NCBI RefSeq assembly: GCF_000373925.1
Contig: NZ_KB892764.1
Coordinates: 1 to 47,294, forward strand
Length of the DNA stretch: 47,294 nucleotides
From: Actinopolymorpha alba DSM 45243
Lineage (GTDB): Bacteria > Actinomycetota > Actinomycetes > Propionibacteriales > Actinopolymorphaceae
Reading direction: 5' to 3'
Notes under the pieces: generated by a model
What the model was told of the DNA's origin: nothing
Database searches by the model: none
The model's input: the letters and a program-made list of their open reading frames with translations, nothing else
Made by a program: the position numbers and the translations under genes
Part shown: positions 1 to 47,294 of the stretch, one piece after another
Numbering within the stretch: the stretch's first letter is position 1
Layout: the number at the start of each line of letters is the position of its first letter

Positions 1-234
1 CAGTGGAAGAACCGGTACAACATCCGCGCCGGCGTCGAGGGCACCATCCGCCAAGCCACCCACGTCACCGGCATCCGCCACGCCCGCTACCACGGCCTGA
101 ACAAGACCCGCCTAGAACACAACGCCGCCGCCACCGCCATCAACCTCATCCGCCTCGACGCCTGGTGGACTCACAACCCCCTCGACAGAACCAGAACCAC
201 CCACCTCCAACGCCTCCACCTCACCGCCGCCTGA
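1..234 (+). CDS. Transposase, C-terminal end (IS1182-like), cut by window edge
   Basis: Frame 1 is open from the first base and ends at a TGA at 232-234. The 77 residues read as the tail of a DDE transposase: a YNIRAGVEGTIRQ segment with the Glu of the catalytic triad region, then HARYHGLNKTRLEHN and an AAATAINLIRLDAWW helix, which is typical of actinobacterial IS1182-type transposases. The rest of the gene lies to the left, so it cannot be said whether the element is intact. No clear terminal inverted repeat could be matched in 235-310, because the partner end is outside the window. The neighbouring DUF58 gene ends at 311 on the other strand and looks undamaged, so the insertion lies downstream of that operon. 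Confidence 0.75.
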   Translation, partial: QWKNRYNIRAGVEGTIRQATHVTGIRHARYHGLNKTRLEHNAAATAINLIRLDAWWTHNPLDRTRTTHLQRLHLTAA

Positions 235-310
235 ACCCGAATAAGCCAACAGGGTCCTCTTAGCCGAGAAACCTCTGACAAGGCGGGCGTCGCGGGTGCA
301 CCACGCGAGG

Positions 311-1636
311 CTAGAGTCGGCCGGCCTTCTTCAAGGCGAGGTAGGTGTCGGCCAGGGCGGGCGCGATCTGGTCGGGTGGCTCGTCGACGACGGTGACGCC
401 GAGGCGTTCGAGGGTCGAGGTGACACGACGGCGTTCGGCTCGGGCCCGCTCGGCAGCGGCCGCGGCGTACACCGAAGGCGCGTCCCCACGCGTCCGCGCC
501 AGCTCCTCGATCCGCGGATCGGCAACCGCGGCGACGCAGACCTCGTGCCGGCGGGTCAGCGGGCCGAGCACGGGCACCAGGCCCTCCTCGACCACCGCCG
601 CCTCCAGTCCGGTGAGCAGGACGACCAGCGACCGTTGGGATGCCCGCAGGGCGACCGCGGCGGCCAGGCCGCGATGGTCGGTCTCGACGAGCTCGCTCTG
701 TAGCGTCGCCATCGCGGTGGTGAAACGCGGCAACACGTCCTGCGGCCCGGCCCGGCTGACGTCGGCGCGTACCCTCCGGTCGTAGGCGAGGAGGTCCACC
801 CGGTCGCCGGCCCGGGTGGCGAGCGCGGCGAGCAGGAGAGCGGCGTCGAGCGCGTGGTCCAACCGGGGGGCGTCACCCACTCGCCCCGCAGACGTACGCC
901 CGGTGTCGAGGACTATGAGCACGTGGCGGTCCCGCTCGGGCCGCCAGGTCCGGACGACGACGCCCTGCCGGCGCGCGGTGGCCCGCCAGTCGATCGAGCG
1001 TACGTCGTCCCCGTCCACGTAGTCGCGCAGCGAGTCGAACTCCGTACCCTGGCCGCGGACCAGCACGCTGGTGCGGCCGTCCAGCTCCCGCAGGCGGGCC
1101 AGCCGGGAGGGCAGGTGCTTGCGGCTCTCGAACGGCGGCAGTGCCCGCACCGTCCACGGCACGACGTAGGAACCCTGCCGCGCCGCGAGGCCGAGCGGAC
1201 CATAGGCCCGGACCGTCACGCGATACGCGTCCCGGTCGCCGCGCCGGGTGGGGCGCAAGGTGGTCTTGACGCGACGGCGTTCCCCCGCCGGAACGTCGAT
1301 CGGGTGGCGTTGCGACACCGCGCCCGCCGACGGCGGCCAGGCGTCTCGCAGCAGCCCCCGGACCCGCCGGCCGCCACGGTTGGTGACGAGCAGGCCCACC
1401 TCGACACTCTCACCCAGCCGCACCGTGGACATGGTGTCGGTGCCGGCGGGCGTGGCGCGGGCGTCGGCACGTGCGAAGTCCAGCTGGCGTACCGAACCAG
1501 CGAGCACCAGGTCGACCAGTGCGAGCAGCACAACCGCGCCGGTGACAACGACGATGCCGGACCGCGAGGGTACGACGAATGCCACCAGGAGGACGCCGGC
1601 CACTGCCAGCAGCGCGGTCCGGGGCGTGAGTGCCAT
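311..1636 (-). CDS. DUF58 domain protein
   Basis: This is a 441-residue protein. The chosen ATG at 1634-1636 gives a start just before two hydrophobic segments (about residues 7-22 and 28-46); a longer reading to 1711 would run into the upstream gene. The DUF58 signature FDSLRDYVDGDDVRSIDWRATARR, split here as residues 199-212 and 213-223, is clear. It is followed by a von Willebrand A-like strand with DTGRTSAG near residue 245. DUF58 proteins are membrane-anchored partners of MoxR ATPases, and the MoxR gene lies 16 bp upstream on the same strand. The client of the pair is unknown. In actinobacteria such operons are usually assumed to act on envelope or secreted proteins, which is inference. 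Confidence 0.88.
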   Translation of the reverse strand: MALTPRTALLAVAGVLLVAFVVPSRSGIVVVTGAVVLLALVDLVLAGSVRQLDFARADARATPAGTDTMSTVRLGESVEVGLLVTNRGGRRVRGLLRDAWPPSAGAVSQRHPIDVPAGERRRVKTTLRPTRRGDRDAYRVTVRAYGPLGLAARQGSYVVPWTVRALPPFESRKHLPSRLARLRELDGRTSVLVRGQGTEFDSLRDYVDGDDVRSIDWRATARRQGVVVRTWRPERDRHVLIVLDTGRTSAGRVGDAPRLDHALDAALLLAALATRAGDRVDLLAYDRRVRADVSRAGPQDVLPRFTTAMATLQSELVETDHRGLAAAVALRASQRSLVVLLTGLEAAVVEEGLVPVLGPLTRRHEVCVAAVADPRIEELARTRGDAPSVYAAAAAERARAERRRVTSTLERLGVTVVDEPPDQIAPALADTYLALKKAGRL

Positions 1637-1652
1637 CGGGCGGCTACCTCGC

Positions 1653-2659
<1,007 letters not shown>

Positions 2660-2663
<4 letters not shown>

Positions 2664-3883
2664 GATCGGCGTACCTCCTGCTCGAGGGTGTCGAGGTCGT
2701 CCGCGAGACGGACGAGTGCGGCGTCGTCGGATGGTCCGGTGCCGACGTCGCCGCCCGTCAGCAACTCGCTCACGTCAGTGCTCGTACGCCCGGTCCGGGC
2801 CGTGGTCGCCGCCACCACCGCGCTGTCGGGAGCGTGCGGCGGGAGTCCGAGCAGCGAGGACAGCCGGGCCCGAGTCGCATCCCGTAACGCGGAGGCGGCC
2901 CGGTTGCGGGCCCGCGCCCGATGGTAGAGGCGGGCCAGACCCTCGACCGCTTCGGAGGCCCGGACGACCACCGGAAGGGATTCGGGTACGACGGGGCCGA
3001 GCCGGCGGGCATACGCCAGCATGAGGAGCGCGGCGGCGACGGCGAGCTGCCCCACGCCGAACCTGATCCCGTCGGGGAGGAGCGCGAAGGGGCTGGTCGG
3101 CTCCTCGCCGCCGGGCGTCCCGGCCAGCGGAACGTCGGCCAGCGACGGGATGTACCACACCAGGCGGCGCTGCTCACCGAGGAGGTTGAGCGCGAGGGCG
3201 GCGTGGCCCTCGTTCTCCAGCTGGTTGTTGGCGAACGATGTGGCCACGCCGACCACGTCGATGGTGCGCCGCGCCTGGCCGCCGGCTGTCTGGCCGCTGG
3301 GGGAGTCCGGCGCCGCCGCTGCGGTGAGCCGGACCAGGGCTCCCCGCGTTCCGTCGCCGTAGCACGTCGTCGCCGGCGTCCCGCTGAGGATGCGGTACAT
3401 GGGCCCGTCGGCCCGGACGGCGCCGGCCCGGACGGCCGCCTCGAGGTCGCAGCCGGGTGACCGGGTCCGGGCGAGGGCCTCCCCGGCGATGGTCACCTTG
3501 GGGGCGAGGGTGAACAACACCTCCTCGCCCGGGTTGAAGAGTACGAGGTGGCGCGTTGGTGCCGCCGCCAGCCGGGTGAGCTGCGAGGGCACCAGCAGAT
3601 CGGGTTCGGTGACCAGCAGGGTGGCATCCTGCGCGGCGTACTCCACTGCCTCGGCCAGGGTGCGGGCCCGCTGGACCTCCACGCCGCGTTCCTCGAGCAG
3701 CACCGCCAGTGCTCGGCCGCCGGCCTGTCGCGCCGATCGCGGGTCGAGAGGGCCCCCGGTGGTGCCACTCTGCAGGACCGCGAAGACCGCGCCCCCGATG
3801 ACCAGCACCAGCACGATCGCGAGCGGCCCGCGTAGCCGGCGCCATGTCTCCCGGGCGGTCGGGTCGATGGACCGCACGGTCAC
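2660..3883 (-). CDS. DUF4350 domain membrane protein
   Basis: This 407-residue protein starts with a short basic cytoplasmic tail and a transmembrane helix at about residues 19-38 (LAIVLVLVIGGAVFAVL). An extracellular DUF4350 domain follows, recognisable by the SARQAGGRALAVLLEERGVEV opening (Rossmann-like, related to the type 1 glutamine amidotransferase fold). A second membrane helix lies near residue 290 (VAAALLMLAYARRLG), and a cytoplasmic tail with helical segments ends the protein. It overlaps both neighbours by 4 nt. DUF4350 genes travel with DUF4129, MoxR and DUF58 genes in actinobacteria; no enzymatic activity is established. The product probably forms part of a membrane complex with them. 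Confidence 0.85.
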
Positions 3884-4590
3884 GACGGATTACCCGCGGC
3901 CAGCAGGGCCGGTCGCCGGAGCTGGCGTACGGCGTCGTCTGCGGCCCGCACCACGGCCTCGGCCTCTGGCGTGGCCCGGCGGCCGCCGTAACAAACCTCG
4001 TCGAACGCCTGGGCCGCCGCGCGCAGCGGCTCGGTTGACCCCGGCGCGACCTGGGCCGCCTCGCGGGCGACCTCGTCAGCCGTCCGGCCGGGCCGCTCGT
4101 CGAGGAGGGTGCGCTCCTCGAGATCGCGGACCAGTGCACGGAAACGTTCGCGGACGGCGGCGTCGTAGTCGCCCTGGCGGAGCGCCTCGTCGGCGGCGGC
4201 CCTGTGCTCGGCCGCCGTCCGGGACTGTCCGGCGAACACCGCGACGTCCACGCGCGCACGGCTGCGGGCCAGCGCGCCGATCCGCCAACGGATGATGACG
4301 ACGGCGAGGACCAGGATCGCGAGGAGCCCGAGAAGCCCCCAGAACCCGCCCGGGGAGTAGTCCGCGACCCAGGCCATGAAGCGCTGCATCTGCTCGAACG
4401 CCCAGGTCAGGAAGCGCGACACCACCCCAGGCTCGTCGCGGTGGTAGATGCCCTTCGTGAGTTCGTCGCGAGCGGCTCGGGCCGCCTCCTCGCGGGAGAT
4501 GTCGATCGGGGGTTCGGACGATGGCCGGAGCGGCGGTATGAGTAGCTCCGGAACGGCGCCCACCGCGGCGAGTGACGCGGGCACACTCAC
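3880..4590 (-). CDS. DUF4129 domain membrane protein
   Basis: The protein has 236 residues. A proline-rich N-terminal segment is followed by IDISREEAARAARDEL, one strong transmembrane helix (about residues 80-102, GLLGLLAILVLAVVIIRW), and the DUF4129 helical domain with RQGDYDAAVRERFRALVRDLEER and a DERPGRTADEVAREAA motif. This C-terminal domain resembles those fused to transglutaminase-like proteins in other bacteria. The start overlaps the preceding gene by 4 nt and its end overlaps the DUF4350 gene by 4 nt, so the five genes form one transcription unit. The function is unknown; the conserved RTADEV segment suggests protein-protein contact on the cytoplasmic face. Confidence 0.85.
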   Translation of the reverse strand: MSVPASLAAVGAVPELLIPPLRPSSEPPIDISREEAARAARDELTKGIYHRDEPGVVSRFLTWAFEQMQRFMAWVADYSPGGFWGLLGLLAILVLAVVIIRWRIGALARSRARVDVAVFAGQSRTAAEHRAAADEALRQGDYDAAVRERFRALVRDLEERTLLDERPGRTADEVAREAAQVAPGSTEPLRAAAQAFDEVCYGGRRATPEAEAVVRAADDAVRQLRRPALLAAGNPS

Positions 4591-5861
4591 CGGGTCGCCC
4601 AGGGCGAGCCGGCCTGCGTGCCCATCCCGGGACCGCCTGCGGAGGCGTTGGCGGCGGCCTGCGCCAGCTCGATGTCGAGGCCTTCCTTGCGCATCCGGGC
4701 GTCGACGTAGACCAGCGCGTTGACCGCGGCCAGGAAGCTGACCTGGAGGACCGCCGAGGCGAGGTTGCCGATGCCGAGCAGACTCAGCGTCAGGATCTCG
4801 GCGCCGCCGAAGGAGTCACCGAATCCGGCGCCGAGACCGGTGCTCAGGAAGGTGAATGCGGTCTGCACCACCGACGCCACGACCGAGGCGATCAGGTTGG
4901 CGACGAACAGGACGCCGAACGTGCGGGGAGTGCGCCCCTTGATGAGCTCCCACGAGCGTGACAGGGCGGCGAAGACGCCGAGCGGCTGCTGCTCTCCCTG
5001 TGGGAAGCCCGGGTCAGCGGGACGGGTTTCGAGCACCAGGGCGGCCGGGGCGACGGCCGTACGGGTGTAGAACACGACTCCGGCGAAGATTCCACCCAGC
5101 ACAGCGGGGATCGCCAGGAGCACGCCGAGGGCGACATGAATGACGAAGCCCACCACGACGATCACGGTGAGAACGGTGATGCCGAAGGTGAACGTCAGGC
5201 CAAGGACGAACGTCAGGCCCAGGAGTCTGGGAACGCGTCGTTTGCTGGCCCGCCAGACCTCCGCGACGGTGGCCGGCTGGCCGAGAACGCCACGGCCGAC
5301 GGTGACCGTGATCATCCCGGTGAGCATCGTGCCCCCGAGCCAGCTGACAAGGGCCAGGACGACCATCGTCACGGCGAAGCTGATCCAGGTGCTGTCGCTG
5401 ATCTGGCGTACATCGGCAGGGGTGGCCACGGAGAACAGATCGCCGAAGCCGACGAAGAACGTCAGGAGGCTCGCGACGACCAGCACGCCCATGATCGCGG
5501 TGGAGAGACCGAGCATGATCTTGGGGTAGCGCTGCACGGTGGTGAAGGCACCGTCGAGGAGCTCGCCGAACCCGAGGGGTCGAAGCGGCACGACGCCGGG
5601 CTTCGGGGCCTGCGGTGTGTTGCTGCCCCACGGGCCGCCGCCCCACGTGGGCGGCGGTTGGCCCCAGCCAGGTTGGCCACCGGTCGGCGGTGCGCCCCAG
5701 GAGGCCTGACCACCGGGAGGGGGTGTGCTCCACCCGGAGGGTGTCGCCGATCCTCCGCCCGCCTGCTGACCAGCCGGTGGAGTGCCCCACTGGCCCGGCG
5801 GTGGCGTACCCCACCCGCTGCCGGACTCCTGTCCGGGCGGCGGCGTACCGGTGTCGGTCAT
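4587..5861 (-). CDS. Multi-pass membrane protein with glycerophosphodiesterase-type membrane domain
   Basis: This 424-residue protein is the first gene of the five-gene leftward operon. Residues 1-100 are a low-complexity Pro/Gly/Gln/Trp-rich tail with repeated GWGTPPPGQ-like units. The remainder has about six hydrophobic helices and the VVPLRPLGFGELLDGAFTTVQRYPKIMLGLS motif, read here as VVPLRPLGFGELLDGAF followed by TTVQRYPKIM. That motif is typical of the actinobacterial family carrying the GPDPase membrane domain without the catalytic domain. The ATG at 5859-5861 was chosen because the ORF upstream of it is proline-poor, differs in character and runs toward mtrA. Catalytic phosphodiesterase residues are absent, so enzymatic activity is not expected. 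It could be a membrane scaffold for the MoxR system. Confidence 0.8.
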   Translation of the reverse strand: MTDTGTPPPGQESGSGWGTPPPGQWGTPPAGQQAGGGSATPSGWSTPPPGGQASWGAPPTGGQPGWGQPPPTWGGGPWGSNTPQAPKPGVVPLRPLGFGELLDGAFTTVQRYPKIMLGLSTAIMGVLVVASLLTFFVGFGDLFSVATPADVRQISDSTWISFAVTMVVLALVSWLGGTMLTGMITVTVGRGVLGQPATVAEVWRASKRRVPRLLGLTFVLGLTFTFGITVLTVIVVVGFVIHVALGVLLAIPAVLGGIFAGVVFYTRTAVAPAALVLETRPADPGFPQGEQQPLGVFAALSRSWELIKGRTPRTFGVLFVANLIASVVASVVQTAFTFLSTGLGAGFGDSFGGAEILTLSLLGIGNLASAVLQVSFLAAVNALVYVDARMRKEGLDIELAQAAANASAGGPGMGTQAGSPWATR

Positions 5862-6064
5862 CTTGGCGCACCTCACGTCGTTGGGGTGGCCCCCTATTGT
5901 GGCTGGATGCCACGGGTGCCAGTGGCGCTGACCCCCACGGGAAGGGGTCGAACCAGCCCGAACCCGCCCGGCCGCGGAGGTGAACCCATGAAGTGCAGGC
6001 TCGATCCACACTGCCAGCGGGTCGTGCCGAGCCATCGTGCCACGCTCGGTGGGACGATGGTTCC

Positions 6065-6742
6065 ATGAAAGGTCGCATTCTGGTCGTCGACGACGACATG
6101 GCCCTCGCGGAAATGCTCGGAATCGTCCTCCGGAACGAAGGTCTGGAAGCGGTTTTCTGTGAGTCTGGGGAAGCTGCCCTTGCGAAGGTGCGCGAGTCCA
6201 GGCCTGACGTCGTGCTGCTCGACCTGATGCTGCCCGGCAAGGACGGCATCGAGGTGTGCCGGGAGATCCGGGCAGAGTCCGACGTACCCATCGTGATGCT
6301 CACCGCCAAGACCGACACTGTCGACGTCGTGCTCGGGCTGGAGTCCGGTGCCGACGACTATGTGGTCAAGCCCTTCAAGCCCAAGGAACTCGTCGCGCGG
6401 ATCCGTGCCCGGCTGCGCCGGGTCGACCAGGCGGTCCCCGAGACGCTGCACATCGGTGACCTCGTGATCGACGTACCCGGCCACTCCGTCAAGCGGGACG
6501 GCCTCGCGCTCGCCCTCACCCCGCTGGAGTTCGACCTCCTGGTGTGCCTGGCCCGCAAGCCCTGGCAGGTGTTCGGCCGTGAGGAGCTGCTGGAGCAGGT
6601 CTGGGGTTACCGCCACGCCGCCGACACCCGGTTGGTCAACGTCCACGTCCAGCGGCTGCGCAGCAAGATCGAGAAGGACCCCGAGCATCCGGAGATCGTC
6701 GTCACCGTACGCGGAGTCGGCTACAAGGCCGGACCGTCCTAG
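6065..6742 (+). CDS. mtrA: Two-component response regulator MtrA
   Basis: This is a 225-residue OmpR/PhoB-family regulator. The receiver domain (1-118) has the acidic pocket D9/D10/D11, the phosphoacceptor D53 in VVLLDLMLPGKDG, the switch Thr in VMLTAKTD and the conserved Lys in VVKPFKPKEL. The winged helix (about 130-225) carries LTPLEFDLLVCLARKPWQVF and VNVHVQRLRSKIEKDP. The ATG at 6065 gives the standard MtrA N-terminus MKGRILVVDDD. In actinobacteria MtrA links DNA replication and cell division to wall metabolism and is phosphorylated by MtrB. Here the cognate kinase gene does not follow directly: a TetR/RidA pair intervenes, so mtrB must be transcribed by read-through or from its own promoter. 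Confidence 0.95.
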   Translation: MKGRILVVDDDMALAEMLGIVLRNEGLEAVFCESGEAALAKVRESRPDVVLLDLMLPGKDGIEVCREIRAESDVPIVMLTAKTDTVDVVLGLESGADDYVVKPFKPKELVARIRARLRRVDQAVPETLHIGDLVIDVPGHSVKRDGLALALTPLEFDLLVCLARKPWQVFGREELLEQVWGYRHAADTRLVNVHVQRLRSKIEKDPEHPEIVVTVRGVGYKAGPS

Positions 6743-6820
6743 TGCGGGCCTGAGTTTGTGGTCATCGAGGCGAGACGTTCGCTGACGACGTGTCGGAGAG
6801 TTGAGAGCGGCGATCAGAGG

Positions 6821-7426
6821 TCAGAGGCGCCAGCCGCGTTCGACTGACCGACCGCATCGTTCTGGGTTGTCGCCTGCGCTGGTGAACAGAGCGGTCAGCA
6901 GCGGCACGCCATGGGCTAGCGATTGGTGGGGCAGGGGGCCGGTGGCGACCAGCGATGCCAGTCCATGTCCGATGGTCCAGCTCTGCGTGGCCAGCTCCAG
7001 CGGGTCGATGTCGTCGCGAAAGCGGCCGGCGGCCGTGGCCCGTTCGACGGCCCGGACCAGACAGTGCAGCGTGTCATCCGCGGCCGCGGCGTTCTCGAGT
7101 TCGAACCCGGCGTCGAACATGACCCGGTAGAGATCGGGACTGGCCAGGGCGTTGGACAGGTATGCGGCGCCGAGAGCGGCCAGATCTCGTACCGGATCCT
7201 TCGATGGCGCGACCGCGGCGAGACGGGCGGCCAGGCGGGTGAAGCCTTCCTGTCGCATCGCTGTCCACAGGCCGTCCATGCCGCCGAAGTAGGTGTAGAC
7301 GGCCATGGTCGACGCTCCGGTTCCGGCCACCAGCGAGCGGAGGGTGACCGGCTGCCGAGCGGCGAGCATCTGCGCGGCTCGGTCGATGAGCAGGGAGCGG
7401 ACCGCCGGGTCCTTCATCCTCACCAT
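6821..7426 (-). CDS. TetR-family transcriptional regulator
   Basis: The 201-residue product has an N-terminal TetR helix-turn-helix (about residues 10-55: DRAAQMLAARQPVTLRSLVAGTG then ASTMAVYTYFGGMDGLWTAM) and a C-terminal ligand domain of the TetR_C_33/WHG type with PDLYRVMFDAGFELEN. Several starts are possible (ATG at 7426 or 7417, or 7441 within the palindrome); 7426 is taken because a 7441 start would put the likely operator inside the gene. It is divergent from the RidA gene, with 74 bp between them. The usual arrangement suggests it represses both genes. It is placed between mtrA and mtrB on the strand opposite to both, which is unusual. Confidence 0.85.
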   Translation of the reverse strand: MVRMKDPAVRSLLIDRAAQMLAARQPVTLRSLVAGTGASTMAVYTYFGGMDGLWTAMRQEGFTRLAARLAAVAPSKDPVRDLAALGAAYLSNALASPDLYRVMFDAGFELENAAAADDTLHCLVRAVERATAAGRFRDDIDPLELATQSWTIGHGLASLVATGPLPHQSLAHGVPLLTALFTSAGDNPERCGRSVERGWRL

Positions 7427-7437
7427 GGCGCCACAAT

Positions 7438-7454
7438 ACATAGCTTTGTTATGT
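7438..7454. promoter_or_regulatory. Candidate TetR operator in the TetR-RidA intergenic region
   Basis: A 5-bp dyad, ACATA at 7438-7442 and TATGT at 7450-7454 with centre at 7446, lies in the only AT-rich stretch of this GC-rich gap between divergent genes. Position and symmetry fit a TetR-family operator overlapping the promoters of both genes. The arms are short, so this is a candidate only. Confidence 0.35.
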
Positions 7455-7500
7455 TCTCGGTGAGTACCGACCGTGCTGTGCCGATGTGCGAGGAGCGGAC

Positions 7501-7908
7501 ATGACCGTGACGCTGGTCAACCCCGACGGGCTGCCGAAACCCGACGTCTACCGCCAGCTGTCGATCGCCACCGGATCGAAGCTGGTGTTCCTGGCGGGCC
7601 AGGTGGCTCGCGATGCTCAGGGCGGTCGAGTCGGTGAGGGGGATTTGGCGGCTCAGGTTGAGCAGGCTTACCTCAATATCGGCACCGCCCTGGCTGGGGT
7701 CGGCGGATCCTTCGATGATGTAGCCAAGCTGACCATCTACATCGTCGACTGGACACCCGAGAAGATGCCGCTGCTGGGCGAGGGGGTCGCTCGGGCGGCG
7801 GCGAAGCTGGGGGTCGACCCGGTCAAGCCGATCACGCTGCTGGGCGTTGCGGCGCTGGGAGAACCCGATCTGCTGGTCGAGGTCGAGGCCACTGCCGTTA
7901 TCGACTGA
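7501..7908 (+). CDS. RidA family protein (YjgF/YER057c/UK114)
   Basis: This 135-residue protein is the normal length of the RidA family. The ATG at 7501 follows GAGGAG at the right distance; an earlier in-frame ATG at 7486 lacks a site. Visible family features are KLVFLAGQVARDAQG, EGDLAAQVEQAYLNIGTALAGVGGSFDDVAKLTIYIVD (read here as two parts around AYLNIG), and a C-terminal LLGVAALGEPDLLVEVEATAV. RidA proteins hydrolyse reactive enamine/imine intermediates, but the catalytic Arg of classical RidA (usually in a ...R.A.. strand near residue 105) is not evident: the equivalent stretch reads TLLGVAAL. It may therefore belong to a RidA subfamily (Rid2-7) without deaminase activity. It is probably regulated by the adjacent TetR protein. 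Confidence 0.85.
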   Translation: MTVTLVNPDGLPKPDVYRQLSIATGSKLVFLAGQVARDAQGGRVGEGDLAAQVEQAYLNIGTALAGVGGSFDDVAKLTIYIVDWTPEKMPLLGEGVARAAAKLGVDPVKPITLLGVAALGEPDLLVEVEATAVID

Positions 7909-8091
7909 GTCGAGGCGCCTGTCGGCCTCCCGGGTCGGCGGGTACCTCCACGGCTCGCTCGCCGGCCGCCTCACCTCGTAGAGTCGGTGCCGCAGAGTGT
8001 GTACGGCGGCAGTACGTAAGCCCTACGGGCGAAGCCCGTGGGGGCCGGATCCCACCCAGCGACAAGTTCCTGCGAGCCCCCTTCTGGACCC

Positions 8092-9738
8092 ATGCAGATC
8101 AAGGCGACGATAGTGCGACCGGCGGTGCGCGTAATCCGCCGGTCCGTCGCTGTCTGGCAACGTTCGCTGCACCTGCGGGTCGTGAGCGGCACGCTCGTGC
8201 TGTCTGCTCTGGTGACCCTCTTCGTCGGATGGATCCTGTTACGTCAGGTCACCGACGGGGTCCTTGACGCGAAGGTCGCGGCGTCGGTGAGCGAGGCGTC
8301 CGCCGGCTTCCGCACCACGCAGGCGGCGATCGACGCCGCCGAGCCGAGCGGTGACCTGGGAGAGCTCACGACCCGCCTCGCCCAGGACCTCGCACTTCGG
8401 GGGTCGTTCGGCGGGCTCTACGACATCGTCCTCGACGTCATCCCCACCGGAGCCTCGCAGGCGGTCGGTCGATCCACCCGGACGACGGTCGAGACCGACA
8501 GCGTCCCGCCCGACCTCGAGCAGGCCGTCACCGACCGGGGGACCGGTCAGATCACCTACCGCTACACCCTGATCAGGCGGGACGGGAGTTCGTCGCCCGG
8601 CCTTGCCGTCGGCTCCCAGTTGCGCGAGCCACGCAGCGGTGCGCTGCTCAACGTCTACTACCTGTTCGACCTCCAGCAGCAGGAGGAGACGCTCAACCTG
8701 CTCCGGCGTTCGCTGGTCGCGGTCGGTGTCCTGATTGTCGTCCTTCTGGGCTGCGTGGCGTGGTTCGTCACCCGCCAGGTCGTGACGCCGGTCCGGATGG
8801 CGCGCCGGGTGGCCGAACGCCTCGCGGCGGGACTCCTCGACCAGCGGATGCGGGTACGCGGTCAGGATGACCTTGCCCGGCTCGCGACCTCGTTCAACCA
8901 GATGGCGACCAGCCTCCAGCGGCAGATCCGGCGGCTGGAGGACCTCTCGCGGGTCCAGCGCAGGTTCGTGTCTGACGTCTCGCACGAGCTGCGGACCCCC
9001 ATCACCACGGTCCGGATGGCCGCCGACGTGTTGTACGAGGCCCGGACCGACTTCCAGCCGGGTGTGGCCCGGGCCGCGGAACTTCTCCAGGCGGAGCTCG
9101 ACCGGTTCGAGGCGCTGCTCGGTGACCTGTTGGAGATCAGCAGGTTCGACGCCGGCGCGGCCGGTCTGGAACTCGAGGACCTCGACCTTCGCCACCTCAC
9201 GCAGCGGGTGGTCGACGGCGCCCAACCCATCGCGGGGCGCAAGGGCAGCCGGATCGACCTCCAGCTTCCGAAGACGCCGGCCCTGGCCGAGGTGGACTCG
9301 CGCCGCATCGAACGCGTGCTGCGCAACCTGGTCATCAACGCGATCGAGTACGGCGAGGGACGCGACGTGGTGGTCCGTGTCGCCGGTGACGAGCAGGCCG
9401 TGGCGGTCTCGGTCCGCGACCACGGCATCGGGCTCAAGCCCGGGGAGTCCGCGATGGTCTTCGAACGCTTCTGGCGGGCCGACCCCGCCCGGGCCCGGAC
9501 CACCGGCGGCACCGGCCTCGGTCTCGCGATCGCGATGGAGGACGTCCTGCTGCACGGTGGTTGGTTGCAGGCGTGGGGAGAGCCGGGGAAGGGCGCGCAC
9601 TTCCGGTTGACCGTTCCGCGCCGGGCGGTCGAGCAGCTCAACCATTCGCCGATTCCGCTCGTGCCCGACGACGCGCGGCAGCCGGCCCTCGAAGGCCGGC
9701 GGGTGCCCGCTCCGGAAGTTCTCGGAGGTGCCGGATGA
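8092..9738 (+). CDS. mtrB: Sensor histidine kinase MtrB
   Basis: The 548-residue kinase has a transmembrane helix near residues 25-45 (VSGTLVLSALVTLFVGWILL), an extracytoplasmic sensor of about 150 residues and a second membrane helix (LVAVGVLIVVLLGCVAWFV). It then has a HAMP domain, HisKA with the phosphoacceptor H298 in SHELRTP, and HATPase_c with the N box RVLRNLVINAIEYGEG and the G boxes DHGIGL and GGTGLGLAIA. The ATG at 8092 was preferred to 8038 because the upstream codons look non-coding. The stop overlaps the lpqB start by 4 nt. MtrB autophosphorylates and signals to MtrA; in mycobacteria and corynebacteria it responds to osmotic and division cues, and LpqB modulates it. Confidence 0.94.
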   Translation: MQIKATIVRPAVRVIRRSVAVWQRSLHLRVVSGTLVLSALVTLFVGWILLRQVTDGVLDAKVAASVSEASAGFRTTQAAIDAAEPSGDLGELTTRLAQDLALRGSFGGLYDIVLDVIPTGASQAVGRSTRTTVETDSVPPDLEQAVTDRGTGQITYRYTLIRRDGSSSPGLAVGSQLREPRSGALLNVYYLFDLQQQEETLNLLRRSLVAVGVLIVVLLGCVAWFVTRQVVTPVRMARRVAERLAAGLLDQRMRVRGQDDLARLATSFNQMATSLQRQIRRLEDLSRVQRRFVSDVSHELRTPITTVRMAADVLYEARTDFQPGVARAAELLQAELDRFEALLGDLLEISRFDAGAAGLELEDLDLRHLTQRVVDGAQPIAGRKGSRIDLQLPKTPALAEVDSRRIERVLRNLVINAIEYGEGRDVVVRVAGDEQAVAVSVRDHGIGLKPGESAMVFERFWRADPARARTTGGTGLGLAIAMEDVLLHGGWLQAWGEPGKGAHFRLTVPRRAVEQLNHSPIPLVPDDARQPALEGRRVPAPEVLGGAG

Positions 9739-11489
9739 GATCCCGCACACTGGCCCTGGTGACGCTGACCCTCGCGGTCAGCGTCCTGTCCGTACTGTCC
9801 GGCTGCGCGACCGTCCCCACCCAGGGGCCGCTCCACATGGAACGCCTCGGATCGAGCCAACCCGGACCCACCCCGCCGGTGGGCGTGCTGGTGGACGGTC
9901 CAGCTTCGGGCGACAGCGCGCTGCAGGTGGCCAGGGGATTCATCGACGCGATGGCGACCTACCAGACCGGCCAGCTGATCGCCCGTAAGTACCTCAGCCC
10001 GGCCGTACGCGAGCGCTGGCAGCCCACGAAGGTCCTCGTCTATGACAGCGGAGCGGTCCCCCTGTCAGAACCCACACCGGGCAAGGTCCTGATCGACGTA
10101 CCCCAGGTCTCCGAGGTCGGCGCCAACGGCAGCTGGTCGCCGACGCCCAACAAGAAGCTCGCTCTCGACCTCGGGATGACGAAGGTCAACGGGGAGTGGC
10201 GGATCAGCAAGCCGCCGAACGCCCTGATCATGTCGGCGTTCAACTTCGGCCGGGAGTACACCGAGTACAACCTGTACTTCTTCGATCCCGACTTCGAGAT
10301 CCTGGTCCCCGATCCGGTCTACCTCCCGATTCGCGGGCACACCGTGACCCTGCTGGTCAACGCGCTCCTGCGCGGTCCGTCCGCCTGGCTGCGCCCCGCG
10401 GTGAGGTCGGCGTTCCCTGACGGCGCCCGGCTGGAGGCCCCGTCCGTGACGGTCGAGGGCCAGACGGCGACGGTCGATCTCGACCGCAAGGTGCTCAGGT
10501 TGTACGACTCCCAACGCCGCTTCCTGCTCGCGCAGCTGTCCTGGACGTTGCGCCAGGTCCCCTCGGTGAGCCGGGTCGTGGCCACGGTGGAGCGGGTGCC
10601 GCTGATGGCGGGGGAGAGCTCCGCCGCGGACGTGGAGCAGTGGTCGACGTACGACCCGGCTGTGGCTGGCGCGGCGCGTGGCGCCTACGCGTTGTCGGGT
10701 GGACGGGTGGTCGTGATCGGGCCCGACCGGATGGTCCCGGTCAGTGGCGTGTCGGCGGCGGGTCGGTTGCGGGCCCGGTCGCTCGCGGTCAGCGTGCACG
10801 GTGAGCGCAGCTCGGGCCAGCCGCTCGGCCGCGACGACGGCGGGTCGGTCAACTGGCTCGCGACCGTCTCTGCCGACGGGCATGAGGCGACCGTTCATGG
10901 TGCGGCGGGCCAGGCACCCCGGACCGTCCTCCAAGGGCAGGACATCCTCGAACCCTCCTGGGACCGGACCGGCCTGCTGTGGCTGGTCGACCGGCGCGGG
11001 GGCCGGGCCAGGATCGTCGCCGTCGACGACCGGAACCAACTTCTGACCGTGAGCGCACCTGGCCTGGTCGACAAGGATGTGCGCGGGTTGAAGGTGTCCC
11101 GTGACGGGGCCCGGGTGGCGGCCCTCGTCCGGAACTCCGGCCAGACCGACCTGCTGATCGGCCGGATCGAGCGCCGGGGCGGCCTCGCAATCCGGGGCCT
11201 GCGCAGGCTGCCGGTGCCGATGACGTCGATGAGCGACCTGGCCTGGTCCGACCTCGACCAGGTGGCGGTGATCGGAGCGAACGGCGCTGGTCCACCCCGC
11301 CCGATCAGAGTCTCGGTCGACGGGTCCCAGGTCGATCAGCTCAGCGCCGGACCCGACGCCCGCGCGATCGCCGCCGCACCCGGCCAGCCCCTCATCCTGG
11401 GCGGCGATGACAAGCACATCCATCGCGAGGACCCCAACTACCTGTGGAGTGACCGCGGGGAGGGCACATGCCCGGCCTATCCGGGTTGA
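9735..11489 (+). CDS. lpqB: Lipoprotein LpqB
   Basis: This is a 584-residue lipoprotein. The signal peptide ends in a lipobox LSGC with the modified Cys at residue 24. A GerMN domain follows (about 195-300: PIRGHTVTLLVNALLRGPS, TVDLDRKVLRLYDSQRR), then a C-terminal beta-propeller-like region with repeated W/D segments such as ILEPSWDRTGLLWLVDRRGG and VSRDGARVAALV. The order and 4-nt overlap with mtrB are the standard mtrAB-lpqB arrangement. LpqB sits on the outer face of the membrane and modulates MtrB. The ATG at 9735 is set by the overlap and by the lipoprotein signal; an in-frame ORF extends upstream to 9561 only as a shadow of mtrB. Confidence 0.94.
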   Translation: MRSRTLALVTLTLAVSVLSVLSGCATVPTQGPLHMERLGSSQPGPTPPVGVLVDGPASGDSALQVARGFIDAMATYQTGQLIARKYLSPAVRERWQPTKVLVYDSGAVPLSEPTPGKVLIDVPQVSEVGANGSWSPTPNKKLALDLGMTKVNGEWRISKPPNALIMSAFNFGREYTEYNLYFFDPDFEILVPDPVYLPIRGHTVTLLVNALLRGPSAWLRPAVRSAFPDGARLEAPSVTVEGQTATVDLDRKVLRLYDSQRRFLLAQLSWTLRQVPSVSRVVATVERVPLMAGESSAADVEQWSTYDPAVAGAARGAYALSGGRVVVIGPDRMVPVSGVSAAGRLRARSLAVSVHGERSSGQPLGRDDGGSVNWLATVSADGHEATVHGAAGQAPRTVLQGQDILEPSWDRTGLLWLVDRRGGRARIVAVDDRNQLLTVSAPGLVDKDVRGLKVSRDGARVAALVRNSGQTDLLIGRIERRGGLAIRGLRRLPVPMTSMSDLAWSDLDQVAVIGANGAGPPRPIRVSVDGSQVDQLSAGPDARAIAAAPGQPLILGGDDKHIHREDPNYLWSDRGEGTCPAYPG

Positions 11490-12232
11490 GCACCCCCGCC
11501 GCGGGCGTCCTCGCGGTCCTCGACCGGCTCGTGCGTGACGACCTCGCCGATCTGTTGCTGGGAAGCAGGTGCGTCGGCTGTGCGCGGGCCGGCCGCGCGT
11601 TGTGCCGGGACTGCGCGCCGGAGCTGGACCGGCCGGCGTTCCGGACCGCTCCCGTGCCGGCTCCACCCGGCCTTCCGCCGGTGTGGGCGGTGGCGGCGTA
11701 CGACGGCGTCGCGCGGGAGGCGCTGCTGGCCCACAAGGACCGCGGCCGGACCAGCCTGGTCGGCCCGCTCGGGCGCGCCCTTGCGGTGGCGGCGACGGCA
11801 GCCGGCTCGGCGCCGTTCCTGGTGCCCGTCCCGTCGGCACGGGGCACGGTACGCCGGCGCGGCTACGATCCCCTGCTCCGGATCAGCCGGCGCGCGGCGG
11901 CGACGGTGCGCGGGAACGGCGGCGCCACGTATGTCTGCCCGGCCCTTGCCGTCGTACGCCCGGTCGCCGACCAGGCTGGGCTCGATGCCGCCGGCCGCCA
12001 GGCCAACCTGCGGGATGCGTTCGAGGTCAGGAGGCGCTTCGTGCCGGTGCTCGCGGAGCGGAATGTCGTCCTCGTCGACGATGTGATGACAACCGGAGTG
12101 ACGTTGGTCGAGGCGACGCGGGCGCTCCAACGGACCGGCGTGCGAGTGGTGGCCGCGGCCGTCGTCGCCGCCACCCGCCGTCGCGGGCCGGACGGTGTCC
12201 GGTTCCGGCCAGATGGCGTTCCAACCTATTGA
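11468..12232 (+). CDS. ComF-family phosphoribosyltransferase-like protein
   Basis: The 254-residue protein overlaps lpqB by 22 nt. It has the ComF layout: an N-terminal zinc ribbon (CVGC at about residues 36-39 and CRDC near 50-53), a middle segment VWAVAAYDGVAREALLAHKDRGRTSL, the VPVPSARGTVRRRGYDPL loop, and a PRPP-binding motif VVLVDDVMTTGVTLVEA near residue 200. ComF proteins are linked to DNA uptake in naturally competent bacteria, but most actinobacterial copies sit in the mtrAB-lpqB-hpf-secA region with no competence genes and have no proven role. No other competence genes are visible here. Confidence 0.88.
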   Translation: MPGLSGLSTPAAGVLAVLDRLVRDDLADLLLGSRCVGCARAGRALCRDCAPELDRPAFRTAPVPAPPGLPPVWAVAAYDGVAREALLAHKDRGRTSLVGPLGRALAVAATAAGSAPFLVPVPSARGTVRRRGYDPLLRISRRAAATVRGNGGATYVCPALAVVRPVADQAGLDAAGRQANLRDAFEVRRRFVPVLAERNVVLVDDVMTTGVTLVEATRALQRTGVRVVAAAVVAATRRRGPDGVRFRPDGVPTY

Positions 12233-12394
12233 CGGGATCCCAAAGGTTGCCGTCGTGCCTGGGTTTCGGGAAGGGCGGGATGGCGTTAGCGTTTCGTCAT
12301 GGCACCCGCCCGGGTCCGTGGTTGCGCTGGACGCCAGGCCGAAGCGATCGGTCACGTCCGGCAAGCCGATGCCAGCCGCAGGCTAAACGGCCCA

Positions 12395-12510
12395 CGTAAG
12401 GCGACTTGTCGTCGACCGATCACGGTGCGGCTTAGATGTAAGCCCTGCCCCGGCGGAGGGTCCGATGCCCTCCGACACGGGAGAAGGGGAGTAGTGGCAC
12501 AAAGCGCAAC
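12395..12510 (+). ncRNA. Structured leader upstream of hpf, candidate raiA-motif RNA
   Basis: The 490-bp gap 12233-12723 holds no convincing gene. Within it are two perfect stems in a row: GGCTTA-GATG-TAAGCC at 12429-12444, then CGGAGGG-TCCGATG-CCCTCCG at 12454-12474. The second is enclosed by an outer CCCG (12449-12452) / CGGG (12478-12481) helix and followed by the purine-rich GAGAAGGGGAG. A GC-rich structured RNA of roughly 100-200 nt just upstream of hpf/raiA matches the position of the raiA RNA motif described from comparative genomics in Firmicutes and Actinobacteria. I cannot align it to the consensus here, so the boundaries and identity are inferred. Confidence 0.4.
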
Positions 12511-12723
12511 GCAGCCGCGAGACCCTCGGCAGGCGGATGTGGGGACGAAGACCAGGTCGGCCGGGCGGGTGCCGCTTTTCAACAAGTCCATCCCAACTCT
12601 CCGCGTGGGTCATATTCACCGTCTCAGGTGGGTATGACCGCATACACCTGCCTTTTGACCCCCTACGGGCCGGTCCGAGGCGGACGGAGACGCCAGAGAG
12701 TTCCTTTTGTTGGGGAGGTTCGC

Positions 12724-13392
12724 GTGGACGTTGTGGTCCAAGGTCGGCACTGTGCGGTGACCGACCGCTTTCGCCGGCATGTCAGGGAGAAGTTCAGCCG
12801 CCTGGAGCGGTTCGCCGCGAAGATCATCCGTATCGAGGTGGAAGTCTCCAAGGAACACACCCGGATGGCCAACCAGTCAGAACGGGTCGAGCTCACTGTC
12901 TACTCGCGTGGACCGCTCGTAAGAGCCGAGGCGACCGCCGAGGACCGGTTCGCGGCCCTCGACCTGGCCCTCGACAAGCTGCTCGCCCGACTGAGGAAGG
13001 CCGCCGATCGTCGGCGGGTCCACCACGGCGCACGAACGCCCAAGTCAGTCGCTCGCGCGACCGCGGAGGCGGCCGAGGACAACGGCCGGCGGGCGGCCGA
13101 GGCGGAGCAGGAGGCCGAGGCGACCACCGAGATCGAGGTCATCGGTGGCATCGAGGTCGTGGGCGACGGGCCGCTCGTCGTACGTGAGAAGACTCACCTT
13201 GCCGAGCCGATGACCCTCGACCAGGCGTTGTACGAGATGGAGCTGGTCGGCCACGACTTCTATCTTTTCGTCGACGCGACCACGCTGTGTCCAAGCGTCG
13301 TCTACCGTCGGCGTGGCTACGACTATGGCGTGATCCGTCTCGAAGGTGCCGCACAGCAGGCCGCCCTGGCCACCGTGGCGCGACGCGGATAG
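12724..13392 (+). CDS. hpf: Ribosome hibernation promoting factor, long form
   Basis: This protein has 222 residues. The GTG at 12724 follows GGGGAGG and gives the expected start MDVVVQGRHCAVTDRF; the ORF continues upstream to 12628 without a family match. Residues 1-105 are the S30AE domain that binds the decoding region of the 30S subunit. A charged, Glu/Ala-rich linker of about 55 residues follows. The C-terminal domain (about 165-222, EKTHLAEPMTLDQALYEMELVG then HDFYLFVDATT) dimerises and joins two 70S ribosomes into 100S particles. Long-form HPF is standard in actinobacteria and is stress- or stationary-phase induced. The structured leader upstream may be its regulator. Confidence 0.93.
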   Translation: MDVVVQGRHCAVTDRFRRHVREKFSRLERFAAKIIRIEVEVSKEHTRMANQSERVELTVYSRGPLVRAEATAEDRFAALDLALDKLLARLRKAADRRRVHHGARTPKSVARATAEAAEDNGRRAAEAEQEAEATTEIEVIGGIEVVGDGPLVVREKTHLAEPMTLDQALYEMELVGHDFYLFVDATTLCPSVVYRRRGYDYGVIRLEGAAQQAALATVARRG

Positions 13393-13494
13393 GAGCACGG
13401 ATCGGATCCACCCAGTCGCCGCCAGCCGCGAGGGCTCCCGCCCGGACGGGTAGCCACATCCTTGGCCAAGAACCAGCCGAGAGGGAGTCCTGTC

Positions 13495-13971
13495 GTGGTC
13501 GGAGGCAGCACACAAAAAGCGGCACGTAGCGTCACCGGGGCATGCAATCATGCCCCGGTGACCCAGGCCTCGCACCTTCGCGCGGGACCGCACGTCCCTG
13601 ATGCGCTCCGCGTGGTCGTCGTCGATGATCAGGAGTTGCTCAGTAGGGGGCTGCGGCTGCTCCTTGACCAGGAGCCCGACATCGAGGTCGTCGGTGAGGC
13701 CTGCGACGGTCCGGCCGCTCTTCACCTCGTCGGCCAGCACCTTCCGGACGTCGTACTCCTGGATCTCCACACGCCGTCATGGGACAGCGGCGAGCTGTGC
13801 CGGAGGATCAAGGCGCTCGCGCCGGCGACGAGGATCGTGGCCCTCACCGACGTCCACGACCAGTCGGTCGCGGTGCAGGTCGTGGGCGCCGACGGTCAGG
13901 TCGGCAAGGACAGCCCGATCGAGGATGTCGCCGGCGCGGTCCGGCTGGTCGCCAAGTCACGGGCGGCGTAG
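13495..13971 (+). CDS. Stand-alone response regulator receiver domain
   Basis: This is a 158-residue protein. The start is set by GAGGGAG at 13481-13487, 7 nt before GTG 13495. The first 37 residues are not conserved in character. They are followed by a complete receiver domain: VVVVDDQELLSRG (acidic pair), D90 as phosphoacceptor in VVLLDLHTP, the switch Thr in IVALTDV and the Lys in QVGKDSP. There is no output domain; the gene stops right after the last receiver helix. The sequence resembles NarL/FixJ-type receivers that normally carry a LuxR helix-turn-helix. No kinase is adjacent, so the partner is unknown. It may act as a phosphate sink or a protein-binding regulator, which is inference. 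Confidence 0.8.
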   Translation: MVGGSTQKAARSVTGACNHAPVTQASHLRAGPHVPDALRVVVVDDQELLSRGLRLLLDQEPDIEVVGEACDGPAALHLVGQHLPDVVLLDLHTPSWDSGELCRRIKALAPATRIVALTDVHDQSVAVQVVGADGQVGKDSPIEDVAGAVRLVAKSRAA

Positions 13972-14102
13972 GCCGGGTTCGAGCCGGGCTCGCCACTGGG
14001 CCGCTGGTCGCTCTGGGCTGTCGATGGCTCCGGGCTGCCGGTGTCATTGGGCTGCCGGTGTCACTGGGCGGCTGTCGGTGCTTCGTGCGAGAGTTTCTCG
14101 CC

Positions 14103-15305
14103 GTGGAGATTCTCACCGTCGCGCAGGCCCGGCGGATCACTCTGGCCGCCCAGGGGTTCGCCGACCCGCGGCCGAAGGGCCGGCCGGATGCCCGCGCCCT
14201 CGCCCGGGTGCTCGGGCGGATCGGGTTGATCCAGATCGACAGCGTCAACGTTCTGAGCAGGGCGCAGTATCTCCCGCTGTGGAGCCGACTCGGCCCCTAT
14301 CCCACCAGCCTGCTCGACCGGGCGGCCGGCGCGGCGCCGCGCCGGCTGTTCGAGTACTGGGCCCACGTCGCCTCGCTGGTCCCGGTGTCGACCCAGCCGG
14401 CCCTGCGGTTCCGGATGGCCCGGGCCAGCCAGCAGGCCTGGAGTGGCATGCGCCGGCTCGCGACCGACAAGCCCGACTTCGTTGGCTGGGTTTATGCCGA
14501 GGTCCGTGACAAGGGCCCGTTGACAGCGCGCGAGATCGAACACGACGTACCCCGCCGGCGCGATCACTGGGGTTGGAACTGGAGCGACGTCAAGACCGCG
14601 CTGGAGTGGTTGTTCTATTCCGGGCAGGTCACCTCGGCGCGCCGCAACGGCGCGTTCGAACGCGTCTACGACCTCCCGGAGCGGGTCCTTCCGCGCGAGG
14701 TCGTCGACACACCGACCCCGACCATCGAGGAGTCCCATCGCGAGCTGGTCCGCATCGCGGCAAGGGCCTACGGCGTCTCCACACCGCAGTGTCTGCGTGA
14801 CTACTTCCGGCTCTCGCCGGCCGAGACCGCGGTCGCGGTGGCCCAACTCGTGGAGGACGGCGAGCTCATCCCGGTCGGCATCGAGGGCTGGAACCGCCCC
14901 GCCTATCTCCACGCCGAGGCACGGATCCCGCGCCGGGTGCGGGCCCGTGCCCTGGTTGGCCCGTTCGACTCCCTGGTCTTCGAGCGGACCCGCGTGGAGA
15001 AGCTGTTCGGGTTCCGCTACCGGATCGAGATCTACGTCCCCGCCGAGCAGCGGGTCCACGGCTATTACGTTCTCCCGTTCCTTCTGGGCGATCGGCTGGT
15101 CGCCCGGGTCGACCTCAAGGCAGATCGGGCGGCGGGCACGCTGCGGGTCCAGTCGGCGTACGCCGAAGACCACGCTCCGCCCGAGACCGCGGGGGAGTTG
15201 GCCGCCGAGCTCACCGCCATGGCCGGCTGGCTCGGCCTGTCTGGTGTCGAGGTCGTCGAGCGCGGTGACCTTGCCGTTCCCCTCCGCAAGGCGCTTCCGA
15301 TGTGA
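14103..15305 (+). CDS. YcaQ/AlkZ-like winged-helix DNA glycosylase family protein
   Basis: The 400-residue product belongs to the HTH_42 / crosslink-repair DNA glycosylase family (YcaQ, AlkZ). Visible family parts are the opening TVAQARRITLAAQGF, GRIGLIQIDSVNVLSRAQYLPLWSRLGPY, FEYWAHVASLVPV, and LVGPFDSLVFERTRVEKLFGFRYRIEIYVP (read in two pieces around ERTRVEKLFGF). The Q-x-D catalytic motif of AlkZ/YcaQ is seen as QID. These enzymes unhook interstrand crosslinks or remove bulky alkylated bases. GTG 14103 was chosen where homology begins; an open frame extends back to 13779 but is the shadow of the receiver gene. Function as a DNA repair enzyme is inferred from the family. Confidence 0.82.
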   Translation: MEILTVAQARRITLAAQGFADPRPKGRPDARALARVLGRIGLIQIDSVNVLSRAQYLPLWSRLGPYPTSLLDRAAGAAPRRLFEYWAHVASLVPVSTQPALRFRMARASQQAWSGMRRLATDKPDFVGWVYAEVRDKGPLTAREIEHDVPRRRDHWGWNWSDVKTALEWLFYSGQVTSARRNGAFERVYDLPERVLPREVVDTPTPTIEESHRELVRIAARAYGVSTPQCLRDYFRLSPAETAVAVAQLVEDGELIPVGIEGWNRPAYLHAEARIPRRVRARALVGPFDSLVFERTRVEKLFGFRYRIEIYVPAEQRVHGYYVLPFLLGDRLVARVDLKADRAAGTLRVQSAYAEDHAPPETAGELAAELTAMAGWLGLSGVEVVERGDLAVPLRKALPM

Positions 15306-15479
15306 GCGGACTGGCGGGCGGCGGGCCCGCTCGTGCCGCAGGTGAGCAACGATTCCCGCAGGTGCTTTTCAGCCGAGGGGCAAAAGTGGCATGCTCTGAC
15401 ACTGGTTTCCGGCGAGGCCACGTCGCTCCCCGCCCAGCCCTACCCGAGGGGGCGTTCGCGGCGAAGGTCACCGGGGCCT

Positions 15480-15513
15480 GGGGCGGCTGTCCGGCGTGGG
15501 AGGCAGCCGCCCC
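15480..15513. terminator. Hairpin between the YcaQ-like and GNAT genes
   Basis: A perfect 10-bp stem, GGGGCGGCTG at 15480-15489 and CAGCCGCCCC at 15504-15513, encloses a 14-nt loop. It lies between two convergent genes and is followed by TTCCTGT on the top strand. It fits a bidirectional terminator, although the T tract is poor. Confidence 0.6.
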
Positions 15514-15545
15514 TTCCTGTGGCCGCCTCAGTTGCCTCAGTCGCC

Positions 15546-16670
15546 TCAGCTGCTCGAGATCTCGCTGGTGAGCAGGTCGAAGCCGACCAGATCGTCGAAG
15601 GTGCCGTCGCCCAGGCGCTGGTCCGCCCGCCACGTCCCGGCGCGGCGGAAGCCGGCGCGTTCGGCGACCAGCTGGGAGGCGGTGTTGGTGGCGGCCGCGC
15701 GCAGCGTGAGCAGGCGCAGGCCCAGCCCGCCATCCTCGACCGGGATGGCGGCGTGCCGGATGATCATCCGCGTCGCCTCCGTGGCGACGCCGCGTCCTCG
15801 GGCGCCCGGGTGCACCCAGTACCCAATCTCGCCCGACCCCATCGTGCGGTCGATGTCCATGAGGCCGAACGACCCGACGCAACGGTCGGTCGCCGGGTCG
15901 GCGGCAGCCCAGTAGATCCCCTGACCGCTCGCGTGGTCCTCCTCCCGGCTCTGGATGTAGCCGAGCGCATCGACATTGGTGTACGGATCGGGCAGAGCAC
16001 TCAGCCAGTGGCGGGTCAGCGGATCGGTGCAGCCCTCGACCACGGCGTCGACGTCGGTCTCCCGGAACCTCCGGAGCACGCAGCGCTCTCCCCGAAGGGT
16101 GGGCACGTCGTACCACGGACTGGTGGGTTCGCGCGGATCCCGCGGGCGGAGCGACCCGATCCAGCCGTCGTAGCGCTGACCGCGGGACACGCAGAGCCCG
16201 CGGACCGCACTCCCGATCTGGAAGCCGACCCGCCAGGCCACCCGGCGGGACAGCCAGTTGCCGATGTGGGCGCGCCAGTGCACCACGTCCAGGCCCAGAG
16301 CGCCCGCGTCGAACGCCCAGTCGACCAGCGTGCGGACGGCAGCCGTCATGGCGCCCTTGCCCCGAGCCCGCGGCCGCAGCCCGAAGCCGATCTCGCCGCC
16401 GCCGGCACCCTTGAGCCGGATATCGAGCGTCCCGAGGTATTCGTCCGAAGCGGGATCCGCGATCGCGAAAGCGAGGTAGCTCCCGTCCCGCCAGCCGGCC
16501 GGAATGATCGTCTCCACGAACTCCTCAGCGTGCTGGCGGGTGTAGGGCACCGGTATCGACGTCCAGCGCTGGGACTCCGGATCGAGCGACTGGTCCAAGA
16601 TGCCGTCGATGTCGTCCTTCCGGTGCGGACGGAGTACGACGGCGCCGGCGGTGAGGCGTACGGGATCCAT
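15546..16670 (-). CDS. Tandem GNAT acetyltransferase (two RimJ/RimL-type domains)
   Basis: The 374-residue protein contains two GNAT domains in tandem. Domain 1 (about 1-185) has VVLRPHRKDDIDGI and an acetyl-CoA loop in GEIGFGLRPRARGKGAMTAA. Domain 2 (about 190-374) has CVLRRFRETDVDAVVEG and the loop GEIGYWVHPGARGRGVATEA. Both pyrophosphate-binding loops keep the R/Q-x-x-G-x-G/A pattern, so both domains could bind acetyl-CoA. Single-domain relatives N-acetylate ribosomal proteins or small-molecule amines; the substrate here is unknown. The gene is convergent with the YcaQ-like gene and divergent from secA. Duplication and fusion of a single gene is the likely origin, though the two halves have diverged considerably. 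Confidence 0.85.
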   Translation of the reverse strand: MDPVRLTAGAVVLRPHRKDDIDGILDQSLDPESQRWTSIPVPYTRQHAEEFVETIIPAGWRDGSYLAFAIADPASDEYLGTLDIRLKGAGGGEIGFGLRPRARGKGAMTAAVRTLVDWAFDAGALGLDVVHWRAHIGNWLSRRVAWRVGFQIGSAVRGLCVSRGQRYDGWIGSLRPRDPREPTSPWYDVPTLRGERCVLRRFRETDVDAVVEGCTDPLTRHWLSALPDPYTNVDALGYIQSREEDHASGQGIYWAAADPATDRCVGSFGLMDIDRTMGSGEIGYWVHPGARGRGVATEATRMIIRHAAIPVEDGGLGLRLLTLRAAATNTASQLVAERAGFRRAGTWRADQRLGDGTFDDLVGFDLLTSEISSS

Positions 16671-16957
16671 GAGGGGATACTGCCTACCCGACGGCCCAGG
16701 ATCAAAGCGGTTGCACTGATCAAAGGGCGGGGATTGATCAGGCCAAAGAGACCAGGCTGTTCAAAACTGGATGGCGCCCGCGAGAACAATCCGGCCGTCT
16801 GGATCGTTCGTGTGACGGAGGTCTCTCATCCTGGCCGGGCCCACGCCGGGTGATCCGGCTGCCACCATGGGCGGGAGGAGAGACCACCGGAGAGGGGCGA
16901 CGTCGAGCTTCGGGCTCCGGGAGCCGGATTGCGGCGTCGCCTACCATGGCCGGAGAC

Positions 16958-16990
16958 GTGTCGAGGGTGTTGAATACACATCTGCGACAC
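16958..16990 (+). other. Nested inverted repeat in the secA leader region
   Basis: The 370-bp gap 16671-17040 between the divergent GNAT and secA genes holds no gene. At 16958-16963 GTGTCG pairs with CGACAC at 16985-16990, and inside it GTGT (16967-16970) pairs with ACAC (16976-16979). The element ends 50 bp before the secA start. It could be an operator or an RNA hairpin in the secA leader. No clear -35/-10 pair was assigned. Confidence 0.35.
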
Positions 16991-17040
16991 AACCTCTGAC
17001 GCAATGTAGTCGCGACCTCCAGATGAGGAGCCGAGAGTCC

Positions 17041-19860
<2,820 letters not shown>

Positions 19861-19910
19861 CCGCGCCGCGGCCGGTCAGCTCCCACCGACCCCGAGCAAT
19901 CAGCGCAAGA

Positions 19911-19961
19911 CAAACAGTCAGGTGCCCCAGACGGATGTCGTCTGGGGCACCTGACTGTTTG
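19911..19961. terminator. 23-bp perfect hairpin after secA
   Basis: The arms 19911-19933 and 19939-19961 are perfectly complementary over 23 bp, with a 5-nt loop (GATGT). The stem contains CAGTCAGGTGCCCCAGAC and ends in AAA/TTT, so on either strand the hairpin is followed by a short T run (CTGTTTG). It lies between convergent secA and the Rv3235-like gene, as expected for a strong bidirectional terminator. Its length and perfection are unusual. Confidence 0.85.
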
Positions 19962-20003
19962 GGTGGGGGACGGCCAGCTCGCCGACCAGCGTCAGCGTGC
20001 GGA

Positions 20004-20627
20004 TCAGCCGAGCTCCAGGGCCGTGCAGCGCCAGCGCCCGTCGAGTCCTTCGATGCGCAACGCCACCGCGCGCGACCGTCCGCCGTGGCGGACGTGAACC
20101 GACGCCTCGGCGATCCCGTCGCACGGCTCGCAGACATGCACCGACCGGACGATCGCCCGCTCACGTCCGCCCCGGCCGATGAGCCCGGCGGAAGCGGATC
20201 CGACGGCGCGTACCCGAGCGATGACGTCGCCGTAGACGTCCGCGTTGGTCCAGCGCAGGAGCTGTGCGGATGGGCGGTCGCCGGTCAACACCTCCACGAG
20301 GGCCTGGACGAACCGCCCCGACCACGACCGTGGGTCCGGCAGTGCGAGCCGCGGCGTCGGCTGGGGCGCGAAGAACGGGTCCTCCGACTCCTCCTCAGAC
20401 GTGTCGTCATCAACGACACTCAGATGGCGCTGCGCGGCTGTGACCGGGGCCGAGGGACCGGTCGCCAGATCGAGCGCGAGTGAGCCATGCGTGAGTGGCT
20501 CCAGACCTGACGCGGCCTCGTGGTGGTTGTCGTACGGCGGCTCGGTCGCAGGGGCGGGCACCCGCCGGGGAAGGTGGCGAACGGTGCTCTCGGCTCTGGA
20601 CCGCGGCAGGGTCTGGGTGGCAGTCAT
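20004..20627 (-). CDS. Rv3235 family protein
   Basis: The 207-residue protein has a disordered N-terminal half (Pro-, Ser- and Glu-rich, with DDDTSEEESEDPFF) and a folded C-terminal half. That half runs from SWSGRFVQALVEVLTGDRPSAQLLRWTNADVY through VRSVHVCEPCDGIAEASVHV to GLDGRWRCTALELG. This C-terminal pattern matches the actinobacterial Rv3235 family, encoded close to secA in many genomes. The fold looks like an alpha-beta domain of the NTF2/TPR-free type, but no active site is recognisable and no function is established. The start is the ATG at 20627; it sits downstream of the LysM gene on the same strand with a 59-bp gap, so the two may be co-transcribed. Confidence 0.75.
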   Translation of the reverse strand: MTATQTLPRSRAESTVRHLPRRVPAPATEPPYDNHHEAASGLEPLTHGSLALDLATGPSAPVTAAQRHLSVVDDDTSEEESEDPFFAPQPTPRLALPDPRSWSGRFVQALVEVLTGDRPSAQLLRWTNADVYGDVIARVRAVGSASAGLIGRGGRERAIVRSVHVCEPCDGIAEASVHVRHGGRSRAVALRIEGLDGRWRCTALELG

Positions 20628-20686
20628 CGGTGAATCCCCCGGTCGATGTCAGTGGTCGATGTCAGTGACGGATGGTGGGCTCCGCT

Positions 20687-21565
20687 TCAGGCCGGCGGAG
20701 GTGGGGTGAGCACCTGGCCGGGAAGGACCATGTCGGGGTTGTCTCCCACGACCTGGCGGTTGGCGTAGTACCAGCGGTGCCACTCGCGGTTGATCTCGGC
20801 GTTGCTCGCTCCGTCAGGAAGGTGCTGCCTGGCGATGTCCCACAGGTTGTCGCCGCGCTTGACGACGTACTGCTCCTCCGCCTGGACATGACGGGTGGGC
20901 GGTCGGAGCACAGGGTCGGTGGTCTGAGGGCGTTCGGGATTGGGCAGGCCGGCCTGGCTGGAGGTCGGCCGATCAGGCATCGGCAGCTCGTCGCGGATGT
21001 CGGAGCCACCGGGACGGTCGAGGTTGGGCAGCTGAATGCCGCTCGGGAGTTGGTTGTCCACTGTCCCGGCGCGGTCGAGGTTGGGCAGCTGGATACCGCT
21101 CGGGAGCTGGGTGTCCACCGTGCCGGCGCGGTCGAGGGAGCCCGGACGATCAAGGCCGGGCAGTAGCTGAGCGGCCGCGGCGGCCTGGGTGGGCTGGTTG
21201 ACGGTCGCCGCGTGGGCAGGCAGCGCACCGAGCACGGGTCCTGCGGCGACCGAGATGCCGAGCGCCACCCGCGCCACCCGGCGATAGACGGCGGGCGTCA
21301 TGCGTTCGGCGAGCGCGCCACAGGCGGATCCGAGCGCACCGGGAATCGCCGAGAGCGCCATCAGAAGGGTGCCGAGGGCCAGCCAGGCGAAGCACGCCCA
21401 GGCCAGCAACGCCACCACGAAGATCAGTAGGGAGTCGAAGGTCGGATTGCCGCCCTGGACTGCGCTCCAGCTTCCCGCGGTGAGCCATCGGAGGAGCCAG
21501 CCGCCGACCGCGAACGCGAGGAGCACGCCGATCGGTGAGAGCACCCGGCGAGCGATCCTCATCAT
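20687..21565 (-). CDS. LysM domain membrane protein
   Basis: The protein has 292 residues from the ATG at 21565. A second ATG directly follows at 21562, and GGAGGTCA before them decides this start over 21604. Residues 7-60 hold two transmembrane helices, and a third hydrophobic stretch ends in a likely processed segment (LGALPAHAATVN). A low-complexity region follows with an in-frame 19-residue repeat (LDRAGTVDTQLPSGIQLPN type). A C-terminal LysM-like domain (YVVKRGDNLWDIARQHLPDGAS ... NREWHRWYYANRQVVGDNPDMVLPGQVL) closes the protein and probably binds peptidoglycan. A direct-repeat site just upstream of the start (21582-21601) suggests regulation by the nearby small HTH protein. Similar LysM proteins lie in this region in other actinobacteria. 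Confidence 0.8.
   Translation of the reverse strand: MMRIARRVLSPIGVLLAFAVGGWLLRWLTAGSWSAVQGGNPTFDSLLIFVVALLAWACFAWLALGTLLMALSAIPGALGSACGALAERMTPAVYRRVARVALGISVAAGPVLGALPAHAATVNQPTQAAAAAQLLPGLDRPGSLDRAGTVDTQLPSGIQLPNLDRAGTVDNQLPSGIQLPNLDRPGGSDIRDELPMPDRPTSSQAGLPNPERPQTTDPVLRPPTRHVQAEEQYVVKRGDNLWDIARQHLPDGASNAEINREWHRWYYANRQVVGDNPDMVLPGQVLTPPPPA
21016..21134 (-). repeat. 57-bp tandem repeat inside the LysM gene
   Basis: The unit beginning GGTCGAGGTTGGGCAG at 21016 recurs at 21073, and its first bases recur again at 21130, with an exact 57-bp period. This keeps the reading frame and encodes the 19-residue units of the linker between the membrane helices and the LysM domain. Two full copies and one partial copy are present. 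Confidence 0.85.
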
Positions 21566-21581
21566 TGACCTCCAAACCGTT

Positions 21582-21601
21582 CGTTTGCTTGCGTTTGCTT
21601 T
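21582..21601. promoter_or_regulatory. Tandem 10-bp direct repeat, site A (upstream of LysM gene)
   Basis: CGTTTGCTTG at 21582-21591 is followed at once by CGTTTGCTTT at 21592-21601, a 10-bp period that puts both copies on the same DNA face. It lies 17 bp upstream of the ATG at 21565, where transcription or translation starts would be. The same 10-mer pair recurs at 21826 and 22764. It is read as the binding site of a regulator that binds head to tail, probably the HTH protein at 22488-22721. The rest of the 362-bp gap 21566-21927 holds only site B and no gene. Confidence 0.6.
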
Positions 21602-21825
21602 CATACTCTCCCGTTCGTTGACCTGTCAAGGTAGATCCCAGGATGTCCCGGATGTGCAGGCTTCCACACCTGCCGCGAACGCCGGCTGACCAGGGGTTTG
21701 GCGCTCGCTCCAGCGTGGCGCACTGTCGCCGCGCGCGGCCACGGTCGACTTCTCCGTTGCCGCCGTCGCCGCGTGGCACTGCCTTACAAAGGTCCGATCT
21801 GACCTTCGTCGCGCTCGAAAGCATG

Positions 21826-21845
21826 CGTTTGCCTGTGTTTGCTTG
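21826..21845. promoter_or_regulatory. Tandem 10-bp direct repeat, site B
   Basis: CGTTTGCCTG at 21826-21835 is followed by TGTTTGCTTG at 21836-21845, with the same 10-bp period and the same orientation as site A. It lies about 83 bp before the GTG at 21928 on the plus strand, inside the divergent gap with the LysM gene, where it could act as an operator for the plus-strand gene. Confidence 0.55.
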
Positions 21846-21927
21846 TAGAAACGTCCAGTCAGGTCGCTGACATGCCGTCGCGAAGGGGGCCCGGTATCGG
21901 CGACTTGGTGGCAGTACGGTGGGGTCC

Positions 21928-22482
21928 GTGCGCTGGGAGAGTCTTTTCGCCGACCTCGATGCTCAGATGGAGGAGCTCGAGGCTGCCGAACTCGCGTCAG
22001 AGGTCGCCGACCGTACGCGCCGTGAGGTCGCGAAGTTCCGTCTCGTCGACCGGCTCCGCCCGACCTTCGGGCATCCGGTCACGGTCTTCACCCTCGGCGG
22101 TGGCAAGGTCGCCGGGCGGGTCGCCGGCGTCGGCTCCGACTGGCTTCTCGTCTCAGAGGGCCGGATGTATGAGGCGCTGGTCCCGCTGGACGCGATCACG
22201 GGCATCACCGGTCTGGGCTCCCTCACCGCCGCACCCGGCAGTGAGGGCAAGGTCGCCGCCAAGCTGACGCTCGGCTATGCGTTGCGCGGCATCGCCCGCG
22301 ACCGTGCGCCCGTCGCGGTGGCACTGCGCGACCAGACAGTCGTCACCGGCACCATCGACCGGGTGGGCGCTGACTTTTTCGAGATGGCCGAGCACGGACC
22401 GGCGGAGATCCGGCGTACGCGAGACATCACCGGCGTGCGGACGGTGCCGTTCGCCGGTGTGGCGTTCGTCCGGCGTTCATGA
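21928..22482 (+). CDS. Conserved actinobacterial protein of unknown function
   Basis: This is a 184-residue protein from the GTG at 21928, which gives the start MRWESLFADLDAQMEELEAAE; another GTG lies at 21919. An N-terminal helical segment (about 1-45) is rich in Glu and Arg and could form a coiled coil. Two beta-rich segments follow with the pattern GHPVTVFTLGGGKVAGRVAGVGSDWLLV and VAVALRDQTVVTGTIDRVGADFFEMAE, read as a repeated small-barrel (Sm- or SH3-like) unit. I have met similar proteins in actinobacteria near this locus, but no function is known. It is convergent with the HTH gene with only 5 bp between stops, and direct repeat B lies upstream. RNA or DNA binding is possible from the fold only. 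Confidence 0.7.
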   Translation: MRWESLFADLDAQMEELEAAELASEVADRTRREVAKFRLVDRLRPTFGHPVTVFTLGGGKVAGRVAGVGSDWLLVSEGRMYEALVPLDAITGITGLGSLTAAPGSEGKVAAKLTLGYALRGIARDRAPVAVALRDQTVVTGTIDRVGADFFEMAEHGPAEIRRTRDITGVRTVPFAGVAFVRRS

Positions 22483-22487
22483 GCGGA

Positions 22488-22721
22488 TCAGAAGTCGTCG
22501 GCCTTGCCGTAGGGGTGTGCGGAGATGAACTCTCGGGTCTCCGAATACATCCGTTCGATGTATTGCTCCAGGGCGGCAGCCTCGACCCGCCACTGGCCGC
22601 GCCCGCCGATCTTGATCGCCGGAAGCTCGCCGCTGCGGACCAAGGCATAAGCCTGCGCGGACGAGATGTTGAGGACCTCAGCAACATCGGCCAGCTGCAG
22701 AAACCTTGGTGTGGCAGGCAA
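22488..22721 (-). CDS. Small excisionase/BldC-like helix-turn-helix protein
   Basis: The gene encodes 77 residues from a TTG at 22719-22721 preceded by AAGGAG with 6-nt spacing, which fixes the start well inside a longer open frame. The single domain LQLADVAEVLNISSAQAYALVRSGELPAIKIGG is the MerR/excisionase-type winged helix-turn-helix (HTH_17). It is followed by GRGQWRVEAAALEQYIERMY and a short acidic tail. The family includes phage excisionases and the Streptomyces regulator BldC, which binds direct repeats head to tail. There is no integrase nearby, so a regulatory role is favoured. A matching tandem repeat (site C) lies 43 bp upstream of its start, consistent with autoregulation. Confidence 0.82.
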   Translation of the reverse strand: MPATPRFLQLADVAEVLNISSAQAYALVRSGELPAIKIGGRGQWRVEAAALEQYIERMYSETREFISAHPYGKADDF

Positions 22722-22763
22722 TGCGATCTCCTTCCGGACTTGGTGCTTTGCAAGTCTGCCACG

Positions 22764-22783
22764 CGGTTGCTTGCGGTTGCGTT
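22764..22783. promoter_or_regulatory. Tandem 10-bp direct repeat, site C (upstream of the HTH gene)
   Basis: CGGTTGCTTG at 22764-22773 is followed by CGGTTGCGTT at 22774-22783. It matches sites A and B in 10-bp period, orientation and core (TTGCTTG). It lies 43 bp before the TTG start of the HTH gene on the minus strand, in the promoter position, and next to the first DnaA box. Confidence 0.6.
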
Positions 22784-22786
22784 CAC

Positions 22787-22795
22787 TTGTCCACA
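22787..22795 (+). promoter_or_regulatory. DnaA box (left)
   Basis: TTGTCCACA is a perfect match to the strong DnaA box of high-GC actinobacteria. It lies in the 287-bp gap 22722-23008 and is followed by GG, so it forms a 12-bp arm (22786-22797) of an inverted repeat with the second box. It abuts direct repeat C. Confidence 0.6.
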
Positions 22796-22852
22796 GGTTC
22801 GTGAGACCGATTCCAGATGGCGTGTCGCCACGAGCGGTCGGGCCAGCGGTCC

Positions 22853-22861
22853 TGTGGACAA
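22853..22861 (-). promoter_or_regulatory. DnaA box (right, inverted)
   Basis: TGTGGACAA is the reverse complement of the TTGTCCACA consensus. Together with its flanks (CCTGTGGACAAG, 22851-22862) it is an exact 12-bp inverted copy of the left box, with 53 bp between the arms. The gap contains no gene. Confidence 0.6.
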
Positions 22862-23008
22862 GAACACGCACGCGGGATCTCCGCGAACCCCCGGCCGAGT
22901 GGCCCGTCGCACATGGGGCAGGTCGGGACCAGCCGGACCGAGCGCCGGTCACGCTCGGTGCCGTAATGTGTCTCGACGCCCTCACGACCATGAACCGGAG
23001 GACAGACC

Positions 23009-23683
23009 TTGTCGGACGTGCCGTCGCCCCGGGCCACTCGGCAGCCGCGGCCCCGGTGGCTCGATCCCAAGCTTTTCCTGGGCATCCTGCTCGTGCTCGC
23101 CTCGATGGCGCTGGGGGCCCGGGTGATCGCCCAGGCGGACGCGACCGTCGAGGTGTGGGCCGTCAAGGACGACGTCGACCTCGTGCCGCCAGCCACGCTC
23201 ACGCAGGACCAGCTGATCGCCAAGACCATCCGCTTCACCAGTCAGGGCGACGCCGACCGGTACGTCTCCGCCCGCGAGCAGATTCCGGCGGGCGCGCGGA
23301 TGGTGCGGGCCGTCGGCGGGGGTGAGTTCCTTCCCCGCGACTCCTGGACCAACAAACCAGACACGAAGCTTCGGGACGCGCCGGTTCCGATTGCCGCCTC
23401 GCTGCTGCCGAAGGGCATCAAGGTCGGAGATCGGGTGGACATCTACTTCGTCGCCGGCAACGACGACACCTTCCCACCCAAGAAGGCGCTGCTGGCCGCG
23501 AGTGATGTCATCGTGGTGGCCCTGCCCAGTGGTGGCGGGCTGAGCGGTGGTGACGCGAGCGCGACGATCCGGGTGGCTCTGGACCAGATGAGCACGGGAC
23601 TGACGCTCGAGCAACTCGTCGCCGACGCCGCCAACGCCAAGGCCGTGGTCGTCAAGCACGTCGCACCGGAGCCGAAGAGGTGA
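23009..23683 (+). CDS. SAF domain protein (CpaB-like)
   Basis: The protein has 224 residues from a TTG at 23009, set by GGAGG about 7 nt upstream; the frame is open only from here. A basic cytoplasmic tail is followed by one transmembrane helix (about 22-43, LFLGILLVLASMALGARVIA). A SAF domain comes next, with ATLTQDQLIAKTIRFT, YVSAREQIPAGARMVRAV and VPIAASLLPKGIKVGDRVDIYFV. This is the layout of CpaB/RcpC, the pilus-assembly protein of Flp/Tad systems. A CpaE-like gene follows 4 bp downstream. No TadA, TadB, TadC or pilin genes are present, so the pair may serve something other than pili. Confidence 0.78.
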   Translation: MSDVPSPRATRQPRPRWLDPKLFLGILLVLASMALGARVIAQADATVEVWAVKDDVDLVPPATLTQDQLIAKTIRFTSQGDADRYVSAREQIPAGARMVRAVGGGEFLPRDSWTNKPDTKLRDAPVPIAASLLPKGIKVGDRVDIYFVAGNDDTFPPKKALLAASDVIVVALPSGGGLSGGDASATIRVALDQMSTGLTLEQLVADAANAKAVVVKHVAPEPKR

Positions 23684-23687
23684 GATC

Positions 23688-24992
23688 GTGAGCCTGCCCG
23701 TCCTCACCGCGGTCACCGGTGCGCAGTGGGAGTCCGACCTGGTGAGTGCGCTGGAGCGCAGCGCACTCGGCCTCGACGTCGTACGCCGGTGTGTGGACCT
23801 GCCAGACCTGCTGGCCACCGCGCAGTCGGGCCAGGCCAGGGCGGTCCTGCTCTCGGCCGACCTGCGCCGCCTCGACCGCGACGCCGTAAGCCGGCTCATC
23901 GTGGGCGGGGTCGCGGTGGTCGGTGTGGTCACGCCGGGCGACCTCGACGGCGAGGACCGGCTCCACCGGCTCGGCATCCGCGCCGTCGTTCCGGCCGACG
24001 CGCCCGCCGACGTCCTCGCGAGCGCGGTGGCGGAGGCGGTCGAGCTCGCGCAGTCCTCGGGTGGGGCGCCGACGGCGGCGTTCGCGGTGTCCAACCCCCG
24101 CAGCACGATGCCCAACCTCCCGCCGGCGCAGGAGGTTCCGGCGTACGAACCCACCACGGGCACCGGCCAGCTGATCGCGGTCTGGGGTCCGACGGGAGCA
24201 CCCGGCCGGACCTCCGTGGCGATGACGCTCTCGACGGAGCTGGCGGTGTTCGGCGTCCCCACGCTGCTTGCCGACGCCGACGTCTACGGCGGGGTGGTGG
24301 CGCAGGCCATGGGTCTCCTTGACGAGGCGCCGGGTCTGGCGGCGGCCTGCCGGTCTGCCAACAACGGCACGCTCGACCTGCCGGCGCTGGCCCGCCACGC
24401 CCGCGAGGTCCTTCCTCGCCTGCGGGTCCTCACCGGGATCCAGCGCTCCGACCGCTGGCCGGAGCTGCGCGCGTCGGCGCTCGAACAGGTCTGGGAGTAT
24501 TCCCGCCAGCTGGCCGCGGCGATCGTGGTCGACTGCGGATTCTGCCTGGAGCAGGACGAGGAGATCTCCTTCGACACCGCGGCGCCCCGGCGCAACGGCG
24601 CGACCCTCACGACGATCGAGCTCGCCAACACGGTGGTCGTGGTGGGCTCGGCCGACCCGATCGGACTCCAGCGCCTGATCCGTGGCATCGAGGAGCTGCG
24701 GGAGGCCGTGCCGGGAGTCACGCTGCGGGTCGTCGTCAACGGCGTCCGCAAGGGCCCGGTCGGCGGTGATGCCGAAGGGCAGATCCGGGACGCCCTCCGC
24801 AGATACGCCGCGGTCGACACGGTGGTGTGCGTGCCGTACGACCGGACGTCGTTCGACACCGCCCTCGCCCAGGGACGCACCCTGGCTGAAGTCGCGCCCA
24901 AGTCGCCGGCCCGTCCGCCGCTGCGGGGCCTGGCTGCCGAGCTGATGGGCATCACGCTGCCCCGGCAACGACGCCGGCAGAAGAAACGCTGA
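23688..24992 (+). CDS. CpaE/MinD-like P-loop protein with altered Walker A
   Basis: The protein has 434 residues and starts at GTG 23688 with GAGG 7 nt upstream. An N-terminal receiver-like domain (about 1-125) lacks the phosphoacceptor pattern. A linker follows, then a MinD/ParA-type P-loop domain from residue 160. The Walker A motif is GPTGAPGRTS (167-176): both lysines of the ParA-type KGGxGKT motif are replaced (T169, R174). The downstream LLADADVYGG and VVDCGFCLEQDEE segments are in the expected places. CpaE localises Tad pilus machinery in other bacteria. ATPase activity is doubtful here unless Arg replaces Lys, although a similar GPTGAPGRT pattern seems common among actinobacterial relatives. 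It is co-transcribed with the SAF gene. Confidence 0.75.
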   Translation: MSLPVLTAVTGAQWESDLVSALERSALGLDVVRRCVDLPDLLATAQSGQARAVLLSADLRRLDRDAVSRLIVGGVAVVGVVTPGDLDGEDRLHRLGIRAVVPADAPADVLASAVAEAVELAQSSGGAPTAAFAVSNPRSTMPNLPPAQEVPAYEPTTGTGQLIAVWGPTGAPGRTSVAMTLSTELAVFGVPTLLADADVYGGVVAQAMGLLDEAPGLAAACRSANNGTLDLPALARHAREVLPRLRVLTGIQRSDRWPELRASALEQVWEYSRQLAAAIVVDCGFCLEQDEEISFDTAAPRRNGATLTTIELANTVVVVGSADPIGLQRLIRGIEELREAVPGVTLRVVVNGVRKGPVGGDAEGQIRDALRRYAAVDTVVCVPYDRTSFDTALAQGRTLAEVAPKSPARPPLRGLAAELMGITLPRQRRRQKKR

Positions 24993-25004
24993 GCCGAGCG
25001 CACC

Positions 25005-25973
25005 ATGAGTGCCGAGGCACCCGACGGGAGGTGGGGGTGGGCCCAGACGGATGAAGCCCGAGGAGGGCCGGAACCCCAAAGCCTGCTGGTGTTCGAGACG
25101 GAGCGGGCGAGGTTGTTCGCGCTCGCCTACCGCCTGCTGGGCTCGGCGAGCGAGGGGGAGGACGTCGTTCAGGACGCGTTCCTGCGTTGGCACGGCGTCG
25201 ACCAGTGTCAGGTCGACTCGCCCCGGGCCTGGCTCGCCAAAGTGGTCACCAACCTGTGCCTCACCCGGCTGACCGCGGCCCGGACGCGGCGCGAGACGTA
25301 CGCCGGGCCCTGGTTGCCCGAACCCGTCGCCACCGACACCGGGGCCCTCGGCCCGCTGGAGACGGCCGAGCAGCGGGAGCTGGTGTCGTTCGCACTGCTC
25401 ACCCTGCTGGAGCGGCTGAATCCGGTCGAGCGTGCGGTCTTCGTGCTGCGGGAGGCGTTCGGCTACAGCTACCGCCAGATCGCGGCCGTTCTGGACCTGT
25501 CCGAACCCAACTGCCGCCAGCTGGCCAGCCGGGCGCGTGGCCGCCTGACCGAGGCGCGGACCAGGTTCGAGGTGAGTGGAGTGGAGCGGCGCCGCCTGCT
25601 CGAACGCTTCCTCGCCGCGGCGCGGGTCGGCGACCTGGCCCGGCTCGAGCGGATGTTCGCGGCCGATGTCGTGGCCTGGACCGACGGCGGGGGCAAGGTG
25701 TCCGCCGCGCTCCGTCCGGTCATAGGGCCGGCCAAGGTGGCCCGCTACTTCGTCGGCGGACTCGCCCGCGCGGGTGCCGTGAACCTACGCATGATGGAGC
25801 TCAACGGCCAGGTCGGGTTGGTCGCAACGGCCCCTGGCGGCGCGGTGTTCGGAGCCGTCACCCTCGAGGCGGTGGGCAGCCAGATCAGCCGGGTCAGGAC
25901 CGTCGCCAACCCCGACAAGCTGGCCTACCTCGCGAAGCAGTTGTCACATCCGCACGCCGTCCTTGGTCCATAG
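25005..25973 (+). CDS. ECF41-type sigma factor with C-terminal SnoaL-like domain
   Basis: This 322-residue protein has sigma region 2 (about 30-95: ARLFALAYRLLGSASEGEDVVQDAFLRW read in pieces) and region 4 (about 125-185: AVFVLREAFGYSYRQIAAVLDLSEPNCRQL). A C-terminal NTF2/SnoaL-like domain (200-318) follows. Two diagnostic ECF41 motifs are present: WLPEP at 103-107 and DGGGK at 227-231. In ECF41 factors the C-terminal domain acts as a built-in regulator instead of a separate anti-sigma factor. The usual target is an adjacent gene for a carboxymuconolactone decarboxylase, oxidoreductase or epimerase; here an NAD-binding reductase gene follows 3 bp downstream. The start at 25005 is the first ATG and has no strong ribosome site. 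Confidence 0.9.
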   Translation: MSAEAPDGRWGWAQTDEARGGPEPQSLLVFETERARLFALAYRLLGSASEGEDVVQDAFLRWHGVDQCQVDSPRAWLAKVVTNLCLTRLTAARTRRETYAGPWLPEPVATDTGALGPLETAEQRELVSFALLTLLERLNPVERAVFVLREAFGYSYRQIAAVLDLSEPNCRQLASRARGRLTEARTRFEVSGVERRRLLERFLAAARVGDLARLERMFAADVVAWTDGGGKVSAALRPVIGPAKVARYFVGGLARAGAVNLRMMELNGQVGLVATAPGGAVFGAVTLEAVGSQISRVRTVANPDKLAYLAKQLSHPHAVLGP

Positions 25974-25976
25974 GGC

Positions 25977-26828
25977 GTGGAGACAGGCATTCTCGTCACG
26001 GGCGGCACCGGCACGGTGGGCCGCCACGTCGTACGCCGGCTCGCCGCGGCGCGGGTCGCGGACCTGCGGGTCTTGAGCCGGCGGGCCCGACCGCCTGGGG
26101 AGGAGACGCCGGCCAGGTGGTTCGTGGGCGAACTGGTGAGCGGCGAAGGACTCGAACCCGCGCTCGCGGGCGTCGGCACGATCATCCACTGCGCCGGGGA
26201 CGCGCGTCGGCCGAGCCGCGATATCCCCGCGGTGGACGGCCTGGTGGCGGCGGCCCGTCGTTCGGTGGCGACCATTGGTGCGCCGGCCCCACACCTGGTC
26301 GTCGTTTCGATCGTCGGGATCGAGCGGATGCCGTTCGCCTACTACCGCATCAAGGTGGCGGTCGAGCGTCTTGTCGAGGCCTCGGGACTGCCGTGGACGA
26401 TCCTGCGGAGCACGCAGTTCCACGACCTGATCTACCGCCTCGTCGGGGGACTGGCCAGGCTGCCGGTGGTGCCGGTGCCGGCGGGCGTGCGGTTCCAGCC
26501 GATCGACGCCGACGAGGTGGCGGCCCGCCTGGTCACGCTGGCACGGGGTACGCCGACCGGCCGGGCGGCAGACCTGGGTGGCCCGCAGGTCCTCGGCTTC
26601 GACGACCTCGTACGCGGCTACCTGCACAGTCGGGGACTACGGCGTCCGATCCTGCGGGTACCCGTCCCAGGTGCCTTCGCCCGCTCGCTGAGGGCAGGGG
26701 CGAACCTCACGCCGGACCACGCCGACGGGCAGCGTACGTGGGCGGCGTTCCTGGCCGAGCAGGCCGGGACCGGGCCCGAGACAGGGACCGGGGCCGGGAC
26801 CGGGTCCGAGACCGAGATCAGCGGGTGA
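25977..26828 (+). CDS. NmrA-like NAD(P)-binding protein, likely ECF41 target
   Basis: The protein has 283 residues from GTG 25977, three bases after the sigma stop. The N-terminal Rossmann motif is ILVTGGTGTVGRHVVRRL with GxxGxxG. Later features are HLVVVSIVGIERMPFAYYRIKVAVERLVEASGLPWTILRSTQFHD (read in parts), typical of atypical SDR-family NmrA-like epimerases/reductases. The canonical SDR Tyr-x-x-x-Lys is present as YRIK (Y-R-I-K). It matches the oxidoreductase/epimerase class usually linked to ECF41 sigma factors. The C-terminus is a Gly/Thr/Glu repeat (GTGPETGTGAGTGSE) encoded by a GGGACCGGG-rich repeat at 26761-26815, and its last 11 bp overlap the end of the convergent PL8 gene. The substrate is unknown. 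Confidence 0.85.
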   Translation: METGILVTGGTGTVGRHVVRRLAAARVADLRVLSRRARPPGEETPARWFVGELVSGEGLEPALAGVGTIIHCAGDARRPSRDIPAVDGLVAAARRSVATIGAPAPHLVVVSIVGIERMPFAYYRIKVAVERLVEASGLPWTILRSTQFHDLIYRLVGGLARLPVVPVPAGVRFQPIDADEVAARLVTLARGTPTGRAADLGGPQVLGFDDLVRGYLHSRGLRRPILRVPVPGAFARSLRAGANLTPDHADGQRTWAAFLAEQAGTGPETGTGAGTGSETEISG

Positions 26829-29232
26829 ACCTCACCCGATGGCTCGCGCCGGCTGAGGCGTGGACGTCGACTCGCAGGCGGATCGTCGGCTCGACGGACA
26901 GGACAGTCACGGTCGGATCGGCGTCCGCGGACTTGAAACCATGCCGGTCGAGACTGAGGGTGACGGTCGTGCCGTCCTGGGTGGGATCGGAAACGGCGAG
27001 CGTGAGGGTCCCTCGCCGCTCGCGGACGAGGACGGCGCAGGGCGCGTCGACCTGGATGTCCCGGACCCCGCCGGGCCGCCAGAAGTTGGCCGCGAGGACG
27101 CCCGACGGGTGCGCCCAGACGGCCTGGACCGCCGAGCTGTTGGCGAGGACCTGGAAGCCCGGATCCCGAGCCAGCTCGGTCGTACGCCGCGGCGTCGCGC
27201 CCGGGACCACCACGTAGGCGTACGACGCGTCGCTGGGGTCGACGCCATGGTCGAACCACATCGTCAGGTAGCGCCGGGTGATCGGCGTGATGGGCCCGGA
27301 CTGATGGATGTCCCGCCACGCGCCGGTCCGAGCCTCCCGCCGGACCTTCAGCCGCCCGCCACCTGGGACGAGGAAGCCGCCCACGCCGTCGAGGTGCGCC
27401 CAGCTGGCACCGTCGATGCTCTCCTCCGACCCGAGCTCGCTGACCCGGGTGGCGCCGTTCACCGCCAGCCGGTTGGTGCCGTCGGCGTGGAGGTTGCGGT
27501 TCTCGACGATGGTCTCCACCCGGTGACCGGACGAGCCGGTGATCCCCGCACCGAGGGCGATGACGTACTCGTCCAGGCAGAACCAGGACTTGCGGGCGAC
27601 CAGTGGTGACACGGGTGCCTCGAGGTGCTGCCCGACGGTGGCGTACCCGTCGAGCGTGGCCCCGCCGACCCAGGTGGCGGTGGGTGGGCGGGCCTCACCC
27701 CACTGGCCGCCGGCCCGGTTGGGCAGCGGCTTGGTGTCGACCGTGATGCCGGGCAGGCGCGTGAGGTCGACCGTCGGCCAGAACTCGTCGGCGTACTGAC
27801 CGTTGTCGCCGTCGTAGAGGTACGTCATACCCGAGCCGGTGTGGTAGCCGCGGTCGTTCTCGCCGTTGCCGCACTCGTAGTAGGAGATCCGTTTCGACGC
27901 CATCGAGATCGCGTACGCCCAACCTGGCCGGCGGTGTACCGAGCGGGCCATGCTCGGGAACAGATGATGACCGGCCGGCTCCGGCACGGGCGCGATTCCC
28001 GACTTCTGGAGCGTGGTGACCAGGACCGCGCGGGGGAGTGAGGCGCTCGCGAGGATGTCGGAGAACGTGTCACGGTCGAGCCAGCCCGCGACCCTTGCCC
28101 GCCAGCGGTCGCCAAGCGAGGGTTCGACGCCGTCGGCCATCCGCAGGATCGCCTCGATGGTGGCGTAGCCGTCGCCGTGGTCGGACGCGTTGTAGCGCGA
28201 GATCCCCCGGCCGCGGACGAAATCCATCATCCGGGCGTCGTGGATCACCGGCGCGAACGTCTGCTCCACCGCGTCGAAGAGGATCTGGCGGCTCGGGTCG
28301 GTGATCTCGTACGCCGACCCGGCGAACAACGCCAGCAGCTTGCCGAGGCCGCCGAGCAGCACGTTGCCGTAGGTGCCCGTGTAGGCGACCCAGGTGTGCT
28401 GGACGAAGGAGCCGTCGCGGTAGAACCCGTCTCCGGTCGTGACGTACTGCCATACGTCGACGAGTCCGTCGCGGGCGCGGGTGACCTTGGCCGCGTCCTT
28501 CGTCGCGATGCCGCGAACGGCGACGGCCTGGCAGAGGTCGACCCGGTTGGCTCCGGTGGAGGTGACCTTGCCGCGTTCGGGCGGGAACTGCTCCCACGGG
28601 TCGGGCACGAACCAGTCGATGGCGCCGGCGTACCGCTCCATCGCGTCCGCCGGGATGTGGTCGTGGAGCAGGCACATGGCGTCGGCCAGGGCCCGGCTGG
28701 CGCCGATCTCCCAGCTCCACCAGTTGCCGAACTCCTTCCGGCCGGCGTAGTAGCCGAACTGGTTGACCGTCTCCAGGCCAGCCAGCGTGTCGGCGAGCAG
28801 CGCCTCATCGGCGTGGAAGCGCGAGCCCCGGGTGGCCCAGGCGGTCGCCATCCGGGCGAGGAAGACGAGCGTGTTGGAGATCTGGGCGTCGTTGGCCATG
28901 CTCTGGTCGTTGAAGACCCGGTCGCGGTGCGGCGTTCGAACGATCCGGCCGAGGTCAGCCTGGACAGCGGCGTCGAGCCCGCGGAGAGCGGCCGCGATCG
29001 CGGGTTCGGTGGGGTCCACCTGGTCGCCGCCGGTGAGCGTGGCGACCCACGTCTCGCGGAGAGCGTCGAAGGTGTCGCCGGCCGCCGTGTCCGGCCCGCC
29101 GCTGGGACCGGTAGCCGCAGTCGCCTGGTCGCGGTCGAAGGGCACGGCTGAGAGTAACGTCGCCGCCGTCGCCCCGAGGACCAGACGCCGGGGGAGACGC
29201 GGCGGCACTGCGTTGGCATGGTGGTCGGGCAC
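26818..29232 (-). CDS. Polysaccharide lyase family 8 (hyaluronate/xanthan lyase-like), Tat-exported
   Basis: The gene encodes 804 residues. The GTG at 29232 has GGAGG with 6-nt spacing and gives a twin-arginine signal (PRLPRRLVLGATAATLL, R15-R16), which places it outside the cell. Residues 55-410 form the alpha/alpha toroid with the PL8 catalytic residues N229 in TGANRVDLC, H279 in FVQHTWVAYTGTYG and Y284/Y288 in the same segment. The C-terminal half is the beta-sandwich region. PL8 enzymes cleave hyaluronan, chondroitin, xanthan or alginate by beta-elimination; the specific polymer is not readable. It is convergent with the NmrA-like gene and may be co-transcribed with the membrane protein upstream (101-bp gap). 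Confidence 0.88.
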   Translation of the reverse strand: MPDHHANAVPPRLPRRLVLGATAATLLSAVPFDRDQATAATGPSGGPDTAAGDTFDALRETWVATLTGGDQVDPTEPAIAAALRGLDAAVQADLGRIVRTPHRDRVFNDQSMANDAQISNTLVFLARMATAWATRGSRFHADEALLADTLAGLETVNQFGYYAGRKEFGNWWSWEIGASRALADAMCLLHDHIPADAMERYAGAIDWFVPDPWEQFPPERGKVTSTGANRVDLCQAVAVRGIATKDAAKVTRARDGLVDVWQYVTTGDGFYRDGSFVQHTWVAYTGTYGNVLLGGLGKLLALFAGSAYEITDPSRQILFDAVEQTFAPVIHDARMMDFVRGRGISRYNASDHGDGYATIEAILRMADGVEPSLGDRWRARVAGWLDRDTFSDILASASLPRAVLVTTLQKSGIAPVPEPAGHHLFPSMARSVHRRPGWAYAISMASKRISYYECGNGENDRGYHTGSGMTYLYDGDNGQYADEFWPTVDLTRLPGITVDTKPLPNRAGGQWGEARPPTATWVGGATLDGYATVGQHLEAPVSPLVARKSWFCLDEYVIALGAGITGSSGHRVETIVENRNLHADGTNRLAVNGATRVSELGSEESIDGASWAHLDGVGGFLVPGGGRLKVRREARTGAWRDIHQSGPITPITRRYLTMWFDHGVDPSDASYAYVVVPGATPRRTTELARDPGFQVLANSSAVQAVWAHPSGVLAANFWRPGGVRDIQVDAPCAVLVRERRGTLTLAVSDPTQDGTTVTLSLDRHGFKSADADPTVTVLSVEPTIRLRVDVHASAGASHRVRFTR

Positions 29233-29333
29233 GGCGCACCTCCGAGGGGGACCGGTCCAGGCGCTTGGAAGGTACTTGTCCGGGCGTACGCCGGGAAGCT
29301 CAATTGGCTGCTTCGGCCACACCAGGGAGGCGC

Positions 29334-30695
29334 TCAGGTCGCGAAGAGGAGCGTGAGCCCGCCCAGGGTGTAGCCCACCATCACGACCAGCAGCGGGAGT
29401 TGGCCGAGCAGGGCGGTCCGGCGTGGAAACAGCGCGGCGGCCCGGTCGTGGGCGGCGATGACGCCGAAGACGTGCCCGACAACGACCGCGCCGACCTTCA
29501 CCAGCGCGACGAGTTCGGGGCTGTTGGCGAGCGTGGAGTCGACGCCGCGTCCGGAGAGACCGAGCAGGTTGGCGCCGTTCGACAGCGGATCGGACAGCTG
29601 GATCAACGTCCGCTGGCCTTCGAGCACCAGCAGCGTGAAGTAGTGGGCGATCATGTAGCCGAGGGCGATGGGCATGACGGAGGGTGCGAACGCCTGCGGC
29701 AGCCCGCTGCCGCCGCGGACCCCGGCCATGCCGCCGGCGACGATCGTGCCGGTCCAGAAGGTCCCGGCGACCAGGAGGATGAGGCAGGTCAGCGCGGTTG
29801 TGCCGGCGAGGACCTCCGGGACACCCGAGCCCTGCACGAACCGCACCCACGAAGTGCTCTGCGAGAACCCGTCGTACGCGGTGGACCCGAGCAGCACCGA
29901 GATCACCGCGACCAGGCCGGGCGCTGCTGCTCCCGAGCCGGGCAGCCGCGCCAGGTGGCCGAGTGGGTTACGCAGCACCAGCCGGCCGTCGGCCGCCCGG
30001 CGGGCGAGCGGGGAGAGGTGCCCGAAGAGCTTCGAGTAGACCTCGAAGGGATCGCCCCGATCGAACCACCGGGAGCCGTAGATCACCGCGGCCATCAACG
30101 ACAGCACCGCGTACACCGCGAACCACATCCGCACGACAGGCAGCGTGGTGTTGGACGGCGCGATGAGTTCCAGCCAGACGAAGCCGAAGAGCCCGACGGC
30201 CGCCGGCCAGTAACCGAGGCCGGCTGGGAGCGGGAGCAGGCCGTCCTCTGGACGCGTCCGCAGGAGCCACGACACGAGACGGTGGAGGGTGCGGAGCGGG
30301 TTGACGAGCCGCCACACCGGCCCGAAGGCGACCGACAGAGGGACCAGGCCGACCCAGAAGAGGACGTAGACCACGCCGAAGGTCGGGTTGACCAGGAGGT
30401 CGGGCCCGAAGAGCGCGGCGACGAGGACGTACGCCGTGGTGAGTAGGCCAAGGATCTGGAGGGCCAGCCGGAAGGCGGCCGAGTCGACCAACCGGGTGAG
30501 GCGTTCCGGCAGCACCCAGCCGGCGTCGGCGTCCTCAAAGCGTGGTGTCCGCCAGGCCCAGGCCAGGATGGCGAACGACACGAGCAACGCGACAGCCGCG
30601 CCGACGAGCGCGGTCGAGAACGGCACTGGCAGGTCGCCGCGCCCGCCCACGCCGTGGGCGAGGACGGTCACGCCGCCGGCAGCGCCGTCGGTCAT
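29334..30695 (-). CDS. Polytopic membrane protein (family often labelled fenitrothion hydrolase)
   Basis: The 453-residue protein has about ten predicted transmembrane helices, for example STALVGAAVALLVSFAILAW near the start, FRLALQILGLLTTAYVLVAA, and LPLLVVMVGYTLGGLTLLF at the end. Conserved segments include SVAFGPVWRLVNPLRTLHRL, YGSRWFDRGDPFEVYSKLFGHLSPL and PIALGYMIAHYFTLLVLEGQ, the last with potential metal-ligating His residues. Proteins of this type are often annotated as fenitrothion hydrolase after FedB, but that function is unproven for this family. Its start overlaps the upstream cupredoxin-like lipoprotein gene by 4 nt, so the two are translationally coupled. A role in metal or redox transfer at the membrane is inference. 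Confidence 0.72.
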   Translation of the reverse strand: MTDGAAGGVTVLAHGVGGRGDLPVPFSTALVGAAVALLVSFAILAWAWRTPRFEDADAGWVLPERLTRLVDSAAFRLALQILGLLTTAYVLVAALFGPDLLVNPTFGVVYVLFWVGLVPLSVAFGPVWRLVNPLRTLHRLVSWLLRTRPEDGLLPLPAGLGYWPAAVGLFGFVWLELIAPSNTTLPVVRMWFAVYAVLSLMAAVIYGSRWFDRGDPFEVYSKLFGHLSPLARRAADGRLVLRNPLGHLARLPGSGAAAPGLVAVISVLLGSTAYDGFSQSTSWVRFVQGSGVPEVLAGTTALTCLILLVAGTFWTGTIVAGGMAGVRGGSGLPQAFAPSVMPIALGYMIAHYFTLLVLEGQRTLIQLSDPLSNGANLLGLSGRGVDSTLANSPELVALVKVGAVVVGHVFGVIAAHDRAAALFPRRTALLGQLPLLVVMVGYTLGGLTLLFAT

Positions 30696-31198
30696 GGCGT
30701 GACGATGAGCTGGTAGACGAGTGCGCCGGTCTCGTGGGTCTCGATCTCGAACCTGCCGGTCTGATCGGCGACGAACTCCAGCGAGCTGGCGGCGCCGGGC
30801 TTGATGGCCAGCGCCTTGTCGTACCCGTGGACGTGGATCTCGTCAGCCGCGTCGCCTGACGCCTGGATCCGCACGGTCGTGCCGGCCTTGACCTTCACCT
30901 GTTCGGCGTTCGGGGACACCTTGCCGTTCGCGATCGTGATGTCGAGCACGGTCGCCCGCACGGTCGGGGTCGAACTCGGGGTCGAGCTCGGGGTGGTGGA
31001 CGAGGGCGTCGACGGGGTGCTCGCGTCACCAGAGGGGGTCGGGCTCGCCGACTGCTCCGTGGTGTTGCGTGGAGACGCGGCGGGGTCGGTCTCCCCGCCG
31101 CTCGCGCAGCCGGCGAGCAGGCCGCCGGTGAGGCCCGCGAGGACGAGGGCGGCCGCCGAGGCTCGGGCGACCCGGCGGGCAGCGGTGATGCGGGGCAT
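30692..31198 (-). CDS. Lipoprotein with cupredoxin-like domain
   Basis: This is a 168-residue lipoprotein: the signal peptide ends in LAGC with C31 as lipid anchor. A Ser/Thr/Pro-rich linker (about 32-80, containing STPSSTTPSSTPSS) leads to a beta-rich domain with KVSPNAEQVKVKAGTTVRIQASG, DEIHVHGYDKALAIKPG and a terminal RFEIETHETGALVYQLIV. The fold resembles cupredoxins. A His in IHVHGYD and one in ETHETG could bind copper, but the Cys/Met ligands of type 1 sites are not clear. The ATG at 31198 follows GGAGG by 10 nt. It is coupled to the polytopic membrane gene and is the first gene of a possible operon with PL8. Confidence 0.8.
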   Translation of the reverse strand: MPRITAARRVARASAAALVLAGLTGGLLAGCASGGETDPAASPRNTTEQSASPTPSGDASTPSTPSSTTPSSTPSSTPTVRATVLDITIANGKVSPNAEQVKVKAGTTVRIQASGDAADEIHVHGYDKALAIKPGAASSLEFVADQTGRFEIETHETGALVYQLIVTP

Positions 31199-31341
31199 AC
31201 CTGGGCAACCTCCGTGGAACGACGGACGAGGTGGTCGGCCGCTCACGGTACGCGTTCTTCCTGAAAGCCTGTGCATCCGGGCGGCCGCTGGGAATGTACG
31301 AGCGTGCCACCATGAGGGTTCCGAGGAGCGGGAGGTGCGGG

Positions 31342-32775
31342 ATGCCTGATCGGCTGAGTGCGGTGGACCTGTCGTTCCTGTATCTGGAAGAGCCGACGAC
31401 GCCCATGCACGTCGGCAGTGTCGGGTTGTTCGAGACGCCTGCGGGCGGGTTCGGGTTCGAGATGCTGCTCGCGCTGGTCCGGGAGCGGTTGGCGTACGTC
31501 CCGCGCTATCGGCAGCGGATCCGGTGGGTTCCGGGCAACCTCGCCAACCCGGTCTGGGTCGACGACGAGGACTTCGACCTCACTTACCACGTACGCCGGT
31601 CCGCGGTCCCGAGGCCGGGCACGCCGGACCGCCTGCGCGAGCTGGTCGCGCGCATCATGAGCCGGCCGCTGGACCGCTCGAGACCGCTGTGGGAGATGTA
31701 TCTCGTCGAGGGTCTGGAGGAGGGCCGGTTCGCGCTGCTCTCCAAGACCCACCAGGCCGTCATCGACGGCATCACGGCCGTCGACATCGGCCAGGTGGTG
31801 CTCGACGGGACGGCACACACGCCGGACGCACCGGCGGACAACTGGGCACCGGCACCCGAGCCGTCATCGCTTGAGTTGCTGGCGGGCGCGCTCGTGGACG
31901 TCGTACACCGGCCGGGCGATCTGCTAGACGCGGCTCTCCGCACGGTCTCCGACCTACCCGTGGCCGGCGGCCGGTTGGCCCGCGGCGTGGGTACGGCGGT
32001 CGGTGGCGTGGTGACGGCGATGCGGACGGCCGCGCGGCCGGCCCCTGGCAGCCCGCTCAACGTCCCGATCGGGGCGCAGCGCAGGTTCGCCACCGTCGAC
32101 ACCCGGCTCGACGACTACCGCGAGGTGCGGGCCCGGCATGGTGGCGACATCAACGACGTCGTCCTCGCCACCATCGCGGGTGCACTGCGGTCCTGGTTGT
32201 TCACCCGCGGGGTCCGGGTGTCCTCGACGACGTCGGTGCGGGCGCTGGTCCCGATGAGTGTGCTCACCGGCGAGGGACAGAGCCGGGTGGCGGAGTACGT
32301 CGTCGACCTTCCGGTCGGTGAGCCGAGTCCGGCGATGCGGCTTCACCAGGTGTCGTACGCGATGAAGGCCCATCAGGAGACCGGCCGTGCCGTTCGGGCC
32401 CGCGCGCTCGCCGGTATGGCGGGGTTCGCGCCACCGACCCTGCACGCCCTGGGTGCCCGGGTGGCGAGCTCGCTGTCACGGCGGATCTTCAACCTGGTCG
32501 TCACCAACGTCCCCGGCCCGCAGACGCCGTTGTATGTCGGTGGGGCGCCGATGCTGACGACGTACCCCGTCGTGCCGCTCGCGAAGGGGCAGGCGCTGGC
32601 GATCGGCTTGACGTCGTACAACGGCACTGTCTGCTTCGGTCTGAACGCGGACCGCGACGCGATGTCTGATCTGGACGTACTCGCGCAGTGCATCCCGGAT
32701 GCCCTGGCTGAGCTGGTCGGCGTTGGGGAGCCAGTCTCAATACCACCCGAGCGTCGGCGCGGGAGGGCACACTGA
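31342..32775 (+). CDS. WS/DGAT-family acyltransferase-like protein with HQxxxDG
   Basis: This 477-residue protein belongs to the wax ester synthase/diacylglycerol acyltransferase family. The ATG at 31342 follows GGGAGG and gives MPDRLSAVDLSFLYLEEPTTPMHVG, the usual N-terminus. The catalytic motif, normally HHxxxDG, reads H137-Q138-AVI-D142-G143, so the second His, thought to be the general base, is Gln. The other motifs are normal: the PLWEMYLVEGLEEGRFALLSK strand before it and NLVVTNVPGPQTPLYVGGA in the C-terminal domain. Such enzymes make triacylglycerol or wax esters from acyl-CoA; activity is questionable here. The next gene encodes a patatin-like lipase, 40 bp downstream. Confidence 0.85.
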   Translation: MPDRLSAVDLSFLYLEEPTTPMHVGSVGLFETPAGGFGFEMLLALVRERLAYVPRYRQRIRWVPGNLANPVWVDDEDFDLTYHVRRSAVPRPGTPDRLRELVARIMSRPLDRSRPLWEMYLVEGLEEGRFALLSKTHQAVIDGITAVDIGQVVLDGTAHTPDAPADNWAPAPEPSSLELLAGALVDVVHRPGDLLDAALRTVSDLPVAGGRLARGVGTAVGGVVTAMRTAARPAPGSPLNVPIGAQRRFATVDTRLDDYREVRARHGGDINDVVLATIAGALRSWLFTRGVRVSSTTSVRALVPMSVLTGEGQSRVAEYVVDLPVGEPSPAMRLHQVSYAMKAHQETGRAVRARALAGMAGFAPPTLHALGARVASSLSRRIFNLVVTNVPGPQTPLYVGGAPMLTTYPVVPLAKGQALAIGLTSYNGTVCFGLNADRDAMSDLDVLAQCIPDALAELVGVGEPVSIPPERRRGRAH

Positions 32776-32815
32776 AAAGCGGAGAGGACTCTGAGCCCAC
32801 GGTGAGGAGGACGCC

Positions 32816-33853
32816 ATGAGCCGCCCGCGACGTGGTTTAGTACTCGGTGCGGGCGGTGTACTCGGCGCCGCCTGGATGATCGGCGCATTGTGCGCGCTGG
32901 AGGAAGAAACCGGGCTGGTAGCCACGAAGGCGGACCTCCTGCTCGGAACGTCCGCGGGGTCGGTCGTCGCGGCTCTCCTTGCCGCCGGGGTCTCTCCGGA
33001 GGAGCAGCGCGCGCATCAGCGAGGCGAGGTGCTCGACGGGAGCCCGCTGGCCGGGGTCGAGTTCGACTACGCGCTGGGCGGGCGGCCTCCCACACCGTGG
33101 CCCGGCGTGGGATCGGCCCGGCTGCTGGCCGCGATCGTTCGCGACCGGCGCCTTCTCAGTGCTCCTGTCGTACTTGCCGGATTGCTCCCTCGGGGACGCG
33201 GATCGATCAACGCCCTCGCCGAACTCGTCGACCAGGTTGTCCCGAGCTGGCCGAAGCGTCCTGAGTTGCAGGTCGTCGCGATGGACTACGACGCTGGCCG
33301 CCGGGTCGTCTTCGGTGCCGCGTCCAACGGCGCCATGCCTCCCTCGAAGGCGGTGACCGCCTCCTGTGCGATACCCGGGTGGTTCGCGCCCGTGGAGATC
33401 GACGGTCGCGTCTATGTGGACGGGGGTACGACGTCGATCGCCTCGGCCGACCTGCTGGCCGGCCGGAAACTCGACGAGGTCTATGTCCTGGCGCCACTGG
33501 CCTGGCTCGCGTCGCCAGAGTCGATGGGTCCGTCGATGTGGATGCTGCAGCACTGGCGGCGTGCCCTGACCCGGCAGCTGAGCCATGAGGTCGAGCAACT
33601 ACGTGCCGAGGGGACCCGCGTGACCATCCTCGCCCCGTCGGCCGAGGACCTCGTGATTCTTGGCCCGAACCCGATGGACGAACACCGGCGGCTCGAGGTT
33701 CTCGAGACGTCCCTGCGGACGAGCCGAGCCGCGGTCCGGAGCCTCAGGCACCGGCGTACCCCTCATGCGGGTTCGGCGCGGGCGGTGCGCCACCACCGCG
33801 CCATGCACCACGCCACCGGTGTGTCGAAGGTCCGCCGGCGCGGGGGATCGTAG
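32816..33853 (+). CDS. Patatin-like phospholipase
   Basis: The 345-residue protein has the patatin elements in order: a Gly-rich oxyanion loop GAGGVLG (11-17), the nucleophile Ser46 in GTSAGS (44-49) and the catalytic Asp near residue 204 in YVDGGTTS. GAGG/ACGCC spacing places a strong ribosome site (GAGGAGG) before the ATG at 32816. Between them, TASCAIPGWFAPVEIDGRVYVDGG is typical. The C-terminus is a basic, His/Arg-rich tail (about 310-345). Patatins hydrolyse acyl esters of phospholipids or storage lipids. With the WS/DGAT-like gene 40 bp upstream it may form a lipid-turnover pair. No signal peptide is seen, so a cytoplasmic or membrane-peripheral location is likely. Confidence 0.88.
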   Translation: MSRPRRGLVLGAGGVLGAAWMIGALCALEEETGLVATKADLLLGTSAGSVVAALLAAGVSPEEQRAHQRGEVLDGSPLAGVEFDYALGGRPPTPWPGVGSARLLAAIVRDRRLLSAPVVLAGLLPRGRGSINALAELVDQVVPSWPKRPELQVVAMDYDAGRRVVFGAASNGAMPPSKAVTASCAIPGWFAPVEIDGRVYVDGGTTSIASADLLAGRKLDEVYVLAPLAWLASPESMGPSMWMLQHWRRALTRQLSHEVEQLRAEGTRVTILAPSAEDLVILGPNPMDEHRRLEVLETSLRTSRAAVRSLRHRRTPHAGSARAVRHHRAMHHATGVSKVRRRGGS

Positions 33854-33987
33854 AACACTCTCGGCTGACTGCCGCCCCGCCCGCCTGGCGTGTCTGAGCG
33901 CCGGAACCAACCGTCAGGTGCGTGCGCCGTAGATTGGCAGCCTGGAACGGTCAGGCGAACACTGATCGCGGAAACGAAGGAACGGAC

Positions 33988-34479
33988 ATGCGGGTCTATC
34001 TCGGCGTAACGCTCACCGAACTCGCGGCCGCCGTGGCGGCGGGTGGCTTCGGGCCGCCGCCGATGCTGGGGTACGCGGTGACGCCCACCCTGCGCGAGTG
34101 GTACGCCGAGGGTGACCTGGAGGAGCTGGAGTACGCCGCGACCTCCGAGGCGGCCAAGGCGTCCCTGCGGCGGCTGAGCCTCGACCCTGACGCGCCGCCG
34201 CGCCGCGTGGTGGTCGCCGCGGAGGCACCGGACGGGTTGGTGCTCCCCGACGCGTCGGTCGGCCGGGCCGCGGTGGTGATACAGGCTGCGATCCCGATGG
34301 ACAAGGTGGCTTCGGTCCACGTGGACGAAGAAGCAGCGGCCGGCAGTGTGCGGTCCGCGGCGGAGGCGGTGGAGAAGGCCGACGCCGGCGATGAGGACGC
34401 GGTATTTACGGTGGACGAGGCGTTCGGTTATGAACTGCTCTGGTACGCCCGGCAGGAAATTCCCGATCTGCTTTCCTGA
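33988..34479 (+). CDS. DUF6912 family protein
   Basis: The protein has 163 residues from the ATG at 33988, preceded by GAAGGA. It starts MRVYLGVTLTELAAAVAAGGF and contains GYAVTPTLREWYAEGDLEELEYAA, VVVAAEAPDG, and a C-terminal VDEAFGYELLWYARQEIPDLL. This is the actinobacterial DUF6912 pattern, a small soluble alpha/beta protein of unknown function. Asp and Glu dominate the C-terminal half. No catalytic motif is apparent. It stands alone: 134 bp separate it from the patatin gene, and a 411-bp repeat-containing gap follows. Confidence 0.75.
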   Translation: MRVYLGVTLTELAAAVAAGGFGPPPMLGYAVTPTLREWYAEGDLEELEYAATSEAAKASLRRLSLDPDAPPRRVVVAAEAPDGLVLPDASVGRAAVVIQAAIPMDKVASVHVDEEAAAGSVRSAAEAVEKADAGDEDAVFTVDEAFGYELLWYARQEIPDLLS

Positions 34480-34515
34480 TCCGTGCGGCGCGGGGTAGAG
34501 GAAATGTGCTGTCGT

Positions 34516-34585
34516 AGTTGATCAACGGTCCCGAAGTCGGACACCCATCGCGGGGAGTGCCCGATTTGCGGACCGTTGATCAACT
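34516..34585. repeat. Imperfect long inverted repeat, element 1
   Basis: AGTTGATCAACGGTCC at 34516-34531 is repeated in perfect inverted form at 34570-34585. The pairing continues imperfectly inward, so nearly the whole 70-bp element can fold into one hairpin; each arm also contains the palindrome TTGATCAA. It lies in the 411-bp non-coding gap 34480-34890, together with element 2. A further GTTGATCA occurs at 34740. Non-autonomous (MITE-like) or REP-type elements look like this. Confidence 0.6.
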
Positions 34586-34671
34586 TCGCATAGTGCCGTC
34601 GCGGCATATCCCTACCATGCAAGGCGAATTCAGCTTGCTTAGTGGGGAGTTTCCGGTGCCGTCTTCGGCAA

Positions 34672-34719
34672 GATCGTGGAAATTGCGCGGTGCTATAGCA
34701 CCCCGGAGTCTCCACGATC
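34672..34719. repeat. Imperfect long inverted repeat, element 2
   Basis: GATCGTGGA at 34672-34680 pairs with TCCACGATC at 34711-34719, and the centre is the perfect palindrome GGTGCTATAGCACC (34689-34702). The region between the two stems is only partly complementary. With element 1 it fills the gap before the NTF2-like gene. Confidence 0.55.
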
Positions 34720-34890
34720 CGAGATGCCGCACCCCGGCGAGTTGATCAGCGCGGCTCCGACGGATCCAGAATGCCGCAGAAGACGTTCGTGTCCGGACCG
34801 CTGGTCGGGGCCGCTGTCGGAGCCGCCTGCGATGATCGCGTTGGCTCAGGAAGGGTTCCTGGCCGACGAGGCACAGGCCGGGAGCCAAGG

Positions 34891-35253
34891 ATGGCGAAGG
34901 ATTCGCAACGACCACATGAGCCGGCCACGGAGCCCGAGCACCTCAGCAGGTTCGTCCTGGAGAGGCTCAATGCCGGCGACGTCGACGGGCTGGTAGCGCT
35001 CTACGAGCCCGACGCGGTGCTGGCCCTGCCAGACGGCGGGATCGCGAGCGGCAGGGAGGAAATCCGCCGGGCGTACGAGCGGATTGTGGCCGATCGTCCC
35101 GTCTTCGCTCCGGGAGAGCCGCGGCCAACCCTCCGTCAAGGCGACCTTGCGCTGACGTCGGTACGCCTGGCCGATGGTGGTACCACTGTCGAGGTGGCCC
35201 GCCGGCAGTCCGACGGCACCTGGTTGTGGGTGATCGACCAGCCCAGGCTCTGA
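34891..35253 (+). CDS. NTF2-like (SnoaL/DUF4440) protein
   Basis: The 120-residue protein starts at the ATG at 34891 after GGGAG; an ORF reading back to 34771 has no support. After a short polar N-terminus it has ERLNAGDVDGLVALYEPDAVLALPDGGIASGREEIRRAYERI, the usual first half of the NTF2 cone fold, and ends in ARRQSDGTWLWVIDQP. Members of this family include ketosteroid isomerase-like enzymes, cyclases and scaffolds; no catalytic pair is evident. It is convergent with the response regulator gene and stands alone on the plus strand. Confidence 0.78.
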   Translation: MAKDSQRPHEPATEPEHLSRFVLERLNAGDVDGLVALYEPDAVLALPDGGIASGREEIRRAYERIVADRPVFAPGEPRPTLRQGDLALTSVRLADGGTTVEVARRQSDGTWLWVIDQPRL

Positions 35254-35321
35254 ACTCCCGCGCGGTTGCGAGCAGGACCCCGACTGCTCCGAGCCCGGTC
35301 AAAGGAAGGGCCCCCGGGCGG

Positions 35322-36005
35322 CTAGTCGGCGGGCGGCTCGACGTCGCAGGAGCCGGACGCCCTGACGACGGCCTCCAGTTTGGAGCGGGCGCAGAGCTTC
35401 TCCAGAACCTTCCGGACGTGGCTGCGTACGGTCGGATAAGCGATGCTCAGCCGGTCGGCTATCTGGCGGTTGTCGAGCCCCTGCGACATTAGGTCAAGAA
35501 TTTCACGTTCGCGTGGTGTGAGGCTTTCGAGTTGCCGCACCAGCCCCGCGCTGCGCCGGGCGGTCTCCCGGCTGCGCGCCAGCAGGGCGGCCAGTTTGCC
35601 TGCCGGGATGAGCATCTCGCCGTCGGCGGCGCGGCGTACCGCGTCCGCGATTTCTCCGGCGCTCGCGGCCTTGAGGAGATAACCGCTGGCCCCCGCCTCG
35701 ATGGCGGCCATCATGGCCTGGTCACTGTCGTCAGCGCTGACGAACACCACCGCGGTCTCGGGTCGGCGCGTGCGGATGCCGGCCGCGGCGTCGGCGCCGC
35801 TGCCGTCTGCCAGCCAGAAGTCGAGGACGGCCACGTCGACCGGCCGCTCCTCGGCGATACGGACGGCCTCGGCGACGCTGGGTGCCCAGCCGAGGACCTC
35901 CAGGTCTGGATGCTCGTTGAGGAGGACCGTCATGCCCTCGGCAACCACCGGGTGGTCCTCGACGATCAGGACCCGAATGAGCTCGGGAACGGGTTGGATG
36001 CTCAC
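35322..36005 (-). CDS. NarL/FixJ-type response regulator
   Basis: The 227-residue regulator starts at GTG 36005, with GGAGG 6 nt upstream, and overlaps the kinase stop by 4 nt; the open frame to 36092 is not used. The receiver has VEDHPVVAEG, D62 in VAVLDFWLADGSG, the Thr position as Ser in VVFVSADDSD, and K in YLLKAAS. The C-terminal LuxR helix-turn-helix is LTPREREILDLMSQGLDNRQIADRLSIAYPTVRSHVRKVLEKL. The kinase directly upstream is the natural partner. The pair is the promoter-distal end of the leftward cluster that includes the glycan genes, so it may regulate them or be regulated with them. Confidence 0.9.
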   Translation of the reverse strand: MSIQPVPELIRVLIVEDHPVVAEGMTVLLNEHPDLEVLGWAPSVAEAVRIAEERPVDVAVLDFWLADGSGADAAAGIRTRRPETAVVFVSADDSDQAMMAAIEAGASGYLLKAASAGEIADAVRRAADGEMLIPAGKLAALLARSRETARRSAGLVRQLESLTPREREILDLMSQGLDNRQIADRLSIAYPTVRSHVRKVLEKLCARSKLEAVVRASGSCDVEPPAD

Positions 36006-37915
36006 AGATCGCCTCCGGTCAATCCCGACTCGCGCGGGACCCAGAATTCCACGATGGTACCTGAACCAGGCGTGCTCTCCACCCGGCACCAACCACCGAC
36101 AATTTCGGCGCGATCCCGCATGAGAATAAGCCCGAGATGACCAGGTTTCGCCTCAGCTTCGAGCGGAAGATAACCAACTCCGTCGTCGATGATCTCAGTC
36201 AGGCAACCGTCATTGACGTCACTGACGCGCACCTGGATACGCGAGGCCTGCGCGTGTTTGCGAACGTTCATCAACGCTTCCTGGGCAATCCGGTAAATAA
36301 GTACACGGGTCGGGACGGGCGGCTCGGTTTCGAGGTTACTGGTCAATTCGTATTCAATGCCGATTTCACCTTTGAGCTGTTCGAGATAATCATGCAACGC
36401 CGCGATCAGGCCCTCGCTTTCCAGGGCCGGCGGGCGGAAGTCGAAGATCATCCGGCGAAGCCGGTCCGCGGCGAGTTTGACCGTTTCCTCCAGCTTGGTG
36501 AGCACCGCCAGGTCCTCCGGTTCGCTCAGTCGGCGCCGCAGCTGCTGGAGTCGCAGCGCGGCGGCCGTGATGACCTGCAGGCTGTCGTCGTGGATGCCGG
36601 CCGCGATTCGTAGGCGTTCGCGTTCCTGGGCGCGGACCAGCTCCACGAGCACGTTCCGGTGCTCCTGGCCGGCCGCACGGAGCATCTCGACGCTGTGCTC
36701 CAGCACAGCTCGGGACCCGGCGGTCTCGGTGAGGTCCCGGATGGTCAGGATCACCTGGGCACCTTCGTCGGTGCGGATCCGGCGGATGCTCACGTCGACC
36801 GGGAAGTCGGTGCCGTCCCGCCTTCGGCCGACGAGCTCCAACCCGCCAGGTGCCGTGGGCGCCCCGGCTTCCGTGGGGACCTCGTCGCTTTCCCGCCGAT
36901 AGATGGTGACCGGATGATCCGGCAGGAGCGCGTCCACGGATCGTCCGATCAGGTCCTCTCGCGGGTAGCCGAAGAGTTCCTCGGCGGCCGTGCTGACGAG
37001 CTGGATGACGCCGTCCGCGTCGACAACGACGGTCGCCTCCGGTGAGGACTCGAACAGCTGCTGGTAGTGGGCCTCCGCGAGGGCCAGCTCGCTGATGTCG
37101 CGTAGGAACACCGACACGCCGCGCTGGCCAGGCAGCTGGCTCGCCGTCACCTCTACTTGGAACGTGCTGCCGTTCTGGCGTCGTCCCACGGCCGTGAAGT
37201 GGGCCTCGGGCTGTTCGCCTTCTGGCGGTTCGTGACTGAGTAGCCGGTAGATCAGCTCGTCGGTGGGTTCGCCTGACCGGGAAACCGGCACCAGCCTGGT
37301 GAGGTGCTCACCGACCAGCTCGTTACGGCGGAAGCCGAACAGCTGCTGGACTGTGGCGTTCACCAGCTCGATCCGGCCGTTCGCCTCCAGCAGAAGGATG
37401 GCGGTCGGCGCGCGGTCCTGCAGTTGTCTGAGCAGGTTGGTGTTCTGGAGGGCCACCGCCTCGGCGCGCCGCGCGTTCTCGAGGTCGCGCCGCATCACCC
37501 GTACGCACTCCTTCGCCAGCGGGATCGAGAGACTCACCTGCCCCCGCGCGGCGCGGGCGATGGCCTCCAGGATCTCCTCGTTGGCGACGCCCTTGACCAG
37601 GTAGCCCGAGGCACCCGCGTCCAGGGACTCCAGCGCGCTGCTGGGATCCTCGTAGGCCGAGAGGACGAGGATGGCGGTCGTGGGTGTCCGATCACGGATC
37701 GTCCGGATCGTCGCCGGTGCGGTGCCGCCCGGCATCCGGGCGTCGAGCACCACCACCCGTGGATGATCCCTGGTGGCCAGGCGTACGACGTCAGGATGGT
37801 TGACCGCCTCGCCCACCAGCTCGAGATCCGGCTGGCTGGCGATCAGGTCAGCCAACGCGTCACGAAGCGCCCGGTCGTCGTCGGCGATCATGACGCGCGT
37901 CCTGATTCTGGTCAT
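36002..37915 (-). CDS. Soluble hybrid sensor kinase: receiver-PAS-PAS-HisKA_3-HATPase
   Basis: The 637-residue protein starts at the ATG at 37915, which overlaps the stop of the small upstream gene in a TGATG junction. An N-terminal receiver (1-130, D58 in VVVLDARMPGG, D12-D14 acidic pocket) is followed by two PAS domains (about 165-290 and 290-420). A HisKA_3 dimerisation domain follows with H in IAAGIHDDSLQVITAAAL, then HATPase with VLIYRIAQEALMNVRKHAQ, IIDDGVGY and GHLGLILMRDRAEIVGG. There is no transmembrane helix. A receiver at the N-terminus of a NarL-type kinase suggests input by phosphotransfer from another kinase as well as PAS ligands. It is translationally coupled to both neighbours. 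Confidence 0.9.
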   Translation of the reverse strand: MTRIRTRVMIADDDRALRDALADLIASQPDLELVGEAVNHPDVVRLATRDHPRVVVLDARMPGGTAPATIRTIRDRTPTTAILVLSAYEDPSSALESLDAGASGYLVKGVANEEILEAIARAARGQVSLSIPLAKECVRVMRRDLENARRAEAVALQNTNLLRQLQDRAPTAILLLEANGRIELVNATVQQLFGFRRNELVGEHLTRLVPVSRSGEPTDELIYRLLSHEPPEGEQPEAHFTAVGRRQNGSTFQVEVTASQLPGQRGVSVFLRDISELALAEAHYQQLFESSPEATVVVDADGVIQLVSTAAEELFGYPREDLIGRSVDALLPDHPVTIYRRESDEVPTEAGAPTAPGGLELVGRRRDGTDFPVDVSIRRIRTDEGAQVILTIRDLTETAGSRAVLEHSVEMLRAAGQEHRNVLVELVRAQERERLRIAAGIHDDSLQVITAAALRLQQLRRRLSEPEDLAVLTKLEETVKLAADRLRRMIFDFRPPALESEGLIAALHDYLEQLKGEIGIEYELTSNLETEPPVPTRVLIYRIAQEALMNVRKHAQASRIQVRVSDVNDGCLTEIIDDGVGYLPLEAEAKPGHLGLILMRDRAEIVGGWCRVESTPGSGTIVEFWVPRESGLTGGDL

Positions 37916-38352
37916 CAGGTGTCCCCGAGGTGCGTGATCGCCGCCCGCAGGCCCGACACCTCGACCCGGTCGGGCAGAGCCAGTGACAGCCACGGCAGTA
38001 CGGTCGCCAACGGCTCGGCCAGGACACGGTGGTGCCGCCGGTCGATCCGGTCACACGCGGCGACCGCCGCCGCCGCGTCCCAGGCCGCCGCCCAGAACGC
38101 CCAGTCGGAGCAGGTGGCACGCAGAGCCACGTCCATGGCCTCGCGCCGGGCGAGGGCGGCGGCATCGAGGATCGCCTGCCGTTCCTCTGGCGTTGTCGCC
38201 TGCCAGATGGCCGCCCACGCCGCGGCGCGATCGGGGCGCGAGTGCTCCTTCCACGCCGCGGCCACCGTGCCGATCTCCTCCGATCCGAGCCCGTCGAGGT
38301 GGGAGATCATGTGCAGCACCTCCCGGGTATTCGGTCCGAAGATGCCGGTCAT
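37915..38352 (-). CDS. Small helical protein of unknown function in the kinase operon
   Basis: The 145-residue protein starts at the ATG at 38352 after GGAGGTGGCG; an in-frame upstream extension contains only Glu-rich codons. It is predicted as mostly helical and has an unusual content of Trp and Ala: AAAWKEHSRPDRAAAWAAIWQATTPEERQAILDAAALARRE (read in pieces), CSDWAFWAAAWDAAAAVAACDRIDRR. There is no signal peptide or membrane helix. The stop and the next start share TGATG, so it is made with the hybrid kinase, for which it could be a partner. I do not recognise the family. Confidence 0.65.
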   Translation of the reverse strand: MTGIFGPNTREVLHMISHLDGLGSEEIGTVAAAWKEHSRPDRAAAWAAIWQATTPEERQAILDAAALARREAMDVALRATCSDWAFWAAAWDAAAAVAACDRIDRRHHRVLAEPLATVLPWLSLALPDRVEVSGLRAAITHLGDT

Positions 38353-38390
38353 CGCCACCTCCTCCACCTCCTCCACGACGGTGCTGGCGG

Positions 38391-39770
38391 TTAGTTCCTG
38401 AGGTCGGGTGGCAGGTGGTACTTCGGCTGCGGCGGCAACTTCACCGGACCGCCCGACTTGTCTACTGTGATGGTGGTTGATCCGACTCCGCCGCTTCGGG
38501 CGCCGACCAGTTTGAAGGTCAACTTGCCCTGCGCGTCGCCGGGGATCATGTAGCTACCGACCGCCGCCGCCGCACCAGCCGCGTCGACGCGGAACGCCGA
38601 CACCAGCTCGTTGTTGGCGAAGACGTGCACGGCCTCCTTGGACGCGAAGCCCTTGACGTAGAAGTTGAGCATCGTGCCGGGCAGACCGCCGTAGGTGTTG
38701 GTGCGGGCCATCGGGCTGTACGGCAGGGCGAGGAACCCGCCCTTGGCCGAGGCCCGGCTCTGCTCGCCGACGAAGACCAGCGACTGGCGCCCCTTGAGCC
38801 CGAACGGCACCTTGAAGCTCGTCCCCCCGATCATGCCGTTGTTGTCGGCCCGCATCGTCATGACCGGCGTGCCCTGCGTGCTGCCGCCGAAGTAGACCAG
38901 TACCCGTTCGTTGGGTGCGAAGCCCTTGCCGGCCACGGCGATCGGGTAGGCCGCCCGGGCCGCGAACGGCTTCGTGGTGACCACGGGGTACTGACGGAGC
39001 AGCTGGAACGGCGCCACCGCGGTCGTCTTGGACTTGGCGCCCACCAGGATGATCGTGCTCGCGCCGACCGCGCCGACGCCGACCCGGATGGGCACCTTCA
39101 TGAGCGTGCCGTGTTCGTCGGCGCGCAGGGTCGCCGTCGGCGCACCGGTGATCCGGCCCCAGTAGACCTTGATGGGTTCCTTCGCCATGAAGCCCTGCGC
39201 GTCAAGCGTCAGCGAGGTGCCCGGCGGGCCGTAGGCCTTGCTGATCTTGACCATGCCGACGCCGGCCTGGGCGTTCAGCTCCGCCACGGCCACCTTGGTG
39301 CTGCCCTCCTGGGCGACCTTCACCACCTGCTTGCCGCCGGCGTTGCTCGCCGACATGGGGTAGGTGAAGGTCGTGCTGACGACCCCGTCGCGGTTCGCCT
39401 TGGCCGAGGTCATCGGGGTGTCCTTGCCCTTGCCGAGCGAGAGGATGATCTGCACCCGGGCGCCGCGGTCGAAACCGGAGGCATCCACGCTGACCATCCC
39501 GCCGGGCTTGGCCAGTGCCGGGTTGAGCACCGCCACCGGACCCTCCCCAACGGGCACCCTCCTGCCGTTGAACTCGACGATGCGTTGGGGTTTGCGGGGT
39601 TCGGGGGCCTGAGCGTTCCTCCCCCCTCTGCCGGTGGTGTCAACGGCTCCTTGCCCTGGCGCACCGGGTACAAGTGTTCGCCCCAGAGCGACGACGACCA
39701 TGAGCGCGACCACCGCGATCAGAACCTTCCTCCAGGACCATTGTGGCCCGTTCCAGTTCCGCATCTCCAT
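38391..39770 (-). CDS. Membrane-anchored surface protein with four IPT/TIG-like repeats
   Basis: The 459-residue product starts at ATG 39770 (GAGAGG nearby; a second ATG at 39764 is possible). One N-terminal membrane helix (about 14-31) leads to an extracellular part built from four similar repeats of about 80-95 residues. Each repeat begins with a P/G-rich turn and a hydrophobic strand: AKPGGMVSVDASGFDRGARVQI, GPPGTSLTLDAQGFMAKEPIKVYWG, AYPIAVAGKGFAPNERVLVYFGG and GLPGTMLNFYVKGFASKEAVHVF. This is the pattern of beta-sandwich IPT/TIG or filament-like domains. The C-terminus is a Pro/Lys-rich tail without a sorting signal. It directly follows the GT39-like gene, so it may be a glycosylated or glycan-binding surface protein; this is inference. 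Confidence 0.75.
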   Translation of the reverse strand: MEMRNWNGPQWSWRKVLIAVVALMVVVALGRTLVPGAPGQGAVDTTGRGGRNAQAPEPRKPQRIVEFNGRRVPVGEGPVAVLNPALAKPGGMVSVDASGFDRGARVQIILSLGKGKDTPMTSAKANRDGVVSTTFTYPMSASNAGGKQVVKVAQEGSTKVAVAELNAQAGVGMVKISKAYGPPGTSLTLDAQGFMAKEPIKVYWGRITGAPTATLRADEHGTLMKVPIRVGVGAVGASTIILVGAKSKTTAVAPFQLLRQYPVVTTKPFAARAAYPIAVAGKGFAPNERVLVYFGGSTQGTPVMTMRADNNGMIGGTSFKVPFGLKGRQSLVFVGEQSRASAKGGFLALPYSPMARTNTYGGLPGTMLNFYVKGFASKEAVHVFANNELVSAFRVDAAGAAAAVGSYMIPGDAQGKLTFKLVGARSGGVGSTTITVDKSGGPVKLPPQPKYHLPPDLRN

Positions 39771-39813
39771 CGCCTCTCTTTGCCAACTTCCGCGCCGGTA
39801 TCCGGCCGGTGTA

Positions 39814-41388
39814 CTACTTCTCGATCTTGTAGACCGCGAGGTGGATACCACCGCGGTTCAGGTCCCAGACCCGTTGGCCGTGTTGATCAATCGCATCGAG
39901 CATGTAGTTCTCGGCGCCGTTGCCGTTGTTACGTTCCATGGCTGCCCGCATCTTGTTGGACATGATCACGTAGTCGATGTTCTGCCAGTTCCGGCGGAAC
40001 AGTTTGTCCCTTACCGCCGGGTCCGATGCCGCCTTGAAGTGCGAGTGCGCGCGGGGGTAGTACGGCTTGACGTCGTGCAGAGCCGTCCACATGTCGTCAT
40101 CGATGATGAGCCGGGAGTTCGGTGGGACGTTCTTTCGTACCCACGCGATCTGCTGTTCCTGCAGCGCGGTCACTTCCAGGTGGTAAAGGTCGTGCGCCTG
40201 CAGGTTTCCCTGGGTGCCTCGGGCGACAAAGTAGCCACCGGGGATAATCAGGGCGAGTACCACGATTGCCGCGGTCAACGCGATCTTGGCTCGCTCCGGT
40301 GCCTTCTTCATCACGGCCGCGTAGAGCAGACCGATGTTCATGGCGAGGACCGGGATCATCGGGACGACGTAGAAGTCCAGCAGGATGCTGCCGCGCACCA
40401 TGTAGAAGCCGTATCCCATCGCCATCATGCCGGCGACGAGGTAGCCCAGGCGATTCTCGCGGTCCTGCGACCAGAGGAGGAGTACGAGGACCACCGCGAT
40501 ACAGCCGGCGATCAGGATGTATGGATCCCGGGACAGCCAGCTTCCTTCCATCAGCTGGACGAAGAGGTTCCGTCCCTGCGGACCGCTCCGGCTGATCTGC
40601 CACCAGATCGAGTACAGCAGCGAGACGTGGTTGGCCGGCGGGTTGCTGACGTTGAAGTCGAATCCACTCGGTAGGAGCTCGTTCTTCAGCTCGGCGAAGA
40701 GTATGTACACCGACACCGGAATCGCCGCCGCGAACCACCAGAACTGCAGCTGGAACCGACGATTGCGTTCGCCGCTGGCCATCTTGTACGAGAGGTAGGC
40801 CAGCGCCGGAACGAAGAACAACGCGTTCTCCTTGGTGACGAGGGCCACCCCGAAGGCGAAGCCTGAGCCCATCGCGGTCACGAGCCGGTTGTCGGCCCGG
40901 CTCAGCAGGTAGATGGACAGCAGTAGCCACAGCACCATCAGGTTGTCAAGGAGGACTTGCCGCTGGTAGTAGACCGCGAGTGGGGAGAAGTTGAACAGGA
41001 AGCAGGCAAGGAACGCGCCCGAAACGCTTCCGGAGAACCTCCGGGTGATCCCGAACAGCAGCCCGACACTGATCACGTGGGCGATCACCATCAGGACCCG
41101 GATCGTGTTGATCGCGTTTCCGAACGCCTCGAACTGCCCGGGCAGGATGTTCGCCCACGCCGCCATGAGGAGCCAGCCCCCTGGTGCGTGGTCGTAGAAG
41201 TAGGTGTACGGCGACAGCATCCCCTCACGCACCACCGACCAGGCCTGCTGCACATAGATGCCCTCATCCGTGACGTACAACGGATACTGGAACACGTGGT
41301 AGGCGTGCGTGATCGCGCCGCTGACCAGAGAGAAGGCCAGTGCCTGTCGGCCAGAGCGCCCCAGAGGGGTGGACCAGTTAGGCGCCAC
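39814..41388 (-). CDS. GT39-like membrane glycosyltransferase
   Basis: The protein has 524 residues. The GTG at 41388 has GAGGAGG 6 nt upstream and overlaps the GT2 gene by 11 nt; ATG 41403 lacks a usable site. There are about ten transmembrane helices (for example LMVLWLLLSIYLLSRA, LVTAMGSGFAFGVALVTK, IALTAAIVVLALIIPGG). The first extracytoplasmic loop carries the acidic motif YVTDEGIYVQQ, as in ArnT/PMT-type (GT-C) enzymes that use polyprenyl-phosphate sugars. The C-terminal extracellular domain (about 430-524) is soluble. It probably adds a sugar to a lipid, glycan or protein on the outer face. It acts with the GT2 and GtrA neighbours. Confidence 0.82.
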   Translation of the reverse strand: MAPNWSTPLGRSGRQALAFSLVSGAITHAYHVFQYPLYVTDEGIYVQQAWSVVREGMLSPYTYFYDHAPGGWLLMAAWANILPGQFEAFGNAINTIRVLMVIAHVISVGLLFGITRRFSGSVSGAFLACFLFNFSPLAVYYQRQVLLDNLMVLWLLLSIYLLSRADNRLVTAMGSGFAFGVALVTKENALFFVPALAYLSYKMASGERNRRFQLQFWWFAAAIPVSVYILFAELKNELLPSGFDFNVSNPPANHVSLLYSIWWQISRSGPQGRNLFVQLMEGSWLSRDPYILIAGCIAVVLVLLLWSQDRENRLGYLVAGMMAMGYGFYMVRGSILLDFYVVPMIPVLAMNIGLLYAAVMKKAPERAKIALTAAIVVLALIIPGGYFVARGTQGNLQAHDLYHLEVTALQEQQIAWVRKNVPPNSRLIIDDDMWTALHDVKPYYPRAHSHFKAASDPAVRDKLFRRNWQNIDYVIMSNKMRAAMERNNGNGAENYMLDAIDQHGQRVWDLNRGGIHLAVYKIEK

Positions 41389-42670
41389 TTCTGACCTCCT
41401 CATTCTCCAGGGTGGTGCGGTGGGCGCCGACGTGCTTGGTCTTCTCCCAGTTGCCCTGACCACTCAGCTGTCGGCGCAGGGCGCGGACCGCGGCGTAGGC
41501 CAGGACCAGCTGGTACGGAATCCACATGAACGCCATCTTCACCACGGTCGTTCGGCTCGGCACCATTCCATGCGCATCGGTGAATTCGCGCAGTCCGACC
41601 GCTGCGGTCAGGAAATGGGCAATCAGCAGTAGGACGGGTATGAAGGACACGAGGGCCACCGGCACCGGTGTGTGCAGGACGAAGATCAGGAGCAGTGCGA
41701 CCGGCGTGTACAGACCAAGGAGCGCCTGGGCGTAGGGAAATGCCAGCGTGTAACAGGCAAGGAAACGCTGGTGGAAGGTCGGCATCTGCCGCCAGGTTCC
41801 CTTGCGCAGCGTCTGCATGAAGCCTTGGTTCCAGCGGGTGCGCTGCTTGATGAACTGCCCGAGCGATGGCGGAGTCTCCTCCTTGGTGACGTACCTGTCG
41901 TCGTACATCACTCGGACGTGTTCACCGAGGCTGCTCATCCGCAGGCCGATCTCGGCGTCCTCGGTGAGGTTCGTCTCGTCCCAACCACCAACGCGGGCCA
42001 GCAGTTCGCGGCTGAAGAAACAGGTGTTGCCGCCAAGCGGAATCGAGTTGTGCTTGGCGTGGTGATGGAGCCGGCTCTTGAACCAGAAGAAGTATTCGAG
42101 CACGTTGAAGGTGGAATACCAGTTCGAGCCGTAGTTCATCAGCTGTACGCCCGCCTGGACGATGTTGACACCCTCGGTCGACATCACGGTGTTGATGACC
42201 CGGAGGATCTCCGGATGCATCTCGTCCTCGGCGTCGAAGATGGTGACGACCTCTCCCTGCGCACGCTGCAGCGCGCAGTTCAGCCCGTGTGGCTTGTTGA
42301 TCGGGAGGTCGTCGAACACCACCAACTCGGCGTTGTAAAGACCTTCCCGGCGAAGGTCATCGATCTTTTCGGCGACGCGGTCGATCGTCCCGGTGTCGTC
42401 GACGGAACAGACGACGATCACCTGGAGCAGCGTCGTCGGGTAGTTGCAGTGGACCATCCGCTCGAGGGTGGTGGCGATCACCTCCTCCTCGTGCCGGGCG
42501 GGGACGATGGCGGTGAACGACAGGCGCGGCTCGATGAGTTCTTCCGGAGCCTTCGTCAGCTCTCCCACGTCCTGGTCCCAGGTGTAAATCATCAGGTAGA
42601 GGATGTGCGCCGCCTGGATGCTTAGGAGCACCGAGATAGTCACCAAAGCGCCGTACACCAACGACTCCAT
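41378..42670 (-). CDS. Processive-type GT2 glycosyltransferase (cellulose synthase-like)
   Basis: The 430-residue protein has an N-terminal membrane helix (about 6-28) and a GT2 domain with the DxD-like motif DAEDE (146-150), the TED base motif in NLTEDAEIG and Q-x-x-R-W in IKQRTRWNQGF. Four or more C-terminal helices follow (for example LAFPYAQALLGLYTPVALLLIF). This is the plan of processive beta-glycan synthases such as cellulose, hyaluronan or poly-N-acetylglucosamine synthases. The ATG at 42670 is preferred to GTG 42682 on spacing. The gene lies inside the 3' part of the GtrA open frame in another phase, and its stop overlaps the GT39-like gene by 11 nt. The sugar donor is unknown. Confidence 0.88.
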   Translation of the reverse strand: MESLVYGALVTISVLLSIQAAHILYLMIYTWDQDVGELTKAPEELIEPRLSFTAIVPARHEEEVIATTLERMVHCNYPTTLLQVIVVCSVDDTGTIDRVAEKIDDLRREGLYNAELVVFDDLPINKPHGLNCALQRAQGEVVTIFDAEDEMHPEILRVINTVMSTEGVNIVQAGVQLMNYGSNWYSTFNVLEYFFWFKSRLHHHAKHNSIPLGGNTCFFSRELLARVGGWDETNLTEDAEIGLRMSSLGEHVRVMYDDRYVTKEETPPSLGQFIKQRTRWNQGFMQTLRKGTWRQMPTFHQRFLACYTLAFPYAQALLGLYTPVALLLIFVLHTPVPVALVSFIPVLLLIAHFLTAAVGLREFTDAHGMVPSRTTVVKMAFMWIPYQLVLAYAAVRALRRQLSGQGNWEKTKHVGAHRTTLENEEVRSGA

Positions 42671-43115
42671 CTGTCCTGCCACCCCATATCCATGTCGTAC
42701 TCACGGTGAGATTGATGGTCAGTGCGGCAGCGATGCCGAAGAGGTTCGCCACCAGGTAGAACAGGCCGAGATCCACCAGGCCACGCACCACAACGACATT
42801 CACCGAAAGCGCGACCAGCGCGGTCAGATTGAATTTCGCGAAGCGGGACAGCGTGGGGCGACGTGTCGTAAACGTCCACACCTCGTTGACCAGGTAGTTG
42901 TGGGCGACGGCCAGCTCCGCGGCCAGCGCGGATGCGAACACGAGCGGCACCCTGGCAACGCCGTGCAGGAGAAACAGCCCAAGGCTGTTGACGCCTACGC
43001 CAACCAGGCCGACCAGCGCGAAGCGCCTGACCCGGCGGTCATGGAGTCGCCGGACCGACCAGCGGTACCACCGCTGGAACGACCCCCCGGAAATCTTCTC
43101 TATGTGGGCGCACAT
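42357..43115 (-). CDS. GtrA-like flippase family protein with long out-of-frame-overlapping tail
   Basis: The GtrA domain is complete in the first 150 residues: four membrane helices, RFALVGLVGVGVNSLGLFLLH, a second one ending in AHNYLVNEVWTFTTRR, VALSVNVVVVRGLVDLGLF, and FGIAAALTINLTVSTTWIWGG. GtrA proteins move undecaprenyl-linked sugars across the membrane. After the domain the frame stays open for about 109 residues that do not resemble anything and read through the start of the GT2 gene, a 326-bp overlap in another phase. The ATG at 43115 is the best start (G-rich upstream); GTG 43187 is possible. Either a true stop was lost by a frameshift, or the tail is real. Confidence 0.7.
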   Translation of the reverse strand: MCAHIEKISGGSFQRWYRWSVRRLHDRRVRRFALVGLVGVGVNSLGLFLLHGVARVPLVFASALAAELAVAHNYLVNEVWTFTTRRPTLSRFAKFNLTALVALSVNVVVVRGLVDLGLFYLVANLFGIAAALTINLTVSTTWIWGGRTDGVVGVRRFGDYLGAPKHPGGAHPLPDDLHLGPGRGRADEGSGRTHRAAPVVHRHRPRPARGGGDRHHPRADGPLQLPDDAAPGDRRLFRRRHRDDRPRRRKDR

Positions 43116-43657
43116 ACGGCGCCGCCCCCCAAATTCCTTATGGATTCCCCGTTGCCTCAATCGTGCGCGCGGGAATGCCGCGCACACCTCCCTCCTCGCT
43201 CAGTGATCCGGGCCCCCCTTCGGGGGAGGAGGGGCCCCCTACTCGCTGGGGGCGTGAGCTCCCTCGGATCGGTCAACGCATCGCCTGTTCGAGGGGGGTT
43301 CGGGCCAGCAGTTGGTCGCGGCACCCGGGACTCCGCCGGCCGGACTGGAAGTCAGTGCGAACGTGCGGATTCAGGCAATCCGAAGCATCGACGACCATCG
43401 GCATGGATACGCCCAAGGGCACGCGGCGCTCTGCCGAACCGGGGAGATTCCAAGGTGGGCCGACGTAGGCTTCTTAGCCAGGAGCCATCTACCTACGAGG
43501 CACCGCAAGCTGGGGGTGCGGTCCGCAGCGGTGGGGGTTGGCCCGGGCGGGCGCAGCCAGAGCGGGGCCGGAACCAGCGGTGGGGGTGGGCCCGGCAGGC
43601 GAAGCCCGAGCGGGGCTGGAACCTCACAGCGTGCGGACCCGGCGGGAGGGGGGTTCG
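43116..43657. other. Intergenic region with GC-rich alternating hairpin
   Basis: This 542-bp region separates the divergent GtrA and response regulator genes and holds no credible gene. At 43210-43239 a GC-rich element can fold in two exclusive ways: GGGCCCC (43210-43216) with GGGGCCC (43231-43237), or CCCC (43215-43218) with GGGG (43223-43226) around a UUCG tetraloop. Near its right end is a 49-bp tandem repeat, listed separately. Both promoters of the two gene groups should lie here. Confidence 0.5.
43527..43623. repeat. Tandem repeat of about 49 bp upstream of the response regulator
   Basis: AGCGGTGGGGGTTGGCCCGG opens a 49-bp unit at 43527-43575, and a 48-bp second unit with about ten differences follows at 43576-43623. 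The second unit ends 34 bp before the ATG at 43658, so the duplication falls in the promoter or leader of the regulator-kinase pair. Confidence 0.75.
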
Positions 43658-44305
43658 ATGGCTGTCCGCCTGTTGATCGCTGAGGACCACGCTGTGGTTC
43701 GGCAGGGTTTGCGGATGTTCCTGACGCTCGATGACGACATCGACGTTCTGGGGGAGGCGGTAAACGGCAGAGACGCGCTCGAACTCGCCCACCAGCTGGA
43801 GCCGGACGTCGTTCTCATGGATCTGCTGATGCCCGTCATGGACGGAATCAGCGCCACCGCGGCGATCCGGCGCGAACTGCCCGACGTCGAGGTGGTCGCC
43901 CTGACGAGCTTTCTCGAGGACCACCTGGTGGTCGACGCCTTACGGGCCGGTGCGATCGGATACCTGCTCAAGGACACCGATGCCGACGGGCTGCGGCGAG
44001 CGGTCCGGGCGGCGGCGTCGGGCCAGGTCCACCTGTCGCCGGCCGCGGCGGCCCGACTGGTGCGAGAACTCCGCGTACCGAGCAGCCCCGAGCACCTCAC
44101 CCGGCGCGAGGTGGAGGTTCTGATCCTTCTCGCCCGCGGCCGATCGAACAAGGAGATCGCGCGCGAGTTGTCCGTCGGGCAGCAGACCGTCAAAACCTAC
44201 GTCAGCAACATCCTCAGCAAGCTGAACGTCCAGAGCCGGACACAGGCCGCGTTGTACGCCGTACAGAGCGGCTTGGTATCGACGTACGAGCTAGCCCAGC
44301 AATGA
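43658..44305 (+). CDS. NarL/LuxR-type response regulator
   Basis: The 215-residue protein starts at ATG 43658 with GGGAGG upstream; the open frame back to 43538 is formed by the tandem repeat. The receiver has AEDHAVVRQG, D55 in VVLMDLLMPVMDG, a Thr in VVALTSFLE and K in YLLKDTDAD. The LuxR helix-turn-helix is LTRREVEVLILLARGRSNKEIARELSVGQQTVKTYVSNILSKLNVQSRTQ (read in two parts). The C-terminus STYELAQQ is encoded by the first copy of a three-fold repeat that continues into the gap before the kinase gene. The cognate kinase follows 43 bp downstream. The pair is divergent from the glycan cluster and is a possible regulator of it. Confidence 0.92.
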   Translation: MAVRLLIAEDHAVVRQGLRMFLTLDDDIDVLGEAVNGRDALELAHQLEPDVVLMDLLMPVMDGISATAAIRRELPDVEVVALTSFLEDHLVVDALRAGAIGYLLKDTDADGLRRAVRAAASGQVHLSPAAAARLVRELRVPSSPEHLTRREVEVLILLARGRSNKEIARELSVGQQTVKTYVSNILSKLNVQSRTQAALYAVQSGLVSTYELAQQ

Positions 44306-44350
44306 CGTACGAACTGGCCCCAAGATTGGCGTACGAACTGGTACAGCGAT
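44281..44350 (+). repeat. Three-fold 23-24 bp repeat across the regulator-kinase junction
   Basis: Three copies follow one another: 44281-44303 (GACGTACGAGCTAGCCCAGC...), 44304-44327 (GACGTACGAACTGGCCCCAAG...) and 44328-44350 (GGCGTACGAACTGGTACAGCG...). The shared core is G(A/G)CGTACGA(A/G)CT(A/G)G. The first copy encodes the last residues of the regulator, the others form the intergenic gap, and the third reaches into the kinase start codon at 44349. Confidence 0.75.
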
Positions 44351-45998
44351 GACCATACTTTCGAGCCGAAACTCTCTCGGCCACCGTGAGGGGCGCGCGC
44401 GGATCGATCCGCTGAGCGCTGTGGCCGAGGTCAACGAGGCGGTGCGTGACGGCCTGGACCGCGATGCCGTCCTGGCACTGATCGCCCGGCGGGCCCGCGA
44501 ACTCGTCGGCGCCTCCGCCTGCGCCGTGATGACTCTGGAAGAGGGGGAGGACCTGCTGGTCCGTGCGGTCGATGGTGCGGCCGTCCGCCAACTCAGGGGT
44601 ACCTGGGTGCCGACCGAAAACACCTTGGAGGGCGACGTCGTACGCAGCCAGCAGCCGATGACCGTCACGGACCTGGTCGACGACCGGGACGGCGTACCGC
44701 TCGCGGCGGTGGGACTGCGTTCGGTGTTGTTGGTTCCCGTACCCGGCTATGAGCGTCCCGGCGGAGTTATCCAGGTCGCCGACGGTGGGGGACGGCGGTT
44801 CACCGCCGAGGACGTGCGGGTGGTCAGCCTGTTCGCTCCGCACGTGGGCATGGAGGTCGAACACGATCGCGCGTGCAGCAACCTGGAGCGGCTGGCGATC
44901 ACAACGCCCGACACCAAACCGCTTGAGCAGACGCTCGACACCCTGACCCGCAGCGTCGTCGCGGCGACCGGTGCGCGGGCGTGTGCGGTGTACCTGCTCG
45001 ATGGTGACCTGTCGCTGCGGCTTTCCGCCTGTTACGGCCCGGTCGAGACGCTCGAGGCGGGCATGGCGGGAGTGGGATCGTCGGGAGTGCCGAACCTCGC
45101 TCAGGCGGCGATCGCGGCGCGGTCCCCGATCGTCCAGGAGGAGGTGCTGGCGGAGCTGGTGGGAGGGCGCCCGGAGTCGGCCGGGCCGCGGCGTCAGGGC
45201 TCGGCTGGGCGTGAAGCGGTGCTTGTCTGCGTTCCGTTGATGTCGCGTGGCGTCGTGTTGGGCGTCCTCTGCTCGCAGTGCCCGGCCGGTGAACATCCGA
45301 GCAAGCTCGAACTCGCGTACCTTTCCATCATCGCTGGGAAGGCGGCGTCGGCCGTGGACAGCTCGCAGTTGGTAGCGGCCGCCCAGGAGAAGGCCGCCCT
45401 GGAAGAGCGGCAGCGTCTCGCCCGCGAGCTCCACGACTCGGTGTCGCAGGCGTTGTACGGCATCGCGCTCGGCGCCCGCACCGCTCGTCAGGTTCTCGAC
45501 TACGCACCCGAGCAGGTCGATCAGCCGATCGGCTACATCCTTCAACTGGCCGAGGCGGGGCTTGCCGACATGCGGGCGCTGATCTTCGAGTTGCGACCGC
45601 AGGCGCTGGCCGAGGAGGGACTCGTCGTCGCGCTCCACAAACAACTTGCGGCGTTGCACGCCCGGCACGGCGTCGTGACGCATGCGGATCTCGGCACAGA
45701 ACCCGCCGCCGCACTCAAGGTGAAGCAGGCGTTCTATCGCATCGCCCAGGAGGCGTTGCAGAACATCGCGCGGCACGCCCACGCCCACCACGTCACGATG
45801 CGCCTGGACAGCAGTGCCGGCGAGCTTGTCCTGGAGATCAGCGACGACGGCACGGGATTCGACCCGAGCGCGTCGTTTCCGGGGCACTTGGGACTGCGTT
45901 CGATGCGGGAGCGGATCAACGAGATCGGCGGTGCGCTCGAGATCATCAGCGCACCGGGCGAGGGCACCCGGGTCCGCGCCCGAGGCAACAGCCGATAG
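44349..45998 (+). CDS. Soluble sensor kinase: GAF-GAF-HisKA_3-HATPase
   Basis: The protein has 549 residues and no membrane helix. Two GAF domains (about 30-180 and 190-345) precede a HisKA_3 domain with the phosphoacceptor His in LARELHDSVSQALYGIALGA and conserved LIFELRPQALAEEGLVVAL. The HATPase domain carries AFYRIAQEALQNIARHAHA, ISDDGTGFDPSASFPGHLGLRSMRERI and a G-rich end. The plan matches actinobacterial NarL-type kinases such as DevS-like proteins, but I see no haem-binding signature. The ATG at 44349 lies in the third copy of the repeat and has no strong ribosome site, so expression may depend on coupling to the regulator. Confidence 0.9.
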   Translation: MTILSSRNSLGHREGRARIDPLSAVAEVNEAVRDGLDRDAVLALIARRARELVGASACAVMTLEEGEDLLVRAVDGAAVRQLRGTWVPTENTLEGDVVRSQQPMTVTDLVDDRDGVPLAAVGLRSVLLVPVPGYERPGGVIQVADGGGRRFTAEDVRVVSLFAPHVGMEVEHDRACSNLERLAITTPDTKPLEQTLDTLTRSVVAATGARACAVYLLDGDLSLRLSACYGPVETLEAGMAGVGSSGVPNLAQAAIAARSPIVQEEVLAELVGGRPESAGPRRQGSAGREAVLVCVPLMSRGVVLGVLCSQCPAGEHPSKLELAYLSIIAGKAASAVDSSQLVAAAQEKAALEERQRLARELHDSVSQALYGIALGARTARQVLDYAPEQVDQPIGYILQLAEAGLADMRALIFELRPQALAEEGLVVALHKQLAALHARHGVVTHADLGTEPAAALKVKQAFYRIAQEALQNIARHAHAHHVTMRLDSSAGELVLEISDDGTGFDPSASFPGHLGLRSMRERINEIGGALEIISAPGEGTRVRARGNSR

Positions 45999-46090
45999 AC
46001 CGGGTTCGCCCTCGAGTGATCAGCGGTCCGATGCGAGCTGAAGCGCACGCGCTCGTCGCGGATCGGTGAATCTCTCCTGCTCCTGGCCTG

Positions 46091-47294
46091 TCAGGTTCGG
46101 AGTCGGTTGTTGCGGATGGGGTTGCGGTTGGGGTCGATCCATTCGGGTGGGGTGAATTCGGGTATGCCGTCGGCTGCTAGCTGGATTTGCCAGGTTCCTT
46201 GGTGGATGAGGCGGTGGTGGTAGCCGCAGAGCAAGACCCCGTTGGCCAGGATGGTCGGTCCGCCGCTCAACCAGGATTTGAGGTGGTGGCCGTGGCACCA
46301 GGCTGGTGGGCGGTCGCAGCCGGGGAACGCGCATCCGCGATCCCGTAGCTCCAGCAACTTGCGGAGGCGTCCGGTGAAGAATCTGGTGCCGTCGGAGAGG
46401 GCGACTTCGCCGTCGCGGATGCCGAACCAGCTGACTTTGGCGTCACACGCCCATTCTTGGACGGTGCGGGCGGAGACGTAGGTGCCGGTCCGGAGGAGTC
46501 GGCCGAGTCCGGTGCCGTTGACGAGGTTTTCGTCGGTGATGGTGACGACGATGTGGGGCTTCTCTCCACCCTGGGTGGGGGACTCTCCGGAGTTGAGGTA
46601 GCGGCGGACGAGCTCGTCGAGCGCCTCGCCTCTGCGTTGGGCGGCGCTTCGGGGGTCCAGCCCGTCGGCGGTTGTCGGGAGTGGTTTGGAGAGGAGCTCG
46701 ATGGCGGTGCGGAACCGGTCGGCCGCGATCGGGTCGAGCTTCCCGCGGATGTGGGTGCCGGAGCCGTCCGGGGCGTCGTACAGCGACAACTCACACCGCC
46801 GGGCAGCCTTGGCTTCTTCTTCGGAGAGCTTCTTCGCCAACACCTTGTCCGCCAAGTCCGGGTCCACAGCGTTCAACACCGCCCGACCCAGACCGGCAAG
46901 GTCTTTCGGGTCAAAAACCCGAGCATGCTCCACCAGCACCTGCTCGGCCTCGGCGCGTGTCTCCTGACCGGCTTCCTTCGGTAGATCGCGAATCGCCTTC
47001 GCAATCACGCGGGCGTGATCGGCGCTGATCTCACCCGCGTTCAACGCAAGCTGCACCAACGGCAGGGCAGTGTCGAGGTCGTTCGCCAGGCGCACCGCAG
47101 CCCGCGCGTGTTCGGGTCGCATCCGCAGCAGCGACGACAGCCAGGCGGCTGTGCTGGTCGCGCCAGCGGTACGGCCGAGGTCCTGCCGGTCCGCCTCGCG
47201 GATCACCTGAAGCTTGACCGCCTCCAGCTGCGCCGAGAGAGCCTCCAGGCTCATGAGCAGGCCGGTGAGCTCCTCGTCAGGAGTCGACCACAAC
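46091..47294 (-). CDS. DUF222 / 13E12-type HNH endonuclease domain protein, 5' end cut
   Basis: At least 400 residues are present, and the 5' end is beyond the right edge (a TTG at 47293 could also be the start, but the family usually has more N-terminal sequence). Residues 1-290 belong to DUF222 (SLEALSAQLEAVKLQVIREADRQ, ARAAVRLANDLDTALPLVQLALNAGEISADHARVIAKAI in parts). The C-terminus has an HNH motif: RDRGCAFPGCDRPPAWCHGHHLKSWLSGGPTILANGVLLCGYHHRLIHQGTW, with the His-Asn-His positions in CHGHH, NGVLLC and HHRLIH. These proteins are multicopy in actinobacteria and may be mobile. The downstream gap contains no other gene. Confidence 0.88.
   Translation of the reverse strand, partial: LWSTPDEELTGLLMSLEALSAQLEAVKLQVIREADRQDLGRTAGATSTAAWLSSLLRMRPEHARAAVRLANDLDTALPLVQLALNAGEISADHARVIAKAIRDLPKEAGQETRAEAEQVLVEHARVFDPKDLAGLGRAVLNAVDPDLADKVLAKKLSEEEAKAARRCELSLYDAPDGSGTHIRGKLDPIAADRFRTAIELLSKPLPTTADGLDPRSAAQRRGEALDELVRRYLNSGESPTQGGEKPHIVVTITDENLVNGTGLGRLLRTGTYVSARTVQEWACDAKVSWFGIRDGEVALSDGTRFFTGRLRKLLELRDRGCAFPGCDRPPAWCHGHHLKSWLSGGPTILANGVLLCGYHHRLIHQGTWQIQLAADGIPEFTPPEWIDPNRNPIRNNRLRT

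Follow-up and report, generated by a model that had tools for sequence, protein, structure and literature searches.

A gene for a 77-residue winged-helix protein in Actinopolymorpha alba DSM 45243, together with tandem 10-bp direct repeats in its vicinity, looks like a real small regulatory circuit whose regulator and repeats, judged from their sequences, have been kept together across many actinomycete families. We regard it as likely that this protein (hereafter the HTH protein) is a dedicated regulator with a BldC-type fold, which would read 10-bp repeats arranged head to tail and would control a LysM gene, usually a divergent gene of unknown function (the DUF gene) as well, and in this organism's family its own gene. 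A preliminary description of the 47,294-nucleotide stretch of DNA analysed here (the window), made from its letters alone, had proposed an arrangement of this kind, and its interpretation is supported overall. A literature search yielded no paper describing this circuit; subscription journals lay mostly outside that search, and the result is weak evidence of absence. If it operates as proposed, the system offers a small, self-contained and testable protein–operator pair shared by many actinomycete families. It would also provide a named proposed regulator for a widely conserved pair of LysM and putative Hfq/Sm-fold genes that has so far been free of any assigned function.

Gene layout and repeat pairs in the window

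From left to right, the locus carries a DUF6459 gene (minus strand), the LysM gene (minus), the DUF gene (plus), the HTH gene (minus), an unclassified gene (plus) and a ParA/MinD-like gene (plus). The features on which our argument relies are given below in window coordinates.

20004-20627, minus strand: DUF6459 gene, leftmost of the described genes
20687..21565, minus strand: LysM protein gene, proposed main target (listed open reading frame runs to 21604)
21582..21601, plus strand: tandem 10-bp pair CGTTTGCTTG CGTTTGCTTT, exact match; proposed LysM operator, directly after the predicted minus-strand -10 box
21600..21629, minus strand: predicted LysM promoter, found by inspection; -35 box TTGACA (21624-21629), 18 bp, -10 box TATGAA (21600-21605)
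21826..21845, plus strand: tandem 10-bp pair CGTTTGCCTG TGTTTGCTTG; proposed operator of the DUF gene
21919..22482, plus strand: DUF gene
22488..22721, minus strand: HTH gene, TTG start, encoding the 77-residue winged-helix protein (Pfam HTH_17); proposed binder
22753..22758, minus strand: possible -10 box of the HTH gene, CAGACT, suggested by its conserved GTGGCAGACT/GTGGCAAACT context
22764..22783, plus strand: tandem 10-bp pair CGGTTGCTTG CGGTTGCGTT; proposed autoregulatory HTH operator, just upstream of the predicted -10 box
22787..22795, plus strand: DnaA-box-like TTGTCCACA, beside the HTH-upstream repeats
22853..22861, minus strand: second DnaA-box-like TTGTCCACA, on the opposite strand

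The start of the LysM gene as listed (21604) would fall inside the repeats, and therefore the ATG at 21565, which lies behind GGAGGT, is the likelier start. For the DUF gene, the GTG at 21928 is probably the start codon because many relatives begin with M-R-W.

The three repeat pairs, all in the same orientation, are confirmed at the positions (21582, 21826 and 22764) and with the letters that had been quoted in the preliminary description. Each matches CGKTTGCNTNNGKTTGC without mismatch, and the window holds no further match with up to two mismatches. Taken alone, the window is mildly unusual at this threshold, with three matches found versus 0.92 expected and three being reached in 7 of 100 shuffles. 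Nor are the repeats frequent throughout the genome, which was one way in which the original proposal might have failed: exact matches to GKTTGCNNNNGKTTGC number five in 7,983,713 bases, three of them within 1.2 kb at this locus and the remaining two adjoining unrelated open reading frames, versus two for the pattern read backward. When one mismatch is allowed, 74 matches to GKTTGCNNNNGKTTGC are found genome-wide versus 98 for the backward pattern, and thus only near-perfect copies carry meaning, whereas looser ones are background. Because CGTTTGNNNNCGTTTG can match a true site, the backward pattern serves as a control that is only partly independent. The half-site in this genome reads GTTTGCNTNY.

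Conservation among relatives and across the class

The HTH gene was found in 42 of 57 related genomes at an E-value of 1e-10, and 40 stretches from HTH-bearing relatives were compared around the locus; together with a later set of stretches, these hold the best HTH match of 39 genomes besides that of the window. Among the 57 relatives, the perfect site GTTTGCNTNNGTTTGC occurs at 42 places in 35 genomes, and 41 of these places are at a LysM, DUF or HTH gene, three of the 41 (in G018, G015 and G037) being placed only by coordinates that adjoin DUF matches. No wider regulon was found in this set. The sole perfect pair away from the locus (G001:C7:28755, equivalent to L336 position 2256) lies between serA-like and methyltransferase-like open reading frames.

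Perfect sites are present in 35 of the 42 genomes that carry the HTH gene versus none of the 15 that do not. These 15 genomes represent one family that seemingly also is without the target genes (no DUF match in G008 or G011), and in these 15 the co-occurrence of site and HTH gene is inseparable from the co-occurrence of site and LysM/DUF genes. The seven relatives from the window's own family (f1; L061-L067) again carry sites upstream of the LysM, DUF and HTH genes. Some of these sites have one mismatch, and the DUF site falls below the one-mismatch cut-off in L061 and L066. The pair at 21582..21601 is conserved in all of these loci and far beyond. A second site like that at 21826..21845 is present in most relatives within f1, whereas in most other lineages the LysM-DUF interval contains one site. 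Kribbella loci combine one LysM-DUF site with an array upstream of the HTH gene that is less well preserved and often has three copies.

A survey of 394 genomes of the class detected the DUF gene in 146 and the HTH gene in 176. The sample drawn from the class comprised 60 further stretches, 80 named loci (80 of at least 500 confirmed loci), 30 loci of one further family and 20 more stretches. Within 450 bp upstream of the DUF gene, a pair of GTTTG motifs with a spacing of 10 and at least 9 of 10 matches is present in 136 of 163 windows. These windows span many actinomycete families and all differ in sequence, although close relatives are among them. Five dinucleotide shuffles gave 1, 3, 1, 1 and 1 such windows, and the sixth base of the repeat was ignored in this count. 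Conservation of the pairs upstream of LysM and DUF orthologues, which the preliminary description had named as its own test, is therefore borne out. Among the named loci, 35 of 37 windows carry the pair.

Both spacing and orientation are strongly constrained. Perfect GTTTG pairs occur in 98 windows at a spacing of 10, in two at a spacing of 6, and in none at spacings of 7-9 or 11-15. With 9 of 10 matches, spacings of 6, 14 and 15 are represented by 54, 16 and 15 windows, respectively. The pair is directed towards the DUF gene in 133 cases and away from it in three.

The array is present in 124 of 141 stretches that also contain the HTH gene (17 are without it) and in 12 of 22 stretches that do not. 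Most of the array-bearing stretches without an HTH gene come from Nocardioides, where the gene is located elsewhere in the genome. In family f23 the HTH gene likewise lies elsewhere and the pairs are degenerate. The genome of L242 (G067:C48) has no HTH match at an E-value of 1e-14, yet it retains a weaker GTTTA-type pair, GTTTAACCTC GTTTACCTTC. Family f39, whose loci are among the 17 without an array (0 of 7), has a strongly diverged HTH gene and no LysM match between DUF6459 and DUF; in this family the target gene, the proposed regulator and the site seem to have decayed jointly. The f39 loci without an array are L246-L250, L268 and L269.

Repeat number varies among lineages, with pairs in most and three or four copies in several. 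Upstream of the HTH gene in L071, L077, L087 and other Kribbella loci, three 10-bp copies are followed further on by GTTTGTCCCC, by eye in the same 10-bp phase, and this extended array may mark a longer filament. GTTTA-type 10-bp pairs are seen upstream of LysM/DUF in L240, L241 and L242, where the HTH gene is non-adjacent or was not found, and perhaps represent a further re-coding or a relic.

The repeats stay with the LysM gene

The constant partner of the site is the LysM gene rather than the DUF gene. In Nocardioides, the HTH gene has been separated from LysM and DUF, and the moved LysM-DUF pair keeps its site in 8 of 12 windows. Four Nocardioides loci (L335, L337, L338 and L339) have lost even the adjacency of the DUF gene, which is displaced too, and the site remains beside LysM. 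One reversed-pattern control was left out of use because it is not independent of true sites. The local regulon of LysM and DUF genes that was originally proposed is thus consistent with the near-exclusive location of perfect sites in relatives, with the amendment that the DUF gene is the less constant of its members.

The relationship between array and predicted LysM promoter was compared among loci grouped by residue 37 of the HTH protein, which is lysine (K37) in the window's lineage and glutamine (Q37) in others. Of 83 K37 loci, 41 have a TTGAC box (GTCAA on the plus strand) no more than 60 nt from the array, versus 3.6 expected from mononucleotide shuffles, and 26 of these 41 boxes sit 21-23 nt beyond the array, the distance expected of a LysM -35 box. 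A -35/-10 pair can be recognized in 57 of the 83 loci, and in 47 of the 57 the -10 box ends between 5 nt inside and 8 nt before the array; the shuffle control covers the TTGAC step alone. Of 33 Q37 loci given the same search, nine yielded a TTGAC box and three a promoter, and therefore this promoter-array geometry is not general. In K37 lineages, the array lies at the predicted transcription start of LysM, a usual position for a repressor site, which makes repression the simplest action.

A site upstream of the HTH gene in two families

The region upstream of the HTH gene was scored with a matrix derived from 27 LysM-DUF sites of lineages other than f1 and Kribbella. A site was recognized in all eight f1 loci (the window and 7 of 7 relatives, p = 0.005 each) and in 17 of 25 Kribbella loci, always in the same orientation, although the 25 include at least three genomes counted twice under different locus identifiers. 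Elsewhere such sites are rare, being found in 7 of 63 other K37 loci and in none of 44 Nocardioides-type loci. Autoregulation of the HTH gene, which had been proposed without restriction as to lineage, is therefore likely in the window's family and Kribbella, but not general.

The HTH protein resembles BldC but is not BldC

The HTH protein matches Pfam HTH_17 (7.6e-14) and the excisionase family TIGR01764, both above the curated cut-offs. Its AlphaFold2 model (pLDDT 88.7) has helices at residues 10-17 and 21-30, a wing region with a strand at 44-47, and a C-terminal helix at 48-68. The top Foldseek matches are the BldC-DNA complexes 6ama and 6amk (E 8.5e-3), with none at an E-value of 1e-3 or below. 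Structural comparison aligns 54 residues with 6ama_A (Z 8.0, 2.3 A) and gives Z 7.8 for the second BldC complex, tied with Z 7.6 for the excisionase of phage Pukovnik (Xis; 4j2n). Pairwise comparison with BldC shows 29% identity over 63 residues (E 0.023). Searches of PDB sequences with the HTH protein returned no match at E 0.001. A profile search of this database likewise found no significant match, with BldC absent from the nine matches at E 10.

As described in PMC5859096, BldC of Streptomyces binds direct-repeat sites of variable repeat number (structures 6ama and 6amk), and each protomer takes 9 bp of the form AATTXXXX(C). BldC and the HTH protein both consist of a small winged helix-turn-helix alone, lacking a dimerization or effector domain, and both are associated with same-orientation repeats in variable number, where for the HTH protein the sites are compared and binding by it is our inference. 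They differ in several respects. The repeats at this locus have a period of 10 bp rather than 9 bp, at which no perfect pair was found, and the half-site GTTTGCNTNY departs from that of BldC. The base-reading residues Lys26 and Arg30 of BldC align with Ala22 and Ala26 of the HTH protein. Moreover, BldC governs a global regulon, whereas the HTH protein appears dedicated to one locus. The true BldC orthologue of this genome is encoded elsewhere (C47:47933-48133, 85% identical), which rules out that the HTH gene is the BldC orthologue. Given the 10-bp spacing, the low identity, the two alanines and the separate orthologue, the HTH protein probably works like BldC, by analogy of fold and site arrangement, but is not a member of BldC proper. 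The likeness to BldC drawn in the preliminary description accordingly extends to fold and tandem direct repeats and stops at repeat period and base-reading residues.

The excisionase-type proteins (TIGR01764; Xis 4j2n) share the HTH_17/excise domain and match the fold equally well. In contrast to these, the HTH gene is chromosomal and lies in a conserved order beside the LysM, DUF6459 and SAF-type genes. No recombinase is present among six proteins scanned at the window locus, which is conserved across families. Membership in NF047737 (MAD1, methylation-associated defence) is not indicated, as the HTH protein scores 29 bits versus a curated cut-off of 80. A 63-residue HTH_17 protein gene in L325, considered as a BldC candidate, is not BldC. 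PMC13118837 concerns BldC and the secA-mtrAB region of Streptomyces and contains no LysM or operator result.

Residue 37 of the HTH protein tracks the sixth base of the repeat

The comparison started from 230 oriented stretches. Removal of 59 that carry HTH without DUF, 22 that carry DUF without HTH and 8 duplicates left 141, and three of these rows could not be parsed. An array is present in 85 of 94 K37 loci, 84 of which have a C at the sixth position of one or both repeats (both in 68). Among 36 Q37 loci, 34 have an array, with GTTTGA in both repeats in 26, A and G in four, and a C in two. Loci with arginine at this position are mixed (two AA, two CC and four without an array). In these sequences, residue 37 is thus seen to track the sixth base, K37 accompanying GTTTGC and Q37 accompanying GTTTGA, with few independent origins. 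The Fisher value for this association, 1.8e-25, treats related loci as independent and is not readable as a probability.

Q37 occurs in the G319 family, f4-g6 and f4-g14, and K37 in f4-g8 and f4-g12, which points to more than one switch. In the DUF protein tree, however, well-supported branches force only one K/Q change (the best tree has seven), and few independent events therefore underlie the link between residue and base. When changes in residue and base were formally tested for independence, well-supported branches of the DUF tree yielded one pair, which gives the test no power. Residue 37 aligns with Arg41 of BldC, which is absent from the BldC contacts described in section 10 of PMC5859096. 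Natural re-coding from GTTTGC to GTTTGA along with one residue of the putative regulator would open the direct-repeat code of BldC-type proteins to a swap experiment.

Proposed mechanism and alternative explanations

In the circuit that we favour, the HTH protein would bind the tandem 10-bp repeats head to tail, one protomer per repeat. Its principal target would be the LysM gene, usually with the divergent DUF gene, and in the window's family it would control its own gene. With the repeats immediately following the -10 box, where LysM transcription is predicted to start, its simplest action would be to repress by blocking RNA polymerase. What we infer from sequence comprises the identity of the binder, how it oligomerizes, whether it represses or activates, and all that concerns the signal.

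The repeats might instead be a real operator for another protein, namely BldC or a different HTH_17/MerR protein, with the HTH gene being a linked gene that serves some other function. Candidate binders exist, since the genome has 14 HTH_17 matches and a true BldC orthologue; L242 keeps its degenerate pair in a genome where the HTH gene was not detected, and the HTH promoters of most lineages are without a site. Nevertheless, we judge this explanation distinctly unlikely. The base at position 6 of the half-site tracks residue 37 of the HTH protein, and the HTH gene and site co-occur among the relatives, though the genomes without both come from the one family seemingly without targets. The site also lies upstream of the HTH gene itself in two families, and BldC, as described in PMC5859096, reads 9-bp repeats of another sequence.

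The pair at LysM is located at or just after the predicted transcription start and thus in the 5' leader, where the repeats might act in RNA rather than as a protein-binding site in DNA. This is highly improbable, as the predicted HTH -10 box has a pair with this orientation upstream of it; another, 244 bp away, is upstream of DUF and relative to DUF lies on the opposite strand; and the exact 10-bp phasing fits the helical turn of DNA. Still more improbable is a core promoter or sigma-factor motif common to the divergent promoters: the pairs do abut -10-like boxes, but separate -35 (TTGAC) and -10 boxes are recognizable, and each genome has the motif almost exclusively at a single locus. Chance similarity, which would agree with one-mismatch matches being no commoner than those of the backward control, is hardly credible given the conservation of the pair in windows across the class versus its rarity in shuffles.

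A possible Sm-type target and DnaA-box-like sites

The DUF protein (187 residues) has no Pfam or NCBIfam match. Its AlphaFold2 model (pLDDT 91) has strands that suggest two Sm-like barrels together with a long N-terminal helix. Hfq structures (3hfo and others) match this model with a Foldseek probability of 1.00 (E 3.8e-3) and Z 7.9 on residues 113-187, whereas 2x4j matches residues 45-187 with Z 12.7. The Hfq matches cover the second barrel only, which resembles Hfq in being an Sm-like barrel with an N-terminal helix; the DUF protein differs in its 187-residue length and its apparent two barrels with a long N-terminal helix. From its predicted structure, the DUF protein is possibly a candidate Sm-type protein in actinomycetes. 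Actinomycetes are usually described as lacking Hfq.

The region upstream of the HTH gene is also rich in sites of the TTGTCCACA type, which we take to be putative DnaA boxes from their resemblance to the consensus. Both occurrences of TTGTCCACA in the window are upstream of the HTH gene. Across loci, T[TC]NTCCACA is found 154 times in 51.8 kb of HTH-upstream sequence versus 49 times in the remaining, mostly coding 1,363 kb of these stretches, which corresponds to an approximately 80-fold greater density. Perfect copies of TTGTCCACA are present upstream of the HTH gene in 37 of 198 windows versus 0.2 expected.

A more elaborate version of the circuit can be imagined. A BldC-fold protein would use a 10-bp code of its own, with base 6 dictated by residue 37 and switched together with it on more than one occasion, and would repress LysM and an Hfq-like Sm gene, while its own promoter would be read by DnaA via the conserved TTGTCCACA-type boxes. 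We consider this full combination speculative and fairly unlikely. If it were true, envelope functions and perhaps RNA regulation would be tied to the replication cycle. The DnaA-box-like sites are distributed over all three classes of HTH protein, being present in 59 of 93 K37 loci, 28 of 36 Q37 loci and 5 of 8 R37 loci.
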